Source: Secundilactobacillus angelensis | Lineage (GTDB): Bacteria; Bacillota; Bacilli; Lactobacillales; Lactobacillaceae | Reading direction: 5' to 3' | Assembly (NCBI RefSeq): GCF_012641075.1 | Contig: NZ_JAAXLJ010000014.1 | Location: forward strand, 1-60,319 | DNA length: 60,319 bases | Shown here: piece by piece, positions 1 to 60,319 of the stretch | How positions within the stretch are numbered: position 1 is the first letter of the stretch | Layout of the letters: each line of letters opens with the position of its first letter | Notes under the pieces: generated by a model | Databases searched by the model: none | Told to the model about the DNA's origin: nothing | Seen by the model: only the letters and a program-made list of their open reading frames with translations | Position numbers and translations under genes: made by a program

Positions 1-1310
1 CCGACGGAACGGTGGATTACCAGCCAGCATTTGAAGCGCAACAAGACCTCTTGAATCAGGGCTATACCTTGAAGAAGGGCAACAATAACGGTTTGGCCAA
101 TGCTAAGACAACTTATGACCATGGCGATGCAGCCACCCCAACTTACGTGGTTGTCCTGAGTAAGATCAAAAATGTTAAGGTACCGACAACGTTAATTCCT
201 ACTGACGACCAAGGTAATGCAATTCCAAACAAGCCTTCAACCACTGTTAGTGATTATCCTGGCACAATTGTTACGGTTCCTACAATTCCTGGTTACACTG
301 CGACGACTGACACTGTGACGATTCCAGCAAATCGTGACGATACCGTTAACGTGGTCTACACACCAAATCCACAAAGCATTAAAGTTCAATTTGTGGATGA
401 TAAAGGCACTGATTTGGGTGCAGTTACTTTAAGTGGCGTCTCAGATGCTAATGTTGATTACAGCGGTGCTTTTGCGAAGGAACAAGAATTGCTTAATCAA
501 GGATACACACCAAGCAAAGGCGACAATAATGGCTTGGTCAGCGCATCTAAGACCTTCAATCAGTATGGCAAAACGCCAACGTATATCGTTGAGTTGAGTC
601 ATGTTGAGGGTGTTGAAATTGATAAGGTACCAACTGATAACGTACCTTTCGCTAATCAATACACGGTTAACTTTGTCACGCCTAGCGGAACAGTTGTTGG
701 TACAACAAGTGTGGTTGGTAATCCAGGCAATAACTTTAATGTAGCAGGTAACGTGCCGAACGGTTACCAGTTGGTCAATACAGGTGAAGGCATTGTCAAA
801 ATTCCTAATGACCAAAATCCGGCTCAACCAATTAATGTGATGGTTGTAGTACCAGTAGGGCCATCCGGTGGTGGAAGCACTGACGTCACACCTGACAATC
901 CTGAAACTGATACGACCACACCAACTGACGATGATGATGTTAACACGGATGGTGCGGATCACAATACTGTGACACCGAGTGATTCTGTTGACAATCACAT
1001 TACAGCTGGGAACCCTGATAACAATACAGTTGCTACAAATCAGGGTCAGAATGCTACTAACCAGTCAGCTAGGTCAAATCAAACAAGTCACAGTGATGCG
1101 CAAAGTGAGCTTGCTTATCAAGAAAGTCGTGCTGCGGTGACTCAATCACAGCAAACAAGCAACTCTGGCGTCGCGGGCGACAAATCAGCAAGCTTGCCAC
1201 AAACCAGTGAACAAAATTCTAGTTTTTGGGCTTTGCTTGGACTTGGCTTGATGAGTATGTTGAGTTTGTTAGGTTTTACTAAACAGAAGAAACGTGAAGA
1301 TGAGAAGTAA
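1..1310 (+). CDS. LPXTG-anchored MucBP-type surface protein, 5' end outside window
   Basis: The reading frame is open from the first bases, so only the C-terminal part of a larger secreted protein is present; the GTG at position 12 lies inside the frame and is not the start. Two related modules are visible, each with an LLNQGYT motif and a G(N/D)NNGL motif, separated by a segment of the kind seen in MucBP/mucin-binding repeats (VPTIPGYT, NVVYTPNPQ). A Thr/Asp/Asn/Ser-rich wall-spanning stretch follows. The end is a sortase signal: LPQTS, a hydrophobic helix and a KQKKREDEK tail. The protein is therefore wall-linked and probably adhesive; the ligand cannot be told from sequence. A strong hairpin terminator follows. 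Confidence 0.9.
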   Translation, partial: DGTVDYQPAFEAQQDLLNQGYTLKKGNNNGLANAKTTYDHGDAATPTYVVVLSKIKNVKVPTTLIPTDDQGNAIPNKPSTTVSDYPGTIVTVPTIPGYTATTDTVTIPANRDDTVNVVYTPNPQSIKVQFVDDKGTDLGAVTLSGVSDANVDYSGAFAKEQELLNQGYTPSKGDNNGLVSASKTFNQYGKTPTYIVELSHVEGVEIDKVPTDNVPFANQYTVNFVTPSGTVVGTTSVVGNPGNNFNVAGNVPNGYQLVNTGEGIVKIPNDQNPAQPINVMVVVPVGPSGGGSTDVTPDNPETDTTTPTDDDDVNTDGADHNTVTPSDSVDNHITAGNPDNNTVATNQGQNATNQSARSNQTSHSDAQSELAYQESRAAVTQSQQTSNSGVAGDKSASLPQTSEQNSSFWALLGLGLMSMLSLLGFTKQKKREDEK

Positions 1311-1338
1311 TCATTATTTACGTGGCTATTAGATTCAA

Positions 1339-1376
1339 AAGAACGCCATATCGGCAAATACCGATATGGCGTTCTT
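1339..1376. terminator. Bidirectional terminator between the LPXTG gene and gltD
   Basis: A perfect 16-bp stem (AAGAACGCCATATCGG with its complement) closes a 6-nt loop. T-rich sequence exits on the + side and A-rich sequence on the other, so it can serve both convergent genes. Confidence 0.85.
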
Positions 1377-1388
1377 TGTGTCACAACC

Positions 1389-2819
1389 TCAAACTTTTGC
1401 TGACAACACTTCAAATGAAGCATTGATCTTTTCGGCACACATCCGGCCTTCGTAAATCGCCCAGATGACTAAACTTTGACCACGGTGACTGTCACCGGCT
1501 ACAAAAACTTGACTATCATTGGTGCTGTAATTGGCGTTCACCTTAGTAATGCCAAATGCATCAAATAACCATTGCTCCGCACCAGTAAAGCCCATAGCTA
1601 AAAGAACTAAATCAGCCTTGATGCGCTTTTGACTGCCTGCAATTGGCTGATAGTGATCAGTTCGACTAACCTCAACTTCAGATAACTGACCGTCCTCACC
1701 GAAGAAGCCAGTAGCCGTTGCTGTGTAGGTGGTGATCTCGCCAAACAACCGTTGTGCTTCCAATTGACCATAGCCATCTTTCAGCACCATCGGCCACTCG
1801 GGCCATTGATTGTCTAACGTGCGCTCTTTTGGCAATGCTGGATTAATTTCCAGCTGAGTAATACCAGTGCAACCTTGACGAATAGCAGTACCGATACAGT
1901 CATTACCCGTATCACCGCCGCCTAGGACTACTACATGCTTGCCCTTTAGTGCATCAGTAGCTGCGGTCCCATTTTTGATTACTGATTTCGTGGCTTCAGT
2001 CAGGAAATCGACAGCCTTCATCACGCCTTTCAGCTGTCTGCCGGGAACGTCTAAATCACGTGCCTGGCGAGCACCAGTACAGATGACGATGCGGTCATAC
2101 TTAGCCTTTAAGGTATCAACGTCAATATCTCGACCAATTTCAGTATTAGCAATCAGTTCAATGCCCACATCGCGCATTGCTTGAATCCGCCGCTCAACAA
2201 TTTCTTTAGGCAGCTTCATGTTGGGAATGCCGTACATCAACAAGCCGCCAAACCGATCGGCCCGTTCGTAAACAGTAACGGAGTGACCCAGCTGGTTTAA
2301 ACGCCAGGCAGCAGAGATACCGGCGGGACCACTACCAATCACCGCAATTTTTTTACCGGTTCGGTGAGCAGGTTTACCCGAATCAACTACCCAGCCATTT
2401 TTGAAGGCCTGTTCAATAATGAATTTTTCGTTGTTACGAATGGTGATTCCTGGACCGTTCAGGGCGTTGACACAAGCCACCTCACAGGGTGCTGGACAAA
2501 CTCGGCCGGTCATATCCGGTAGGTAGTTAGTTCGCGTTAAGCGTTCAAAGGCTGCCTTGTCCCGCTGTTTATAGACTAAATCGTTCCACTCAGGAATCAA
2601 ATTATCGTTGGGGCAGCCACTCACACCACGTTTACCGCCATAAAAAATACCGTGATGACAGAAGGGAATACCACAATTCATACAGCGGCTGGCTTGGATC
2701 CGTCGATCAGCGTCATCCAGGTCAATTTCCATGATGTTGAAATCTTTGATCCGTTGTGTGATTGGCCGCATAGGATTGCTTTTTCGATCGTGTTTGATAA
2801 ATCCTCTTGGATCTCCCAT
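1389..2819 (-). CDS. gltD: Glutamate synthase small subunit (GltD)
   Basis: Small subunit of NAD(P)H-dependent glutamate synthase. It takes electrons from NAD(P)H through FAD and two 4Fe-4S clusters and passes them to GltB, which makes two glutamates from glutamine and 2-oxoglutarate. The N-terminal cluster-binding cysteines are visible (RCMNCGIPFC, GCPNDN, GRVCPAPCEVAC), followed by two dinucleotide folds (AVIGSGPAG near residue 150 and VVLGGGDTG near residue 300). About 476 aa, normal for the family. I chose the ATG at 2819 (MGDPRGF, the usual family beginning) over the TTG at 2825, because the GGAG lies 9 nt before the ATG but only 4 before the TTG. It sits directly behind gltB, with the SD inside the end of gltB, so the two are co-translated. 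Confidence 0.95.
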   Translation of the reverse strand: MGDPRGFIKHDRKSNPMRPITQRIKDFNIMEIDLDDADRRIQASRCMNCGIPFCHHGIFYGGKRGVSGCPNDNLIPEWNDLVYKQRDKAAFERLTRTNYLPDMTGRVCPAPCEVACVNALNGPGITIRNNEKFIIEQAFKNGWVVDSGKPAHRTGKKIAVIGSGPAGISAAWRLNQLGHSVTVYERADRFGGLLMYGIPNMKLPKEIVERRIQAMRDVGIELIANTEIGRDIDVDTLKAKYDRIVICTGARQARDLDVPGRQLKGVMKAVDFLTEATKSVIKNGTAATDALKGKHVVVLGGGDTGNDCIGTAIRQGCTGITQLEINPALPKERTLDNQWPEWPMVLKDGYGQLEAQRLFGEITTYTATATGFFGEDGQLSEVEVSRTDHYQPIAGSQKRIKADLVLLAMGFTGAEQWLFDAFGITKVNANYSTNDSQVFVAGDSHRGQSLVIWAIYEGRMCAEKINASFEVLSAKV

Positions 2820-2825
2820 ACTCAA

Positions 2826-5800
2826 TCACTCCTTTCCCGTTTGTGTGGCGACATCGAAGGCTTTTTGAATCACTTGATCCTTAGGAATACCAGCTTGTTC
2901 AAACTTGTGAATCAAGTTGTGCATCCGGTGATAATCCCTTGGGTAAACCTTAACGAATAGTCGTTTTGCGTCTTCCCAGTTATCAAGAATCTTCTTGGCC
3001 TGTGACGACTTGGTGTAGTAATAGTGTTTTTCAATCAGTGTTTTTAAAATGCTGTCGTCACCTGATTCGCCTAGATCATATAGATCGACGAGTTCGGTAT
3101 TGCACCGTTGTTTAAAGTTGTGCTTCCAATCATAAACGTAGGCGATACCGCCAGACATCCCAGCAGCAAAGTTGCGGCCCGTTTGACCTAAAATGACTGC
3201 GACGCCACCAGTCATATATTCACAGCCGTTGTTACCAATACCTTCAACCACAACGTTTGCGCCAGAATTACGGACGCAGAAACGTTCACCAGCACGGCCG
3301 TTGAAGAAAGCTTCACCACTAGTGGCACCAAAGCAGGCCACGTTGCCAATAATTGGGGCATGAGCGTAGATGTTCTCGGCACCCTCCGGTGAAGCAACAA
3401 TCAGTCGCCCACCAGAAAGCCCTTTACCAACGTAATCATTGGCTTCTCCTCGTAACTTAAGCTCAAGTCCCTGGGTAATAAAGGCACCGAAGCTTTGTCC
3501 GGCAGTTCCGGTATAGTTAAGTTGCAGGGCACCCGGTTTGAGGCCATGGTTGCCAAATCGTGCCGCAATCCAGCCACCGAGGCGAGTCCCAGCAGCTCGA
3601 TTGGTGTTGTTGATGGGTTGATTGATGACTGTAGTGGACCCATTTTTTAGACTGGCTTCAGTAATGACGTTGAGATCAGGCCACATGTATTTAGCACGGA
3701 ACGGATCCTTGGCCTTTCGTTGGATGGTAATGGTTTTACCAATCATTTTATCGTAGTTGAGCGATTTAGCTTTACCAGCTGGGACGTAACGCGGCGTTAG
3801 ATGTTCACCATGGCCGACCATTTCGTCCACGGTTCGATAACCTAATTGAGCCATTTGTTCACGCAGATCCTGTGCCAGAAAGTGCATCATGTTGATAACG
3901 TATTCCGGCTTGCCAGCAAATAAGCGGCGTAACTCAGGGTCTTGAGTGGTAATGCCAATGGGGCATGTATTAAGGTTACATTTCCGCATCATGATACAGC
4001 CGATCGCCACCATGGTCAGGGTAGCAAAACTGAATTCTTCAGCACCCAGCATAATGGCCACGGCAATATCACGGCCAGTTAGCAGTTTGCCATCCACTTC
4101 GAGAGTTGTTCGTTGACGTAAATGATTAAGCGCTAGCGTTTGGTGAGCGTCGGCTAAGCCCATCTCCCATGGAAGTCCACAATCACGAGTAGAGTTTCTT
4201 GGAGCGGCACCGGTACCACCGTCGTAGCCAGCGATTACAACCGTGTTAGCACCGGCTTTAACCACACCAGCTGCAATCGTGCCAACGCCGGTTGAAGATA
4301 CAAGCTTAACGTTGATAATCGCGTAAGGGTTCACTTGTTTTAAGTCATAGATCAATTGAGCAAGGTCTTCAATCGAGTAGATATCGTGGTGAGGCGGCGG
4401 TGAAATTAATTGGACACCGGCAATGGACCCACGAATACTTGCAACCCACGGGTAGGCTTTGCCGGCAGGTAGTTGACCGCCTTCACCTGGCTTAGCGCCC
4501 TGAGCCATTTTAATTTGAATTTCGTCAGCACTTTCAAGGTATTCAGCGTTAACACCGAACCGGGCAGTGGAAACTTGTTTAATTCGGCTGTTGCGGTTTA
4601 ATCCGTCAGCCCCCACTTTGAATCGGTTACGATTTTCGCCACCTTCGCCGGAATTACTGCGGGCACCTAGCTTGTTCATGGCAATCGCAATTGTCTCGTG
4701 AGCTTCTTCTGAAAGGGCACCGAAACTCATGGCACCGGATTTGAAGCGTTTGACAATTGAACTGACTGGTTCTACTTCATTAATTGGAACGCTAGAGCGG
4801 TCTTTCGATTTGATTTCCCACATTGAACGTAAGGTAACCGGGTTATTAACGGCTTCTTGATTCATTTGTGCAGCGTATTTTTGATATTCTGCGTAGCTGC
4901 CTGAGCGGACGGCCTTTTGGAATTGATAGATTGATTCAGGGTTATAGAGGTGATGCTCACCATCTGACTTGAATTGGAAGCTACCGCCTGATGGTAAATC
5001 ATCGATGTTGTGGGCATTGTAAGCAGCATGGTATTTTACCGCGTATTCGTCTTCAATTTGGTTGAGTGTTAAGCCGCCAATTCGGCTGGGAGTACCAGTG
5101 AAATACTGATCCACCACTTCGGTTGAGAGACCAACCGCTTCGAATAGTTGTGCCCCTTGATAACCAGCAATGGTTGAAATCCCCATCCGGCTCATAATTT
5201 TGATAATGCCGTTAGTAGCGGCCAGTCGGTAGTTGGCTAATTTAGTTTCGTATCCGCGTGAAGCCAGTGTGGCATAGGCGCCATAAGGGTGGATAGCCGT
5301 CGCGCCGTAGCCCACGAGACACGCAAAATGGTGCAGCTCACAGGCTTCTGCCGTATCCACTACAATGGACGCGTCAGTACTCTTGCCTTGCTGAACAAGG
5401 TAGTTATGCAAACCAGAAACCGCCAGCAAGACGGGAATAGTGAGTTGGTGTTTACCAGTTTCACGATCCGAAAGAATCAGGATTGAGGCCCCTTGATCAA
5501 TGGCGTTTTCAGCTCGTTTAAATAGATCATCCAGTGCATGGAACAAGCGATTAGGTCGCTCAATTAAATCATAAGCTAAGCTCAATTTAGCCACTTTAAG
5601 TCCTGGTAAATCCAGTGCTTCAATCTTGGCGTAATCCTGATCACTTAAGATGGGACTTTCAATGCAAACTTTATGACAGTTCTCAGCCGTATCAGTGGTG
5701 ATATCTGCGTCCCGTCCCAAGTAGAGTGTCGTGCTAATGACGATTTTTTCGCGGAGGGGATCAATCGGTGGGTTGGTCACTTGCGCGAAAGCTTGTTTGA

Positions 5801-7295
5801 AATAAGTAAAGAGATTTTCTGATTGATGTGAGAGGACCGCTAATGGTGAGTCAAATCCCATGGCAACCACGGGTTCACCACTATTTTCAGCCATCGGAAT
5901 CAAAGCCGTTTCAATGACTTCATGAGTATAGCCATTTTGCAGCCAGAGTCGTTTTAATTCAGTGTCTGAAATGGTTGTCTCCGTTTTGACTTCTGGTAAC
6001 TTGTTCAGTGAAATTCGGTTAGCCGTCAGCCATTGCTGATAGGGATGTTCATTGGCGAAAGCTTGCTTAATTTCATCTGATTGATAAATTTTACCTGATT
6101 GAGTATCAACCACAATCATTTGAGCAGGGCCTAAAATACCCTTTTTAACGATATCGGTTGGCAACACGTCCACAACACCTGATTCAGAAGCCACGACTAA
6201 TACGCGGTCTTTAGTCAGGGTATAACGTGATGGTCGCAGCCCGTTACGGTCAAGAAAGGCGCCAACTTGGATACCATCAGTAAAACATAGCGCCGCTGGA
6301 CCATCCCAGGGTGCCATGAAGGTGGCATTGTATTCATCAAATGCGCGTTGCTCTTTTGACATCGCAACACCAGAACCCCAAGCTTCTGGGATCATCATCA
6401 TGAGTGCTTTGGGAATTGAGCGTCCCTGACGATAAAGGTACTCCATGCAGTTTTCCAATTTAGCAGAATCGGAATCCTCCTCATCGTAAATGTCGATGCC
6501 GTGACTGGTCATCCAATTTTCTGCGCCCTTTAACGTGTTTATTTCACCGTTATGGGCAAGAAAGCGAAAGGGTTGAGCCCGTGACCAGCTTGGAAAAGTG
6601 TTGGTGGAGAAGCGGGAATGGATGAGACAAATCGCACTTTCCATTGTTGGGTCGTGCAGATCAGGATAAAAGCGACCAACCTGATAAGCGTGCAGCATAC
6701 CTTTATAAACGATGGTTTGACTTGAAAGTGAACAAATGGCCAGCGACTGATGTTCAAAAACGTGTTCCAGTTGTCGCCTCAGCGTATATAGGCCGTCTTC
6801 AAAAGGACGGCCAGCTGCAACATCGGCAGGTCGTTGAACAATAATTTGAACGAATCCTGGCATCGATTTCTGAGCGCCAGGACCACAATTTTCGTAAACA
6901 AAGGGAACCAGACGAGTCCATAGCACGGGGAACCCGGCTTGATCGATTTGTGCCGTCACAGCCGTCAACATGGCATCCCGTTTTTGCCCTTCATGGGGTA
7001 AAAATAGTTGCGCAACAGCATAATCACCTTTATCCGGCAGTTCTAAGTTGGCATTGGCCATTTGCTGACGGAAAAATTTATCCGGCATTGCCATGAGGAT
7101 ACCAGCACCATCGCCGGTATCCGGTTCAGCACCAGTTCCCCCACGGTGATTCATGCGTTCCAGCATAGTGAGTGCTTTTTCAACTAATTCGTGGTCTGCA
7201 TGACCGTCAATTTGAGTGATAAAACCCATTCCGCAAGCAGCATGTTCAAATTTCGGATCGTACATCAGATTTGCATCGTGATTCAGAGTTTTCAA
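2826..7295 (-). CDS. gltB: Glutamate synthase large subunit (GltB)
   Basis: Large subunit of GOGAT, full length at about 1,489 aa. The N-terminal glutaminase domain is of the Ntn type: Cys21 in AACGMGF would become the catalytic N-terminal nucleophile after removal of a 20-residue propeptide. The FMN/2-oxoglutarate synthase domain shows SGEGGENRNRF, SPPPHHDIYSIEDLAQL and AGYDGGTGAAPR. The 3Fe-4S cysteines are in MMRKCNLNTCPIG, and a GxGxG-type C-terminal domain follows (GLELKLRGEANDYVGKGLSGG). The start is a TTG with AGGTGA 6 nt upstream. With gltD it forms a two-gene operon for ammonium assimilation. Complete GOGAT is not universal in lactic acid bacteria, many of which need external glutamate. 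Confidence 0.96.
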   Translation of the reverse strand: MKTLNHDANLMYDPKFEHAACGMGFITQIDGHADHELVEKALTMLERMNHRGGTGAEPDTGDGAGILMAMPDKFFRQQMANANLELPDKGDYAVAQLFLPHEGQKRDAMLTAVTAQIDQAGFPVLWTRLVPFVYENCGPGAQKSMPGFVQIIVQRPADVAAGRPFEDGLYTLRRQLEHVFEHQSLAICSLSSQTIVYKGMLHAYQVGRFYPDLHDPTMESAICLIHSRFSTNTFPSWSRAQPFRFLAHNGEINTLKGAENWMTSHGIDIYDEEDSDSAKLENCMEYLYRQGRSIPKALMMMIPEAWGSGVAMSKEQRAFDEYNATFMAPWDGPAALCFTDGIQVGAFLDRNGLRPSRYTLTKDRVLVVASESGVVDVLPTDIVKKGILGPAQMIVVDTQSGKIYQSDEIKQAFANEHPYQQWLTANRISLNKLPEVKTETTISDTELKRLWLQNGYTHEVIETALIPMAENSGEPVVAMGFDSPLAVLSHQSENLFTYFKQAFAQVTNPPIDPLREKIVISTTLYLGRDADITTDTAENCHKVCIESPILSDQDYAKIEALDLPGLKVAKLSLAYDLIERPNRLFHALDDLFKRAENAIDQGASILILSDRETGKHQLTIPVLLAVSGLHNYLVQQGKSTDASIVVDTAEACELHHFACLVGYGATAIHPYGAYATLASRGYETKLANYRLAATNGIIKIMSRMGISTIAGYQGAQLFEAVGLSTEVVDQYFTGTPSRIGGLTLNQIEDEYAVKYHAAYNAHNIDDLPSGGSFQFKSDGEHHLYNPESIYQFQKAVRSGSYAEYQKYAAQMNQEAVNNPVTLRSMWEIKSKDRSSVPINEVEPVSSIVKRFKSGAMSFGALSEEAHETIAIAMNKLGARSNSGEGGENRNRFKVGADGLNRNSRIKQVSTARFGVNAEYLESADEIQIKMAQGAKPGEGGQLPAGKAYPWVASIRGSIAGVQLISPPPHHDIYSIEDLAQLIYDLKQVNPYAIINVKLVSSTGVGTIAAGVVKAGANTVVIAGYDGGTGAAPRNSTRDCGLPWEMGLADAHQTLALNHLRQRTTLEVDGKLLTGRDIAVAIMLGAEEFSFATLTMVAIGCIMMRKCNLNTCPIGITTQDPELRRLFAGKPEYVINMMHFLAQDLREQMAQLGYRTVDEMVGHGEHLTPRYVPAGKAKSLNYDKMIGKTITIQRKAKDPFRAKYMWPDLNVITEASLKNGSTTVINQPINNTNRAAGTRLGGWIAARFGNHGLKPGALQLNYTGTAGQSFGAFITQGLELKLRGEANDYVGKGLSGGRLIVASPEGAENIYAHAPIIGNVACFGATSGEAFFNGRAGERFCVRNSGANVVVEGIGNNGCEYMTGGVAVILGQTGRNFAAGMSGGIAYVYDWKHNFKQRCNTELVDLYDLGESGDDSILKTLIEKHYYYTKSSQAKKILDNWEDAKRLFVKVYPRDYHRMHNLIHKFEQAGIPKDQVIQKAFDVATQTGKE

Positions 7296-7356
7296 AGACT
7301 GTCACCTACTTCTAAAATTGTAAGGAAAGGTCATCAAGGTTATGAGAATTATTCTA

Positions 7357-7385
7357 ATGATATTCTAATTTTAATTTTCTGGCAA
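7357..7385 (-). promoter_or_regulatory. Candidate gltBD promoter with overlapping CodY-like site
   Basis: On the minus strand TTGCCA-N17-TATCAT lies about 55 nt before the gltB start. A CodY-like sequence on the + strand at 7373-7387 (AATTTTCTGGCAATA, three mismatches to the consensus AATTTTCWGAAAATT) overlaps the -35. Nothing else recognisable is seen in the gene-free stretch 7296-7590, which is very AT-rich. Confidence 0.45.
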
Positions 7386-7590
7386 TACTTGGAAGTAAAT
7401 AAATATTTAAAATTTTAGCTATTTCAGGATTTTATCCATTTTCGGAATATTTAAGTTTACTAATAAACATTTACCATAATGACTGATATATCAGGAAATG
7501 AGCGTATCTATTATTGTTGAGATAGTGTTGACTGAGCAACTATCAAAGAGAAAATATGACATTTAGAAATATTAAATATTCCTAAGAAAA

Positions 7591-7629
7591 AAGGATTCCA
7601 TGCCGATATTTAGTCGGTATGGAATCCTT
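7591..7629 (-). terminator. Terminator of the lipoprotein/ABC exporter operon
   Basis: A 16-bp stem with one G-T pair (AAGGATTCCATGCCGA against TCGGTATGGAATCCTT). A run of T follows on the minus strand. Confidence 0.85.
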
Positions 7630-7644
7630 AAATAGACGATTCAA

Positions 7645-8601
7645 TTAATGATGCGTCACATAAATATAAAGCGTCGATTTCGAATAACCAAGGTCAAAAT
7701 CAATGCCCTTTGAATGAATGGTGCTGGTTGTTGTTTGACTGCTATTCTTCTTGTTGGCTTTATTTTCAAAGCCCTTGAGTACCTTTTGGGTGTTGGCACC
7801 CGTACTGCCAGTTAACACAGCCAGTTCTGTCATAAAGGTTTTGGCAGCGGCTTTTGATTTGAGTGACGATGTTGGCACCATTAAAGTTGCGCCGATAAGT
7901 TTGCCGCCATCAACGTTTCCACGAACGGTGGCATTAGCGGTTTTCTTCAGGGTGTAAACACCGGTCTGCGCCTTAGCGGTAATGGTGTCGCCAGCGACTT
8001 GCTTTTTAGCATTGGCGAGGGCTGGAGCTAAGGCAGCCTGGGTTTGTTTTAACTTAGCGCCTTGTGCCTGCAGCTGCTGTCCCTGTTTAGATAGGGAGGC
8101 TAAAGTAGCTTGGGCTGACGTATCGCCAGACTTCAACTTAGCTTGAGCGGTTTTTGACTCAGCCTTGAGCTTGGCACTTTGCTGCTGCAATTGAGCGCCT
8201 TGTTTTTGGAGCTGCATCGCTGTTGCCTGATCTTTTTTGGACAAGGCAGTTGCCAGCAAAGCTTGGTTGTAAGTTGTTTTAAATTTACTGTAACTCATGA
8301 TGGCTGGACTCTTTTGAATGACGGTAGAGGTCCGTTGACCACCAGCAGTGAGCTTAACTGTTTGTTGATATGGCTTGGCGGGTAAAGTAATGGCATACCC
8401 ACCATTCAGCACTGCCTGTTTCTTGGGTGAACCATTGTTGATCTGGTACGTAACTGTCTTTTGGTTACTGTGACCCTTAATTACGGCAGTCATTCCACTA
8501 GGTTCATAACTTTTATGACCTACTGATAATGACGGTTTGCCGCATCCTGCCAGCACCAGGCTAAGTAGGGCGGCAGATAAAATTAAACTAAATCTTTTCA
8601 T
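7645..8601 (-). CDS. Lipoprotein with Gln/Ala/Lys-rich coiled-coil region, function unknown
   Basis: 318 aa. A clear lipoprotein signal peptide ends in the lipobox LVLAGC, so the mature protein is tethered outside the membrane. After a small domain at about residues 25-100, residues 110-205 are dominated by Gln, Ala, Lys and Leu with repeated KQGxQLQ and QGAKLK motifs, typical of a long helical coiled coil. A C-terminal domain of about 110 residues follows (LIGATLMVPTSSLK, FDLGYSKSTLYIYVTHH). I do not recognise the family. It is the last gene of a run with the two ABC exporter genes, 11 nt after the upstream stop, so it may work with that exporter at the cell surface; this is inference from position only. 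Confidence 0.85.
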   Translation of the reverse strand: MKRFSLILSAALLSLVLAGCGKPSLSVGHKSYEPSGMTAVIKGHSNQKTVTYQINNGSPKKQAVLNGGYAITLPAKPYQQTVKLTAGGQRTSTVIQKSPAIMSYSKFKTTYNQALLATALSKKDQATAMQLQKQGAQLQQQSAKLKAESKTAQAKLKSGDTSAQATLASLSKQGQQLQAQGAKLKQTQAALAPALANAKKQVAGDTITAKAQTGVYTLKKTANATVRGNVDGGKLIGATLMVPTSSLKSKAAAKTFMTELAVLTGSTGANTQKVLKGFENKANKKNSSQTTTSTIHSKGIDFDLGYSKSTLYIYVTHH

Positions 8602-8612
8602 TACACGTCCTC

Positions 8613-10499
8613 CTAACCGAATGAAATGCCGTCAGTGAATTGACTGTTATACAGATCCGCATAGAAGCCATTCTGCTTGAGCAAGGCATCATGAGTACCA
8701 GTTTCAACGATTGAACCATGGTTCATCACAATGATGTTGTCAGCATTTTGAATCGTTGACAGCCGGTGAGCCACAACGAAACTGGTCCGATCTTTGAGTA
8801 ACAGCCTCATGGCGTGTTGAATCTGAACCTCGGTACGTGTATCAACAGAACTAGTCGCTTCATCCAAAATCAGAATTTCCGGATTGGCAACAAAGGCTCT
8901 GGCGATGGTAATCAACTGTCGCTGACCTTGAGAAATGTTGGAAGCATCCTCGTTTAGAATGGTGTTGTAACCATCTGGCAATCGTCGTACGAATTCATCC
9001 ACGTGGGCTGCCTTAGCGGCGTTAATGACTTGTTCTTCAGTGGCGTCTTCACGGCCATATTTGATGTTATCAAAGATTGTGCCGGTAAATAACCAAGTAT
9101 CTTGAAGTACCATGGCAAAGTGAGAAAGCAAATCTTCTCGGTCCATGTTACGGGTATCTTGACCATTCAGTAGAATAGCGCCGCCTTTAACATCGTAAAA
9201 GCGTTCCAGCAAATTGATGATAGTTGTTTTGCCGGCACCAGTAGGACCGACAATAGCGACTTGCTGCCCTGGTTTGACGGTCAGACTATAGTCTTTCATC
9301 AATAGGTCGTCACCTTCGTAACCGAATTTCACATGATCCATTTCCAACAGATTGTCGGTTTGTTTAACCGGTGAATCGTTAGAAGTATCCTTCATTTCTT
9401 CTTGATCTAGAACGTCAAAGACCCGTTCTGCAGAGGCAATGGTGGATTGAATCGTGTTCATCAAGTTGGCTAGTTGTGAAATTGGTTGTGAGAATTGGTT
9501 GGTATATTGCAGGAAGGCCTGAACGTTACCAAGAGTGATATTACCGTTAGCAACGGAGATACCACCAATAATGGCAACAAAAACGTAACCAATGTTATTC
9601 AAGAACATCATTAACGGCATGATGATACCGGAAATAAACTGCGCTTTCCAAGCTGATTGATAGTAGACTTTGTTTTGTTTCTCAAAGGAATCGATGGTGT
9701 CTTTTTCCTTGTTGAAACTCTTTAAAACTTGCTGACCTGAATAGTTTTCTTCAACTTGGTCGTTCATCAAACCCAAACTCTTTTGCTGACTGGCAAAGAA
9801 TTTTTGTGATTTTGGTGCCACAATGCCCACAATAATTAAACTCAGTGGAATTGTCACCAACGCAATCAGTGTTAGCTTCCAACTGATGGTAAGCATCATC
9901 CATAGTGTCCCAATGAAAGTGACGGTTGAAGTGACAGCTTGCGTCAGACTTTGTTGCAACGTGTTAGCAATATTATCCATATCGTTAACCGCACGGCTCA
10001 TAATGTCACCGTTACTATGGGTATCATAGTAGCGGATAGGGACGATTCGCATTTTTTCCTTCATCCGACGCCGAAGTTTGTAAACCGTTTTTTGAGAAAT
10101 CAGGGTCATGATCCACTGCTGTAAGAAACTGAAAACGGCAGAAGTCAGATACATGACACCCACGATGATAATGATGTGAATGATCTTGTCGTAATTAATC
10201 GGGAGATGAGTGAGATTGAAACCGGCTTTTTGTTGGGATTGTCCCTTCATCACACCAGTGAAAATCTCAGTAGTGGCTTCACCTAAAATCTTAGGGGTTC
10301 GAATCTGGAAGACGACACTGGTAATGGCAAAAATTAGTACCAGAATCAAGCCGACAATACGATCAGACATGTAACTCATTAATCGGCGAGTCGTGCCCCA
10401 AAAGTTCTTGGGTTTTTCGACCAGACCATGGCCGTGACCATGACCAGGACCGCCGACATTGGTAGGACGAGTGGATTGCTTTGATTTTGAATCAGCCAT
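8613..10499 (-). CDS. ABC exporter half-transporter, consensus-site subunit (LmrD/YfiC-like)
   Basis: 628 aa: about six TM helices followed by an ABC ATPase. Walker A is GPTGAGKTT, Walker B is ILILDEATSS with the catalytic Glu, and the H-loop His is present (VVAHRLST). The signature is the unusual NISQGQ rather than LSGGQ. Together with the degenerate partner encoded just upstream, this is the pattern of heterodimeric exporters such as LmrCD. A His/Gly-rich N-terminal tail (GHGHGHG) precedes the first TM helix and could bind metal, though this is not a known functional element. The start codon overlaps the stop of the upstream ABC gene (TAATG), so the two are translationally coupled. Multidrug or lipid export is likely; the substrate is unknown. 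Confidence 0.92.
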   Translation of the reverse strand: MADSKSKQSTRPTNVGGPGHGHGHGLVEKPKNFWGTTRRLMSYMSDRIVGLILVLIFAITSVVFQIRTPKILGEATTEIFTGVMKGQSQQKAGFNLTHLPINYDKIIHIIIIVGVMYLTSAVFSFLQQWIMTLISQKTVYKLRRRMKEKMRIVPIRYYDTHSNGDIMSRAVNDMDNIANTLQQSLTQAVTSTVTFIGTLWMMLTISWKLTLIALVTIPLSLIIVGIVAPKSQKFFASQQKSLGLMNDQVEENYSGQQVLKSFNKEKDTIDSFEKQNKVYYQSAWKAQFISGIIMPLMMFLNNIGYVFVAIIGGISVANGNITLGNVQAFLQYTNQFSQPISQLANLMNTIQSTIASAERVFDVLDQEEMKDTSNDSPVKQTDNLLEMDHVKFGYEGDDLLMKDYSLTVKPGQQVAIVGPTGAGKTTIINLLERFYDVKGGAILLNGQDTRNMDREDLLSHFAMVLQDTWLFTGTIFDNIKYGREDATEEQVINAAKAAHVDEFVRRLPDGYNTILNEDASNISQGQRQLITIARAFVANPEILILDEATSSVDTRTEVQIQHAMRLLLKDRTSFVVAHRLSTIQNADNIIVMNHGSIVETGTHDALLKQNGFYADLYNSQFTDGISFG

Positions 10500-12232
10500 T
10501 ATTCAGCATCCCCCTCTCTGATTTGTGATTTGATAATTTCTTGATAGACTTCGTTAGTCTTTCTTAATTCATCATGAGTACCCTTACCGACAAGTTGACC
10601 GTTGTCGAGTACCAGAATTAAATCAGCGTCTGCTACGGTAGCAATACGTTGGGCAACGATGACAGTGATGCTTTGCTGAATATGCTTGTCCTGACGTAAC
10701 GCTGCACGCAGGTCAGCATCAGTCTTAAAGTCTAGAGCTGAGAAGGAGTCATCGAAGACGTAGATGGCTGACTGCTTCACTAATGCACGAGCAATTGCCA
10801 ATCGTTGTCGTTGACCACCGGAGAAGTTGCCGCCGCCCTGTTCAACGTACATATCAAGCCCATCAGGATCTTCTTCAACGAAGTCACGAGCACGGGCAAT
10901 GTCCAGAGCGTGCCAAATTTCATCGTCGGTAGCGTCTGGTTTCCCGTATTTCATATTTTCTCTTAGTGAACCCGTGAATAGCGTTGCTTTTTGTGGGACT
11001 AAAGAAACAGCATCACGAAGCTTTTCTGGTGCCAGTTGAGTGATGTCAACACCGTCGATTTTAATTTGACCCTTTTCAAGATCATAAAACCGGGGAATCA
11101 GATTAATCAAAGTTGACTTACCAGAACCCGTACCGCCAATGATGGCAACAGTTTGCCCACTTTTAGCGCTGAAATCAATGTCTGTTAAAGCAGACTTTTC
11201 TGCACCAACGTAGCGGTACGAAACGTGATCGAATGCCAAACTGTGATCGGCGTCTGCAACTAACGCTTTCGGGTTGTCAGCAACCTTCATGGTAGATTGT
11301 AAGTCGAAGACCTGTTGGATTCGCTTGGCAGATGCTTGTGCCCGTGGAATAAAGATCAAGACCATGGACAGCATCATAAAGCTCATTAGAATCTGCATGG
11401 CATATGTCATGAAGGCAATTAAATTACCCACTTGCATGGCTTGGTTACCAATTAAGTGTGCCCCAAATAAAATGATTGCAACGTTGGTCCCACTCATGAT
11501 CAGCGTCATGACAGGGAAGGCCAATGCTAACAAAGTGTTAACGTTAATGGCATTATTGGTGTAATCAACGTTAGCGTCTTCGAAACGATCTTGTTCAAAT
11601 TGGTCTTGGCGAAAAGCCCGGATGACCCGGACACCGGTCAAACCTTCACGGAAAATCCGGTTGATTCGGTCAGTCTTCGTTTGCATGGCTTGGAACATTG
11701 GCATCGCAAACTTCAACATGATACCCATGAAAAGGGCTAGTAAAGGTAACGAAACCAAGAAAACTAGGGTTAACGTGTGGTTTTTACCATAGGCTAAAAG
11801 GCTGGCCCCAATCAGCATGATAGGCGCCATAATCATCATTCTTAACATCATGATAGCGACGTTTTGGATTTGAACCACATCGTTAGTGGTTCGAGTAATT
11901 AATGAAGAAGTTTCAATTTGATCGTACTCGTCAGTTGAAAAGTTCATTACTTTACGATAAATGTCACTCCGCAAGTTTTGGCCGAGCTTTTGTGACGTTG
12001 TGGAAGCTAGGAGAACGTTACAGATGGCCGCAACAATACTAAGTAATGAAAAACCAACCATTTTCATTCCGACTTTCCAGATATAGCTGATATTACCAGT
12101 TGCAACCCCGTTATTAACAATGTCAGAGGTCAAACTAGGCAGGTTCAGGTTTGCGATAACCTGAATGGTCATGAATATAATCGCACCGATAACGGCTAGA
12201 TAGGAGACACGACCCTTGGCAATTTTGAGCAT
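10499..12232 (-). CDS. ABC exporter half-transporter, degenerate-site subunit (LmrC/YfiB-like)
   Basis: 577 aa: N-terminal TM domain of about six helices and a C-terminal ATPase. Walker A (GGTGSGKST, starting near residue 366) and the signature NFSGGQ are normal. The Walker B carboxylate is Asp instead of Glu (VFDDSFSALD, near residue 495), and the H-loop His is replaced by Gln (IVAQRIATV). These changes are those expected of the half that forms the non-hydrolysing site in a heterodimer, matched by the non-canonical signature in the partner gene. The start has a GGAG site 7-8 nt upstream. First gene of a three-gene minus-strand run ending at the terminator near 7610. Confidence 0.93.
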   Translation of the reverse strand: MLKIAKGRVSYLAVIGAIIFMTIQVIANLNLPSLTSDIVNNGVATGNISYIWKVGMKMVGFSLLSIVAAICNVLLASTTSQKLGQNLRSDIYRKVMNFSTDEYDQIETSSLITRTTNDVVQIQNVAIMMLRMMIMAPIMLIGASLLAYGKNHTLTLVFLVSLPLLALFMGIMLKFAMPMFQAMQTKTDRINRIFREGLTGVRVIRAFRQDQFEQDRFEDANVDYTNNAINVNTLLALAFPVMTLIMSGTNVAIILFGAHLIGNQAMQVGNLIAFMTYAMQILMSFMMLSMVLIFIPRAQASAKRIQQVFDLQSTMKVADNPKALVADADHSLAFDHVSYRYVGAEKSALTDIDFSAKSGQTVAIIGGTGSGKSTLINLIPRFYDLEKGQIKIDGVDITQLAPEKLRDAVSLVPQKATLFTGSLRENMKYGKPDATDDEIWHALDIARARDFVEEDPDGLDMYVEQGGGNFSGGQRQRLAIARALVKQSAIYVFDDSFSALDFKTDADLRAALRQDKHIQQSITVIVAQRIATVADADLILVLDNGQLVGKGTHDELRKTNEVYQEIIKSQIREGDAE

Positions 12233-12353
12233 TGCAGAATCTCCTTTCGAGTGTATAAAAACATATGCAACGAACTATTGTACACCTATTTGGCGAAAAA
12301 ACACGCAATAAAATTCGCTTTTTTAAGGGTTAATATTTCATCCTTTTTTGTAG

Positions 12354-12382
12354 TTGCATTTTAGAACGTATGTTCGTATAAT
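12354..12382 (+). promoter_or_regulatory. Strong promoter with an embedded LexA (SOS) box
   Basis: TTGCAT-N17-TATAAT. The spacer holds the palindrome GAACGTATGTTC (12364-12375) followed by G. This fits the Gram-positive LexA/DinR box CGAAC-N4-GTTCG at all but the first base. A repressor there would sit between -35 and -10. It drives the 45-codon ORF at 12415. Confidence 0.8.
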
Positions 12383-12414
12383 GGATATAAATAAACGTGA
12401 AGAGGTGCCTGATA

Positions 12415-12552
12415 ATGACAAATAATAATGATGTCCTGATCCACTTGCCACAATCGGTTGATATTAATGAATTTGCTCATATTTTGGAGACTGCGTTTGA
12501 AGAACACGGCATCGAATCCTATCAGGTGAGTTATCAGTTGCATCAAAAGTAA
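12415..12552 (+). CDS. Small acidic protein, probably SOS-induced
   Basis: 45 codons, MTNNNDVLIH... to ...YQVSYQLHQK. An AGAGGTG site stands about 8 nt before the ATG, a near-consensus promoter with a LexA box lies just upstream, and a strong hairpin terminator follows within 30 nt. So it has every element of a self-standing gene despite its size. There is no signal peptide, TM helix or cysteine. Composition is acidic, with a predicted helix in the middle (VDINEFAHILETAFEEHG). Residues such as DVLIHLPQSVDINEF do not match a family I know; it is not YneA-like, because that protein has a TM helix and LysM domain. A role in the DNA-damage response is inferred only from the operator. Confidence 0.72.
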   Translation: MTNNNDVLIHLPQSVDINEFAHILETAFEEHGIESYQVSYQLHQK

Positions 12553-12582
12553 GCATTGTTGATTATTTAGCATTGCATCTTA

Positions 12583-12615
12583 AAAGCGGGCACCCATAGT
12601 CGGGATACCCGCTTT
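12583..12615. terminator. Bidirectional terminator
   Basis: Outer stem AAAGCGGG/CCCGCTTT with an inner CCC/GGG pairing. It lies between the small ORF and the convergent UPF0340 gene. Confidence 0.75.
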
Positions 12616-12632
12616 CAATTTTGATAAAAATA

Positions 12633-13193
12633 TTAACGTTGATCCGCTGGCATATCGTAAATGGCGCGTGGCCCACCAATCAACTTTGGTCGTGATGTTA
12701 GGAAAGTGGTGTGAGCAGCACCAATTTCCTTTACAGAAGTCTTTACCGGAATCTGAACCCAGCGAACGTGCATGCCAATTTGTGTGTCACCAATGTCCAT
12801 ACCGCCATCGGCTACGACTCGTTCAACTTCAACGGGATCTTTAAAAGCCTTGTAAGCAGCTACTTGACCAGCGCCACCCGCGTGCAGTTGAGGGACTACG
12901 GAGACGATTTCATAGCCGCGGCGATCAGCCACTTCTCTTTCGAGCAATAGTGCTCGATTGATATGTTGACAGCCCTGAACAGCAAGGTTAAGGTGATGGT
13001 CTTTCAAAATTGGCAGTAGGGTGTTAATTACGGTATCGCCAACTTCTTGATTGGAGTTTTGCCCCATCCAAGAGCCCATTACCTCGCTAGAGCTAAAACC
13101 AAGAACGAATAAGCCGTTTTCGGGTAAGTTCACTTGATCAAAGTATTCGTTGAGAGCAGTTGTTAATGAGGTCTTAATGTCATCTGAAGTCAT
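12633..13193 (-). CDS. UPF0340 / TIGR01440 family protein (YwlG-like)
   Basis: 186 aa, full length for UPF0340 (DUF436), a widely conserved Firmicute family of unknown function. Typical features are the GFSSSEVMGSWMG segment, the QGCQHINRALLLER motif, and the C-terminal HTTFLTSRPKLIGGPRAIY. No signal peptide or TM helix; cytosolic. The SD (AGGAG) is about 13 nt from the ATG, longer than usual, but no better start is in frame. It is monocistronic between a terminator and the divergent PTS operon. I cannot assign a reaction. Confidence 0.88.
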   Translation of the reverse strand: MTSDDIKTSLTTALNEYFDQVNLPENGLFVLGFSSSEVMGSWMGQNSNQEVGDTVINTLLPILKDHHLNLAVQGCQHINRALLLEREVADRRGYEIVSVVPQLHAGGAGQVAAYKAFKDPVEVERVVADGGMDIGDTQIGMHVRWVQIPVKTSVKEIGAAHTTFLTSRPKLIGGPRAIYDMPADQR

Positions 13194-13365
13194 GATATTT
13201 TTGATACTCCTTCCAATCCATATGTAAAGTTACCAGTTAATCATACCTTCATAGGATGGGAATTACAATCGGCAGGACTTGGGAAATGTCTAGTTAGTTG
13301 TGTCAATAAATGTAGTGTGCTGTCGCAATTATATCAGTGCCCGTTATTTACCGTTGGCAGGGTAG

Positions 13366-13394
13366 TTGTGAAATAGTTCCTTAGCTTATATAAT
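13366..13394 (+). promoter_or_regulatory. Promoter of the PTS operon
   Basis: TTGTGA-N17-TATAAT about 40 nt upstream of the first PTS gene. No antiterminator (RAT) hairpin or convincing cre site was seen near it. Confidence 0.65.
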
Positions 13395-13433
13395 CAAGTC
13401 AGGAATTAGTTGACGGTTAAAGCGGGGGTGTAA

Positions 13434-13883
13434 GTGTTGCTGGATTTATTGAACACAAAAACATTGCAGGTTGCGGATGGACTGGGCCTTAGCTGGGAAG
13501 CGGCGATTAAATTGGCTGCCCGGCCACTCGTCAATTCAAAAACGATTGAGCCAGCATATGTTGAATCAATTATTGATGTTGTAAAAGACAAAGGAACCTA
13601 CATGAATATCGGTCCGCTGATTGTTTTAGCACATGCTAGGCCTAGTAGCGCTGTTCACGGAATTGGACTGTCGTTGTTGAAGACTAACTCACCCGTTAAT
13701 TTTGTAGATGCAGAACACCCCGTCAAACTCTGGTTTGTTTTAACTGCTACTGATAGTCACAGTCACCTGGGCGTCATTCAACAGTTAATGGAACTCTTAA
13801 CGAACAAAGAGGCCGTAAAAGAAGTGTTAGAAGCTAGAACGGTCCATCAAATACTGATGATATTAAAGAGCATTGAGTCATAA
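13434..13883 (+). CDS. PTS EIIA component, ascorbate/Ula family
   Basis: About 149 aa, a single EIIA domain of the mannitol-fructose fold as in UlaC. The phosphorylated His is in LAHARPSS (near residue 66), and the second conserved His region is TATDSHSHLG. It receives phosphate from HPr and passes it to the EIIB encoded next. The start is either GTG 13434 or TTG 13437; the G-rich SD-like stretch at 13424-13430 sits better for the TTG. First gene of IIA-IIB-IIC-EI. No ula catabolic genes (lactonase, decarboxylase, epimerase) are nearby, so ascorbate is only the family name and the sugar is unknown. Confidence 0.88.
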   Translation: MLLDLLNTKTLQVADGLGLSWEAAIKLAARPLVNSKTIEPAYVESIIDVVKDKGTYMNIGPLIVLAHARPSSAVHGIGLSLLKTNSPVNFVDAEHPVKLWFVLTATDSHSHLGVIQQLMELLTNKEAVKEVLEARTVHQILMILKSIES

Positions 13884-13911
13884 AGTTGCTTACATTATAG
13901 GAGGAAAAACA

Positions 13912-14217
13912 ATGAAAATTCTTGCAGTATGCCAAAGCGGTTTAGGAACGAGCTTCATGGTTCAAATGAATATTCAAGCTATTTTGAAAGCAGAAAAGGT
14001 AGATACCAGTGGCATTGAACTTGACCACTCTGACGTGGGTAGCGCTACCGCCGATGCGGCTGATTACTTTTTCGTCGAGTCCACACTAGCTGATGCTGTT
14101 GCTAGTTTACCTAAGGACCGCACCGTGCTATTAAAGTCATTGATCGACAAAGAGGAAACTAAAGCGCACGTCAATGATATTCTCGATAAGGAAGGTATTC
14201 AGTATACCGCTGAATAA
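13912..14217 (+). CDS. PTS EIIB component, ascorbate/galactitol-type
   Basis: 101 aa. The EIIB signature is at the N-terminus: MKILAVCQSGLGTS, with Cys7 as the phosphorylated residue. The start is the ATG at 13912, with AGGAGG 8 nt upstream. A longer in-frame reading from 13873 overlaps the previous gene and lacks an SD. The family matches UlaB-like proteins. It transfers phosphate from EIIA to the sugar during transport by the EIIC encoded 27 nt downstream. Confidence 0.9.
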   Translation: MKILAVCQSGLGTSFMVQMNIQAILKAEKVDTSGIELDHSDVGSATADAADYFFVESTLADAVASLPKDRTVLLKSLIDKEETKAHVNDILDKEGIQYTAE

Positions 14218-14244
14218 CCATCTTTATATGGAGGGAATTATCGC

Positions 14245-15606
14245 ATGAAAGCTATTTTGAACTTATTCGTCAGCGTTGCTTCTCAACCAGCTATTTTGGT
14301 TGCTCTGATTGCTATGCTTGGTCTTCTCCTTCAAAAGAAGAAGGCGACTGCAGTGATTCAGGGCACCATCAAAACGTTCGTTGGTTTTCTAGTTCTAACT
14401 GGTGGTGCTGGAATTTTAAGTACTTCCTTACAACCCTTTGCTAAGATGTTTAAATTTGCGTTGCACGTTCAAGGGGTCGTTCCCAGTAATGAAGCCGTGG
14501 TTGCCATGGCACTGGTGAAATATGGCAGCACTACTGCCTTGATTATGCTGGTCGGCATGATTGTTAATATTTTATTAGCTCGTTTTACAGCCTTTAAGTA
14601 CATTTTTCTAACTGGTCAGGCAATGTTGTACGTATCATGTATGACCGCGGTTATTTTGGTTAGCGCGCATTTAGGTACCGGACTGATCACCATCGTTTTA
14701 GGCGGTATTTTTGAAGGGACGTTGTTGACGATTACACCGGCTCTGACCCAGCCATTTATGCGGCGGATTACCGGTGGTGATGACGTGGCTATGGGGCACA
14801 CCGGTAACATAGGCTATGCCACAGCTGGATTGATGGGTAAATGGTTTGGTGACCCCAAGAAAAGTACGGAAGACCTGAACATTCCAAAGAGTTTTGGGTT
14901 TCTCCGCGATTCAACCGTTTCGATTACGTTACTTATGAGCATTGTTTATATTGTTTTGGCGATTGTTGCAGGACCAAGCTTCGTCGGTAAAAACCTTAGT
15001 GGCGGCACAAATTACATTATTTATGCGCTGGTTCAGGCAGGAACCTTTGCTGCAGGATTCGTTGTTGTGCTACAAGGGGTTCGAATGATCTTGGCTGAAA
15101 TTGTGCCGGCGTTCCAGGGGATTGCACAGAAACTGGTGCCTGATTCAAAACCAGCGTTGGACGTCCCAATCATCTTTCCTTATGCGCCTAACGCAGTGTT
15201 ACTAGGTTTCTTCGTTAGTTTCATTGTTGGGACACTGTCCATGTTTGCAATGATAGCTATGGGAACAACCGTTATTATTCCGGGTGTAGTTGGCCACTTT
15301 TTCTGTGGCGCTGCTGCTGGAATTTATGGTAATTCTACTGGTGGTCGACGTGGTGCCATTATTGGTGCAGCTGTGAACAGTTTACTGATCAGTTGGTTAC
15401 CGCTGTTTATCTTGCCAGTTTTGGGTACACTCCAGTTATCAGCATCGACATTTGCTGATACTGACTACCTGATTCCCGGAATATTACTGGGTAATCTTGG
15501 TAGTTTGGGTCAAGTTGGCATTATTACTGGCATCCTAGTATTCGTATTCTGTGTGTTGGTTGCTAGTCATATTGTGACCGTTAAAAAGCGCTCTAACGGC
15601 AATTAG
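14245..15606 (+). CDS. PTS EIIC permease, UlaA/SgaT family
   Basis: 453 aa, with 10-11 hydrophobic segments and the typical UlaA start: two short N-terminal helices followed by QKKKATAVIQGTIKTFVGFLVL. Other family marks are GHTGNIGYA and FCGAAAGIYGNSTGGRRGA. Length is normal for the ascorbate-type EIIC. It forms the membrane channel that takes up and phosphorylates the sugar with the two preceding components. The SD is a GGAGG 8 nt upstream. Substrate unknown: the operon brings no catabolic enzyme to guide a guess. Confidence 0.9.
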   Translation: MKAILNLFVSVASQPAILVALIAMLGLLLQKKKATAVIQGTIKTFVGFLVLTGGAGILSTSLQPFAKMFKFALHVQGVVPSNEAVVAMALVKYGSTTALIMLVGMIVNILLARFTAFKYIFLTGQAMLYVSCMTAVILVSAHLGTGLITIVLGGIFEGTLLTITPALTQPFMRRITGGDDVAMGHTGNIGYATAGLMGKWFGDPKKSTEDLNIPKSFGFLRDSTVSITLLMSIVYIVLAIVAGPSFVGKNLSGGTNYIIYALVQAGTFAAGFVVVLQGVRMILAEIVPAFQGIAQKLVPDSKPALDVPIIFPYAPNAVLLGFFVSFIVGTLSMFAMIAMGTTVIIPGVVGHFFCGAAAGIYGNSTGGRRGAIIGAAVNSLLISWLPLFILPVLGTLQLSASTFADTDYLIPGILLGNLGSLGQVGIITGILVFVFCVLVASHIVTVKKRSNGN

Positions 15607-15667
15607 ATTCGATAATCGATTAAAGACGGCTTTCTTCAGTGAATTTTTAGGAATAGAGGTAGCTAAT

Positions 15668-17389
15668 TTGTCAGTGAAAATCAAGGGAATTGCAGCCAGC
15701 GATGGAATCGGTATTGCAAAGGCTTACCTATTAGTCACACCGGATTTAAGCTTTAAAAAGGTGACTGATGCTGATCCTGATCTTGAAATTGAGCGGTTAC
15801 ACCAGGCGCTTGATGCCTCAATTACAGACTTTAAGACGATTAAAAATCGTGCTGAGGGTCATATGGATAAAGAAGTACTGGTTATTTTTGACGCGCATAT
15901 CGCGTTGTTAACCGACCCGGAAATGATTAAGCAGATTGAACAGCTGATCCAAACCAAAAAAATTAACGCAGAGCAGGCATTGAAGCAAGTTACAGACACC
16001 TTCATTAATGCACTTGAGGCAATGAAAGAAAATCAGTACATGCAGGAACGAGCCGCAGATGTCCGTGCTGTTACTAACCGTGTGCTAAGTCACTTATTAG
16101 GGAAAAAATTACCTGATTTAGGTGGAATCAATACACCGGTTGTATTGGTCGCCCATGAAATAACGCCATCGGATACATCACAGATGGATCAGCGGTATAT
16201 CAAGGGGATTGTTACTGACCTGGGTGGTCGAACCAGTCATTCTGCTATCATGTCGCGGACACTTGAAATACCAGCAGTCGTGGGGACTAGTGATGCCACT
16301 CAAAAAATTCAAAATGACGAGACAGTTATCTTAGACGGTCTAACTGGCGAAGCAATTAGTAATCCAACGGTTGATGAAATGAAGGATTATCAGCGGCAAG
16401 CAGATGATTTTGAAGTCCAACGTGCGCAATGGGCAAAGTTAGTGGATGCGCCATCGGTTTCGGCAGATGGTAAGCAGTTCGAAATTGCTTCAAATATTGG
16501 GACGATAGCTGATATGGCAGATGTTTTAAAGGCTGGTTCGGATGCTGTTGGCTTATTTCGTTCAGAGTTTCTATATATGGACAGCAGTAATTTACCGACT
16601 GAAGAAGAGCAGTTTAATGCTTATAAGCGAGTCGTTAAAGTAATGAACGGCAAGCCAGTAGTCGTCAGAACTATGGATATCGGTGGTGACAAACAGTTAA
16701 GCTATTTGCACTTACCTGAAGAAATGAACCCGTTTCTTGGTTATCGTGCAATCCGAATTTCATTGCAGCGACAGTCTATTTTCCGAACTCAGTTACGCGC
16801 TTTGATCCGGGCTTCTAAGTATGGTCAACTGCGAATCATGTTTCCCATGATTGCGACTTTGGAAGAGTTTAGACAGGCAAAGACCATTTTTATTGAGGAA
16901 AGACAAAAGTTGCAGGCAACTGATCCAGGTATCGGTGATGACATTAAATTAGGGATGATGATTGAAGTACCTGCAGCTGCCATTTTTGCTGAAGGATTTG
17001 CCAAAGAAGTTGATTTCTTTAGTATCGGGACTAACGATTTAATTCAGTACACCTTCGCTGCTGATAGGGGCAATGAGTGTGTTTCCTATTTATATCAGCC
17101 CTACAACCCGGCGTTATTAAAGCTGATTAAACACGTGATTGACGCTGCTCACAAAGAGGGCAAGATTGCTGCCATGTGCGGTGAAATGGCTGGTGATGCG
17201 ATTGCACTACCACTATTGATGGGGATGGGACTTGATGAATATTCAATGAGCTCTAGTTCAGTTCTCCGAACCCGGAGTGCTATGCGTTCACTCAATACTA
17301 AGAAATGTGCTCAGTTAGTTGATCAAGTTTTAAGTAACGCGTTAACTAACGAAGACACGATTAAGATGGTCAAGACTTTTCTTAAATAA
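15668..17389 (+). CDS. Phosphoenolpyruvate-protein phosphotransferase (Enzyme I), operon-linked paralogue
   Basis: 573 aa, complete EI. It carries the GIAASDGI start, the phosphorylated His in GGRTSHSAIMSR, the PEP-binding RTMDIGGDK and FLGYRAIR blocks, and the active-site Cys in AAMCGEMAGD. It autophosphorylates from PEP and donates to HPr. The start is TTG 15668 with AGAGGT 7 nt upstream. Normally ptsI follows ptsH; here there is no ptsH and the gene ends a PTS permease operon, so it is probably a second, operon-dedicated EI rather than the housekeeping copy. Residue choices such as the Ala before MCGEMAGD are ordinary, and I see no sign of inactivation. Confidence 0.93.
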   Translation: MSVKIKGIAASDGIGIAKAYLLVTPDLSFKKVTDADPDLEIERLHQALDASITDFKTIKNRAEGHMDKEVLVIFDAHIALLTDPEMIKQIEQLIQTKKINAEQALKQVTDTFINALEAMKENQYMQERAADVRAVTNRVLSHLLGKKLPDLGGINTPVVLVAHEITPSDTSQMDQRYIKGIVTDLGGRTSHSAIMSRTLEIPAVVGTSDATQKIQNDETVILDGLTGEAISNPTVDEMKDYQRQADDFEVQRAQWAKLVDAPSVSADGKQFEIASNIGTIADMADVLKAGSDAVGLFRSEFLYMDSSNLPTEEEQFNAYKRVVKVMNGKPVVVRTMDIGGDKQLSYLHLPEEMNPFLGYRAIRISLQRQSIFRTQLRALIRASKYGQLRIMFPMIATLEEFRQAKTIFIEERQKLQATDPGIGDDIKLGMMIEVPAAAIFAEGFAKEVDFFSIGTNDLIQYTFAADRGNECVSYLYQPYNPALLKLIKHVIDAAHKEGKIAAMCGEMAGDAIALPLLMGMGLDEYSMSSSSVLRTRSAMRSLNTKKCAQLVDQVLSNALTNEDTIKMVKTFLK

Positions 17390-17430
17390 CAGGCTGTGAT
17401 ACCGCTTGGTAGATTCAAAAATAAACCACA

Positions 17431-17469
17431 AAAAACGTCATTTCGAGTTCTTATCGGGATGACGTTTTT
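17431..17469. terminator. Bidirectional terminator
   Basis: AAAAACGTCAT/ATGACGTTTTT stem of 11 bp between the EI gene and the convergent binding-protein gene. Confidence 0.85.
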
Positions 17470-17487
17470 GGGCTACATAGATAGAAT

Positions 17488-18396
17488 CTACCTTTCATAC
17501 TCCTGCGCCTTTTGCACCTGATCCAGTTGGCGCATCATCCATGTCTTGTAGGTTGTTCCAGCCGGTTGTGACTCCGTGACACGGACAATTGGCACACCGC
17601 TGTCTTTTGCTAGTGAGACCAGATTGGTGGTCATCTTACTCATTTCTTGGGTGTTCACCACAAAAAAGGCAATTTTACGTTGGCGAATGTCGGCTTGCAT
17701 TTGTTTGATGTCTTTTGGTGACGGATCAGTGTCATTTTGAACAGCTTGGGCATAATGATTATTGTTTTGATGATAGCCCATTTCGGTTAAGGTGTAATCA
17801 AACACTGGTTCACTCACGTTAACGCTTGCATGGTGACTATTCGCCCGAAGCTGGCTGACTTTTTTAGCTAACGGTTCCAGTGAACGAATGTAACGCTTGG
17901 CGTTTTGTTTGAAATAAGCCTTATTTTGGGGCTGACGTTTAGTAAACTGCGCAGCAAGTGCATTAGCTAATTTAGGCATTGTTTTCATATCGTACCAGAT
18001 ATGTTCGTTCTCGCCGTTGTGCTTGTTCATGAGGCCCTGAGCAACGTTGATTTTGGTCGTGCCCGTATTATCTGCAGAAAGGCGATTCATCCAGGTATCA
18101 TAGCCCAACCCGTTATAAACAATGACATCGGCATTGGCAACTTGCTTGGCTGTGTTAGTCGTTGGCTCAAATTCATGGGGTTCCATGCTTGGCTTATCAA
18201 TAATTGAAGTCACTGTCCCTTTGTCACCCAGGACGGCTTTAGCGGTTTCACCGTAGAAGTCTAAGGAGGCCACCACGTTGATTTGATGAGGATGGCGTGT
18301 TGCGGTGGTCTTAGACGAGCAACCGACCAACAGGATGGCAATAAGTCCAAGAGTTAGTAGCGTGCCAAAAGTTCGAATATAACGCTTTAACATCAT
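17488..18396 (-). CDS. Metal (zinc/manganese) ABC transporter substrate-binding lipoprotein, orphan
   Basis: 302 aa. Lipoprotein signal with lipobox LLVGC, then a cluster A-I metal-binding protein fold. Metal ligand candidates are His in PHEFEPT, His in EHIWYD, Glu/Asp in SEPVFDYTLTEMGY, and the late NTQEM segment. The short His-containing stretch HHASVN precedes the third ligand. I chose the ATG at 18396, since the sequence upstream to 18459 is the promoter/operator region. The SD is AGGAGG, about 15 nt away. No permease or ATPase gene is adjacent, so it must share a transporter encoded elsewhere, or scavenge. An inverted repeat upstream suggests control by a Fur-family metalloregulator. Confidence 0.88.
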   Translation of the reverse strand: MMLKRYIRTFGTLLTLGLIAILLVGCSSKTTATRHPHQINVVASLDFYGETAKAVLGDKGTVTSIIDKPSMEPHEFEPTTNTAKQVANADVIVYNGLGYDTWMNRLSADNTGTTKINVAQGLMNKHNGENEHIWYDMKTMPKLANALAAQFTKRQPQNKAYFKQNAKRYIRSLEPLAKKVSQLRANSHHASVNVSEPVFDYTLTEMGYHQNNNHYAQAVQNDTDPSPKDIKQMQADIRQRKIAFFVVNTQEMSKMTTNLVSLAKDSGVPIVRVTESQPAGTTYKTWMMRQLDQVQKAQEYER

Positions 18397-18428
18397 GATT
18401 TGTTCAGACTGCCTCCTCAAGTAAATGA

Positions 18429-18443
18429 TAATAGTTACTATTA
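18429..18443 (-). promoter_or_regulatory. 7-1-7 inverted repeat, candidate Zur/Fur-family operator
   Basis: TAATAGT-T-ACTATTA is a perfect 7-1-7 palindrome, the geometry used by Fur, Zur and PerR. It lies about 35 nt before the start of the metal-binding lipoprotein gene and next to a plausible extended -10 (TGGTATTCT on the minus strand). Confidence 0.5.
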
Positions 18444-18497
18444 GTATAGAATACCACAATCAAACTGCGGTTAAAATAAAACTTTAAAATAACCCAA

Positions 18498-18533
18498 AAC
18501 TCTCGCTACGTCGAAATTGGCGTAACGAGAGTT
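18498..18533 (-). terminator. Terminator after the glycerate kinase gene
   Basis: A 13-bp stem (AACTCTCGCTACG against CGTAACGAGAGTT, one wobble) with T-rich sequence on the minus-strand exit. Confidence 0.8.
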
Positions 18534-18544
18534 TACTTAACTCA

Positions 18545-19693
18545 TTAATCATGATGGATACTGCCGATTAAACGACCAACATTTTCTGCCAACAGTGCGA
18601 GATTCTTAGGACCATCGGCAATTGCCTGGTCAAGGGTGGTCACGCCGGGGACTATTGGAAAGATAGTATCGATGGCGTTTTTAGCGTATAAGCTATCAAT
18701 ACCAGCCCCTACATTACCGGCCAAAACGATTACTGGTGCATTGGGTGAAACCGACTTGGTTGCCTGCGCGACACCATAGGGCGTTTTGCCAAATTTAGTC
18801 TGAAAATCGATACCACCTTCGCCAGTGAAAACGAAGTCGGCGTTTTGAGCACGTTCTTTTAAATGGGAATACTCAATCACGATGTCAATTCCCCTTTGCA
18901 TTTCCGAGTTAGTGAACGCCAGCAATCCAGCACCAAGGCCGCCAGCGGCCCCAGCTCCTGGCAGGTTAGCCAAATCATGGTGTAAATCACGGTTGATGAT
19001 GTCAGCATAATGTTGCAAATTGGCGTCTAGGATTTTAACCATCTCCGGAGTGGCACCTTTCTGTGGCCCGAAAACGGCGGATGCACCATCGGGACCCACC
19101 AGCGGATTTGTGACGTCAGACGCGACGATGATCTTAGTCGCCATGACGGCGGGATTGAGGCCTGAAACATCGATATGGTCTAATTGACCTAGTTGGCCAC
19201 CCCCAAAGGGTAATTCATGATTGTTTTGATCTAATAATTTAGCGCCTAACGCTTGTGCCATACCAGCACCGCCGTCGTTAGTCGCACTCCCGCCAATGCC
19301 GATAATAATTTGTTTGATTCCCTGTGACATGGCGTCCAGTATTAATTCACCAGTTCCGTAAGTTGTTGTTATTAAGGGATTATGAGTTTGCTCATTAACA
19401 AATTGAATACCACTGGCCGATGCCATTTCGATGACTGCGGTTTGGCCATTACCCAGTATGCCGTATTTAGCTTGTACGGGGGTGCCTAAAGGGCCTGTGA
19501 CTTGGTTGTCAATCAGGCGGCCATTAGTTGCATCCACGAGTGATTGGACTGTTCCTTCACCGCCATCAGCCATTGGTACCTTTTCAAATTCGGCTGCTGG
19601 GAAAATTTTCTCCAAACCAGTCTGCATTGCGTTAGCCGCTTCTTTAGCCGTCATCCCGCCTTTAAACGAGTCGGGCGCAAGCACAAATTTCAT
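18545..19693 (-). CDS. glxK: Glycerate kinase, GlxK/GarK type
   Basis: 382 aa, full length for the type I glycerate kinase family. The N-terminus MKFVLAPDSFKGG is diagnostic. MADGGEGT, the GIGGSATNDGGAG loop and the FTGEGGIDFQTKFGKTP block follow. It phosphorylates D-glycerate with ATP and so feeds lower glycolysis. It lies 12 nt behind the GntP permease gene, with AGGAGG just upstream, and so is expressed with it. The pair suggests uptake and use of glycerate or a related sugar acid; the kinase is the better-supported half of that inference. Confidence 0.94.
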   Translation of the reverse strand: MKFVLAPDSFKGGMTAKEAANAMQTGLEKIFPAAEFEKVPMADGGEGTVQSLVDATNGRLIDNQVTGPLGTPVQAKYGILGNGQTAVIEMASASGIQFVNEQTHNPLITTTYGTGELILDAMSQGIKQIIIGIGGSATNDGGAGMAQALGAKLLDQNNHELPFGGGQLGQLDHIDVSGLNPAVMATKIIVASDVTNPLVGPDGASAVFGPQKGATPEMVKILDANLQHYADIINRDLHHDLANLPGAGAAGGLGAGLLAFTNSEMQRGIDIVIEYSHLKERAQNADFVFTGEGGIDFQTKFGKTPYGVAQATKSVSPNAPVIVLAGNVGAGIDSLYAKNAIDTIFPIVPGVTTLDQAIADGPKNLALLAENVGRLIGSIHHD

Positions 19694-19705
19694 ATTAAAA
19701 TCCTC

Positions 19706-21016
19706 CTAAAAATGCATGTAGCCAAACATTAAGGTTGCGACAATGGTGGTTGTGAGTCCAACCATCGATTCGTAAACAATTGCCTTTGAACGCTCTGAAA
19801 TGTCCATCTGCATGGCGTTGGCAGTAACGTGGAAGTAGTTACCATGAGGCAGGTGATCAATCACGACACCACCAGTATGAACCATAGCTGCCGCTGCTAG
19901 TGGTGCAACGCCAAAGCCCAGGATGGATTTTCCGAATGACCCAGTAGCTAGGATAACACCAGTAGAAGTTGAAGCTGCAGCCGCCGCCATTAAAATTCCT
20001 GAAATTGGGGCTAATAGCGTGCCTGAGAGGTGGGAAACCTTGATGAGGGCAATCACTTCTTCAGGTAAGCTCGAATTGGTAATGAGGCCACCAATTGCAC
20101 CGGCGCCAATCAAAATAAGCACAACATCGGTCATCCGGGTCATCCCAGAAGCGGCATAGGATCGCAGCTTTTTACCCTGCTTCATAGCGAGGGCGCCAAT
20201 AATTGCGGCGATAGGTAACACGTAAAGTGCGTCCAGATTTAATGTGGTCAGAAACTTAATCTTGAGCATGGAGCCAATTGGATTAAGCAATAATAAAACG
20301 ATTGCAACTACGGGTGTTACCAGTGAGCTGCCTAAACTTGGCAAATCCTTCTTTTCAGGAGTCGTTGCCATGAGGTTAGCCAAATCTTCGTCGAGTACCT
20401 GAGAGCCCTTATTTTTCAGTAAACTGGCAAGGAGCACAGTCATCGCCAGACCAAATAATGCGGGGATGAAGTCGGCAATCATGACTTGGCTTAATTCAAC
20501 ACCGAACCCCTTAGCCGCCGCAATCGTATTGGGGTTAGGTGAGATAATGTTACCCGCTTTACCACCACCAGACAGAGCAACCAACAGCGCTAATTTAGAA
20601 ATATGCATCTTTTTGCCCGCCTCTAAGGCGATAGGCGAGACAATCAATACCGCCACAGGAATGAAGACACCCACAGCAGTGATAACCATAGTAGCTAATG
20701 CCAGTGCGAAAATCGCCAGTCGATCGCCTAGTTTAGAAACGATTGTCCGAGCCAGCGTTTCCGCAGAACCTGATTCCATCATAACGCCGGCCAACATTCC
20801 GGCAGCCAGAACCCTTAAAATCGTCCCCATCACACTTTGTGACCCAGCAATTAAAATATTAACAGTTTGCAGCAAATTTGCGCCGCCAATTAAACAGCCG
20901 ACAATTGCGCCCAATAACAGTGAGTAGACAGCATTTAATTTTTTTAAGATCAGGACAATGGCTAAAGCTAGCCCAATCAACGCTGCCCACCAAGTCACAA
21001 CAACTGTTTGTGTCAT
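19706..21016 (-). CDS. GntP-family sugar acid permease
   Basis: 436 aa with about 12-14 hydrophobic segments. It is typical of the GntP (gluconate:H+ symporter) family, including the ALSGGGKAGNIISPNPNTIAAAKGFG block. The C-terminal part has the family motif GGVVIDHLPHGNYFH. The start is ATG 21016 with AGGAGG 8 nt upstream. Family members carry gluconate, glycerate, idonate and similar acids. Co-location with glycerate kinase makes glycerate the leading candidate, but the sequence alone does not show it. Confidence 0.9.
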   Translation of the reverse strand: MTQTVVVTWWAALIGLALAIVLILKKLNAVYSLLLGAIVGCLIGGANLLQTVNILIAGSQSVMGTILRVLAAGMLAGVMMESGSAETLARTIVSKLGDRLAIFALALATMVITAVGVFIPVAVLIVSPIALEAGKKMHISKLALLVALSGGGKAGNIISPNPNTIAAAKGFGVELSQVMIADFIPALFGLAMTVLLASLLKNKGSQVLDEDLANLMATTPEKKDLPSLGSSLVTPVVAIVLLLLNPIGSMLKIKFLTTLNLDALYVLPIAAIIGALAMKQGKKLRSYAASGMTRMTDVVLILIGAGAIGGLITNSSLPEEVIALIKVSHLSGTLLAPISGILMAAAAASTSTGVILATGSFGKSILGFGVAPLAAAAMVHTGGVVIDHLPHGNYFHVTANAMQMDISERSKAIVYESMVGLTTTIVATLMFGYMHF

Positions 21017-21039
21017 GATTAACTCCTCCTAAAGTTCAC

Positions 21040-21068
21040 GTCCTCGATTCCCAACTTGACTCGAGGAC
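21040..21068 (-). promoter_or_regulatory. Leader hairpin before gntP-glxK
   Basis: GTCCTCGA/TCGAGGAC, an 8-bp inverted repeat with a 13-nt loop. It sits in the transcribed leader immediately upstream of the SD and may affect translation or bind a regulator. Confidence 0.4.
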
Positions 21069-21105
21069 AGTAACGAGAAAATAAAAGTCCGGCATGGCAA
21101 AAATA

Positions 21106-21133
21106 ATTATAGACATATTCAAGTTTTCTACAA
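21106..21133 (-). promoter_or_regulatory. Candidate gntP-glxK promoter
   Basis: Minus strand TTGTAG-N16-TATAAT, which gives a leader of about 85 nt carrying the hairpin at 21040-21068. Confidence 0.5.
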
Positions 21134-21180
21134 GTAAGTCATCTTTGAAAGTTTGCATTATTAACGTAGTAGCCACCAAA

Positions 21181-21212
21181 AAAGCCTATCTCATCGTGTT
21201 GAGGTAGGCTTT
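21181..21212 (-). terminator. Terminator of the tkt-tal operon
   Basis: AAAGCCTATCTCA/TGAGGTAGGCTTT stem of 13 bp, with a minus-strand T run. Confidence 0.85.
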
Positions 21213-21230
21213 AGTCGTATTATTGATGAA

Positions 21231-21956
21231 TTAACCTAAAATCTTAAGGCCAGTGGCTTTAATATCCGCCGCGAATCCTTTAACGGTATTCATGGTGATA
21301 TCGTCGCCAGTTTGACCAGCTTTAGCAACTAGTTTATCGATAATGGTCGGCGGTACGGTAATAATATCAACGCCGTATTGTTCAGCTTGCATAATGCTAT
21401 AAACTTCCCGGGTACTTGCCCACAGAAGTTCGACTTCACTACGATCCTTAGTTAAAGCCACACTATCTTTAACGAACGGAATCGGATCAATACCGGCATC
21501 GGCAACCCGACCCACAAAGATGGACACAATACTTGGTGTACCAGGGACAATGGCGTCGACACTTTCCTTAACCTGACCAACGGTGGCGATGGCGGTGACG
21601 TTAACTTTGACGCCATCTGCCGTTAAGTCATGAATTAAGTTAGTGGTAGGTTCACCACTAGTGGTTCGAATTGGAATTTTAACGTAGACGTGAGGGCCAA
21701 GGTCGTGCAGCATTTTGGCTTCCTTTAGCATAGTATCGTAATCATTACTGAACACTTCAAATGAAATGGCTTCATCCGGGAACGTAGCCACTGCTTCTTT
21801 GGCAAACGTCAAATAATCGGTTACGCCAGCCTTCTTCAGCAAACTGGGATTAGTTGTAAACCCAGTCACAAAGTCGTTTTGATTGATGGCCTTCATATCC
21901 TCTAAATCAGCGCCATCAGAATAAATCTTAGTTTTAAAAGTTAGTTTCGTCATCAT
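21231..21956 (-). CDS. Transaldolase, small (Fsa/TalC-like) type
   Basis: 241 aa, a compact TIM-barrel aldolase. It shows the TTNPSLL motif and the Schiff-base Lys in HVYVKIPI, followed by the VNVTAIAT strand. It moves a dihydroxyacetone unit in the non-oxidative pentose phosphate pathway; members of this subfamily may also act as fructose-6-phosphate aldolase. The first two codons are both ATG, with GAGGAG 5 or 8 nt away, so the second (21953) is equally possible. It lies 17 nt behind the transketolase gene, in one operon ended by the hairpin at 21181-21212. Confidence 0.9.
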   Translation of the reverse strand: MMTKLTFKTKIYSDGADLEDMKAINQNDFVTGFTTNPSLLKKAGVTDYLTFAKEAVATFPDEAISFEVFSNDYDTMLKEAKMLHDLGPHVYVKIPIRTTSGEPTTNLIHDLTADGVKVNVTAIATVGQVKESVDAIVPGTPSIVSIFVGRVADAGIDPIPFVKDSVALTKDRSEVELLWASTREVYSIMQAEQYGVDIITVPPTIIDKLVAKAGQTGDDITMNTVKGFAADIKATGLKILG

Positions 21957-21973
21957 ATTTTCTCCTCATCAAA

Positions 21974-23986
21974 TTAAGCAAGTGTGTCCGTTTTACTGAA
22001 TGCTTTCAAATAAGTTGCCACCACGTTATCCGCGGTGAAACCGAATTGTTTCAGAATGGCATCCGGTTTGCCAGATTCACCATAGTGATTATTAATGCCA
22101 ATGGCCTTACCCTGTAAACCAACGTAATGTTCCCAACCATAAGAGGTTCCCATTTCGATTGATACTCGGTTAGTCACGGCGCTTGGCAGCACCTGTTCGC
22201 GGTATTCAGCAGGCTGAGCATCGAATAGTTCAAACGATGGCAGAGAGACCACTGAAACATCCCGGCCAGCTTCACGAAGCTGTGCTTGAGCTGCCAAAGC
22301 TAACTGAACTTCAGAGCCAGTGGCAATAAGAATGCCTTCTGGTGTTGCGCCCTTGGCAGGTGAAAGCACGTAGCCGCCACGTTGAACACCTTCTGTAGCT
22401 AATGTATCGGTACCTGGTAAGGTTGGTAGGTTTTGCCGAGTCAGCACTAACATGCTTGGTGTTTCCGTTGCGGCAATGGCAATTCTCCAGGCTTCAATCG
22501 CTTCGTTGATATCCGCAGGCCGAATCACATTGATATTTGGCATTGCACGGAAGCTCATCAACTGTTCGATTGGCTCGTGGGTAGGACCATCTTCACCAAC
22601 TGCGATGGAATCATGCGTGAAGACGAAAGTTGACGGAATCCTTTGAATCGCGGCCAAACGAATCGCAGCCCGCATGTAATCAGAGAACACAAAGAAGGTA
22701 CTAGCGTAGGCGTGAATGCCACCGTGTAACGTCATACCGTTGACAGCAGCCGCCTCCGCAAATTCTCGGACACCGAACCAGACGTTCTTACCCAATTGAT
22801 CGTCGGGTTCGAAGGCTTCTGCAGTTTTGACGTTGGTTTTATTTGATGAGAATAGGTCAGCACTGCCACCCCAGAAACTAGGTAACTGTTCGGAAATAGT
22901 TGAAATAATCCGCTGACTAGTATTCCGCCCTGATTCAGATTCGCCTACGTGACTTGCAGGCATATCCAAATCTAAGCAAACTGGTTTGAATCCTTGGAAG
23001 AACTGGGCTACCAGTTCGGGATATTTAGTCGAGTAATCCTCTAACATGGTCTGCCATTTTTCTTCACTCGCAATTCCGCGTTGCTTAACGTTAGTTTCGA
23101 AATCTTGGCGAACGTCATCTGGAATATCAAATGGCGCATAGTCCCAACCGAGCTTTTCGCGGGTGGCGGCCATATTATCATCACCCAGCGGCTTGCCATG
23201 GACGCCATTAGTACCAGCGTTGGGCGCACCAAAACCAATCACCGTTTTGACGTCAATCAAAGTTGGTTGAGTGGTGTTTTGTTTAGCAGCTTCAATTGCC
23301 GCGTTAATTTCAACGGGGTCGTTCCCGTTTGCAACGTGCAAGACTTGCCAATTGTACGCTTCAAAGCGCTTAGGTGTGTCATCTGTGAACGCCATATTGG
23401 TTGGACCATCAAGCGAGACACTGTTGTCATCGTACAAGACAATCAGCTTACCTAATTGAAGGTGGCCCGCGAGACTAGCAGATTCGTGGGAGATACCTTC
23501 CATTAAGTCTCCATCACCAGCGATAACGTAGGTGAAATGATCAATAATGTTAAATCCGGGCTTGTTGTATTGTGCAGCAAGATGGGTTTCTGCCATTGCC
23601 ATACCCACCGCCATGCCCAAGCCTTGACCCAGGGGACCGGTAGTTGCTTCAACACCTTCTGTCACGCCATATTCTGGGTGACCAGGTGTTTTACTGTTAA
23701 GTTGACGAAATTGTTTTAAATCATCAATAGATAAGTTGAAGCCTGAAAGGTGTAATAAGCTGTACAACAAAGCAGAACCATGACCGGCTGATAAAATAAA
23801 CCGGTCACGATTGGTCCAGTGCTGATCAGTAGGGTTAATGTTTAGATGTTTAGTCCATAGAGTGTACGCCATTGGTGCAGCACCAAGGGGTAATCCAGGA
23901 TGGCCAGAATTGGCCTTTTCTATCATATCAACGCTCAAGAATCGAAGTGCGTTGATTGATTTTTGGTCTAGGTTATTATTTTGCAA
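21974..23986 (-). CDS. tkt: Transketolase
   Basis: About 670 aa, the normal length. It shows [15 protein letters not shown], the thiamine diphosphate motif GDGDLMEG...LYDDN, the pyrimidine-domain [12 protein letters not shown] and the [10 protein letters not shown] block. It transfers two-carbon units between pentose and hexose phosphates. I start it at TTG 23986, because AGGAG lies 10 nt upstream and a TTGACA-N17-TATATT promoter places the transcript start near 24005. The open frame further upstream (to 24085) therefore cannot be translated from this promoter. The GTG at 23995 is only 1 nt from the SD. Operon with transaldolase. Confidence 0.95.
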
Positions 23987-24011
23987 ATTAATCACGCTCC
24001 TATGCCTATGA

Positions 24012-24040
24012 AATATACGGTAACTAGCTTGATATGTCAA
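24012..24040 (-). promoter_or_regulatory. tkt-tal promoter
   Basis: TTGACA-N17-TATATT on the minus strand. It implies a very short leader of about 20 nt. Confidence 0.75.
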
Positions 24041-24113
24041 CTCGATAAGCTTAAATGGTATAGTTAAAATATCCAGTGATTTCACCGCATTTTCATGGAA
24101 TTTAATTCGAATG

Positions 24114-24137
24114 AAAGCCTGCTAAAGTAGGCTTTTT
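24114..24137 (+). terminator. Orphan terminator-like hairpin on the + strand
   Basis: AAAGCCT, an 8-nt loop, AGGCTT and a T run form a small intrinsic terminator readable on the + strand, although no + strand gene lies upstream (tkt is on the minus strand). Between here and the TPP leader (24140-24455) I see only AT-rich sequence with scattered CTTTCATGAAAG-like palindromes and no ORF. Confidence 0.4.
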
Positions 24138-24455
24138 AACTCGATAAGACTAGCCAAAATACAGCTAATGAAAATTCCAGGGCATTGAGCGAAAATGAGA
24201 AATAGTTTTCAATAAAGGATTAATTCCGGAAAAACGTTAGAATCAATCATTAGGAAGGTTGGGTACGCTGAATCATTCATGAAAGCAGTTTACATCTGGG
24301 AAGGTGGACTAAAATCTGGGAGGATTGTCCATTACTTTCATGAAAGTTTCAATGCGCCGACAAAACGTTAAAGATGCATTAAGAAAAAATTTGAAAAGTT
24401 TAATTAATAGTACCATGAGTTCCCGGATTAAAAAAGGAATTTTGAACTATTTTTG

Positions 24456-24483
24456 TTGGTCGAGGGGCAAAACATGATATACT
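24456..24483 (+). promoter_or_regulatory. tenA promoter
   Basis: TTGGTC-N16-TATACT with an extended -10 (TGATATACT), ending just before the TPP riboswitch. Confidence 0.6.
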
Positions 24484-24492
24484 CAACGTATA

Positions 24493-24574
24493 TTAACTAG
24501 GGGCGCAAATTGCTGAGACGGTCGCGGACCGAACCCTTTGAACCTGTGAGCTAACCCTCGCGAAGGAAAGTTAA
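24493..24574 (+). promoter_or_regulatory. TPP riboswitch (THI element)
   Basis: The P1 arms TTAACT and AGTTAA close a region with the conserved blocks GGGGCGC, GCTGAGA and ACCCTTTGAACCTG, and the 3' CGAAGGAAAG. It is followed at once by an intrinsic terminator, so thiamine diphosphate binding should stop transcription before tenA. Confidence 0.95.
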
Positions 24575-24595
24575 CGTGTATGTTGCGATTAAACT

Positions 24596-24623
24596 GCCGA
24601 CCAGGGTTTATGGTCGGCTTTTT
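24596..24623 (+). terminator. Riboswitch-controlled terminator
   Basis: GCCGACCA/TGGTCGGC stem with TTTTT directly after it. This is the expression platform of the TPP riboswitch. Confidence 0.85.
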
Positions 24624-24660
24624 CTATTCAGCAGTTTTCGTCGCTTGAGGAGGAATTATA

Positions 24661-25326
24661 TTGTTTACTGATCAAATTCATCAAGCAGCGGCACCATTTT
24701 GGCAAAAGAGTTTTGAGCATCCATTCATTCATGAATTACAAGCGGGAACCTTACCTAAAGATGTGTTCCGGTATTATTTGATCCAAGATCGTTATTACCT
24801 CAGCGAATTCGGTAAGTTGCACGAGTTAGTGGCGGAACAAGTTGATGATGCTCATGGTAAACAGTTCCTGTTGGATGGCGCTCAGGGTTTAAAAGATGGC
24901 GAAATTGCTGTCCGGGAAGGTTTCTTTGAGCAGCTGGGCATTACACCCGCTGAAGTTGCTAACACACCGATTGCCCCGACAGCTTATAACTACGTGAACC
25001 ATATGTATGCCGAACTTTATCGCGGTACGCCCCAGCAAGCCATCGCCGGTTTACTGCCATGCTACTGGCTCTATAATCAAATCGGTCAGCATCTGGTAGC
25101 CCAGGGATCACCAGTTGAGTTGTATCAACGCTGGATTGAGACCTATGACAGCGACGATTATACTAACAGCGTGGATCAGATGATTGCGCTAACCAATCAG
25201 GCTGCAGCACAGTCAGATCCTGCTACTCGGGATTTGATGCAGACGGCTTTTATTCGTAGTAGTGCCTATGAACTGGCATTTTGGCAAATGGCCTTAGACC
25301 AACAAAAGTGGCAAGTGTCTGCTTAG
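24661..25326 (+). CDS. tenA: TenA-type thiaminase II (aminopyrimidine aminohydrolase)
   Basis: 221 aa, an all-helical TenA fold. The catalytic Cys is in LLPCYWLY (Cys134), the substrate-binding Asp in IQDRYYL (Asp43), and the late Glu in AYELAFWQMA (Glu204). It hydrolyses thiamine breakdown products to hydroxymethylpyrimidine, a salvage route. The start is TTG 24661, with GAGGAGG 7 nt upstream. It is the only gene under the TPP riboswitch here; no thiamine transporter or ThiM/D/E follows, so the other salvage enzymes must lie elsewhere. Confidence 0.94.
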   Translation: MFTDQIHQAAAPFWQKSFEHPFIHELQAGTLPKDVFRYYLIQDRYYLSEFGKLHELVAEQVDDAHGKQFLLDGAQGLKDGEIAVREGFFEQLGITPAEVANTPIAPTAYNYVNHMYAELYRGTPQQAIAGLLPCYWLYNQIGQHLVAQGSPVELYQRWIETYDSDDYTNSVDQMIALTNQAAAQSDPATRDLMQTAFIRSSAYELAFWQMALDQQKWQVSA

Positions 25327-25404
25327 ACTTTTCTCATCTTCCTTTAATTGTTATAATGGCTAACAAACATAGTGTTAAATAAATATAAGGAAGATGACCT
25401 ACAT

Positions 25405-25881
25405 ATGAAGATTCGAGAAATTAAACCAGCAGATGATGCTCAGATGGCAAAAATTCTGCGGTCATCGTTAGAACAGCTACATTTGAATTTACCAGGCACA
25501 GCGTATTTTGACCCATTTGTTGATCATTTGAGTGAATGGTATCAGAAGACAGCTGTTGCAAAGTACTTTGTAGCCGTGACGGATGCAGACCGAGTAGTGG
25601 GTGGTTGCGGCGTCGGTCCAATCGCACCCGAGGAGGGAATCGCCGAACTTCAGAAGCTATACGTAGACCCAGAATACCGGCAACACGGTACCGCACGTCA
25701 GTTACTGCCAGCTTGTTTTGATTATGCGAAAGCACACTATCAATCTCTGTACCTGGAGACCTTTGCTTCCATGAAACCGGCTAATGAACTGTATCAAAAG
25801 GTAGGCTTCAAGCAATTATCAAAACCATTGCCACAGTCTGAACATAGTGCCTGTGACACGTGGTACATGAAGTCACTGTAA
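25405..25881 (+). CDS. GNAT-family N-acetyltransferase
   Basis: 158 aa. GNAT core: MKIREIKPADDAQMAKIL opening, VVGGCGVGPI strand, and the acetyl-CoA loop region LQKLYVDPEYRQHGTARQLL, where the usual R/QxxGxG/A is QHGTA. The end matches the family pattern (ANELYQKVGFKQL). I chose the ATG at 25405 with an AAGGAAG site upstream; the longer frame from 25372 has no SD. Substrate unknown. It stands between tenA and a HAD gene without visible terminators, so read-through from the riboswitch-controlled promoter is possible. Confidence 0.88.
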   Translation: MKIREIKPADDAQMAKILRSSLEQLHLNLPGTAYFDPFVDHLSEWYQKTAVAKYFVAVTDADRVVGGCGVGPIAPEEGIAELQKLYVDPEYRQHGTARQLLPACFDYAKAHYQSLYLETFASMKPANELYQKVGFKQLSKPLPQSEHSACDTWYMKSL

Positions 25882-25973
25882 ACTTTTTGCTAAAAAGCCA
25901 AAATAAACATGCAGTTTTTGCTATTTTCCGTTATCATAATCCTTATGGAAAATACAAAAAGTGGGGTAATTAA

Positions 25974-26795
25974 ATGATTAAGATGGTAGCAGTCGACATG
26001 GATGGTACTTTTTTAAATGACGAGCGCAAATATGACAAGCAGTTATTTCTGTCATTATTCAAACGGATGAAAGCGCGTCATATTCATTTCGTTGCTGCTA
26101 GTGGTTCGCAGTATCAACGGTTACGTCACGAATTTGCCGAAGTTGCTGATCAGATGGATTACATTTCACAAAATGGGGCTATTGTGCATAGCGGTAACGA
26201 ACTTCAGCATATTGAAGCGATTAGCGACGAACAAGTCCATGGTGTGATTGACTTATTAAAGAAAACCTTTGAACCCGGTTTAATCAATCAAGAAGTGGTC
26301 TCTGGATTACATGGTACGTATGTTAACCGCGATATGGATCCCGAGGTTTTAAAAATTGTGAAGTACTATTATCGCCCGGTGATTGGCGTTGATAATCTGG
26401 CGACCATTGCTGGTAACAAAGTGAAGGACCAATTTACCAAACTTGCGATTAGTTTCACGCCTGGCATAAATTTTGATTCTGCTTCAGCTAAATTGGCTAA
26501 GGTGTTACCTGCCAAACTGACAAACGAAACTTCCGGGTTTAATACCGACTTAGTGGGCTCCGTTGATGCCACTAAGCGCTCGGGCATTCGGATCTTACAG
26601 GATCACTACCAAATCGCCGATGATGAGCTAATGACCTTTGGTGATAACGAAAATGACTTGAGCATGTTGACCATGACACCCCACAGTTTTGCGATGAAAA
26701 ACGCTGCGGGTAAGATTCAACAGTCCGCTGCCCACGTGACGCAGTTTGATAACAACCATAATGGTGTTTTGGAAACGTTGAAGATGGCGCTTTAA
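25974..26795 (+). CDS. Cof-type HAD-superfamily phosphatase
   Basis: 273 aa. HAD motif I is VDMDGTFL near the N-terminus, motif II the Ser in VAASGS, motif III the Lys in VDATKRSGIR, and motif IV GDNENDLSML. The IIB (Cof) cap domain sits between motifs II and III. Such enzymes dephosphorylate sugar phosphates, nucleotides or flavin mononucleotide, and substrates are rarely predictable. An SD-like GTGGGG is present 8-9 nt upstream. A bidirectional hairpin follows. Confidence 0.92.
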   Translation: MIKMVAVDMDGTFLNDERKYDKQLFLSLFKRMKARHIHFVAASGSQYQRLRHEFAEVADQMDYISQNGAIVHSGNELQHIEAISDEQVHGVIDLLKKTFEPGLINQEVVSGLHGTYVNRDMDPEVLKIVKYYYRPVIGVDNLATIAGNKVKDQFTKLAISFTPGINFDSASAKLAKVLPAKLTNETSGFNTDLVGSVDATKRSGIRILQDHYQIADDELMTFGDNENDLSMLTMTPHSFAMKNAAGKIQQSAAHVTQFDNNHNGVLETLKMAL

Positions 26796-26822
26796 TCTGC
26801 TAATGCCATTCTCCATAAAAAT

Positions 26823-26865
26823 AAACAGCCATGATACTCGATTTAACCGGGTATCATGGCTGTTT
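26823..26865. terminator. Bidirectional terminator
   Basis: AAACAGCCATGATAC/GTATCATGGCTGTTT, a 15-bp perfect stem between convergent genes. Confidence 0.85.
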
Positions 26866-26869
26866 CAGT

Positions 26870-27286
26870 TTACTCAAAAGTAATGTCCATTGGAATTGCG
26901 CCAACTAACGATTCGTGAACAGTACACTTTCTGACCACTTCGTTCAAGAATAATTGGTGGTCGGCGGGTGACAGATTAGTTTCTGCAGTGACTTTAATCG
27001 TCATATGAGTCACTTTGGAACTGCCATCACTAAAGGTGGTTGTTTCGCCAGAGACGTCGACTTTGAACTTCTTCACCGTTAAGTTGTCTTCAGAATTTTC
27101 GATATCACGTGCCGTTACGCTCATGCAGCTACCAACGGCTCCTAATAAGTATTGAACCGGATTGGGGGCAGCATCGGTTCCTTTGGCCACTAATGGTTCA
27201 TCAGCCAAATAGGAGTGTCCGCCAGTTTGATTCATAACTTGGGTGCCAGCTGGTCTTAAGGTTGAATGTACGATGTATTTTCCCAT
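26870..27286 (-). CDS. OsmC/Ohr-family peroxide-reducing protein
   Basis: 138 aa. The OsmC fold is indicated by the two reactive cysteines, in LGAVGSCMSV and in VVRKCTVHESL, and by the length. Such proteins reduce organic hydroperoxides with thiols. The start is ATG 27286 with GGAGGT upstream. A perfect 16-bp palindrome just after the -10 suggests a dedicated repressor, so the gene is probably induced by stress. It is more like the general OsmC/YhfA type than classical Ohr, but this distinction is uncertain by eye. Confidence 0.88.
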   Translation of the reverse strand: MGKYIVHSTLRPAGTQVMNQTGGHSYLADEPLVAKGTDAAPNPVQYLLGAVGSCMSVTARDIENSEDNLTVKKFKVDVSGETTTFSDGSSKVTHMTIKVTAETNLSPADHQLFLNEVVRKCTVHESLVGAIPMDITFE

Positions 27287-27300
27287 TTGAATTACCTCCA

Positions 27301-27316
27301 GATGTTATTTAACATC
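27301..27316 (-). promoter_or_regulatory. Operator-like palindrome of the OsmC gene
   Basis: GATGTTA-TT-TAACATC is a perfect 7-2-7 inverted repeat over the expected transcription start. A minus-strand -10 (TACAAT, 27317-27322) abuts it. Confidence 0.5.
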
Positions 27317-27388
27317 ATTGTAGCACAGGAGCTGCTAAATGCAGTGTCAGTAAAATCGCAGACAGGGTTAGTACTGTTGGAACAAAAA

Positions 27389-27418
27389 AATGGCCTTCCC
27401 AAAAAGCGGAAAGCCATT
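27389..27418 (-). terminator. Terminator of the LysM-3D gene
   Basis: AATGGCCTTCC/GGAAAGCCATT stem (one wobble) followed by a minus-strand T run. Confidence 0.85.
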
Positions 27419-27441
27419 ACTGATATTTTGATTAATGAAGC

Positions 27442-28068
27442 TTAGCCAATAACGCGAACTTGGATCGATTGACGACCAAATTGCATTGCTTGTGCGTTAG
27501 TCATTGAGATATCTAACTGGTTAGGGTTGCTGGCCGCAAAGGTACCAGTATCGTTAACGACACGAGTTTCTGTGTGACCATCCTGGAACTTGATTTCAAG
27601 TTCAGTTCCTTTAGGGTAACGGTCTAAAGCAGCTGCGACACCAGTACCAGTTGGAATTGAAGTACCTTGACCACCGGCAGCAACTTCTGGGTCGTAGGCT
27701 GTAGCAACCATAGTTGTCCAGCCGCTAGTAGCAGTCTTAGTCGTTAGTTTAGTTGAAGATTGTTTTGACTTGCTGCTGTTCTTTGAGGTGTTTTCAGTCA
27801 GCGGTTTAATCCGTGAACTCTTATCAGCCTTAGCGCCGTTTGGAATAGTTAACTTTTGGTTTGGTAAAATAACAGCTTTTGCAGAACCCAGTGAGTTTGC
27901 ATCAACAATTGCCTTAGTAGTGGTATTGTTGTCTTTTGCGATGCCCCATAGGCTGTCGCCTGATTTAACAGTGTATTCTTTAGCGGAAGCAGAGATAGTA
28001 GTAAAACCGAGACCGATTAAAGTACCGAACATGAGTAAACTACGTGAAACAAATGATTTTGGTAACAT
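27442..28068 (-). CDS. Secreted LysM plus 3D-domain cell-wall protein (YocH-like)
   Basis: 208 aa. It has a signal peptide cut after SASA. One LysM module (YTVKSGDSLWGIAKDNNTT...LTIPNG) binds peptidoglycan, and a Ser/Thr/Lys linker follows. The C-terminal 3D domain carries the Asp residues in ATAYDP, VVNDTGTF and QLDISM, typical of lytic transglycosylase-like or stationary-phase wall remodelling proteins. The start is ATG 28068; the frame open to 28101 has no SD. Architecture and the WalR-type box upstream match YocH of Bacillus, a WalRK target, so a role in wall turnover under the same control is likely. Confidence 0.9.
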   Translation of the reverse strand: MLPKSFVSRSLLMFGTLIGLGFTTISASAKEYTVKSGDSLWGIAKDNNTTTKAIVDANSLGSAKAVILPNQKLTIPNGAKADKSSRIKPLTENTSKNSSKSKQSSTKLTTKTATSGWTTMVATAYDPEVAAGGQGTSIPTGTGVAAALDRYPKGTELEIKFQDGHTETRVVNDTGTFAASNPNQLDISMTNAQAMQFGRQSIQVRVIG

Positions 28069-28243
28069 AAAATGTATGACCAACCTTTCGATATTATGCA
28101 ATCAAGCATAGGGATTAAGTTAATAAAACTATAAGCAAAGTATTATTTATCTTTGCCACGAGTATTACTATAACATGCTAAATCCGCTTTTCAGTAACAG
28201 AATAACTACATTAAATCCCAAAAGTGTCACGCCCTTGAAATCT

Positions 28244-28260
28244 TGTAACATTCACGTAAC
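28244..28260 (+). promoter_or_regulatory. Imperfect WalR-type box
   Basis: TGTAAC-ATTCA-CGTAAC, one mismatch in the second half-site against TGTWAH-N5-TGTWAH. It lies in the leader region of the LysM-3D gene but is oriented on the + strand. Confidence 0.3.
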
Positions 28261-28283
28261 AAACTGAAATATGAAAGCGCCCC

Positions 28284-28300
28284 ATAACAAAAATGTTACA
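28284..28300 (-). promoter_or_regulatory. WalR (YycF) binding box
   Basis: Minus strand TGTAAC-ATTTT-TGTTAT matches the direct-repeat consensus TGTWAH-N5-TGTWAH at every defined position. It lies about 215 nt upstream of the LysM-3D start. The rest of 28069-28386 is AT-rich with no ORF. Confidence 0.5.
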
Positions 28301-28386
28301 TTAAGCTAAAAGAAAAATTAGAAAATGAGGATCAGTGGGGGCTAATTTTTTAGTATAAGTGTGGAGAGTAAGAGAAAGAATAATCA

Positions 28387-28427
28387 AAAACACCGACCTT
28401 TTCCAATTTTAAAAAAGTCGGTGTTTT
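28387..28427 (-). terminator. Terminator of the 127-aa hypothetical gene
   Basis: AAAACACCGAC/GTCGGTGTTTT stem of 11 bp with a long A/T-rich loop. Confidence 0.75.
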
Positions 28428-28460
28428 CGTTAATATCGTGTTTGGAATGTTAAGAGAATG

Positions 28461-28844
28461 TTACAAAATTGCGGAAGCGGCAGTTTCATCAATCGATAAG
28501 CCGTTGTACAGAAAAGGATTACGTGTAAAAAGAGTGTACTCTGGTGCATGAGTTTTTTGCCAGTTCGTTAGTTGTTCCATTGAAATCGGTAAAGGAATTG
28601 TTGAATGATCATGGTTAATATTCAAAACAAAGAATAGTTGATGCGAAGCATAAGTGAGGTTGGCACGGATTAAGTCTGAATAAGCCTGACTCATCTTTTG
28701 GGTCAGTCCGCTCAAAGAGCTTGAATTGAGTTCGTTTAACTGTTTTCTAAAGTTCGACCGTTGTTCGTCAGAAAGCGGGCTCAATAGGATTGCATCCCGT
28801 GTTGCAACGTATAATTGACGATAATTTGCGAGCGTTTCTTCCAT
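28461..28844 (-). CDS. Hypothetical protein, 127 aa
   Basis: A soluble protein that I cannot assign to a family. The N-terminal half is helical and polar (NYRQLYVATRDAILLSPL, DEQRSNFRKQLNEL, QKMSQAYSDLIRANLTYASHQLF). The C-terminal half contains PLPISMEQLTNWQKTHAPEY and ends NGLSIDETAASAIL. There is no signal peptide, cysteine or recognisable catalytic motif. A perfect GGAGG is 7 nt before the ATG, and it has its own terminator, so it is very probably a real gene. It is divergent from the VIT pair, with no clear functional link. Confidence 0.75.
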   Translation of the reverse strand: MEETLANYRQLYVATRDAILLSPLSDEQRSNFRKQLNELNSSSLSGLTQKMSQAYSDLIRANLTYASHQLFFVLNINHDHSTIPLPISMEQLTNWQKTHAPEYTLFTRNPFLYNGLSIDETAASAIL

Positions 28845-28894
28845 AATATGCCTCCAATTAAGGTTTAATCGACAGAAAAAAACTGCAAAAGTAT

Positions 28895-28923
28895 TTTACT
28901 TTTGCGTCGAGAGGGACTAGAAT
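28895..28923 (+). promoter_or_regulatory. Promoter of the VIT gene pair
   Basis: TTTACT-N17-TAGAAT about 50 nt before the first VIT gene. Confidence 0.6.
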
Positions 28924-28971
28924 GATGTTGTAGATAAGAAAAATTCTAAACTAGAAAGAAGGTCGATACTC

Positions 28972-29655
28972 ATGAAGAAGAAGCAAACTCTTGCACAACG
29001 GATCAATATTATGCGTGCAGCCGTAATGGGTGCTAACGATGGTATCGTGTCCGTTGCCGGCATCGTTATCGGTGTCGCCGGTGCTACAACAAGCAACTTT
29101 GCTATCTTTATTTCTGGTATTGCAGGAATGCTGGCCGGTACGGTGTCTATGGCGATGGGCGAATATGTTTCAGTCAACACGCAAAAGGATGCGCAGCGGC
29201 GAGCAGTCATGAATCAGAAAGAAGCACTGGCAGATAATTATGCTAACGAGTTCGATTTCGTCAAACAAAAGTATGTTGATGATGGCATCACACCAGAACT
29301 AGCTGAACAGGCTACTCACGAAATGATGGATCAAGATTCGTTGGTGACAACCGTTCGTGAACGTTATGGCTTTGATGTGGGTGAATATACGAGCCCATAC
29401 GCGGCAGCAATTGCTTCAATGATTTCGTTTCCTATTGGCTCCATTCTACCACTCTTGGCAATTACGATGTTACCGGTAGCCGTCCGAATTTGGGGTACTT
29501 TTTTAGCGGTTATCATCGGATTAGCGATCACCGGTTTTAGTGCTGCCACTCTGGGAAATGCCAAGCGTGGTAACGGGATGGTCAGAAACATTGTGTCTGG
29601 TGTGCTGACAATGGCGGTTACGTATGCCATTGGGACATTAATTGGTCATATCTAG
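28972..29655 (+). CDS. VIT1/CCC1-family transporter, copy 1
   Basis: 227 aa, five hydrophobic segments. It carries the family hallmark NDGIVSVAGIVIGVAGA in the first helix and MAMGEYVSVNTQKD after the second, followed by a cytoplasmic helical metal-binding loop rich in Glu/Asp, then three further helices. Members move Fe2+ or Mn2+ out of the cytosol; in bacteria this likely means metal efflux or detoxification. The SD region is AGAAGG, 9 nt upstream. It lies 12 nt before a paralogue, in one transcript. Confidence 0.9.
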   Translation: MKKKQTLAQRINIMRAAVMGANDGIVSVAGIVIGVAGATTSNFAIFISGIAGMLAGTVSMAMGEYVSVNTQKDAQRRAVMNQKEALADNYANEFDFVKQKYVDDGITPELAEQATHEMMDQDSLVTTVRERYGFDVGEYTSPYAAAIASMISFPIGSILPLLAITMLPVAVRIWGTFLAVIIGLAITGFSAATLGNAKRGNGMVRNIVSGVLTMAVTYAIGTLIGHI

Positions 29656-29667
29656 GGAGGACTTTCA

Positions 29668-30375
29668 ATGAGTGAGATACTTATCAAACAAAAAAGGAAA
29701 AAGTCTACCCAAACGATGGATGAAAAATTAAATACTTTGCGCGCGGGTGTGCTAGGCTCCAATGATGGCATTCTAACGGTGGTTGGTGTGCTGTTCAGTG
29801 TTGCCGTAGCCACTCCCAATCAATTTACTATTTTTATCGCTGGGCTGTCAGATTTACTAGCCTGCGCCTTTTCCATGGCCTCTGGTGAATATGCATCAGT
29901 CAGTACCCAAAAAGATACGGAGGAATCAACGGTTCGTACAGAAAGACGCTTATTGAAGACGGACTATCAAGCAGAAGTTCAAGCTGTGATCAATCACTAT
30001 ACTGACCGTGGTGTCACCGTGGCAACGGCGACCAAGATTGCCGATGAATTAATGGCGAAGAAACCGTTGGAAACGGTGGTTAACGTGAAGTACGACCTCA
30101 CTTTAAATCATTATATGAATCCGTGGAACGCGGCATTTTCATCAATGTTCTCAGCGGGTGCAGGTGGTATTTTCCCATTACTGGCCATGACACTGTCGCC
30201 AGTGGCGATTCAATGGCCAGTCACTATTTTAGCGGTCTGTGTTTCGGTTGGGATTACCGGTTTTCTCAGCGCCAAGTTAGGCAATGGTTTGGTTAGGACA
30301 GCAATTATTCGAAACATTATTGTGGGGATCATTACGATGATTATTCACTATGGTGTGGGATTGCTTTTGAAATGA
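29668..30375 (+). CDS. VIT1/CCC1-family transporter, copy 2
   Basis: 235 aa, paralogous to the gene just upstream. Matching motifs are SNDGILTVVGVLFSVA and MASGEYASVSTQKD, with the same five-helix plan. The Met of MAMGEY is replaced by Ser here (MASGEY), and the cytosolic loop differs. This suggests either a different metal preference or a heteromeric transporter with copy 1. Start ATG with GGGAGG 8 nt upstream. A hairpin terminator follows. Confidence 0.9.
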   Translation: MSEILIKQKRKKSTQTMDEKLNTLRAGVLGSNDGILTVVGVLFSVAVATPNQFTIFIAGLSDLLACAFSMASGEYASVSTQKDTEESTVRTERRLLKTDYQAEVQAVINHYTDRGVTVATATKIADELMAKKPLETVVNVKYDLTLNHYMNPWNAAFSSMFSAGAGGIFPLLAMTLSPVAIQWPVTILAVCVSVGITGFLSAKLGNGLVRTAIIRNIIVGIITMIIHYGVGLLLK

Positions 30376-30389
30376 TATTTAGAAATTTT

Positions 30390-30432
30390 AAGGCTGTTAC
30401 GCTTTCCTCAATGGGGAACGTGGCAGCCTTTT
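30390..30432 (+). terminator. Terminator of the VIT operon
   Basis: AAGGCTGTTACG/CGTGGCAGCCTT stem (two G-T pairs) with an inner stem, then TTT. Confidence 0.75.
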
Positions 30433-30556
30433 AGCATGCTCTAATTAACTAGTGAGTGGTAACGCCAGCTAAAGTCGTCCAATATCTTTCATATAATTTT
30501 TATAACTTTCCCAGAAATGAGACACTTCTTCACTTTAAATTATTAGCCATTTTTTA

Positions 30557-30585
30557 TTGTACGAATAAGTTGCATCATGTAGTAT
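30557..30585 (+). promoter_or_regulatory. Candidate promoter of the exopolysaccharide operon
   Basis: TTGTAC-N17-TAGTAT about 45 nt before the first gene. An alternative is TTGCAT-N19-TATACT slightly downstream. Confidence 0.4.
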
Positions 30586-30630
30586 TGAATGGTCTATACT
30601 ACTCATGCGATTAACTGGAGGGTACTGGGT

Positions 30631-32076
30631 TTGAAAAAAATAGGTCAACTAAGTAAGTTCAGCCCAGTGACTACTGCGGTTGTGGCTTGCGCGCTGATTG
30701 TGGGATGGCTGATCTTTATGGCACCCATTCACGGCTATTCCGATAACGGCGATTTTCAATATTTAATGGCGACCAATGACATTTACAGCTTGCACCAAGC
30801 AAAGGCTGGGTACGTCGTGCAACACTATGGATTGATGAAATACTACAACCCAATTCATCTGGATCATTTAACGGCGCAATCGGTGGTCATTCAGATTGCG
30901 GTGGGTTTGAATCGGCTATTTAATAGCCAAACTCAATTTGACATTCGTTTCCTCGGCATGGTTTACTACTCACTTTATTTAGGAGGCGTGGGTGTTTTAG
31001 TGAAGGGCTTAGTAGGGACTGGTAGAAAGTTCCGGCATTATTTAATGACCATGATCATTGTTTTATTTGTAGCAGATTCGTCTTTTACGCTGTACTTTAA
31101 TTCTTTTTACCCTCAGGCACTAACCTTCATACTGTTACTTTATCTAGTCGGTTTTGCGCTGTTAATTATCCATTACAGAGCTGAAAACAAATGGTTGGTA
31201 GTCGGCTTTTATTTAGCGGCCATTCTATTGCTGATGGTGCATGAGTCAACTAGTTTGCTAATTGTTGGCATTTTAATAATGAGTATGAGCATTTTGCTTT
31301 TACCAGGTCGGCAGTGGATCCACGGGTCGGTTGCTGTCATTACTGTTGCCTTGCTTTTTGGCTGTTGGGTTTCTGCTAACAATATAACACCGGAAGTGCG
31401 GGCAATGAACAAGTATCAAGCCGTGACGCAGGGGAAATTATTAGCGACCAGTCAGCCGGAGGAAATTGCAAAAACGAGTCACATTGATGAGCAGTTTGCG
31501 TTAATGAAAGGTCAGAGCTACTATCCAACGGCTTATACTGCTGTAAAACCAGATGCTGATTATACACAGCAGCATTTTAGTCGGCATTACGACCTATCTT
31601 GGTTGATTCGTGAATACACAGCTTATCCACAGCAGTTCAATCTCTTACTGGATAAGTCAGCCAAGAACACAATGATATTAAGACCAAAATTAACTGGTAC
31701 TCAGGAGAAAACTGCGGGTAATAAACCGTTTCAGACCACGCATTATTTTTCGCTATTTAGCTATGTAGCCGGTACCTACTATCCCAAGACATATGGGTTT
31801 AACTGTTTGTTGGCGTTTGCCATCTTGGTGATTTACGGCAGTGGTTTACTTCATGGCTTAAAACAGACGAATCAAACGGTGAGGTATCATTTTTGGCTAG
31901 TTTTAGGCTTATTGTCAGTTGTTGTTTTGGTACCGCCTGCCGTAATCGTACTGTACGGAACCGCTAACTTTGTGACTCATACGCTGCCAGTGGCAGTTTG
32001 CTTGTCGTTGACCGGGCTGATTTTAATGAGCGATGTCTTACAGCATCGATTATGGAGGAATCAAGATGTGGCGTAA
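30631..32076 (+). CDS. Multi-TM membrane protein of the exopolysaccharide operon (PssA-like position)
   Basis: 481 aa with about 10-11 TM helices. After the first helix comes a conserved-looking acidic extracellular segment (HGYSDNGDFQYLMATND), reminiscent of GT-C type glycosyltransferases with a catalytic Asp in the first outer loop. An outer domain at about residues 250-370 precedes the last helices. The start is TTG 30631, with GGAGG 8 nt upstream; the frame upstream of it lacks an SD. It is the first of five overlapping genes. Function could be decoration of the polymer from a lipid-linked sugar donor, which fits the fold but is inference. Confidence 0.8.
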   Translation: MKKIGQLSKFSPVTTAVVACALIVGWLIFMAPIHGYSDNGDFQYLMATNDIYSLHQAKAGYVVQHYGLMKYYNPIHLDHLTAQSVVIQIAVGLNRLFNSQTQFDIRFLGMVYYSLYLGGVGVLVKGLVGTGRKFRHYLMTMIIVLFVADSSFTLYFNSFYPQALTFILLLYLVGFALLIIHYRAENKWLVVGFYLAAILLLMVHESTSLLIVGILIMSMSILLLPGRQWIHGSVAVITVALLFGCWVSANNITPEVRAMNKYQAVTQGKLLATSQPEEIAKTSHIDEQFALMKGQSYYPTAYTAVKPDADYTQQHFSRHYDLSWLIREYTAYPQQFNLLLDKSAKNTMILRPKLTGTQEKTAGNKPFQTTHYFSLFSYVAGTYYPKTYGFNCLLAFAILVIYGSGLLHGLKQTNQTVRYHFWLVLGLLSVVVLVPPAVIVLYGTANFVTHTLPVAVCLSLTGLILMSDVLQHRLWRNQDVA

Positions 32077-33670
32077 GGGTTATCTTTGGGGATTTTTGCT
32101 TATCATATTACTACTTCTCGGTGTTAAGCAATCCACTATTCAGGCAGAAGCAGCTGATCAGCGCCCCGTAATGCTGGTTTATGATTCAAAAAACATTGCT
32201 GAACACGGTGATTTGGATTTGGACTGCTGTCAACGATTGTTGACTAGTCTGGGTTTACCGGTGAAGACGGTTCAGCTGAGTCAGTATCATGCCCATTTAT
32301 TGGAGACTAGTCACTGTCAAGGTGTGATTACGATGGTCAACTGGGCGCAAGTAAATAGTCGTAACCAAGCATTTGAACGAGATAGAGCGCGTTTTACGGG
32401 TGTTAAACTGCACATTGGATCTGGGCTTCAGACGGATGAACGTAAAAGTTTAGGCGGCCATTTTAAAACCCTGGTACATCAGCAACTTAAAGTACACCAG
32501 GGGCAGGCAAACCAACTTCTTTCAACCAACAAGACTTTGCTGGTGAATGATAAACGTGCTGGCAACGCAATGTCGGTTGGCTGGTTGACCAATCAAAATA
32601 TGCCGGCAGAGTCATACTCGTATGGCGTGAAGGTCGGTAATGCTGGCTTTTTACCGGAGATTGGAACAGATGGCGTATCGATAAATCTTGCTGGCCAATT
32701 AATTGCCAAATTATTCAAACTTGATCGTCAACCGCAGTTACCCTTGCTAACAATTACCGGTGTCACACCCTATACAAAAATGAATCACTTAAAACACCTG
32801 ATCGATTGTTTGTCGTCACAGGGTTATCCGTTTGCGCTTAGTATCGTAAGTGTTGAAAGCAATACTGATCTGGCTGCGTTTCATCGGTACACTAAAATCC
32901 TCAGATATGCAGAAAAAAGTGGCGGGGTTATTTTTTTGAGCCCCTCTACTGAAACTGGCACGCAGCGATTAAATGAAGCTCAGTTAAGGTCGGTTTTTCA
33001 AACTGAACTTGCCAGTCTGGGTGCCGACCGAGTATTACCGATAGGAGTCAGTGCCCCTGGATATTGGAATCGTTCACAGCGAAGACAAGCCGCAGTTCTA
33101 AGTCCTGCTTCCCATGTGCTCTTGCGACCTGATACTCATCTAAAACTAGAAGAAAAACCAGTTGAAGCTGAACCTGTAGTCACTAATAGTCAAGTATTTC
33201 CAACAAGTATTGTTGGGATACCTTTTGATGCATTTGAAACCGCCACTTACCAGAATAAAATTCAGTTTTTCCAATCAACGGCCTTACTCGTTAAGATGCC
33301 AGCTGACACTACTGAAATCAATCGACTGATGCAACGGCTGCAGGGGAGCAAACTGCGGTGGTTTGATCCTGTTCGAGATCAGTTAGAGACATCACTGAAA
33401 ATTGGCACAGTTTCATATGAATACCAAGCAGGCCAATATTTAGTGAATCATCAGGTTGTGTTCGATTTAGATGCTGACATAGAAAATTTCGCTACTGATG
33501 CCAAGCCAGCTGAATCTGATTCTTGGATGAACCGGGTGATTCAGTGGCAGTCGCATGCGCTATTATGGCTCTTTGCTGGCATTGGGCTTGTGTTAACAGG
33601 GTTGTTAGTGTTGGGTTGGCGAATTTATAGACGTAAATTTATCCGTAATAGTGGACAGAAAAAGGGGTGA
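32066..33670 (+). CDS. Membrane-anchored extracellular protein, polysaccharide deacetylase/hydrolase-like (PssB-like position)
   Basis: 534 aa with an N-terminal signal/TM segment and a C-terminal TM helix (residues about 500-522) followed by a basic tail, so the bulk is outside the cell. The middle region (LLTITGVTPYTKMNHLKHLID ... GYPFALSIV ... SGGVIFLSPS) resembles the TIM-barrel of DUF2334/NodB-like proteins. However, the expected metal-binding Asp-Asp and HxxxH are absent. It starts at ATG 32066, with GGAGGA 6 nt upstream, inside the end of the previous gene. It probably modifies, trims or scaffolds the secreted glycan. Moderate certainty on position, low on activity. Confidence 0.72.
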   Translation: MWRKGYLWGFLLIILLLLGVKQSTIQAEAADQRPVMLVYDSKNIAEHGDLDLDCCQRLLTSLGLPVKTVQLSQYHAHLLETSHCQGVITMVNWAQVNSRNQAFERDRARFTGVKLHIGSGLQTDERKSLGGHFKTLVHQQLKVHQGQANQLLSTNKTLLVNDKRAGNAMSVGWLTNQNMPAESYSYGVKVGNAGFLPEIGTDGVSINLAGQLIAKLFKLDRQPQLPLLTITGVTPYTKMNHLKHLIDCLSSQGYPFALSIVSVESNTDLAAFHRYTKILRYAEKSGGVIFLSPSTETGTQRLNEAQLRSVFQTELASLGADRVLPIGVSAPGYWNRSQRRQAAVLSPASHVLLRPDTHLKLEEKPVEAEPVVTNSQVFPTSIVGIPFDAFETATYQNKIQFFQSTALLVKMPADTTEINRLMQRLQGSKLRWFDPVRDQLETSLKIGTVSYEYQAGQYLVNHQVVFDLDADIENFATDAKPAESDSWMNRVIQWQSHALLWLFAGIGLVLTGLLVLGWRIYRRKFIRNSGQKKG

Positions 33671-34920
33671 TTCATATTTTAAACAGCTTATTGTTTATCG
33701 CGATAATTGCAATTTGGAGCATCCTAATCGTTAATTTAATTCTCACGATTGCTGGTTATTTCTACTATTTAAAATGGCAGCGAACAGATACACCAACGCT
33801 ACCTTCAACGGTGCCATTTGTTTCTATCTTGGTTCCCGCGCATAACGAGGCCCGCGTCCTGGAGAAAACAGTTCAAGCCTTACTCAGGTTTGATTATCCG
33901 GCAGAACGGTACGAATTGATTGTTATTAATGATAATTCTGATGATGATTCCGCAGCTGTCCTCGCTAGACTGCAGTTCGGCTACCAAGAGCGAAACTTTC
34001 ACATCATCAATACCGATGCTCAAACAGGGGGCAAGGGTAAGTCCAATGCCTTGAACATTGGTCTTAAGAAAGCTAAAGGATCCGTTATTTCAGTTTACGA
34101 TGCTGATAACACACCTGAGTCTGGTGCGCTGCGACATCTCGTGGCGACGTTAATGCAAAATCCTGATTTAGGAGCCGTGATTGGTAAATTTCGGACCCGA
34201 AACCGGAATGCGACAATGCTCACCCGATTTATTAACATCGAAACGTTGGCTTTTCAGTGGATGGCGCAAGCGGGCCGGCAGCAATTGCTAAGGCTTTGCA
34301 CCATTCCGGGGACTAACTATGTGATTCATCGCAGTGTGCTTGAGCAAATCGGTGGCTGGGATGTGAAGGCACTGGCTGAAGATACCGAAATCAGTTTCCA
34401 AGTTTATCGGCAGGGTAAACGAATTGGGTTCCAGCCACTAGCAGTCACCTGGGAACAGGAACCGCAAACTTTCGATGTGTGGTTTCATCAGCGCACCCGG
34501 TGGGTTAAAGGAAATATCTATGTTGTTTTAAAAAATTTAAACTTACTCTTTCAGACTGAAGCCAAGGTGATCTGGTTTGACCTGCTTTACTTCATGAGTA
34601 CGTACTTTCTGCTGATGTTTGCGCTGGTTTTTTCAGATGTGATGTTTGTTTTATCTGTCGCTGATCTGGTGCATATTACGTTACGGGATTACAGCGGTAC
34701 GGTCTGGTTAGTGGCAATTCTATTGTTTATTTTGAGCACGTTTGTGGCAATTACAACGGAAAAAGGTGAAATGACTATCGATAATTTAGGCATCATTAGT
34801 TTGATGTACTTTATTTATAGTCAGATGTGGTTAGCAGTGGCAATCTATGGAATGGTGGGATATATTCGTGAACAAATTTTTCATCAACAAGCCAGATGGT
34901 ATAAAACAAAACGTTATTAA
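33667..34920 (+). CDS. GT2 processive polysaccharide synthase (BcsA/PgaC/PssC-like)
   Basis: 417 aa. One N-terminal TM helix, a family 2 glycosyltransferase domain and about four C-terminal helices. All catalytic motifs are seen: substrate-binding Asp in VINDNSDD, DxD as DAD (145-147), the base-donating motif as AED (237-239), and QRTRW (275-279). It should polymerise a beta-linked polysaccharide from a UDP-sugar and extrude it. No PilZ domain follows, so c-di-GMP cannot act on it directly, unlike BcsA. The GTG start overlaps the previous stop (GTGA). The neighbours point to a synthase complex with the BcsB-like and GGDEF-like proteins. Confidence 0.9.
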   Translation: MIHILNSLLFIAIIAIWSILIVNLILTIAGYFYYLKWQRTDTPTLPSTVPFVSILVPAHNEARVLEKTVQALLRFDYPAERYELIVINDNSDDDSAAVLARLQFGYQERNFHIINTDAQTGGKGKSNALNIGLKKAKGSVISVYDADNTPESGALRHLVATLMQNPDLGAVIGKFRTRNRNATMLTRFINIETLAFQWMAQAGRQQLLRLCTIPGTNYVIHRSVLEQIGGWDVKALAEDTEISFQVYRQGKRIGFQPLAVTWEQEPQTFDVWFHQRTRWVKGNIYVVLKNLNLLFQTEAKVIWFDLLYFMSTYFLLMFALVFSDVMFVLSVADLVHITLRDYSGTVWLVAILLFILSTFVAITTEKGEMTIDNLGIISLMYFIYSQMWLAVAIYGMVGYIREQIFHQQARWYKTKRY

Positions 34921-36958
34921 TGGCAGTTTAGTTGTACTGACATTAATACTGCTACTTTTCAGTGGCAGCGAGAAGGCAGCCGCAAAGCAGTACACGCAGC
35001 CGTTTCAAAACAACACAACTTCATTATCGGGTAAGGCAGTTCAGTCAAATATGTACTTTGTCAAAATGGGCTATTGGAATGTGAAACAAGCAACCTTGAA
35101 TCTTAACTTTCAAGTTTCCCAGTTAAATGATCGGCAAATCTCCGACATTACCGTGACAGTTAATGACGTCACTTTCTATTCGTTTCGGCCGACTGCTACA
35201 AAGGGCATCCAGTCAAAACAAATTCAGATTCCAACCAAGCTGATTAAATCTCAAAATAATTTGCAGGTGGAGGGACAGTTGCTTAATCAAAATGCCAAGA
35301 CGATTCAAACGCCCGCAAACTGGTTAACGGTTAACGACACCAGCAACGTTAATTTTGATTACAACATTCAAAAACCAACAAAGCAGATCAACGATTTTTA
35401 CGGTCACATGACTGGGGCGGATACCATTGCTGAGAATCAGTCGGTGGTGGAAACACCGATTCAGGCAACGGATGCGGAGTTAACAGCCAGTTTACGGGCA
35501 TTGACGGGGATGACCCGCTTTGTGACATCTGAAGACCGCGAGTTGCCCATTAAGCCCCTGGGTAATGGTAAGCATGCCGATTTTAGAATGGTGATTGCTA
35601 AGTATGAACATTTACCTCGGGATTTACAGGCGAAACTGTCAGAATCAAGATTGTCTGATCACGCGGTTATTCAGGTGATCAAGTCGGGCCAACAGTCGAT
35701 CATGGTGGTCACTTCCCAATCTGACGAATTATTGGAGAAGGCAGCCCAATTTGTTGCTAATGAAGAACTTATGAGGGAAACGGACCGATCAACTAAATGG
35801 ATCAGTGCGCAAACCGATACTTTCACGTCGGTACTGCAATTCCAGGGACGTCAGCCATTATTGGAAAAAGACGCCCATGTTCAGGGAGCTGGTCATCACG
35901 TCAAGACGTTTTTTGTCCAGTTGCCCAACGATCATATGAACGCGGCGGGATCGACCATCAACTTGCGAATGCGCTACGCTAAAAACTTAGATTTTAAACG
36001 GTCATTAGTGACGATTAAAGTGAACGGTCAAGCTATTGGTAGTCAACGATTAAGTAGTCAACAAGCGAACGATGATACGTTGCGAGTGAAACTACCAGCT
36101 AATTTGCCGTTGAATAGTACTTTTACCGTGCAAGCTGATTTTGATTTGATTCTTCCTGGAGAAGGTCAATCTAAGCCAGACCAAAACGCATGGGCGTCCG
36201 TGCTAGCTGATTCCTACGCGGTTATTAAATCAAAACAGTATCAAGATTTACTTTTTGATAACTATCCCAGCTTATTTATGAAAGGCCAAGCTGTTCACAA
36301 GTTAGCGTTGGTACGACCTAGCCGATTATCCGAAAATGACTTTCAGACCATGACTAATTTATTTGGTCTCATCGGTAATTACGCTAAGCAAAATACGGGT
36401 GAATTCGAAGTTTATCATGACAAACCCAGTTCAGCTGAGTTGACGCAATCCAATATCGTTACTTTTGGGACACCCGCAACGACGCCGCTGATTAAGCAGT
36501 TGAATCATTACCTGTACTTTAAATATAACTCAGACTTCTCCGGGTTTAAAAGCAATGAAAAGTTAAGTTTAGAAGACCAATATGCCAAACGAATTGGCAC
36601 GGCACAGCTATTGCGATCGCCATTCAATCAGCACCACGGTCTTTTAGTTGTCACGGGTGCTCATGATGATGCCGTTACCAGAGCTTCGACTCAGCTTAAT
36701 CGGCAAGTAAAATTAGAGCAGTATCGCAAAGCGGATGCCATTGTTGTGGATGATAATAATCAGCATTATAGTTACCGGTTTAAGAAACAAAAGTTATTGA
36801 AAGATCAGGCCTTGAGCATTGGCTTTCAGCAACATGGTCATTTTTGGCTGTATATGGGACTGTCATTACTGGCGGTCGTATTCTTTGGTTTCGTGGTGAC
36901 TTCAATCTTATGGCGTAATGGTTTATTGAAACGAAAGGGGAATTGGCATGAACGTTGA
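34868..36958 (+). CDS. BcsB-like polysaccharide synthase partner (PssD-like)
   Basis: About 696 aa. Signal-anchor near the N-terminus, a long extracellular part and a single C-terminal TM helix (FWLYMGLSLLAVVFFGFVVTSILW). It begins with a BcsB-type beta-sandwich (GYWNVKQATLNLNF, ITVTVNDVTFYSF) and contains a second one near residue 370 (STINLRMRYAKNLDF, VTIKVNGQAIGSQRL). The GTG at 34868 with a GGTGG site is preferred; the ATG at 34847 is an alternative. Either way it overlaps the GT2 gene by more than 50 nt, which is unusual and implies tight coupling. It should guide the nascent glycan across the envelope. Confidence 0.85.
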   Translation: MNKFFINKPDGIKQNVINGSLVVLTLILLLFSGSEKAAAKQYTQPFQNNTTSLSGKAVQSNMYFVKMGYWNVKQATLNLNFQVSQLNDRQISDITVTVNDVTFYSFRPTATKGIQSKQIQIPTKLIKSQNNLQVEGQLLNQNAKTIQTPANWLTVNDTSNVNFDYNIQKPTKQINDFYGHMTGADTIAENQSVVETPIQATDAELTASLRALTGMTRFVTSEDRELPIKPLGNGKHADFRMVIAKYEHLPRDLQAKLSESRLSDHAVIQVIKSGQQSIMVVTSQSDELLEKAAQFVANEELMRETDRSTKWISAQTDTFTSVLQFQGRQPLLEKDAHVQGAGHHVKTFFVQLPNDHMNAAGSTINLRMRYAKNLDFKRSLVTIKVNGQAIGSQRLSSQQANDDTLRVKLPANLPLNSTFTVQADFDLILPGEGQSKPDQNAWASVLADSYAVIKSKQYQDLLFDNYPSLFMKGQAVHKLALVRPSRLSENDFQTMTNLFGLIGNYAKQNTGEFEVYHDKPSSAELTQSNIVTFGTPATTPLIKQLNHYLYFKYNSDFSGFKSNEKLSLEDQYAKRIGTAQLLRSPFNQHHGLLVVTGAHDDAVTRASTQLNRQVKLEQYRKADAIVVDDNNQHYSYRFKKQKLLKDQALSIGFQQHGHFWLYMGLSLLAVVFFGFVVTSILWRNGLLKRKGNWHER

Positions 36959-37805
36959 TGATCGTGGTCGGGCTAGCTTACAAGCAGACATTGGCTTGGT
37001 TGTTTTTATCACTCTGGTTAGTTTGACGGCTATTTTAGTCGGTATTTCAGCCAATCTGATCTGGAATCTGATTTATCTGGGGATCACATTAGTGGTGATG
37101 TTAATTACCTACTTTTATGGGCTGATCCCAGGAATGCTAAGCAATTTACTCTTTATCTTTTGCCAAGTTGTTTCAACCGCATACATTAACGTTTCTCTGC
37201 ATCAAACAATCCCGTTGAAAATGGCTTTTTGGTTGATCTTACCCGGATTGCTGAGTGGTGCATTGGCGGTGATGACCAGTAAACAGCAGCTGCTGCAACT
37301 GGACAATCATAAGCTCCGTAACCAACTCACGGAGCGAGGTGCTTTTGATGTTCAGACTAACTTACGCACATTAGTGGCGTTCTCCACGGATGCGAGAGTG
37401 TATATTGAAAATCATCGTCGCTTTCATTTGCCAGTCACAATGCTCGTGTTCCGAATTCGGTATTATCAGGAGCTGCAACGGATGCTGAGCGAGGAACAGA
37501 ATCGAATGTTGCTGCGCGTGATTTCGGATACTTTAACGACGGTGGCAGCCGACAATGATCTGTCTTATTTTCTGGATCCAGAAAAGCCAACTTGGGGAAT
37601 GATTCTCCATTCCGATGAAGGACAAGCACAACAAATCGTTGACCAAATTAAGCAGCGTTTTTGCCAGGAATTGCAAAGTCATGAGCAGTTGAAACAACTG
37701 GATACCTCATTGACTGCTGGCATGGCGAGTTGGAACACATCAACTATGGACAGTCCCTATGATTTAATGAAGCAAAGCATTCGGGAAACAGAGTATGATG
37801 TTTAG
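36948..37805 (+). CDS. Membrane protein with degenerate GGDEF-like domain (PssE-like putative c-di-GMP receptor)
   Basis: 285 aa. Three to four TM helices (residues about 14-110), a short coiled linker (KQQLLQLDNHKLRNQL), then a domain whose pattern follows GGDEF proteins (RFHLPVTMLVFRIRYYQEL ... RVISDTL ... AGMASW). The catalytic GGDEF is replaced by LDPEKPTW (about 209-216) and the I-site Arg is missing, so it cannot make c-di-GMP. In Listeria a degenerate GGDEF protein in the same place of the pss operon has been proposed as the c-di-GMP receptor; the same job is inferred here. ATG with AAAGGGG 7 nt upstream, overlapping the previous gene by 11 nt. Confidence 0.78.
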   Translation: MNVDDRGRASLQADIGLVVFITLVSLTAILVGISANLIWNLIYLGITLVVMLITYFYGLIPGMLSNLLFIFCQVVSTAYINVSLHQTIPLKMAFWLILPGLLSGALAVMTSKQQLLQLDNHKLRNQLTERGAFDVQTNLRTLVAFSTDARVYIENHRRFHLPVTMLVFRIRYYQELQRMLSEEQNRMLLRVISDTLTTVAADNDLSYFLDPEKPTWGMILHSDEGQAQQIVDQIKQRFCQELQSHEQLKQLDTSLTAGMASWNTSTMDSPYDLMKQSIRETEYDV

Positions 37806-37834
37806 TCTGAACTTGACTATTGTTATCTGAAATC

Positions 37835-37875
37835 AAAAATCACGTTCAAGTCGTTGGGGACTGAACGTGATTTTT
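37835..37875. terminator. Terminator of the exopolysaccharide operon
   Basis: AAAAATCACGTTCAAGTC against GACTGAACGTGATTTTT, a 17-bp stem with one bulge; works in both directions. Confidence 0.85.
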
Positions 37876-37891
37876 GTGTGTTATGCATGGC

Positions 37892-39298
37892 TTAATTCTC
37901 TTGATCTTCCTTTTCATAACCTGGCGCAGTAAACCGCGGCATGGTTCTACCAGCAGTCGCTTCTTTATCAACGGCCAGCTGGGCAACTTGATTCAGATAG
38001 TTAAAGGGATAGTCAAAGTTAGGTTGGAACAGCATATCGACAAATGCTAAATCATCAATGGTGTTGTTATTTTGGATGGCGATTGAGACCGCATTTGCTG
38101 ATTGGGTAATGTCGTGTTTGCTGAGCAACTGCGCTCCTAGAACACGACGGGTAGTCTTCTCATAGACCAGCACGATGACCAGGCGATCGGTGGAAGGCAT
38201 ATAGTCTGGCCGCCATGTTCCATCAAAGGTGACGCTATCTGCATCAATGCCGCGCTTAAGTGCATGCGTCAGTGTGAGACCAGTGGTTGCTAATGCGTTA
38301 CCGTAGATTTTTAGAGCTGAACTAGCCTGTGTGCCAACGTAAGGATGGGTGTGTGCAAAAATATTATGAGCGACCAACGTTCCTTGCCGGATGGCGACAC
38401 TTGCCAGTGGTGTGTAAGCCGATGAACCCGTTGGATTAAACCGCACCATGCAACAGTCACCAGCCGCGTAAATATCGGGATCCGACGTTTGTAGAAAGCG
38501 GTTCGTTAAAAATGAGCCGTGTCGTTCAATTTTGACTTGTCCTGATAATAGTGAAGTATTAGGAGTAAAACCGGTGCTGACGATTGCCATATCGGTCTTA
38601 AAATCGCCTTGGTTAGTTTCAATCGTAATCTGGTCAGTGTTATCATCACCGGTAAAGGCACTAACTTGCGTGTCTAAATGAACGTCCACATGATGTTCCT
38701 TTAATAGTTTAACTGCCCAATTGGACATACTGTCGTCGACATAGTTGTTCAAGACTTGAGAGCGAGCTTGAAAAACACTCACATGATGACCGGTTCCGGA
38801 AAGTGCTTCAGCAAATTCCACGCCGGAGTAACCAGCTCCAATAATGGCGATGTTGTGATATTCTTTGGACGCTTTATAGATGGCTTGGGCCTGCTGATAG
38901 TTCTTGCATAATAGAACCCGAGTGTTATCGATACCATAAAGAGGGGGGACCTTAACGGATGAGCCGGTAGTCATGATTAATTTATCATAAGTATCCTCGA
39001 AAACTTCTCCAGTTTCCATATTAGCAACTTGGATAGTATGTGCCTTGGCGTCAACCTTAAGGACATCGTGTCTGTCATGGACGGTCGCACCCATGTCTCT
39101 AAGTTCCTGGGGTGAAGAATAGAACATATCTTCAAGTTGTTTGACTTCACCCTCAAGATAAAGGGAAATGCCACAGGAGAGAAAAGAAAAGTTATCGGTG
39201 CGTTCATAAATCGTGAGGTCAGTTTCTGGATGGGTCTTCATAATTTCCGTTGCGGCAACTGTACCAGCATGAGTACAACCAATGATAATGACTTTCAT
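37892..39298 (-). CDS. FAD-dependent NADH oxidase-like flavoprotein (Nox/CoADR family)
   Basis: 468 aa. FAD-binding N-terminus VIIIGCTHAGT, the single redox-active Cys in SFLSCGISLYL (near residue 42), an NAD-binding fold (IAIIGAGYSGVEFAEAL), and the late FAD-contact block DIYAAGDCC. It belongs to the family of water-forming NADH oxidases and CoA-disulfide reductases; in lactobacilli NADH oxidase is the usual role, regenerating NAD+ with O2. Monocistronic on the minus strand, between the exopolysaccharide operon and the EAL gene, with no apparent link to either. Confidence 0.9.
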   Translation of the reverse strand: MKVIIIGCTHAGTVAATEIMKTHPETDLTIYERTDNFSFLSCGISLYLEGEVKQLEDMFYSSPQELRDMGATVHDRHDVLKVDAKAHTIQVANMETGEVFEDTYDKLIMTTGSSVKVPPLYGIDNTRVLLCKNYQQAQAIYKASKEYHNIAIIGAGYSGVEFAEALSGTGHHVSVFQARSQVLNNYVDDSMSNWAVKLLKEHHVDVHLDTQVSAFTGDDNTDQITIETNQGDFKTDMAIVSTGFTPNTSLLSGQVKIERHGSFLTNRFLQTSDPDIYAAGDCCMVRFNPTGSSAYTPLASVAIRQGTLVAHNIFAHTHPYVGTQASSALKIYGNALATTGLTLTHALKRGIDADSVTFDGTWRPDYMPSTDRLVIVLVYEKTTRRVLGAQLLSKHDITQSANAVSIAIQNNNTIDDLAFVDMLFQPNFDYPFNYLNQVAQLAVDKEATAGRTMPRFTAPGYEKEDQEN

Positions 39299-39420
39299 AC
39301 TTACAAACCCTCATTTCGTATACAAATTAGTGAATACTATCAGAATTTTAATGAATCCATAAAAAAGTATTTTATAAATGATATAATCAGACTTGAAAAT
39401 AACCTTAGGGAGGAAACGTC

Positions 39421-40092
39421 GTGTACAGGTACTTTATCCAACCACAATTGAATAAATTTACTAATTCATTGATTGGCTACGAAATGTTAATTCGTAAGTA
39501 CGATGATGAACACTGGCGTCTCCCGCAAAACTTTGCTGCCATTCCAGTGGATGAACAGATTGATTTATTGAAGAAAACTGCCCATCGAATTGGCTTGAAA
39601 GTTGGTTCTATTTCCTTTAATCTCAATCGGCGTCGGTTCATAGATCCCCACATGGAGGAAGCCTTGATTGGCGTCCAAAGTGAAATTTTCCCGGTTAAAT
39701 TGATTATAGAGGTAACCGAGGAAGAAAGCGACCTGCAGGAACAAGTTCCCGATGAAAAAATTGCATTGAGTGCTAAACGCTATGCGGGAAAAGGTGTTCA
39801 GATTAGTTTAGACGATGTTGGGAGTGGTTGCAATACTTACGAACACATTAAACCACTCTTAGCATATGCGAATGAAATCAAATTTGCCATGCAGAACTTT
39901 CGTAACGAAAATAAAGAAAGCAAAATTGTTAGTCAACTCAAATTCTGGAAAATGATTGCCGATAAGTATCAGATTAGATTAGTGGTTGAAGGAACCGAGA
40001 CTGAAGAAGAGGACCAATTACTGGATGATCTAGATTTACCTTATCGGCAAGGTTACTTTTATGGTAGACCACATCTTGTTAAATTGGAATAG
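39421..40092 (+). CDS. EAL-only c-di-GMP phosphodiesterase
   Basis: 223 aa, little more than a bare EAL domain without TM or sensor. The signature reads EML instead of EAL (Glu21). The key residues are in place: Asn67, Glu97 in IIEVTE, Asp131-Asp132 in LDDVGSG, Lys154, Glu190 in VVEGTETE, and Gln210 in RQGYFYGRP. It should therefore hydrolyse c-di-GMP to pGpG. The start is GTG 39421 with GGGAGG 7 nt upstream. Its closeness to the pss-like operon suggests it lowers the signal that activates that exopolysaccharide. No diguanylate cyclase is in the window. Confidence 0.88.
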   Translation: MYRYFIQPQLNKFTNSLIGYEMLIRKYDDEHWRLPQNFAAIPVDEQIDLLKKTAHRIGLKVGSISFNLNRRRFIDPHMEEALIGVQSEIFPVKLIIEVTEEESDLQEQVPDEKIALSAKRYAGKGVQISLDDVGSGCNTYEHIKPLLAYANEIKFAMQNFRNENKESKIVSQLKFWKMIADKYQIRLVVEGTETEEEDQLLDDLDLPYRQGYFYGRPHLVKLE

Positions 40093-40110
40093 TGAACAAA
40101 ATGATTGACC

Positions 40111-40152
40111 AAAAGGCGATTACGAGTGAGAGATCACTGGTAACCGCCTTTT
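40111..40152. terminator. Bidirectional terminator
   Basis: AAAAGGCGATTAC/GTAACCGCCTTTT stem with one mismatch between convergent genes. Confidence 0.75.
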
Positions 40153-40155
40153 AGG

Positions 40156-41514
40156 TTAAAATGTTTTTACTTTTCCGTGGAATTTAACAAAGTATAGCAG
40201 TGTCATAATTGCTAGGAAGATAACTCCAACGATGATTGACACCCGAGTCTCTGGGTTAAAGAACATAAAGACTAATGTGACAAATAAGAAAGCGAGTGTC
40301 ACGTAATTTGACCATGGAGACAGTGGCATTTTGAACGGATGGTTAGTCATTGAGTCTTGATGTTGCTTTCTGAATTCCAGTTGGCTGATCAAGATAACAA
40401 TCCAAGGAATCATCCCGGGCAAGACACTAGAGCTGTACACCATAACGAATATGTTGTCGGCGTCCTTGAAGAAGTATGGTGCCACGAAGTCTAGGACAAC
40501 ACCCAAGAAGATCCCGAACGAAATTGCAATAACCGAATAGAATGGCACACCATGGCGATTTAGTTTTAAAAAGCGTTGCGGTAGTTGACCGTTGTTCGCT
40601 AGGGTGTATGACATTCGGCTGGCACTGTAAATACCAGAGTTAGAACCAGATAAGGCTGCCGTAATCACGACAAAGTTAATGATTGATGCAGCTGAAGTGA
40701 TACCAACTTTTGCGAAAGTTTCAACGAATGGCGAGCCAACGTTATTCAACTGGTTCCATGGATAAATACTCAAGATCACAAAGATAGCACCAATGTAGAA
40801 AATCAAAATTCTAAAGACAGTTGAGCGAATTGCTTTAACTAGGGTTTGCTGTGGGTTTTCAGCTTCACCAGCCGTAACCCCAATCAATTCGATTCCTTGA
40901 TAAGAAGCTAAAACAATCGATAAGGCAAAAATAAAGCCTTTAAAACCACCAGTGAAGAACCCGTGAGTCCACATGTTGGAAATACCAATAGGGTGGAGGT
41001 GATTGCCGATCCCAAGAACGATCACGCCAAGGCCAACAATAATCATCAGAATGATGGTGACCACCTTAATCAGTGCAAACCAAAATTCGAGTTCGCCAAA
41101 CATCTTAACTGAAATTAAGTTGGCCAAACAAAGGAAGGTAATGGCAACGATACCTGGGACCCAGGCTGGTAGACCTGGCCACCAGAACTTGAAGTAGCCA
41201 CCAATAGCAATCATTTCACTCATACCAACGATCACGAATTGGAAAATATTACTCCAAGCGGTCAAATAACCGGCTAACGGACTGATATATTCGGTAGCAA
41301 ACTTTGAGAATGAACCCGTATCTGGATCAACATACAACATTTCCCCCAACGCCCGCATGATAAGATATAAGAAAATCCCTGCGATGGCATATGCAATCAA
41401 TACAGATGGCCCGGTCCACTTAATGGTTGAAGTTGAGCCCATAAAGAGCCCGACACCAATCGTTCCGCCGAGCGCAATCATCTGCATCTGACGCGCACTT
41501 AATTTTCGTTTCAT
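40156..41514 (-). CDS. Amino-acid permease (APC superfamily, AAT family)
   Basis: 452 aa, 12 TM helices. Typical AAT start: QMIALGGTIGVGLFMGS, then YLIMRALGEML and the SYQGIELIGVTAGEAENP block in the sixth/seventh helix region. Relatives carry aromatic amino acids, proline, Ala/Ser/Gly or GABA, and specificity cannot be read by eye. AAGGGA lies 10 nt before the ATG. The leader contains an AT-closed hairpin (41536-41577), possibly a weak attenuator. The rest of 41578-41804 shows no ORF. Confidence 0.92.
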   Translation of the reverse strand: MKRKLSARQMQMIALGGTIGVGLFMGSTSTIKWTGPSVLIAYAIAGIFLYLIMRALGEMLYVDPDTGSFSKFATEYISPLAGYLTAWSNIFQFVIVGMSEMIAIGGYFKFWWPGLPAWVPGIVAITFLCLANLISVKMFGELEFWFALIKVVTIILMIIVGLGVIVLGIGNHLHPIGISNMWTHGFFTGGFKGFIFALSIVLASYQGIELIGVTAGEAENPQQTLVKAIRSTVFRILIFYIGAIFVILSIYPWNQLNNVGSPFVETFAKVGITSAASIINFVVITAALSGSNSGIYSASRMSYTLANNGQLPQRFLKLNRHGVPFYSVIAISFGIFLGVVLDFVAPYFFKDADNIFVMVYSSSVLPGMIPWIVILISQLEFRKQHQDSMTNHPFKMPLSPWSNYVTLAFLFVTLVFMFFNPETRVSIIVGVIFLAIMTLLYFVKFHGKVKTF

Positions 41515-41535
41515 AATTTTTAATCCCTTTCACAT

Positions 41536-41577
41536 AAAAATGGGGCTCCCCCAAGGATTGAACTAACGACCATTTTT
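41536..41577. repeat. Hairpin in the permease leader
   Basis: AAAAATGG/CCATTTTT arms with a C- and G-rich interior (GGCTCCCCC). It has T runs in both directions, so it may end transcripts or attenuate the permease mRNA. Weak. Confidence 0.3.
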
Positions 41578-41804
41578 ATAAGCAATATGTATATTCGATC
41601 TTGTTATATCATGGCTGATGTTAGCTACGCCTCACTAATTTTTATTAGTTTTGTATGAGAATAATGTTACACGAAGTTGGATGCAAGTGCAAATTAAATC
41701 CTGATGATGAATAATTTTTCGTTTACTTATATCTGTTAGAGACATCACATCAAAGAAAATTGAAAAGTTGTAGAATAGGAAGAAACGACAGATGAAGGTG
41801 CAAT

Positions 41805-42749
41805 ATGATTGAACAACATCGGCTATGGCAGGACTTGAACTGGGTTTCCGTGGATCAGCCGGATACCCATGATTTTAATCGGTTAAGGGATACTTACCAA
41901 ATTAAGAAAAAATACATTGGCTACATGCGTGATATTCGCGAACGAGCACGCTTCGACTTTGATACAGAAACTAAGTGCAGTCTGCTGATTTTTCGCTCTG
42001 TGAATCAGGGTGAAGAAGGACTAGATAGCGGTGAATACCTGGAAACAGTGCCATTTTGTATCCTAATTAAGGGTCAAGATTTGATTACCGTCACCCACCC
42101 GAGAAATACATACATCACTGATTTACTAAAAGAAGTGATTGATGATACCAAAAAGGATGACAAACAGCCCGCCGATACATTAATGACGATTGCCTTCAAG
42201 TTGATTTTTCGATTGAATGAAAATTATCTGGATCGAATTGATGATATGAATAAGGCGCGGGAATCATTGGAAACATTTCAGAAACGCCCTAGTAATAAAC
42301 AAATCACTCAGTTATCTAATTTGGATAAACGGTTGGTGTATTTAAAGACAGCTGCAAATAACAACGTGATTGCGATTCGTCAACTTCAGGTGTTATCGGA
42401 TGCGGATGATGATCCGTTAACGTTATCGGTTTCTGAGGTTCAACACTTGAAGGATCTAAGAGTCGAAGTTGAACAGAGCCGCGAAGTTGCTAATCTGGCG
42501 GCCGAAATTGCTGATCAAGTGGTCAGCACCTACAGCAACATTTTGGACAATAGTATTAACAACACGATGAGGCTTTTAACTGTGTGGTCTTTGGCACTGG
42601 CAATTCCGCCAATTGTTTCTAGTTTTTGGGGTCAGAACATGCCGTTACCACTGGCTAAAGAGCCGTGGAGTTGGGTCTTTTCGATTATTATTTCGGTTAT
42701 TCCGATTGGATTGTTACTCTGGTATCTCAAAAAACATCATGATATTTAA
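41805..42749 (+). CDS. CorA-family divalent cation transporter with GQN variant motif
   Basis: 314 aa. A long soluble N-terminal domain with extended helices, then two C-terminal TM segments, the CorA plan. The pore-mouth motif after the first TM, normally GMN, is GQN here (residues 276-278, FWGQNMPLP). The helix before the pore (NSINNTMRLLTVWSLALAIPPIVSSFWG) is otherwise typical. The ATG is preceded by an AAGGTG-like site. Magnesium or another divalent cation is likely, but the changed motif could alter selectivity. Monocistronic. Confidence 0.85.
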   Translation: MIEQHRLWQDLNWVSVDQPDTHDFNRLRDTYQIKKKYIGYMRDIRERARFDFDTETKCSLLIFRSVNQGEEGLDSGEYLETVPFCILIKGQDLITVTHPRNTYITDLLKEVIDDTKKDDKQPADTLMTIAFKLIFRLNENYLDRIDDMNKARESLETFQKRPSNKQITQLSNLDKRLVYLKTAANNNVIAIRQLQVLSDADDDPLTLSVSEVQHLKDLRVEVEQSREVANLAAEIADQVVSTYSNILDNSINNTMRLLTVWSLALAIPPIVSSFWGQNMPLPLAKEPWSWVFSIIISVIPIGLLLWYLKKHHDI

Positions 42750-42761
42750 TTTAATTTCCCC

Positions 42762-42790
42762 TTGACGAATGAGAAAACGGGGTATATATT
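42762..42790 (+). promoter_or_regulatory. Promoter of the Val T-box transcript
   Basis: TTGACG-N17-TATATT directly upstream of the T-box leader. Confidence 0.7.
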
Positions 42791-42796
42791 AAATTC

Positions 42797-43085
42797 ATAT
42801 TAATAAATGATGAGAAAAGCAAATGCGATGATAAGGAGAGTAGCTACTGGTGCATGCCAAGTGAGCCCCGCAAAGTGTGAAGGGGTGTTTGAGCCTTTAG
42901 TGAAAGTAGCCTTTGAGCAATGGATGCGATTAATGAGTGTCCATGGTGTATCCGCCTTACTGGATTAGCGTATCGTCCCGGGACTGTACGTGAAAGGTGT
43001 TTATCTGCGAAGATAGCACGAATTAAGGTGGTACAGCGCACACGCGCCCTTGATCAGGTGATGAACTTGGTCAGGGGCGCTTTTT
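42797..43085 (+). promoter_or_regulatory. T-box leader, specifier read as GTA (Val)
   Basis: The T-box sequence AAGGTGGTACAGCG (43025-43038) is followed by a GC-rich terminator (GCGCCCTTGATC/GGTCAGGGGCGC and TTTTT, 43044-43085). In Stem I the segment ending CTTTGAGC lines up with known T-boxes so that GTA (42906-42908), after GAAA, is the specifier codon: valine. The AGTA of the specifier loop 5' side is also visible near 42839. Uncharged tRNA-Val would allow read-through into the dehydrogenase gene. Confidence 0.85.
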
Positions 43086-43117
43086 CTTGTTAAATAAAAA
43101 ATTGGAGTGTGATTTTA

Positions 43118-44125
43118 ATGAAATTCGCAATGATTGGTGCAGGTGCAATGGGTTTACGTTATGGGATATTACTACAAGAAGCTGGCAATGACGTTACGTT
43201 TATTGATACGTGGCAGCCACACATTGATAAGATTCGCGAACAAGGTGGCGTATACGTTTCTCGTGATCATAAAGATCGCCATTTAGTACCGATTAAATTG
43301 GAAACACCCGAAACCTACCAAGGTGATCCCGACATGCTGATCTTCTTCACCAAGCAGATGCAGTTGGCTGGCTTCCTTGAACGCTGTGAACATTTCTTCA
43401 ATGATAAGCAATACGCCTTTACCTGCATGAACGGGATGGGCCATATTGAAAAGCTGCAGCAGTACTTTGCTGATGACAAGATCATCGCTGGTACGGCACT
43501 CATTGCCACTGTTCTAAACGGCCCTGGTGACGTTGACTTCATGGGCAAACGCGGTGCTGGTAAGATGAACATGGCTAATTTAACCGAAAAACCCGATGAA
43601 ATGACACACCGGCTATTCGATGAACTGGAGAAGGCGCAGATGCACCCGACCTTAACAACTAACTTCAAGGGTACTTTGATGACCAAAGTTATTTTCAACT
43701 CCGTTATTAACACACTGTGCACCATGTTTGAAATTCCAATGGGTGAACTTGGTAATTTTGAAAAAGCATATGACCTCGGCCGTCAGCTAATTGACGAAGC
43801 CTATGATATTTGTGCACGCGCCGACATCACACTCGTTTCGACTCGTGAAGAAGAAATGCACGCGCTAGACATTAACACTCGAATCGACATGCCATTACAT
43901 TATCCATCCATGTACCAAGACATGATTCATGATCGCCCAACAGAAGTTGATTATATCAACGGCTATATCGCTAAACTAGGTTGGGAGCACCATTATGAAG
44001 CTAAAACCCACATTTTCTTAACTAATCTCGTTCATTTGGCAGAATATCACCGGGCAAATGAAAAGAAGGCACGTGATGCAGCTAAAGCTGAAGCGGCCGA
44101 TGCCAAAGCAGCTCAAAGCGCATAA
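43118..44125 (+). CDS. Ketopantoate reductase family 2-ketoacid dehydrogenase (PanE/ApbA-like)
   Basis: 335 aa. NADP-binding GAGAMGLRYG at the N-terminus, the TCMNGMGH strand, the Lys region (TKVIFNSVINTLCTMF), and the C-terminal helical domain with HYPSMYQDM. The C-terminus has an Ala/Lys/Glu-rich tail. It could be ketopantoate reductase or a D-2-hydroxyacid dehydrogenase acting on branched-chain 2-ketoacids, as known for Lactococcus PanE. The Val T-box favours a link with valine/2-ketoisovalerate metabolism. ATG 43118 with GGAG 10 nt upstream; the GTG at 43109 is too near the SD. Its 3' end overlaps the convergent pheA by 13 nt. Confidence 0.85.
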   Translation: MKFAMIGAGAMGLRYGILLQEAGNDVTFIDTWQPHIDKIREQGGVYVSRDHKDRHLVPIKLETPETYQGDPDMLIFFTKQMQLAGFLERCEHFFNDKQYAFTCMNGMGHIEKLQQYFADDKIIAGTALIATVLNGPGDVDFMGKRGAGKMNMANLTEKPDEMTHRLFDELEKAQMHPTLTTNFKGTLMTKVIFNSVINTLCTMFEIPMGELGNFEKAYDLGRQLIDEAYDICARADITLVSTREEEMHALDINTRIDMPLHYPSMYQDMIHDRPTEVDYINGYIAKLGWEHHYEAKTHIFLTNLVHLAEYHRANEKKARDAAKAEAADAKAAQSA

Positions 44126-44955
44126 ACTCCAAGTGGATGTATCGTGTAGATGTCAGCCATCCGCTGAAGGGTTTCAAAAAGCAACGATTTTTGTTTAAGC
44201 GTACCCGAGATTTCGATATAGAAAGAGTAGATCCCAATCTTTTGTCGGGTAGGCATGGACATGATGGTGACTAAGTTTAAATGCGTTTTGGCAAAGTAAG
44301 ATAGAATTTGGTAAAGTACCCCAACTTCCTCGGTTGGTGGTGTAATAAAAAGTGCAGATTTGAATGAGGCAGACTCATCTTCAGCCGGTTGTGCAGGTAA
44401 TTCCAGCACGGCCGGCTGTTTTTTAAATATAATGAAACGGGTGTTGTTAGCGTCTTGATCGGCAACGTTATCCATTGTGAACGGAAAGTCTTCAACGGCC
44501 AGTTGCGACTGTGGCATGATGGCCGCATCACCATCGATACCATCACGCAATTTTTCAACGGAGATCATGTTGCTAGAAGTGGTGATGATTTGGGCATTGG
44601 GTAATTGTGCCAGTAATTGTTGACACTGGCCTTCAGTTTTAAATTGGACGTAGATGCGTTTAATTTCAGCTAAATTGTGAACTTTGCCCGCCAGGCCGAA
44701 GTTCACTGGGACGGTGACCTCGCCGACCTCGGTAATATTGGCAACTTGCAGTCGTTGCAGTGTTGCTAGTACGAACCCATCTAACTGATTTTCTAAGGGT
44801 AACAAGCCTAAACCATCAGGAGTAACAGCTTGGTACACTTGATCAAAGGTATCGTGATAATCGATTTCAATATTCTCAATTGGGTGTAGTCTGAGATATT
44901 TTTGGGCAGCCGCATCCGCGAAGGTGCCAGCTGGGCCAAGGACAGAAAATTTCAT
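44113..44955 (-). CDS. pheA: Prephenate dehydratase, divergent
   Basis: 280 aa. Monofunctional prephenate dehydratase with a C-terminal ACT domain (from about residue 200). The start MKFSVLGPAGTFADAAAQKYL and the catalytic T172-R173-F174 are clear. Two family signatures are altered. The substrate-loop ENS is ENQ (PLENQLDG), and the phenylalanine-binding ESRP of the ACT domain is MSMP (residues 232-235). It converts prephenate to phenylpyruvate for phenylalanine synthesis, and feedback inhibition may be lost. ATG 44955 with GGAGG 6 nt upstream. Convergent and overlapping with the PanE-like gene. Confidence 0.85.
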   Translation of the reverse strand: MKFSVLGPAGTFADAAAQKYLRLHPIENIEIDYHDTFDQVYQAVTPDGLGLLPLENQLDGFVLATLQRLQVANITEVGEVTVPVNFGLAGKVHNLAEIKRIYVQFKTEGQCQQLLAQLPNAQIITTSSNMISVEKLRDGIDGDAAIMPQSQLAVEDFPFTMDNVADQDANNTRFIIFKKQPAVLELPAQPAEDESASFKSALFITPPTEEVGVLYQILSYFAKTHLNLVTIMSMPTRQKIGIYSFYIEISGTLKQKSLLFETLQRMADIYTIHPLGVYAL

Positions 44956-45039
44956 TTTGAGCCTCCAGGGTCTTTTTGGTTGATTATAACTTAAACTGGC
45001 TACGAAGCGAAAAAAGATTGCGTGCAATTTAATTGTGAT

Positions 45040-45069
45040 TTGAAACTATTCGTGGCACAATGGTTATAT
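45040..45069 (+). promoter_or_regulatory. Promoter of the HesB-like gene
   Basis: TTGAAA-N18-TTATAT with an extended TGG before the -10. Confidence 0.5.
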
Positions 45070-45087
45070 TAATAGGAGGAAATTGCG

Positions 45088-45459
45088 ATGATCACTCTTA
45101 AGATGAGTCAAGATGTTCAGGCACGATTGAAGCGTCACATGACGGATGACAACGACCAATTAATTCTCGATTTTGATGATGGTGTTGGCGCTTATTCGAA
45201 GGTTGGCGTGTGCTCCTTAGATGTTAGCTTCCGCTTTTTGGTTGTTAGTAAACATGATGTTGATGCCATTTATGATGAAGCGTTGGATAGTCCCCTGGGT
45301 TCGGTGCTGATTAAAGGCTATGCCGATAACTATTTTGATGGAGCAACTGAGTTTAATTTAAACAAGTTTGGCCTTATTACCCTTAAAACAGCTTCCGGAA
45401 TCATCGATACTAACGTTGAAATTTTGGATCATCCAGAAGCTGTTGTAGCATCCAAGTAA
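45088..45459 (+). CDS. HesB/IscA-like iron-sulfur family protein (YqkB type)
   Basis: 123 aa, of the small HesB-like fold annotated in Firmicutes as iron-sulfur cluster biosynthesis family protein. The pattern LILDFDDGVGAYS...CSLDVSFRFLVV...INLNKFGLITLK is typical of the lactobacillar branch. Unlike IscA it has a single Cys (about residue 42) and lacks the CxC near the C-terminus, so a cluster-carrier role is doubtful. A perfect GGAGG precedes the ATG. Monocistronic, with its own promoter and terminator. Confidence 0.78.
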   Translation: MITLKMSQDVQARLKRHMTDDNDQLILDFDDGVGAYSKVGVCSLDVSFRFLVVSKHDVDAIYDEALDSPLGSVLIKGYADNYFDGATEFNLNKFGLITLKTASGIIDTNVEILDHPEAVVASK

Positions 45460-45482
45460 GTGTTTAATTGAATGAACCACTG

Positions 45483-45510
45483 AAAGACCGGTCCTTACTG
45501 GTCTTTTTTT
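45483..45510 (+). terminator. Terminator
   Basis: AAAGACC/GGTCTTT stem followed by a run of T. Confidence 0.8.
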
Positions 45511-45690
45511 GTGTTGTGAGTAATTTGTGTGCCATTTCTGAAAATATACTAAGAATATTCTAATTTACTTCATAAGCGTTTGCTATATTTAAATCATGAA
45601 AAACAGATGGATACCTTAGACCGGTGCCAGAATTAATAATCGACACCCTTCACCGTACCCACCAATCTAATATAAAGAGGTGCTACGATT

Positions 45691-48600
45691 ATGAAAAACA
45701 CGACAGATCTTAGAGGCGAACAAGCAGTGCGGTATAAGATGTACAAAGCCAAAAAACAATGGCTTGTAGCTGGTGCTATCTCAGTGGCGTTATTAGCCGG
45801 TGGTCATATCACAGCTCGAGCTGAAACTTCTGCCACTGCTGAAAGTAGTCCACCAACAAGCCAGACGCAAAGTGCAACTTCGACTGCGACTACAGAAACG
45901 ACAACGCCTAGCGCGGATACGGTTGCCAGTTCAACACAAACGACACCAACAACTCCGGAGGCTGCTCCAGTTGAAAATACTCAAACTCCAGAAGTGGCTA
46001 CTAGTACGGAGCCGGCAACTACACAGCAAACTACTCAGGCGAGTGAAAGTACAGTAGCAAGTACTACACCATCTACTAGTGCTCAAACTAGCACCCAAAG
46101 TAGTCCTGTACAAAGTAGTCCTGTAACTCAAACCACTACGTCTGGTACTACTGCCGAAACACCCAAGGCTGCTTCAACTACAGCAACAACCAGTAGCTCA
46201 GCGAAATCTGATACTGGAACTGCTGATAAGCAAACTGATACCAAGAAAGCAGAGACCAAAAAGGCCAATACAACGGAACCGGCTAAAGAGGTTAGCTTAG
46301 ATCAACAAGCGGATAAAAGTACCCAAGTAGATGAAGTGGTTGATCCAGATGATGAGACTGAAATTGAAGATGTTTGGGTGAATCCGGGTGCTGATATTGA
46401 TGAAAGTAAGTATGATAAAGGCTATATTAAGTACGATGAAGTGAAAGATGCAGATGAAGCTTTGCCGAATATTGAATATGGTCGGATTTTTGCCACTGAA
46501 AATGGTGAGGATGGTCCACTATACTACGGTTACAATGAAGAAGAAAAAGAATTTGTGGAAATAACGGATGAAAAAGACCTGGCTGAGATTCAGGAAGCTA
46601 TCCGTGCAGGGGTGGTTACTCGAGACTATATGACAACTACTAACGTGCAAGAAGGTGAATTCTGGAAATTCTGGGGTATTCAGTCGGATAGGCTTCCGGA
46701 TGGTTTCCCAGAGGATGGATTTTATGTGCTCACAAACTTCGAAACTAATTTCACCAAACCCGGTACAACTTTACCGGAAAATACAATTGTATCCACCGAG
46801 AGATTTTTTACGAAACTCTCTGATGGTAATTACTACTGGTATGATGCTGCAACTACTGAAAATCCTTTCCATGAACAAGTCAGCTCCGGTGATTTAGCTA
46901 AGATTATGGGCGGTGACAACTTTGAAATCCGATTGGCTACTACAGCAGAGTTAGAAAACTATGATCTTAGCCAAGGTGAAACGTACAACCAGTTTAAGAT
47001 AATTCAAAGTAATACCTTACCTGGTTACGTAGGCGAAAGCTATTATCTGGAGAAAATCGACTTGGTAGATGAAGAGTTCAAACAACCTGGCAGTATGCAA
47101 CCGGGCGATGGCTTTAATAAATACACTATTTACTTTGATGGGCAAGATTACTTTGAAGCTGAAGTGATTAAGCAGGAGGATTCTGAAGAAGATACTGTAA
47201 GACTTGTCAAACTTGAAGAAGGATCAGACTTGATCACCCGTTATCAGGCCGCAAAGCAGGCTCAAGCAGTCAAAAACACTCACTTAGCTGCGAGTCAAAC
47301 CGAGGCGTTACAACAAGCCTTAACCAATAAACAATCCTTCGTTAAAATTGGTGACGACATTTACCAAATTCAGTTGAAACACAGTCTTGACGCGGTGCCA
47401 GTCGAAACCGATGAAGACGGTAATACCTCTAAAGTAGCGTATATCTCAATTCTTAAACCTAATGCCTTACCGGTAACTGAAACGAAGACGCCTACTCAGG
47501 CTGGAACAGATTTATTAGAAATCCAAGCTACTAATCCCGGGGTAGATGTGAGTTTATTTGACTACTGGGTGCTGAAAAATGCGGATGGTAGCGAAAATGA
47601 GAATCCTACTGGGATTAGTAATCTTGGAATTAATAATGGACATGACCTCAAATTCTCGATTGGAAGCGGTATTCCTTTCGATTGGAATAACTACAATTCT
47701 TCCAATATGACACAAGGTATTGTTCAGAAAACTCTGGATGAGGATGGTTTCCCTGTCTTAGCAGTTGGTAATACTAATGAATCACTGAAATATCTGTTTG
47801 ATAATCAAGATGGCACCTACAAGAAGGTTGTTATTGACAATGAAAAAGTACCGATGTTTATCAGTGATGGTAACGGTGGTTATATGTTCAATAGTTACAC
47901 CCAACATGCTGATTTTGAATCTGATACTAATTTGGAAAATGGTACCTGGAAGATGTATAACAAACCAAATAATCCAAATGGCGGCTTTGCTACAGATACC
48001 GGTGAATTTTTCCCACTGAATCATATCAGTGAATTCTTCGAAGCTGATGCAGATAGTGAAACTGGTTACGGCGATCCTAAGGCTTACGTAACTGGCTTTA
48101 ATCAAGGCATGAACCACTACTTTGGTATGATGATGGAAACAAGTTATATTCATCCAGATGGTGGCATGGTGACTGATGAAGACGGTAATCTGGAACCTAT
48201 GGTCTTCAATTTTAGCGGTGACGATGACTTTTGGCTCTTCATTGATGGTACGTTAGTATTAGATATTGGCGGTATTCATCAAGCAAGTCACGGCACAATC
48301 GACTTTGCTAATGATTTGATTACGTATATCACTAACACAGGTGTAGAAACAACAACAACTATCAGTCAGGCGTTTGAAGGTGTAGAAGTCGAAGAGGGTA
48401 AAGAGTGGAATGCCTCACAATCAGAACATACGATGAAGATGTTCTACTTGGAACGAGGCAATGATATTACCCACTTGAAGGTTGACTTTAATCTTCAGAT
48501 TCCAGACTACTATCATGCTGACAAATATGAATACGGATATAAAGAAGGCGGAGTAGTCAAACAATATACGTATGGTGAAAGTAATGAAACTCTTTCCTAT

Positions 48601-49095
48601 ACTATCCCAACGCAGTTCCTGTACGGTGTGCATGATAAATACGGTGTTCAATGGACACCAAAGGATACTGACCCAACGCCTCCAAACCCTCCAATTGTTG
48701 TTCCTCCGATTGTAACGCCTACTCCAGATCCAGATCCGACACCGACACCAACGCCGGATCCAGATCCAGAAGACGCCCATACGCCTGATGTTGACCCTGA
48801 TACTGAGGTTGATCCAGTGACACCAGCTGTACCTGAAGATTCTGCACATACACCGGCAACACCAGCAGGATCAGTGACTCAAGTAGTTGCGCCAGCTGCT
48901 GATGCGAAAGCGGCTCAAACGACGCCAACCGCAGCCGAGACTTCAGCTACTCCTGATGACACGCAAAAGATGGCAAGTAGCATGCTGCCTCAAACAGGTG
49001 AAACAACTGACCATGTCGGTTTACTAGGCTTAATGATGGTTGGATTGACAGGACTGTTAGGACTCTTCGGACTAAAAAAGAAGAAAGAGCAGTAA
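45691..49095 (+). CDS. Large LPXTG surface protein with KxYKxGKxW signal and fibro-slime/PA14-like domain
   Basis: 1,134 aa. The signal peptide is of the KxYKxGKxW type (YKMYKAKKQWLVAG), cut near ARAE. A Thr/Ser/Gln-rich low-complexity stalk runs from about 47 to 215. An acidic region of 300-400 residues has repeated modules (YGYNEEEKEFVEITDEKDL; YYWYDAATTE; YFEAEVIKQED). A domain at about 690-970 is centred on FNFSGDDDFWLFIDG and VLDIGGIHQASHG, the signature of fibro-slime/PA14-like carbohydrate-binding domains. A Pro/Asp/Thr-rich wall segment and LPQTG (near 1099), a helix and KKKKEQ end the protein. It is a wall-anchored adhesin or glycan binder. AGAGGTG precedes the ATG. Confidence 0.9.
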   Translation: MKNTTDLRGEQAVRYKMYKAKKQWLVAGAISVALLAGGHITARAETSATAESSPPTSQTQSATSTATTETTTPSADTVASSTQTTPTTPEAAPVENTQTPEVATSTEPATTQQTTQASESTVASTTPSTSAQTSTQSSPVQSSPVTQTTTSGTTAETPKAASTTATTSSSAKSDTGTADKQTDTKKAETKKANTTEPAKEVSLDQQADKSTQVDEVVDPDDETEIEDVWVNPGADIDESKYDKGYIKYDEVKDADEALPNIEYGRIFATENGEDGPLYYGYNEEEKEFVEITDEKDLAEIQEAIRAGVVTRDYMTTTNVQEGEFWKFWGIQSDRLPDGFPEDGFYVLTNFETNFTKPGTTLPENTIVSTERFFTKLSDGNYYWYDAATTENPFHEQVSSGDLAKIMGGDNFEIRLATTAELENYDLSQGETYNQFKIIQSNTLPGYVGESYYLEKIDLVDEEFKQPGSMQPGDGFNKYTIYFDGQDYFEAEVIKQEDSEEDTVRLVKLEEGSDLITRYQAAKQAQAVKNTHLAASQTEALQQALTNKQSFVKIGDDIYQIQLKHSLDAVPVETDEDGNTSKVAYISILKPNALPVTETKTPTQAGTDLLEIQATNPGVDVSLFDYWVLKNADGSENENPTGISNLGINNGHDLKFSIGSGIPFDWNNYNSSNMTQGIVQKTLDEDGFPVLAVGNTNESLKYLFDNQDGTYKKVVIDNEKVPMFISDGNGGYMFNSYTQHADFESDTNLENGTWKMYNKPNNPNGGFATDTGEFFPLNHISEFFEADADSETGYGDPKAYVTGFNQGMNHYFGMMMETSYIHPDGGMVTDEDGNLEPMVFNFSGDDDFWLFIDGTLVLDIGGIHQASHGTIDFANDLITYITNTGVETTTTISQAFEGVEVEEGKEWNASQSEHTMKMFYLERGNDITHLKVDFNLQIPDYYHADKYEYGYKEGGVVKQYTYGESNETLSYTIPTQFLYGVHDKYGVQWTPKDTDPTPPNPPIVVPPIVTPTPDPDPTPTPTPDPDPEDAHTPDVDPDTEVDPVTPAVPEDSAHTPATPAGSVTQVVAPAADAKAAQTTPTAAETSATPDDTQKMASSMLPQTGETTDHVGLLGLMMVGLTGLLGLFGLKKKKEQ

Positions 49096-49143
49096 ACAAT
49101 ATTAAAGATTGAAAGCGGTATTAATGATTAGAAGGCACAAAAT

Positions 49144-49185
49144 AAAAGTTAGGTTATCAGTCATTTAACTGGTAACCTAACTTTT
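49144..49185. terminator. Bidirectional terminator
   Basis: An 18-bp stem, AAAAGTTAGGTTATCAGT against ACTGGTAACCTAACTTTT, with one G-T pair. Confidence 0.85.
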
Positions 49186-49198
49186 TACTTTTCCCTAA

Positions 49199-49942
49199 CT
49201 AGACGTTTAAGACTTTATCCAGGAAACTTTGGAGCCGTGGATCTTTTGGATGATTGAAGATTTCATCAGGAGTTCCTTGCTCTTGAATATTACCGTCTTC
49301 AACAAAGACAACACGGTCGGCCACTTCTTTTGCGAAGCCCATTTCATGGGTAACAACGATCATGGTCATCCCTTGTTTGGCCAGTTGTTTCATGACTGCC
49401 AACACGTCACCGACCATTTCTGGGTCGAGAGCGGATGTTGGTTCGTCAAACAACATCACATCAGGGTTCATAGCCAAGGCGCGGGCGATGGCCACCCGTT
49501 GCTGCTGGCCACCTGACAGTGATTGAACAGTTGCATTGTATTTGGATTCCAGACCGACTTGAGCCAATAACTCTTTGGCTTGCTTGGCTGCTTCTTCCTT
49601 GGTGGCCTTCTTTAATTCGATGGGGGCCAACATAATGTTTTCACTAACGGATAAGTTACTGAACAGGTTGAAGTGTTGAAACACCATCCCGATGTTTTCA
49701 CGGATCTTGTTGATGTCCGTTTTTGGATCTGCAATATCCGTGTCATCGATAACGATTGAGCCGCTGGTTGGCGCTTCTAGCCGGTTTAGGTTTCTGAGAA
49801 AAGTACTCTTGCCAGAACCTGATGGGCCAATCACCACAACAACTTCATTATCATGGACTTCCATGTTGATCCCTTTGAGGACTTTATTATCACCGAAGTT
49901 TTTAATTAAATTGCTTACTTTTACTTTGATTTTTGTGTTCAT
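49199..49942 (-). CDS. glnQ: Glutamine/polar amino-acid ABC transporter ATPase
   Basis: 247 aa, a complete ABC ATPase of the polar amino-acid uptake family. Walker [11 protein letters not shown]-loop FQHFNLF, signature LSGGQQQR, Walker [14 protein letters not shown]-loop THEMGFA. It overlaps the end of the permease gene by 4 nt (ATGA), so the two are coupled. It drives import by the fused binding-protein/permease GlnP encoded upstream. Confidence 0.95.
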
Positions 49943-51378
49943 AGGCGTACTCTCCTTTGAACCCAGTTAGATAGCCATGTTAACAGGGTAATGACGATCA
50001 AATAAATGATGGCGACAATCGTCCAAACCTTGAACCCTTCTAGATTACGGGCAATGATGATCTTACCGGTTTGGGTCAATTCAATAATTCCGATAATTGA
50101 TAGGATCGAAGTGTCTTTCAAGGTAATAATGAATTGGTTAATAAACGATGGCACCATGATCCGGATACCTTGAGGAAGAATAACACGGCGCATAGCTTTG
50201 CCAAATGGTAGTCCCAAACTGCGTGCAGCTTCCATTTGACCATCATCAACCGCGTTGATACCGCCCTTAACAAAAGCCGCGATATAGGCACCTTCGTTGA
50301 ACATTAAGGTGATAATACCAGCGAGGAAGGCGGGAATCTTTTGACCGGTTAAACTTGGAATCCCGGTATAGATGAATAGTGCTAACACCAGTAGAGGCAG
50401 ACCACGGAAAATATAAATTAACGTCGTAGAGATACCGTTGCAAAATTTACTTGGAACAACCCCCAATAATCCAACGATGACACCAAAGAGGGTAGCAAAG
50501 AAGATGGCAACGATAGTTAACCAAACCGTTTGTTTAAATCCGCTTAACAACGCACCTTTGTTTTGTTTGAGTAACCCGATGAAGGTTCGATCTGAAGTCG
50601 TGTCTGAACTGCCCTTCGCACCAAGGTAGTGTTTTGTGATTCGGGCGTATTCACCATTGGCTTTTAAGTCGGCAAGACCATTGTTAAACATTCGTAGTAA
50701 CTTTTGGTTGTGGCCTTTTTTAACAGCGAAGCCATAGGGACCGCTTAATGCGGGTTTGGTGTAGATCTTCAACTTAGTTCCTTGTCGAATTGCGTACTTC
50801 ATAACGGGTGAATCTTCGAAGCAGGCTGCTGAGTTGCCAGTGAGCACGTCCTGATACATATCGTTAGATTCATCAAAAGTCACAATTCTGAAGCCGTACT
50901 TCTTGTGCATGCTCTGTGCGTACTGCGCACCGGAAGTCCCAGTTTTAACGGCAACCCGTTTACCACGTAATTGGTTGAGACTGGTGATTTTGCCGTTGGG
51001 CTTAGCTGCCATAACAACTCCTGACATGAAGTAAGCTTTTGAAAAATCGAAGGTTGCTTCACGTTCCTTAGTAATGGACATCCCAGCAATGACACCATCC
51101 ATTTGCCCAGACTGAACACTTTGGACCGCGGCGTTAAAACTAGTGGGCTTAATGTTTACTTTGAAGCCCTGATCCTTGGCGATTGCGTGCAGGAGATCGA
51201 TATCGATACCAACGTACTTGTTATGACTGTTAGCAAACTCAAAGGGTGGAAAAGTGGAATCGGTCGCTACCTGGTACGTTGTTTCGGCGTTTGCAGGCGT
51301 GACACTAAAACTGACGGCTACAAAAAAGGAAAACAAAACGACTAAACCACTCATAATCGACTTTAGTCTATATTTCAT
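49939..51378 (-). CDS. glnP: Fused glutamine-binding protein and permease (GlnP)
   Basis: 479 aa. Signal peptide (cut near ANAE), one periplasmic-type binding domain (residues about 33-265, with the amino-acid-binding FPPFEF and GMSITKER), then a BPD-type permease domain with the EAA loop ([21 protein letters not shown]). The lactococcal GlnP has two binding domains in tandem; this one has a single domain. It imports glutamine, asparagine, glutamate or similar. ATG 51378 with GGAGG 6 nt upstream. A good CodY-like box lies about 105 nt upstream. Confidence 0.93.
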
Positions 51379-51462
51379 ATTATTCCTCCTCAAGGACATG
51401 TAATAAAATCTAACATATGATTATGAGAATATCATAACAACAAAATAACGAAATGTTAATAC

Positions 51463-51496
51463 TATTTCTGAAAATAAATTTAATTTTCTGAAAAAT
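51463..51496. promoter_or_regulatory. Tandem CodY-like boxes between glnPQ and the aminotransferase gene
   Basis: AATTTTCTGAAAAAT (51482-51496) differs from the CodY consensus AATTTTCWGAAAATT at one position. A weaker copy (TATTTCTGAAAATA) stands 18 nt before it. The rest of 51379-51876 is very AT-rich; GTTGACTAATCAAC and ATATGTT...AACATAT are short inverted repeats, and no ORF there has an SD. Confidence 0.5.
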
Positions 51497-51876
51497 AATT
51501 CGCACCGATTATTTCACGAGAAATGAAATTGCTAAAAGGATAAGCTGATACAACGGGATTTGTTGACTAATCAACATTATGTAAATATTCGCCACAATCA
51601 TAAATATTCCTATTATTTAGGGATTTTGAAGCGATCATTGAAAACGGATGAAAACGATTATCTCATTTAATTTAATAATATCTAATTTAATTCTAATATT
51701 AAAAAATATGTTCTCTTTATGTGGGTTATGTTTTCTAACATATCCATCAAATTGGAATCTATTTGCCAGTTATCCGGTGGTTTATCTGCATTTGCAACCG
51801 TATATTAATTGTGTTTTAATTGAATTTTAATAGGGCTTTTAAATTATACATAGTATTCGTTGAGGAGGAATTTGGT

Positions 51877-53046
51877 TTGAGGTTTGAAGAATCGAAAGTA
51901 TTGCAACATTTACCAAAACAATTTTTTGCTAATTTAGTTGCCAAGGTTAACGCTAAGGCGGCTTCTGGAGCCGACGTCATCAATTTGGGACAAGGTAATC
52001 CAGATCAGCCCACCCCTGATTTTATTGTGAAAGCAATGCAGGAGGCGACTGCGGATCCTGCTGACCATAAGTATTCACTATTTCGTGGGATGCCACGATT
52101 TAAGCAGGCTGCCGCTGATTTTTATAAACGGGAATATGATGTCGATCTTGATCCTGAAAAAGAAGTGGCCATTCTCGGTGGTTCCAAGATCGGGTTAGTT
52201 GAATTACCGTTTGCCTTATTGAATCCCGGCGATACCATGCTGTTACCCGATCCGGGTTATCCGGATTATCTATCTGGCGTGGCATTGGCACAGGTTAAAT
52301 TGGAACTGATGTCGCTGTCAGCTGATCAGCATTACTTGCCGGATTATCAGAAACTAGACCCGAATGTGGTTGAACAGGCAAAGCTCATGTATCTCAATTA
52401 TCCGAACAACCCGACTGGGGCAGTTGCCACATCAGAGTTTTACGAGGATACGGTCAAGTTTGCTAACGAACATCACATTGGCGTAGTACAGGATTTTGCG
52501 TACGGTGCCATTGGGTTTGATGGTAAGCGACCGATTAGCTTCCTACAGACACCGGGTGCTAAAGATGTTGGGATTGAAACCTATACACTTTCTAAGTCAT
52601 ATAATATGGCTGGCTGGCGGGTTGGTTTTGCGGTGGGTAACTCTGATATGATTGAAGCAATCAATCTTATTCAAGATCACCTCTTTGTCTCACTGTTCCC
52701 AGCAATTCAAGATGCTGCTGTTGCAGCGTTGGATAGTGACCAGTCATCAGTAAAATCATTGGTGGCACTCTATCAAAAGCGACGTGATGAGTTTTATGCC
52801 GCAGCTCGTAAAATCGGTTGGGAACCTTATCCATCTGGTGGTGCTTTCTACGCTTGGATGCCCGTACCCAAGGGATACACTAGTGAAGAGTTCGCAGATC
52901 TGCTGTTGGATAAAGCAGCCGTTGCAGTGGCACCAGGTACTGGTTTTGGTAAGAGCGGCGAGGGTTTCGTCCGGGTAGGCCTGCTGATTGACGAGCCAAG
53001 GTTCACAGAAGCGTGTGAACGGATTGGGGAGCTGGGATTGTTTTAG
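51877..53046 (+). CDS. PLP-dependent class I/II aminotransferase, MtnE/YkrV-like
   Basis: 389 aa, fold-type I. The N-terminus MRFEESKVLQHLPKQFF and the motif VINLGQGNPDQPTP resemble Bacillus YkrV/MtnE (glutamine-dependent transaminase of methionine salvage) as I remember that sequence. The YLNYPNNPTGAVA segment, the PLP Lys in TLSKSYNMAGWRVGFAVG and the late Arg in GFVRVGLL are all present. It starts at TTG 51877 with GGAGG 8 nt upstream; the frame extending to 51820 has no SD. No other methionine salvage genes are nearby, so a broader keto-acid/glutamine transaminase role next to glnPQ is possible. Confidence 0.9.
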   Translation: MRFEESKVLQHLPKQFFANLVAKVNAKAASGADVINLGQGNPDQPTPDFIVKAMQEATADPADHKYSLFRGMPRFKQAAADFYKREYDVDLDPEKEVAILGGSKIGLVELPFALLNPGDTMLLPDPGYPDYLSGVALAQVKLELMSLSADQHYLPDYQKLDPNVVEQAKLMYLNYPNNPTGAVATSEFYEDTVKFANEHHIGVVQDFAYGAIGFDGKRPISFLQTPGAKDVGIETYTLSKSYNMAGWRVGFAVGNSDMIEAINLIQDHLFVSLFPAIQDAAVAALDSDQSSVKSLVALYQKRRDEFYAAARKIGWEPYPSGGAFYAWMPVPKGYTSEEFADLLLDKAAVAVAPGTGFGKSGEGFVRVGLLIDEPRFTEACERIGELGLF

Positions 53047-53080
53047 AGAGTGTGAAGCGAGGCAGAGTGTGAAGCGAGGC
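53047..53080. repeat. 17-bp tandem duplication
   Basis: AGAGTGTGAAGCGAGGC twice in a row (53047-53063 and 53064-53080). The second copy forms GAAGCG-AGG-CGCTTC with the next bases. Confidence 0.85.
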
Positions 53081-53093
53081 GCTTCGTCCCAGA

Positions 53094-53156
53094 ATATAAG
53101 ATAAAAGAAAGGTGTCTCAGACGATTTTCCTGAGGCATCTTTCTTTTATCTTATAT
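53094..53156. repeat. Long intergenic hairpin
   Basis: Two 27-nt arms (53094-53120 and 53130-53156) pair along almost their full length, with G-T wobbles, around a 9-nt loop. It may terminate the aminotransferase transcript and looks like a copy of a dispersed intergenic repeat. Confidence 0.7.
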
Positions 53157-53288
53157 GGCCGGGGCGTGCCGAGCTGAACACGTTTAGTCTAGATGGGATA
53201 AATGAACCAATTTCCGGTCTCAGACGGTTTTCCTGAGGCATCTTTCTTTTATCTTATATGGCCGGGGCGTGCCGAGCTGAACACGTTT
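53114..53288. repeat. 72-bp direct repeat
   Basis: Two copies, 53114-53185 and 53217-53288, differ by one base (ACGATTTT versus ACGGTTTT). Each carries the right hairpin arm and the GC-rich block GGCCGGGGCGTGCCGAGC, and they are separated by 31 nt. Confidence 0.9.
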
Positions 53289-53306
53289 TTCAATCTGAGT
53301 TTAAAA

Positions 53307-53353
53307 AAATACGATGCACCCAACCGTCACAGCAGTTGACATGCATCGTATTT
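53307..53353. terminator. Bidirectional terminator
   Basis: AAATACGATGCA/TGCATCGTATTT stem with an inner CAAC/GTTG pairing. It ends the hydratase transcript on the minus strand. Confidence 0.75.
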
Positions 53354-53406
53354 AATCCCTGTAAATCATTTCAATTCCCTATAATATAGAAGCTTTTTGT
53401 AAATTA

Positions 53407-54222
53407 TTACCGGTTCACGTGTAGTAGCACGGCGCCCATACCCTTATCGAATGTGGCTTTCCAATCCCCTTTGGTCAGTGATTCTGGTAGTAGGAAGGTA
53501 CCGCTCGATACCCGTTGGCCAGCTTTCATCGGCATGCCTTGTTCGTCTAGCTTTTTAACGAGCCATTGTAGTGAGTTTAGTGGGTTACCAAGGACTTCTG
53601 AGGCTTGGCCATCCTTAAGCTTTTTGCCATCGTGGAAGAGTTCGCAAGTTACGTTAGCGAGGTCGTCTGGTTTGTCGAAAAGCTTATCTGTATCATTCTC
53701 TTCGCCATAAACGACGTAACCACCAACGGCTGCATCAGCCATGACCATATACTTAGATAGGCTTGGGAACCAATCGCTGAACCGTGAATCTGGTACTTCA
53801 ACGGCGGGGGCAACGGTTGTTTTGTGGAAGAGATCCTCTAGTGAATCGCTTGCTGAAAGGTCTTCTTTAGCCGTAAACATCATTTCGACTTCAGCCAGTG
53901 GATCCATCACATCATTGGCATTAACAGTATGAGGTGATTTAACAAAGTGACTCTTCACTTGGGCACCATATAGTGGGCTGTCTGAGTCAAACATGTCTTG
54001 GGTCTGCTTGCTGGTTAGTGAGACCTTGTAGCCGCCAACAGCTTCCTTTTTGTCTTCAGTTAGCTGACGTTGTACGCGATAGGCAGCGTCTTCGCTGTCG
54101 GCATAACCGGTGTAGTCAGCTTCCGTTAGTGGCTTGTGGCTAGTGTATGCATCGAATAGAGCCTGTGCTAGTTTAGCTTCTTTTTCTGATAATGATTGTT
54201 TGCTTAATACTTGTTCACTCAT
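53407..54222 (-). CDS. 2-keto-4-pentenoate hydratase-like protein (FAH family)
   Basis: 271 aa, of the MhpD/fumarylacetoacetate hydrolase fold. The metal site Glu pair is in DPLAEVEMMFTA; other family marks are GGYKVSLTSK and the late GNPLNSLQWLV and AGQRVSSGTFL. Family members hydrate 2-hydroxypentadienoate-type acids or decarboxylate related keto acids. Lactobacilli lack the aromatic meta-cleavage pathway, so the natural substrate is unclear. ATG 54222 with GGAGG 8 nt upstream. It is preceded by a roughly 300-nt leader with a small ORF and short repeats, and by a T-box read as isoleucine, so expression should rise when tRNA-Ile is uncharged. Confidence 0.85.
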   Translation of the reverse strand: MSEQVLSKQSLSEKEAKLAQALFDAYTSHKPLTEADYTGYADSEDAAYRVQRQLTEDKKEAVGGYKVSLTSKQTQDMFDSDSPLYGAQVKSHFVKSPHTVNANDVMDPLAEVEMMFTAKEDLSASDSLEDLFHKTTVAPAVEVPDSRFSDWFPSLSKYMVMADAAVGGYVVYGEENDTDKLFDKPDDLANVTCELFHDGKKLKDGQASEVLGNPLNSLQWLVKKLDEQGMPMKAGQRVSSGTFLLPESLTKGDWKATFDKGMGAVLLHVNR

Positions 54223-54241
54223 GGGCGAGACCTCCAAAATT

Positions 54242-54379
54242 TATGTTTAATATGTGATAGATGTTGAAACTATGTGCTGAAACAATATGTGGTGATGCTA
54301 TATGCTGACACGCTATGTTGTAAAACTATGTGTAACCGATGTTTCAATATGTGTTGAGAAATCTAGTAAAGCTTATGTG
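54242..54379. repeat. Irregular run of TATGTK repeats in the hydratase leader
   Basis: The hexamer TATGTG or TATGTT recurs at 54242, 54251, 54271, 54286, 54314, 54327, 54348 and 54374, with TATGCT at 54301, every 9-26 nt. On the transcribed strand this reads as CACATA/AACATA. The units carry similar flanks (GTTGAAAC, GCTGAAAC, GTTTCAA). A further copy lies at 54434. Cause and role unknown. Confidence 0.75.
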
Positions 54380-54497
54380 TGACCCGCCCTAAATAGGTGG
54401 GCTCAATGAGAAATTGCACTTCATTCACGCTGTAAAAGCTAATCTTATGTGTAATCTGAATGTCGCTATCGTCTGAACTCTTAATGCCAACTTCCAA
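54363..54497 (-). CDS. Possible 44-aa leader ORF
   Basis: TTG start 54497, MEVGIKSSDDSD... to ...YLGRVTHKLY. AGGTGGTGAGGG lies upstream, giving an AGGTGG 9 nt from the start. The composition looks protein-like (alternating hydrophobic residues, HKISFYSVNEVQFLIEP), with no run of isoleucine codons that would mark an attenuator peptide. It lies just after the T-box terminator and before the hydratase gene, so it would be T-box controlled. It may be a small protein, or a remnant of a larger gene. Family not recognised. Confidence 0.4.
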   Translation of the reverse strand: MEVGIKSSDDSDIQITHKISFYSVNEVQFLIEPTYLGRVTHKLY

Positions 54498-54540
54498 TTG
54501 CCCTCACCACCTTTAATGTTATATTTAAATTCAGGAAACG

Positions 54541-54832
54541 AAAAAGCGTCCTTAATCGCAATCTGGTTGCGATTAAGGACGCTTTCACGTGGTACCACCT
54601 TAGTTTATAATCTCATTACTGAAATTACCTTTCACGTACAGCATAAATGCGATACGTTTGGCACGATAATGGGTGCTCCCAATGTGTTCTACTACGACTG
54701 AGTCGATTCGGCACACAGCTCGGAGATGATCATTACCACCATTCGTCATTGCCTTTCACCGACCGGCAACTCTCTATATCCGAAATGACGTTAATGTTTC
54801 TCGTCAGCGCTTTTCATCTGAATTTAATGATT
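54541..54832 (-). promoter_or_regulatory. T-box leader, specifier read as ATC (Ile), with terminator
   Basis: On the minus strand AGGTGGTACCACG is followed by a 17-bp terminator stem (AGCGTCCTTAATCGCAA and complement, 54545-54583) and T's. Stem I runs GAGAGTTGCC ... ATCTCCGAGC. Alignment on the GAGC places ATC (54730-54728) at the specifier: isoleucine. The terminator/antiterminator controls the hydratase transcript. Confidence 0.85.
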
Positions 54833-54838
54833 GTGATT

Positions 54839-54867
54839 AATTTACACCCAGTTTTTGGGGTTGTCAA
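54839..54867 (-). promoter_or_regulatory. Promoter of the minus-strand T-box transcript
   Basis: TTGACA-N17-TAAATT immediately upstream of the T-box. Confidence 0.7.
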
Positions 54868-54970
54868 CGATAAAATGTGAAAAAGATTAAAGAATATCTC
54901 ATAACCACACGTGGCTCTAATGTTATAGAGAATTCAAACTTTTTTTGAAAAAACTCAACGGCCGGATTAA

Positions 54971-54999
54971 TAAACAGCTATTAGACAGTATGGTATACT
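54971..54999 (+). promoter_or_regulatory. Promoter of the C39 peptidase/amidase pair
   Basis: TAAACA-N17-TATACT with extended TGG before the -10. Confidence 0.5.
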
Positions 55000-55057
55000 T
55001 TGTACACATTCAGAATTGAACTATTAAATAACTTACAATCAAAGTGGGGATAAAACT

Positions 55058-56566
55058 GTGAAACCTTCTAAATTTCTATTTGGGGCAACAATTGGGTTAG
55101 CTGCCGGTTTGTTAGCCTTATACTATAAACGGGACAAAACTGTGCAAGCACCAACGAGGAAGCCGAATACTAAAGTGTTTGACGATTTTTCAGCCGTTGA
55201 TTTAGGTGAATTTACGGATCACCTGACTTTAGCGGCGGCGGATCAGACTGCTTTAGTATTAGAACAACGGGATAATGAGTACGTTAACGAGGGGAGTTTG
55301 ACGACACCGGCGTTTGATTTGCCGCAATTTAAAAACCTGGTTGCGTCGTGGAATGCACTGACGCCTATGGGCACCGCTGTGGAAGTCGAAGCTCGGATAA
55401 GTCGGGGTGAGCGCTGGTCGGCATGGCATAGCTGGGGTCACTGGTCAACAACGTCTCTCAGCGGTAGTGTCAAGCAGGATAAACAAGATCTGCTGGCTGG
55501 TATTGACACGGATACGCTGACGGTCAAGGACGGCGTTGGCACACAGGCTCAATTGCGGGTGCATTTATACACTGAAAATCCACAACAGACGCCAGTTCTA
55601 AAATTAGTGGCAGCTAGTGTTAAACCGGTTCATCAAGATTTAATGGTGGATGAACATGCTGTTACTGTGGATAAGGTCGTCACTGCACCAGCGTATTCAC
55701 AGGAGATTCGAGATCCCAAGTTGGCACCAGGTATTTGCAGCCCAACAACGATTTCCATGGCGCTTAATCGGCAGAATGCGGATATTTTACCAGAAGAACT
55801 TGCCTTGCATAATTTAGACACAACCTATGATGGGTTTGGTAACTGGTCATTTAGTACCGCTGCGGCTGGTAGCATGGGTTATCGGGCGTACGTCGCTTAT
55901 ACCAACTTGGATGGGTTACGCCGGCAAATCTTGGCTGGTTATCCAGTGGGCGTCAGTGTTCAGTATACTAATGATCCAGACAACGGTGAATTACCATACG
56001 TGGAAAATGCCTTTGGGGATACCGTTGGACATTTATTACTCGTGACTGGGTTTACAACGCTAAATGGTGTTGATTATGTTGCGGTTAATGATTCGTATGC
56101 CGATAGTAACGAAGACGCCAAGCGACTCTACCGCCTTGAACAATTCAGTGAAGCTTGGCATTCTCGCGTTGCTTATATGATTGGCGGTAATTACCGAGGT
56201 TACGAACGGCTCATGCAGCCTAATCGAGAGTCAGTTGCACTAGTCGCTAACGACGATCGTACTGCCTTTAGCCTTCAATTGGCAGATGAAACTATTACGA
56301 TTACTCCGGAAATGATTAATCAAACTGAACCGTTTGATCAAAATACAACAACAATTGCCTACACCGTCGATGACGGCGGTCAGTATGATACCACAGCGCA
56401 ACAGCATTTTGATTACGCTCAAACAGATGAATCGGGTCGAATCCAGTTGGATATTGCGGCAATCAAGCAGGCTCACCCAAGTGCAACTACCTTGACAGTT
56501 TACGTTATCAGAATGGTGGCACCAACCTTGGTAGGGTCAATTTCACTGGCTGATCAAAATGACTGA
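55058..56566 (+). CDS. Membrane-anchored C39-like cysteine peptidase
   Basis: 502 aa. A single N-terminal TM segment (FLFGATIGLAAGLLALYY) anchors it outside. Residues about 40-190 form a beta-sandwich with the LVASWNALTPMGT motif, seen in actinobacterial C39 peptidase proteins. The papain-like domain follows with Cys227 (PGICSPTT), His325 (TVGHLLLVTGF) and Asn344/Asp345 (VNDSYA). A C-terminal domain of about 100 residues ends the protein. The GTG start has GGGGA 8 nt upstream. The amidase gene starts inside its 3' end, so both act together, presumably on the wall peptide/glycan. Whether it cleaves peptides of peptidoglycan is inferred. Confidence 0.85.
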   Translation: MKPSKFLFGATIGLAAGLLALYYKRDKTVQAPTRKPNTKVFDDFSAVDLGEFTDHLTLAAADQTALVLEQRDNEYVNEGSLTTPAFDLPQFKNLVASWNALTPMGTAVEVEARISRGERWSAWHSWGHWSTTSLSGSVKQDKQDLLAGIDTDTLTVKDGVGTQAQLRVHLYTENPQQTPVLKLVAASVKPVHQDLMVDEHAVTVDKVVTAPAYSQEIRDPKLAPGICSPTTISMALNRQNADILPEELALHNLDTTYDGFGNWSFSTAAAGSMGYRAYVAYTNLDGLRRQILAGYPVGVSVQYTNDPDNGELPYVENAFGDTVGHLLLVTGFTTLNGVDYVAVNDSYADSNEDAKRLYRLEQFSEAWHSRVAYMIGGNYRGYERLMQPNRESVALVANDDRTAFSLQLADETITITPEMINQTEPFDQNTTTIAYTVDDGGQYDTTAQQHFDYAQTDESGRIQLDIAAIKQAHPSATTLTVYVIRMVAPTLVGSISLADQND

Positions 56567-57521
56567 ATTTCAGCCCGCTTTAGCTGAGAATTATACGACT
56601 GCTAACCGGCCAACTGATGTGAACATTCATTACATCGTTATTCACGCGACCGAGCTGTCCTATCAAGAGACGATTGACCGGTTTCAAAGTTCCAATCACG
56701 TTAGCGCCCACACGGTTATTCGGCAGCAAGACGGGCATCGAGCTGAGATGGTCGCACCAGAAAATATTGCTTGGCACGCGGGTAACTGGGACATCAACTG
56801 CCGATCACTAGGAATTGAGCAGGAAGCTTACGTCGAAGATGATGCGAGTTACACTGCGGCAATGATAGACGCATTGGTCACTCAAATCTTAGAGTGGTCG
56901 CAGCGTTATAAAATCCCATTAAATCGGGCACATTTACTTGGTCACGATAACGTTCCCGCGCCAACCCCAGAAGCCGTTGCCCAAATGCATGTGGATCCCG
57001 GCTGGTACTTTGACTGGGAAAAATTATTTTTGAAACTGGGGATTACAGCTGATCCTTATTCACCGGTGAAAGTCGGTCAAGGCATTAGAATTACCAGCAA
57101 CTATGCAGACTTATTGCAACAACCGTCAACTAATAGTCAGAAGATTGGCAGTGGAGTTGACAAAATGTCTCACCGTGTGAGTTATGGGCAAGAGTTCGTT
57201 TGCGTGGCTCAACAAGGTGATTGGATCGCCATTATTTTTGACGGTCAACAAGCTTGGCTGAGACGATCTCAAGTTGTCGGTGTGCAGCGACCAATTTTAA
57301 CGGTTGGCGATAAACCGCTGGCATTGTACGGGTCAACCCAGCTTGGTGCGCCTGCAATCGCCACTTTGGTTTCTGGCGAACAATACGTTATTTCAGATCA
57401 ATTAGCCGGGATAAAAACTACTGATGCCATGGGCCACTTAACTGCCGAAACCACCGGTAACTTGTTCGACCAGATCTGGTATAACCATCGGATTGGTTAC
57501 GTGAAGGTAAGCAAAAAATAA
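56559..57521 (+). CDS. N-acetylmuramoyl-L-alanine amidase (Amidase_2) with C-terminal SH3-like repeats
   Basis: 320 aa. An Amidase_2/PGRP zinc domain (residues about 20-150): His29 in YIVIHATE, IAWHAGNW, and His144-x-Asp146 in MHVDPGWYFDW. The loop NYTTANRP at the start is typical of the type found in actinobacterial autolysins. Two SH3b-like modules follow (SNYADLLQQPS...QAWLRRSQVVG and a second copy), likely for wall binding. No signal peptide or TM helix is present at the N-terminus, so how it leaves the cell is unclear. It overlaps the C39 peptidase gene by 8 nt and is coupled to it. Confidence 0.88.
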   Translation: MTEFQPALAENYTTANRPTDVNIHYIVIHATELSYQETIDRFQSSNHVSAHTVIRQQDGHRAEMVAPENIAWHAGNWDINCRSLGIEQEAYVEDDASYTAAMIDALVTQILEWSQRYKIPLNRAHLLGHDNVPAPTPEAVAQMHVDPGWYFDWEKLFLKLGITADPYSPVKVGQGIRITSNYADLLQQPSTNSQKIGSGVDKMSHRVSYGQEFVCVAQQGDWIAIIFDGQQAWLRRSQVVGVQRPILTVGDKPLALYGSTQLGAPAIATLVSGEQYVISDQLAGIKTTDAMGHLTAETTGNLFDQIWYNHRIGYVKVSKK

Positions 57522-57593
57522 TTTTCTTCGTTTCAAAGCTTGTTCCGACGCGGTTTTTAGTTGCTTTAAATTAAAACTAAATGAAAAAAACAT

Positions 57594-57622
57594 TTGACTT
57601 TTATGGCAAAGAGAAATAAATT
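57594..57622 (+). promoter_or_regulatory. Promoter of the pepI-oppA T-box transcript
   Basis: TTGACT-N17-TAAATT, nearly the same hexamers as the minus-strand Ile T-box promoter. Confidence 0.7.
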
Positions 57623-57628
57623 GGAAAT

Positions 57629-57931
57629 CGTTGAAAGCAGTTAACGCAAATTAAATAACAAACGTGATGACAAGAAACATCATAACCGTGATCAAACCAG
57701 AGAGTCTTTGATAGGTGGAATGGAGACATGAGTGAGGCTATGACTATCATCTTCGAGCGGTCGGGGCCAAGTTAAAACTGAGTCCAGACTGGGAGGCGCC
57801 CATTAAAGCGCCAGTCTATCGCTATTATTGTATAGCCGTAGATTGAAAGGCTTAACGTGTGAACGTTGAGCGATGATAGGTGGTACCGCGGAAACGCCCT
57901 ATGGAGATTAGTTCTCCGTAGGGCGTTTTTG
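57629..57931 (+). promoter_or_regulatory. T-box leader, specifier read as ATC (Ile), with terminator
   Basis: T-box core AGGTGGTACCGCG (57878-57890) and terminator AACGCCCTATGGAGA/TCTCCGTAGGGCGTT plus T's (57893-57931). In Stem I the segment CTATCATCTTCGAGC places ATC (57746-57748) as the specifier. The stem starts near AGAGAGTC (57698). Uncharged tRNA-Ile would turn on pepI and the peptide-binding protein. Confidence 0.88.
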
Positions 57932-57975
57932 TTATTTAATCAACTTAACTAAAAATTTTATTTGAGGTGATTTGG

Positions 57976-58914
57976 ATGCAACAAGGGAGTCGAATCGTAA
58001 CGTTGGATAATGGTTTTCATTTGTTCACCCGCACTGTGGGACAAGGGGATGTCAATCTGCTGTGTGTGCATGGTGGACCAGGTGGTACTCATGAAGAGTT
58101 CGAGGATTTTGCTGATCACCTGAAGGATCACAATGTGAGAGTTTCCATGTATGATCAGTTAGGGTCGTTCTACTCAGACCAGCCTGATTATACGCAGCCT
58201 GAGAATCGAAAATACCTGACCATCGATTATTATTTGTCAGAGTTAGAAGAGGTCCGAAAAAAATTGGGCTTGGATCAGTTTTACTTGCTGGGTCATTCGT
58301 GGGGTGGTTTATTAGCACAGGAATACGCTCTCCATTATCCAGAACACCTAAAAGGGTTGGTCATCATGAGTATGATCGATAACCTGGATGAATACATAGT
58401 CAACGTGAATCGTGAACGTGAAGAAACGTTGACACCAAGACAAGTTCGGTACATGAAGGAAGTTGAAACGGATAAGCGCTTTGATGATCCTAAGTACCGG
58501 GAATTAGTTGATGTTTTGAACCGGAATTTTGCCATGCGTCATCCCGAAAATGGCTTTCGGCACAACGTCCAAACCATGGCGACACCGGTTTACAACTATT
58601 TCCAAGGTGACAACGAGTTTGTGATGGTGGGTAAGCTAACTGAATGGGATCGTCGGGCCGACACACATAAGATTAAAACACCGACGTTACTGACTTTTGG
58701 CGATCATGATACCATGCCGCTGGATGCGGCTGAACGGATGCATCGAGAAATTGAAAATTCGCGGTTAGTTTATACACCAGATGCTGGTCATTGTCACAGT
58801 ACCGACAATCCGAAAGCCTTTTTCCACACACTGGGAGAGTTTTTGGATGACGTAGAATCACATAGTTTTAAGGAAACACAAGAAGTAGGGGGCCATACAT
58901 ATGCGGAAAAATAA
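57976..58914 (+). CDS. pepI: Proline iminopeptidase-type alpha/beta hydrolase
   Basis: 312 aa, peptidase family S33. HGGPGG oxyanion motif, nucleophile elbow GHSWGG with Ser, acid Asp in TFGDHDTMP, and His in DAGHCHS. It releases N-terminal proline (or other residues) from peptides inside the cell. ATG 57976 with GAGGTGA 5 nt upstream, favoured over GTG 57967. Directly followed by an oppA-type gene that starts inside its 3' end, so peptide uptake and cleavage are co-expressed under the Ile T-box. Some close relatives are general aminopeptidases. Confidence 0.92.
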   Translation: MQQGSRIVTLDNGFHLFTRTVGQGDVNLLCVHGGPGGTHEEFEDFADHLKDHNVRVSMYDQLGSFYSDQPDYTQPENRKYLTIDYYLSELEEVRKKLGLDQFYLLGHSWGGLLAQEYALHYPEHLKGLVIMSMIDNLDEYIVNVNREREETLTPRQVRYMKEVETDKRFDDPKYRELVDVLNRNFAMRHPENGFRHNVQTMATPVYNYFQGDNEFVMVGKLTEWDRRADTHKIKTPTLLTFGDHDTMPLDAAERMHREIENSRLVYTPDAGHCHSTDNPKAFFHTLGEFLDDVESHSFKETQEVGGHTYAEK

Positions 58915-60319
58915 AGTTTTATTAGGCGGTTTAGCATTAACATTATCAGTTGTTTTAGCAGCTTGTTCTAGCGCAAATGGGAAGTCAAGCGACAGCAGTA
59001 CCAGTAACAATACGGACAAAATTTCACTGATGCAAAATAGCGATTTGGTTTCATTGGACAATTCGAACTACGCGGATCTCACCATGTGGAACGTTTTGGA
59101 AAACAGTTTCGAAGGGCTGTACCGTCAGGATAGCAATAACAAAGTTGCTCCTGGGATCGCGGAGTCAGTGGTTAAACCAACGAACAATGGTAAGACCTAT
59201 ACATTCCATCTGCGGACTAACGCTAAGTGGAGCAATGGTGATGATGTCACGGCCGAAGATTTCGTTAAGTCGTGGCAACGATCAGTTTCGGACAAGTCTA
59301 AGTCGGGCTATAACTACATCTTCTCCGGTATCCAAAATGCTGATAAAATCAGTAATGGTAAAATGTCACCCACTCAGTTAGGCGCCAAGGCAGTTAATGC
59401 CCATACCTTGCAGGTCAACCTGGAACACCCAATGCCATACTTCAGTAAGATGATGATTTTGCCAGCATTCTTCCCGCAGGATACAAAAGTAGTTCAGAAG
59501 TACGGCAGCAAGTACGGCACTAACTCTGACCGGCTCGCTTCCGATGGCCCATTCAAAGTAACCGGTTGGAACGGGACTAATGACAACTGGAAACTGGTCA
59601 GAAACAGCCACTACTATGATTCTAAAGCAGTTCATCTAAAGGAAATCGATATGCAAGTGGTCAAGGATGCTAACACGGCCCATAATCTATTTGCCAAAGG
59701 TCAGCTTGACGATGCCACGATTACAGGTGTCACCGCACAAGGCTTGCAGAAGGATAAGGACTTAAGACACGTCCAAAAAGCAGGGACTTACTATGTACGG
59801 TTGAATAACAAATCTGGACATCCATTTAACAACGAGAAGCTGCGTCAAGCTGTTTCGTTGGCCGTTGATCGTAACCATTTGACGAAGGATGTTCTGGCGG
59901 ATGGTTCAAAACCAGCTTATACGTACGTGGCACAAGGTTTGGCAACTGACCCAACAACTGGCAAAGACTTCGCAACTGAAATGGAACCTAAGGAAACCTA
60001 TAACGTTGCCAAAGCCAAGGAACTCTGGAAGCAGGGGGTGAAGGAAGCTCACTTAAAGGGCACGGTTAACTTGAGTCTTGTTGGCCTTGATGACACGTCC
60101 TATAAGAACGTCGCTCAATATCTTCAAGGAACGCTGCAACAGAACTTAGGTAACGTTAAAGTCAGCACCGAGAACCTACCATCGAAAGCGGCAAGCAGTA
60201 AAGAAACGAGCGGTCAATTCGATTTTGATCAAACGCTATGGTTGGCAGATTTCGGTGACCCAGAGAACTTCTTCTCTATCTTGACGAAGGATAACCCTCA
60301 AAACTACGCGCATTATGAA
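58901..60319 (+). CDS. Oligopeptide ABC transporter substrate-binding lipoprotein (OppA/DtpA type), 3' end outside window
   Basis: 473 codons are present and the frame is open at the window end, so the protein is truncated by the edge; the family is about 540 aa. Lipoprotein signal with lipobox LAAC followed by SSANG. SBP_bac_5 features are KTYTFHLRTNAKWSNGDDVTAEDFVKSWQR, the YFSKMMILPAFFPQ region and FDFDQTLWLADFGDPENFF. It binds peptides for an Opp permease encoded elsewhere or beyond the edge. AGGGGG lies about 9 nt before the ATG. Overlaps pepI by 14 nt, in the same T-box transcript. Confidence 0.92.
   Translation, partial: MRKNKVLLGGLALTLSVVLAACSSANGKSSDSSTSNNTDKISLMQNSDLVSLDNSNYADLTMWNVLENSFEGLYRQDSNNKVAPGIAESVVKPTNNGKTYTFHLRTNAKWSNGDDVTAEDFVKSWQRSVSDKSKSGYNYIFSGIQNADKISNGKMSPTQLGAKAVNAHTLQVNLEHPMPYFSKMMILPAFFPQDTKVVQKYGSKYGTNSDRLASDGPFKVTGWNGTNDNWKLVRNSHYYDSKAVHLKEIDMQVVKDANTAHNLFAKGQLDDATITGVTAQGLQKDKDLRHVQKAGTYYVRLNNKSGHPFNNEKLRQAVSLAVDRNHLTKDVLADGSKPAYTYVAQGLATDPTTGKDFATEMEPKETYNVAKAKELWKQGVKEAHLKGTVNLSLVGLDDTSYKNVAQYLQGTLQQNLGNVKVSTENLPSKAASSKETSGQFDFDQTLWLADFGDPENFFSILTKDNPQNYAHYE

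Follow-up and report, generated by a model that had tools for sequence, protein, structure and literature searches.

The Listeria pssA-E operon (lmo0527-0531) makes a ManNAc-type polymer with galactose branches. A preliminary description of a 60,319-nucleotide stretch of Secundilactobacillus angelensis DNA (the window, below) proposed that it holds the lactobacillar counterpart of this operon, with a synthase switched by c-di-GMP through a degenerate GGDEF protein. In Listeria and Bacillus subtilis, the degenerate GGDEF protein (PssE or YdaK) is described as an I-site c-di-GMP receptor required for synthesis (PMC4125290, PMC5422440), and Listeria PssE, in which the RxxD motif is present, is described as binding c-di-GMP with a Kd of 0.79 uM (PMC4125290). 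Does the window encode a complete synthase of this type, and would its PssE still answer to c-di-GMP?

A complete Pss-type operon in the window

Five open reading frames on the + strand (30589-37805) overlap end-to-start and match Listeria pssA-E in order, as judged by profile homology; the first had been placed at 30631, and the open reading frame list gives 30589. The pssA-like gene (30589..32076), the first of a conserved operon, encodes a multi-TM WsfD-type hexose transferase (NF051875, 331.3 bits against a cut-off of 80, E 8.8e-99), which probably adds a side-branch sugar. The pssB-like gene (32033..33670) encodes a secreted or anchored protein weakly related to DUF2334 (E 0.027), a domain that scores 29.7 bits in Listeria marthii PssB. 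Because neither Asp nor His is invariant at any position when 14 family members are aligned, PssB probably has no active deacetylase function, and the label "deacetylase-like" given to it earlier is improbable as a statement of activity. The pssC-like gene (33667..34920) encodes a processive GT2 polysaccharide synthase (PF13641, Glyco_tranf_2_3, E 6.8e-32) with the DAD, AED and QRTRW motifs already recognized in the preliminary description, which are invariant in 21 PssC rows, the T of QRTRW nearly so. A BcsB-type extracytoplasmic subunit is encoded by the pssD-like gene (34847..36958; PF03170, E 4.4e-35), and the pssE-like gene (36948..37805) encodes 285 residues comprising TM helices and a degenerate GGDEF domain (PF00990, 22.9 bits as a protein, just below the cut-off of 23.8, and 24.2 bits in the genome search). 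WsfD-like, DUF2334-like, GT2, BcsB-like and TM-degenerate GGDEF proteins are thus encoded together, the combination by which we recognize a Pss/Yda operon.

When scored against profiles built from lactobacillar rows, PssA-E of L. marthii (locus L155) reached 471, 235, 711, 592 and 230 bits, and the order A-B-C-D-E is that of four Listeria loci (L155, L166, L167 and L171); some clostridial loci are arranged A-E-B-C-D. Both the reading of the five overlapping genes as Pss-type and their identification as the counterpart of Listeria pssA-E therefore stand, the profile comparison with Pss/Bcs components proposed at the time having returned clear homology. The full set of five was recognized in 76/80 named loci and in 52 of the 58 Lactobacillaceae loci sampled, some of which contain split open reading frames; among the six incomplete ones, five stop at a contig end and one (L092) has no recognized pssA. 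Promoter and terminator scans were near chance (21 against a shuffled mean of 22.1, and 11 against 8.9) and were left unused.

Two other synthase identities were considered for PssC and rejected: its PgaC_IcaA score of 173.6 bits lies below the cut-off of 422.3 for a PNAG synthase, and for a cellulose synthase, its CelA score is 86.1 bits against a cut-off of 699.1, with PilZ absent from both PssC and the genome. The idea that the GT2 has a c-di-GMP residue of its own was likewise rejected, as R222 of E. coli PgaC, the c-di-GMP residue of the PNAG synthase (PMC10333796), aligns with Gln205 in a variable column. Among 105 conserved PssC columns, R221, which aligns with PgaC R238, is the only one that changes in three groups that have lost the I-site of PssE; it is His in the window and Arg in four of seven rows from the window clade.

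The I-site of PssE is dismantled across the window clade

As had been noted, the GGDEF-like domain of PssE has no active site, the motif position reading DPEKPTW. An AlphaFold2 model of the protein (pLDDT 90.8) finds GGDEF proteins as its best structural matches, several of them c-di-GMP-bound; 5euh, for instance, superposes at 2.2 A across 154 columns of the alignment. Across the sampled Firmicutes, the I-site of PssE consists of R158, R201, D204 and R233 (window numbering). Profile alignment to solved GGDEF domains places 201 and 204 on the RxxD motif and 233 on the arginine of "ERIR," and the spacing of the four positions equals, within one residue, that of R163, R206, D209 and R237 of DgcR, whose roles in the pocket are described in PMC8041772.

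In the window, these positions read R158, A201, D204 and Q233, that is, two of the four residues are gone: the degenerate GGDEF domain still sits on TM helices and the secondary-site arginine (158) is kept, RxxD has become AxxD (codons of residues 201-204 at 37548..37559 on the + strand, computed from the start at 36948 with an alignment that is ungapped at the motif), and Arg233 has become Gln. Each of the seven PssE sequences of the window clade lacks two or more of these residues: position 201 is A, A, A, A, R, A, Q; position 204 is D, D, N, N, N, Q, D; position 233 is Q, Q, Q, Q, R, Q, K; and position 158 is R, R, R, R, Q, R, Q. The same seven sequences all keep D14, W95, T137, Y207, Y283, D284 and V285. 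It should be noted as an observation against uncoupling from c-di-GMP that window PssE still has R158 and D204 and that PssE of S. folii (L064) retains R201 and R233.

Once the window clade and all further non-RxxD rows are set aside, 106 distinct PssE rows remain (identical rows merged), and R158 and R233 are present in them without exception; these two residues played no part in choosing the rows, whereas R201 and D204 were the criterion, so that their own conservation is partly by construction. For a comparison of columns and for the cluster counts below, the I-site-intact set was defined by R201, D204 and R233, leaving R158 independent. Nine PssE columns are at least 97% conserved in this set, and only the four I-site columns change in two or more of the groups that have lost the site. 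We dropped one row with a truncated PssE (L157) and two in which pssE is cut or lies beyond the contig end (L066 and L069).

Pseudogene decay of pssE was rejected on its low dN/dS, 0.047 for loci L065 and L058 (the corresponding values of PssC and of the NADH oxidase described below are 0.055 and 0.053), and by this measure PssE is under purifying selection. No paper on the loss of the PssE I-site was found in the open-licence literature searched.

I-site state and GGDEF enzymes across genomes

With a strong GGDEF match defined by E < 1e-10, the I-site is intact in 0/13 PssE clusters from genomes without such a match and in 56/64 from genomes that have it. Of the eight clusters that break this pattern, seven belong to the window clade, and outside it, every PssE in the Lactobacillaceae sample that comes from a strong-GGDEF genome has RxxD. 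Fisher's test gives p 1.1e-9, a value that ignores relatedness. On a 72-row PssC tree, there are four changes of I-site state and three of the GGDEF trait, and a sign test on independent pairs, of which there are three or four, is not significant and at that number cannot become so. Independent losses of the I-site are few, and the association with loss of the enzymes depends on this small number of events, which counts against the uncoupled reading, as does Vagococcus allomyrinae, which has lost the site but has two GGDEF matches.

Clusters were formed by merging rows at 97% and their GGDEF states entered by hand; 77 of 121 have a state, because beyond the 301-genome sample only 34 more genomes (24 + 10) were searched for GGDEF. 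Three of the 12 PssE-matching genomes in one search were left out: G396, a partial match with no GGDEF match, and G388 and G333, weak matches, that of G333 overlapping its own GGDEF match. Within Secundilactobacillus, one relative (L053) has an intact I-site, but it is a weak control because its pssB and pssD open reading frames are split or shortened.

Other c-di-GMP components and the neighboring EAL gene

A search for GGDEF proteins in the genome, as the preliminary description had advised, found three with an intact GGEEF motif, so that putative cyclases are at hand. There is one UDP-GlcNAc 2-epimerase match (wecB family, 528.8 bits), a precursor gene for ManNAc. As to other receptors, no PilZ protein was found in the genome at E <= 1, and no c-di-GMP riboswitch reached the gathering score within the window; the riboswitch scan there found a T-box and a TPP element and nothing else.

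At a threshold of E <= 0.001, the genome has no EAL match other than the EAL-domain protein of the window (39421..40092, +; PF00563, E 9.5e-18). Its gene starts 1616 bases past the end of pssE, in agreement with the 1.6 kb described earlier. E-LIR, FNLN, EVTE, DD, K, VEG-E and QGY are kept in 12/12 aligned copies (the best copy from each of 12 Secundilactobacillus genomes, two with more distant matches being left out); these presumably include the catalytic residues. The earlier view of an intact catalytic site thus agrees with the alignment, and the protein, with both domain and residues in place, is a predicted c-di-GMP phosphodiesterase.

The EAL gene does not belong to the pss operon, because a gene on the - strand intervenes, encoding a protein of the NADH oxidase/CoA-disulfide-reductase family (37892..39298; NF046103, 383.6 bits, below the cut-off of 600); this gene converges with pssE and diverges from the EAL gene. 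The order PssE - NADH oxidase - EAL is conserved in the clade, and the EAL match is single in five of six clade relatives, the sixth (G162) having three. In 17/58 sampled loci, those of the clade and some of other genera, pss has an EAL gene nearby. The EAL-NADH oxidase pair is, however, also kept in G115 and G221, two genomes of the genus that lack pss, which makes its proximity weaker evidence than it appears; it adjoins pss in the I-site-intact L053 as well.

Discussion

Since the pocket is dismantled and the rest of PssE conserved, the most likely reading, which we hold with moderate confidence, is that the window encodes a complete Pss-type synthase uncoupled from c-di-GMP, with PssE as a ligand-free activator or scaffold. 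The homology, the loss of pocket residues, the purifying selection and the presence of the enzyme genes are read from the sequence; what the polymer is, which role each subunit has, whether synthase and enzymes are active and whether synthesis is independent of c-di-GMP are matters of inference. PssC would polymerize the sugar and pass the polymer across the membrane, PssD, the BcsB-like subunit, would guide it outside, PssA would add a hexose branch, PssB would be an extracytoplasmic accessory, and PssE would be the membrane partner that permits synthesis. Control of the synthase would then lie in expression or substrate supply instead of c-di-GMP, and the c-di-GMP made and degraded by the putative GGEEF proteins and the EAL protein would serve another output.

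The switch originally proposed, in which c-di-GMP acts on the synthase through PssE, is doubtful given A201, Q233 and the clade-wide loss of the pocket. It would require that PssE still sense the nucleotide through R158 and D204 or through an RxxD-independent site, which we consider unlikely. GGDEF domains with such sites exist (PMC10333796), weak binding remains in an RxxD-to-AxxA mutant of DgcR (PMC8041772), and the three intact GGEEF proteins, the conservation of PssE and an EAL protein that keeps the usual residues and is encoded near pss in several genera are what one would expect of such a switch. Against this, A201 and Q233 take away two of four ligands, the I-site varies freely within the clade, unlike a ligand site in use, and in B. 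subtilis YdaK, the single changes R202A and D205A within RxxD each abolish polymer production (PMC5422440), A201 of the window being, through the RxxD motif, the counterpart of R202A.

That same YdaK result predicts an inactive synthase no less directly than a constitutive synthase, because the counterpart mutation yields no polymer (PMC5422440): a PssE without c-di-GMP could not activate PssC, and the locus would be silent or decaying. With no PssE match in 5/15 Secundilactobacillus genomes, the operon may be in the process of being lost. All five genes are nevertheless open in the window, with dN/dS between 0.047 and 0.128 for L065 and L058, a pair without synonymous saturation (other pairs are mostly near or at it), and the operon is kept in enterococci and Ligilactobacillus that have no GGDEF match, with all five genes in 8/9 enterococcal-family genomes, while in the ninth (L204) pssA would fall outside the sampled stretch. 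We therefore regard silence of the locus as improbable. It is similarly improbable that the clade PssE, kept under purifying selection, has been repurposed to gate the same synthase by another signal; candidates for such a signal are another nucleotide, the redox state via the adjoining NADH oxidase and a protein partner. Least credible is that the single EAL protein has become the receptor, a trigger enzyme touching PssE or PssC, a known class of phosphodiesterase (PMC5052742) to which its uniqueness and conserved position would be suited, since its pairing with the NADH oxidase persists without pss and beside an intact I-site.

Returning to the proposed uncoupled synthase, we take YdaL, YdaM and YdaN of B. 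subtilis to correspond to PssB, PssC and PssD. To our knowledge, staphylococcal Ica has no BcsB or degenerate GGDEF subunit, and PssC of the window scores below the PgaC/IcaA cut-off. Ica resembles the proposed system as a Gram-positive GT2 synthase that, as reviewed in PMC10333796, does not need c-di-GMP, although its E. coli counterpart, PgaCD, does. The Listeria locus has the same five homologous genes in the same order, and three GGDEF-type cyclases accompany the degenerate GGDEF protein in both organisms; Listeria differs in its RxxD, where window PssE has AxxD and Gln233, and in having three EAL proteins, as described, compared with one match here (PMC4125290). The B. subtilis ydaJKLMN operon likewise needs a degenerate GGDEF partner, YdaK, but one that requires R202 and D205, with Ala at the first of these positions in the window (PMC5422440). 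In Lactobacillus acidophilus, gtsA-gtsB-pdeB is a c-di-GMP-linked GT2 polysaccharide operon whose receptor is a degenerate EAL protein and which, as described, has three genes and no BcsB, WsfD or DUF2334 gene (PMC6123363). The earlier remark that such control is little described in lactobacilli is hence fair, although the field is not empty, a system of another kind having been published.

The Pss synthase family is known for c-di-GMP gating, and lineages that keep the gate protein with its pocket erased set apart its two functions, ligand sensing and enabling of the synthase; the clade sequences are natural variants from which to learn how PssE switches PssC. Conversely, variation at the four I-site columns in the absence of GGDEF enzymes suggests how c-di-GMP-responsive Pss operons might be told apart by sequence, which domain annotation alone, equating a degenerate GGDEF with a receptor, would misjudge. 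The finding also raises the question of what other role c-di-GMP may have in Secundilactobacillus, in a cell that encodes three putative cyclases and a single putative phosphodiesterase but lacks a PilZ protein.

Gene Content and Distribution of the pss Locus

The source genome spans 2.61 Mb in 139 contigs, of which the window is contig 46. On its + strand, from 30589 to 37805, the window carries five genes, the end of each overlapping the start of the next. By profile comparison, their products are, in order, a WsfD-type hexose transferase (PssA), a weakly DUF2334-like secreted protein (PssB), a GT2 synthase (PssC), a BcsB-type subunit (PssD), and a protein with transmembrane helices and a degenerate GGDEF domain (PssE); on this gene content and homology we class the locus as a Pss operon. 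An NADH-oxidase-like gene (37892-39298) lies on the opposite strand, and an EAL gene (39421-40092) comes next after it. PssB (32033-33670) has a DUF2334-type look, with the catalytic Asp/His absent across 14 family rows. Upstream of pss, at 28972-30375, are two tandem, similar small membrane proteins, which we take to resemble the VIT1/CCC1 metal transporter family. A TPP riboswitch (24489-24585, + strand) and a T-box leader (54572-54816, - strand) both exceed the Rfam gathering score.

The operon is no oddity among Lactobacillaceae: BcsB profile matches were found in 58 of 301 sampled genomes and 16 of 40 genera. The fetched set comprises 58 loci, drawn from 57 genomes other than the window's own, one of which contributed two copies; 52 of these loci have the whole five-gene set recognised, five others stop at a contig end, and L092 has no recognised pssA. 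The closest named relatives by GT2 are Secundilactobacillus yichangensis (86%) and S. hailunensis (83%), whose PssE sequences group with the PssE of genomes labelled "same genus" in the genome search. A GT2-alignment scan of named genomes reached Paenibacillus, Cohnella, Enterococcus, Vagococcus, Listeria, Acetobacterium, Clostridium, and others; among the matches listed, 76/80 named loci carry the full set of five. Gene order is A-B-C-D-E in lactobacilli, enterococci, Listeria, Paenibacillus, Cohnella, and Acetobacterium and A-E-B-C-D in Clostridium, Ruminiclostridium, Lacrimispora, and similar loci, including one metagenome bin labelled Paenibacillaceae. At an enterococcal-family locus, ∼1.8 kb separates pssC from pssD (L204:3096-4891), possibly an insertion. 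E. rivorum (G302) has a second, orphan PssE-like gene (L207:1964-2812), around which no other pss genes were recognised in the 10 kb fetched.

The PssE I-Site Is Broken in the Window Clade

Degenerate GGDEF proteins reported to bind c-di-GMP include Listeria PssE (PMC4125290) and B. subtilis YdaK (PMC5422440). In our first full PssE alignment (134 rows of fetched loci), the RxxD motif (residues 201-204) is present in 115 rows and absent in 18, and the remaining row is truncated. R158 and R233 both occur in 106/106 distinct rows chosen as intact by the RxxD criterion; in profile alignment to solved GGDEF domains, 201/204 coincide with RxxD and 233 with the ERIR arginine; and the 158-201-204-233 spacing matches, within one residue, that of R163-R206-D209-R237 in DgcR, where the first three are described as c-di-GMP ligands and R237 as the equivalent of PleD R390 (PMC8041772). 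Because of these three agreements, R158, R201, D204, and R233 very probably constitute the complete I-site, with its primary and secondary parts and the third arginine.

This site is broken in PssE of the window and of six related loci. In the order window, L075, L065, L058, L064, L074, L079, the residues at 158 are R, R, R, R, Q, R, Q; at 201, A, A, A, A, R, A, Q; at 204, D, D, N, N, N, Q, D; and at 233, Q, Q, Q, Q, R, Q, K, so that each row lacks at least two of the four, while other nearly invariant PssE residues are kept in all seven. L053, of the same genus and gene neighbourhood, still has the I-site; the loss therefore probably occurred within the genus. Pocket residues have thus been lost and the protein retained: neither dN/dS nor a structure model gave any sign of a dead pssE. 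For the L065/L058 pair, whose synonymous sites are unsaturated, the dN/dS values of pssE, pssC, pssD, and the NADH oxidase are 0.047, 0.055, 0.110, and 0.053, respectively; the window PssE model is confident (pLDDT 90.8, pTM 0.65), and the structures it matches best are those of GGDEF proteins, several of them in complex with c-di-GMP.

I-Site Loss and c-di-GMP Enzymes

The window's own genome encodes three full GGEEF-domain proteins (113-118 bits in the genome search), so one outcome that would have refuted the preliminary description, a genome with no diguanylate cyclase at all, is excluded at the sequence level. The same genome has one EAL match and one wecB-family epimerase, which could supply UDP-ManNAc; a search of it for a PilZ protein found none.

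Among the 58 BcsB-bearing Lactobacillaceae genomes, two have no strong GGDEF match, G017 (a weak one only) and G283 (none); both have lost the I-site, and no EAL match was found in either. Loss of the site likewise accompanies absence of a GGDEF match in Enterococcus moraviensis, E. rivorum (G302), and three Ligilactobacillus genomes, although Vagococcus allomyrinae has two GGDEF matches with the site lost. In the E. moraviensis family, the PssE profile matched in 12/105 genomes; nine of these have full-length PssE (ten copies), the I-site is absent from all copies, and no GGDEF match was found in the nine. Enterococcal-family loci L131, L136, and L200-L206, with no GGDEF match, keep pss operons whose PssE lacks the I-site, all five genes falling within the fetched stretch in 8/9.

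Counted on PssE clusters at 97%, the site is intact in 56 and lost in 8 clusters with a strong GGDEF match and intact in 0 and lost in 13 without one; the lost-site cases represent about four losses on the PssC tree, too few for a kinship-corrected test. The pattern fits the idea that the I-site is important only in cells that make c-di-GMP and that the operon can survive without the site. The window clade, which accounts for 7/8 of the lost-site clusters with strong GGDEF, is the odd case, with enzymes kept and site broken.

The EAL Gene and Its NADH-Oxidase Neighbour

The EAL protein keeps the usual catalytic residues in 12/12 aligned genus copies. EAL and NADH-oxidase genes stand side by side near pss in at least 10/58 Lactobacillaceae loci, a lower bound because the fetched stretches are short. 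The pair also occurs in G115 and G221, two Secundilactobacillus genomes lacking the pss operon, and therefore does not need pss. Thus, the tie to pss in the preliminary description is a real one of neighbourhood, which by itself does not demonstrate function. The pair might link c-di-GMP turnover to redox. It is seen near pss in several genera, divergent or co-directional, as well as in the two genomes without the operon (window 37892-40092; L040, L053, L058, L064, L065, L074, L075, L078, L079, L088; L209, L211). In genus g21, a more distant EAL gene directly follows pssE, on the same strand and within 90 bases, like a sixth operon gene, in L089 (9912-10760) and L091 (3929-4786), and on the other strand in L068 (10215-11066).

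Discussion

Pss/Yda operons, and the fact that they depend on c-di-GMP, are already known. Polysaccharide synthesis linked to c-di-GMP has been described in a lactobacillus for a different operon (PMC6123363), and staphylococcal Ica is described as a Gram-positive synthase working without c-di-GMP (PMC10333796). PssE proteins without an I-site were not found described in our search of open-licence papers.

Some c-di-GMP binding might persist in the window PssE through R158 and D204. The best reading is that PssE here would partner the synthase without a ligand, polymer production no longer being gated by c-di-GMP. What speaks most strongly against this is the lack of polymer when YdaK carries the same alanine: R202A or D205A, either alone, is reported to abolish production in B. 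subtilis (PMC5422440). That the synthase of the window clade works is our inference; the operon is kept in enterococci and Ligilactobacillus with no detectable GGDEF enzyme, which would be hard to explain if it were dead. Where the preliminary description had the polymer switched by c-di-GMP, we file the window PssE as an uncoupled receptor subunit and the locus as one that is not an I-site c-di-GMP receptor system.
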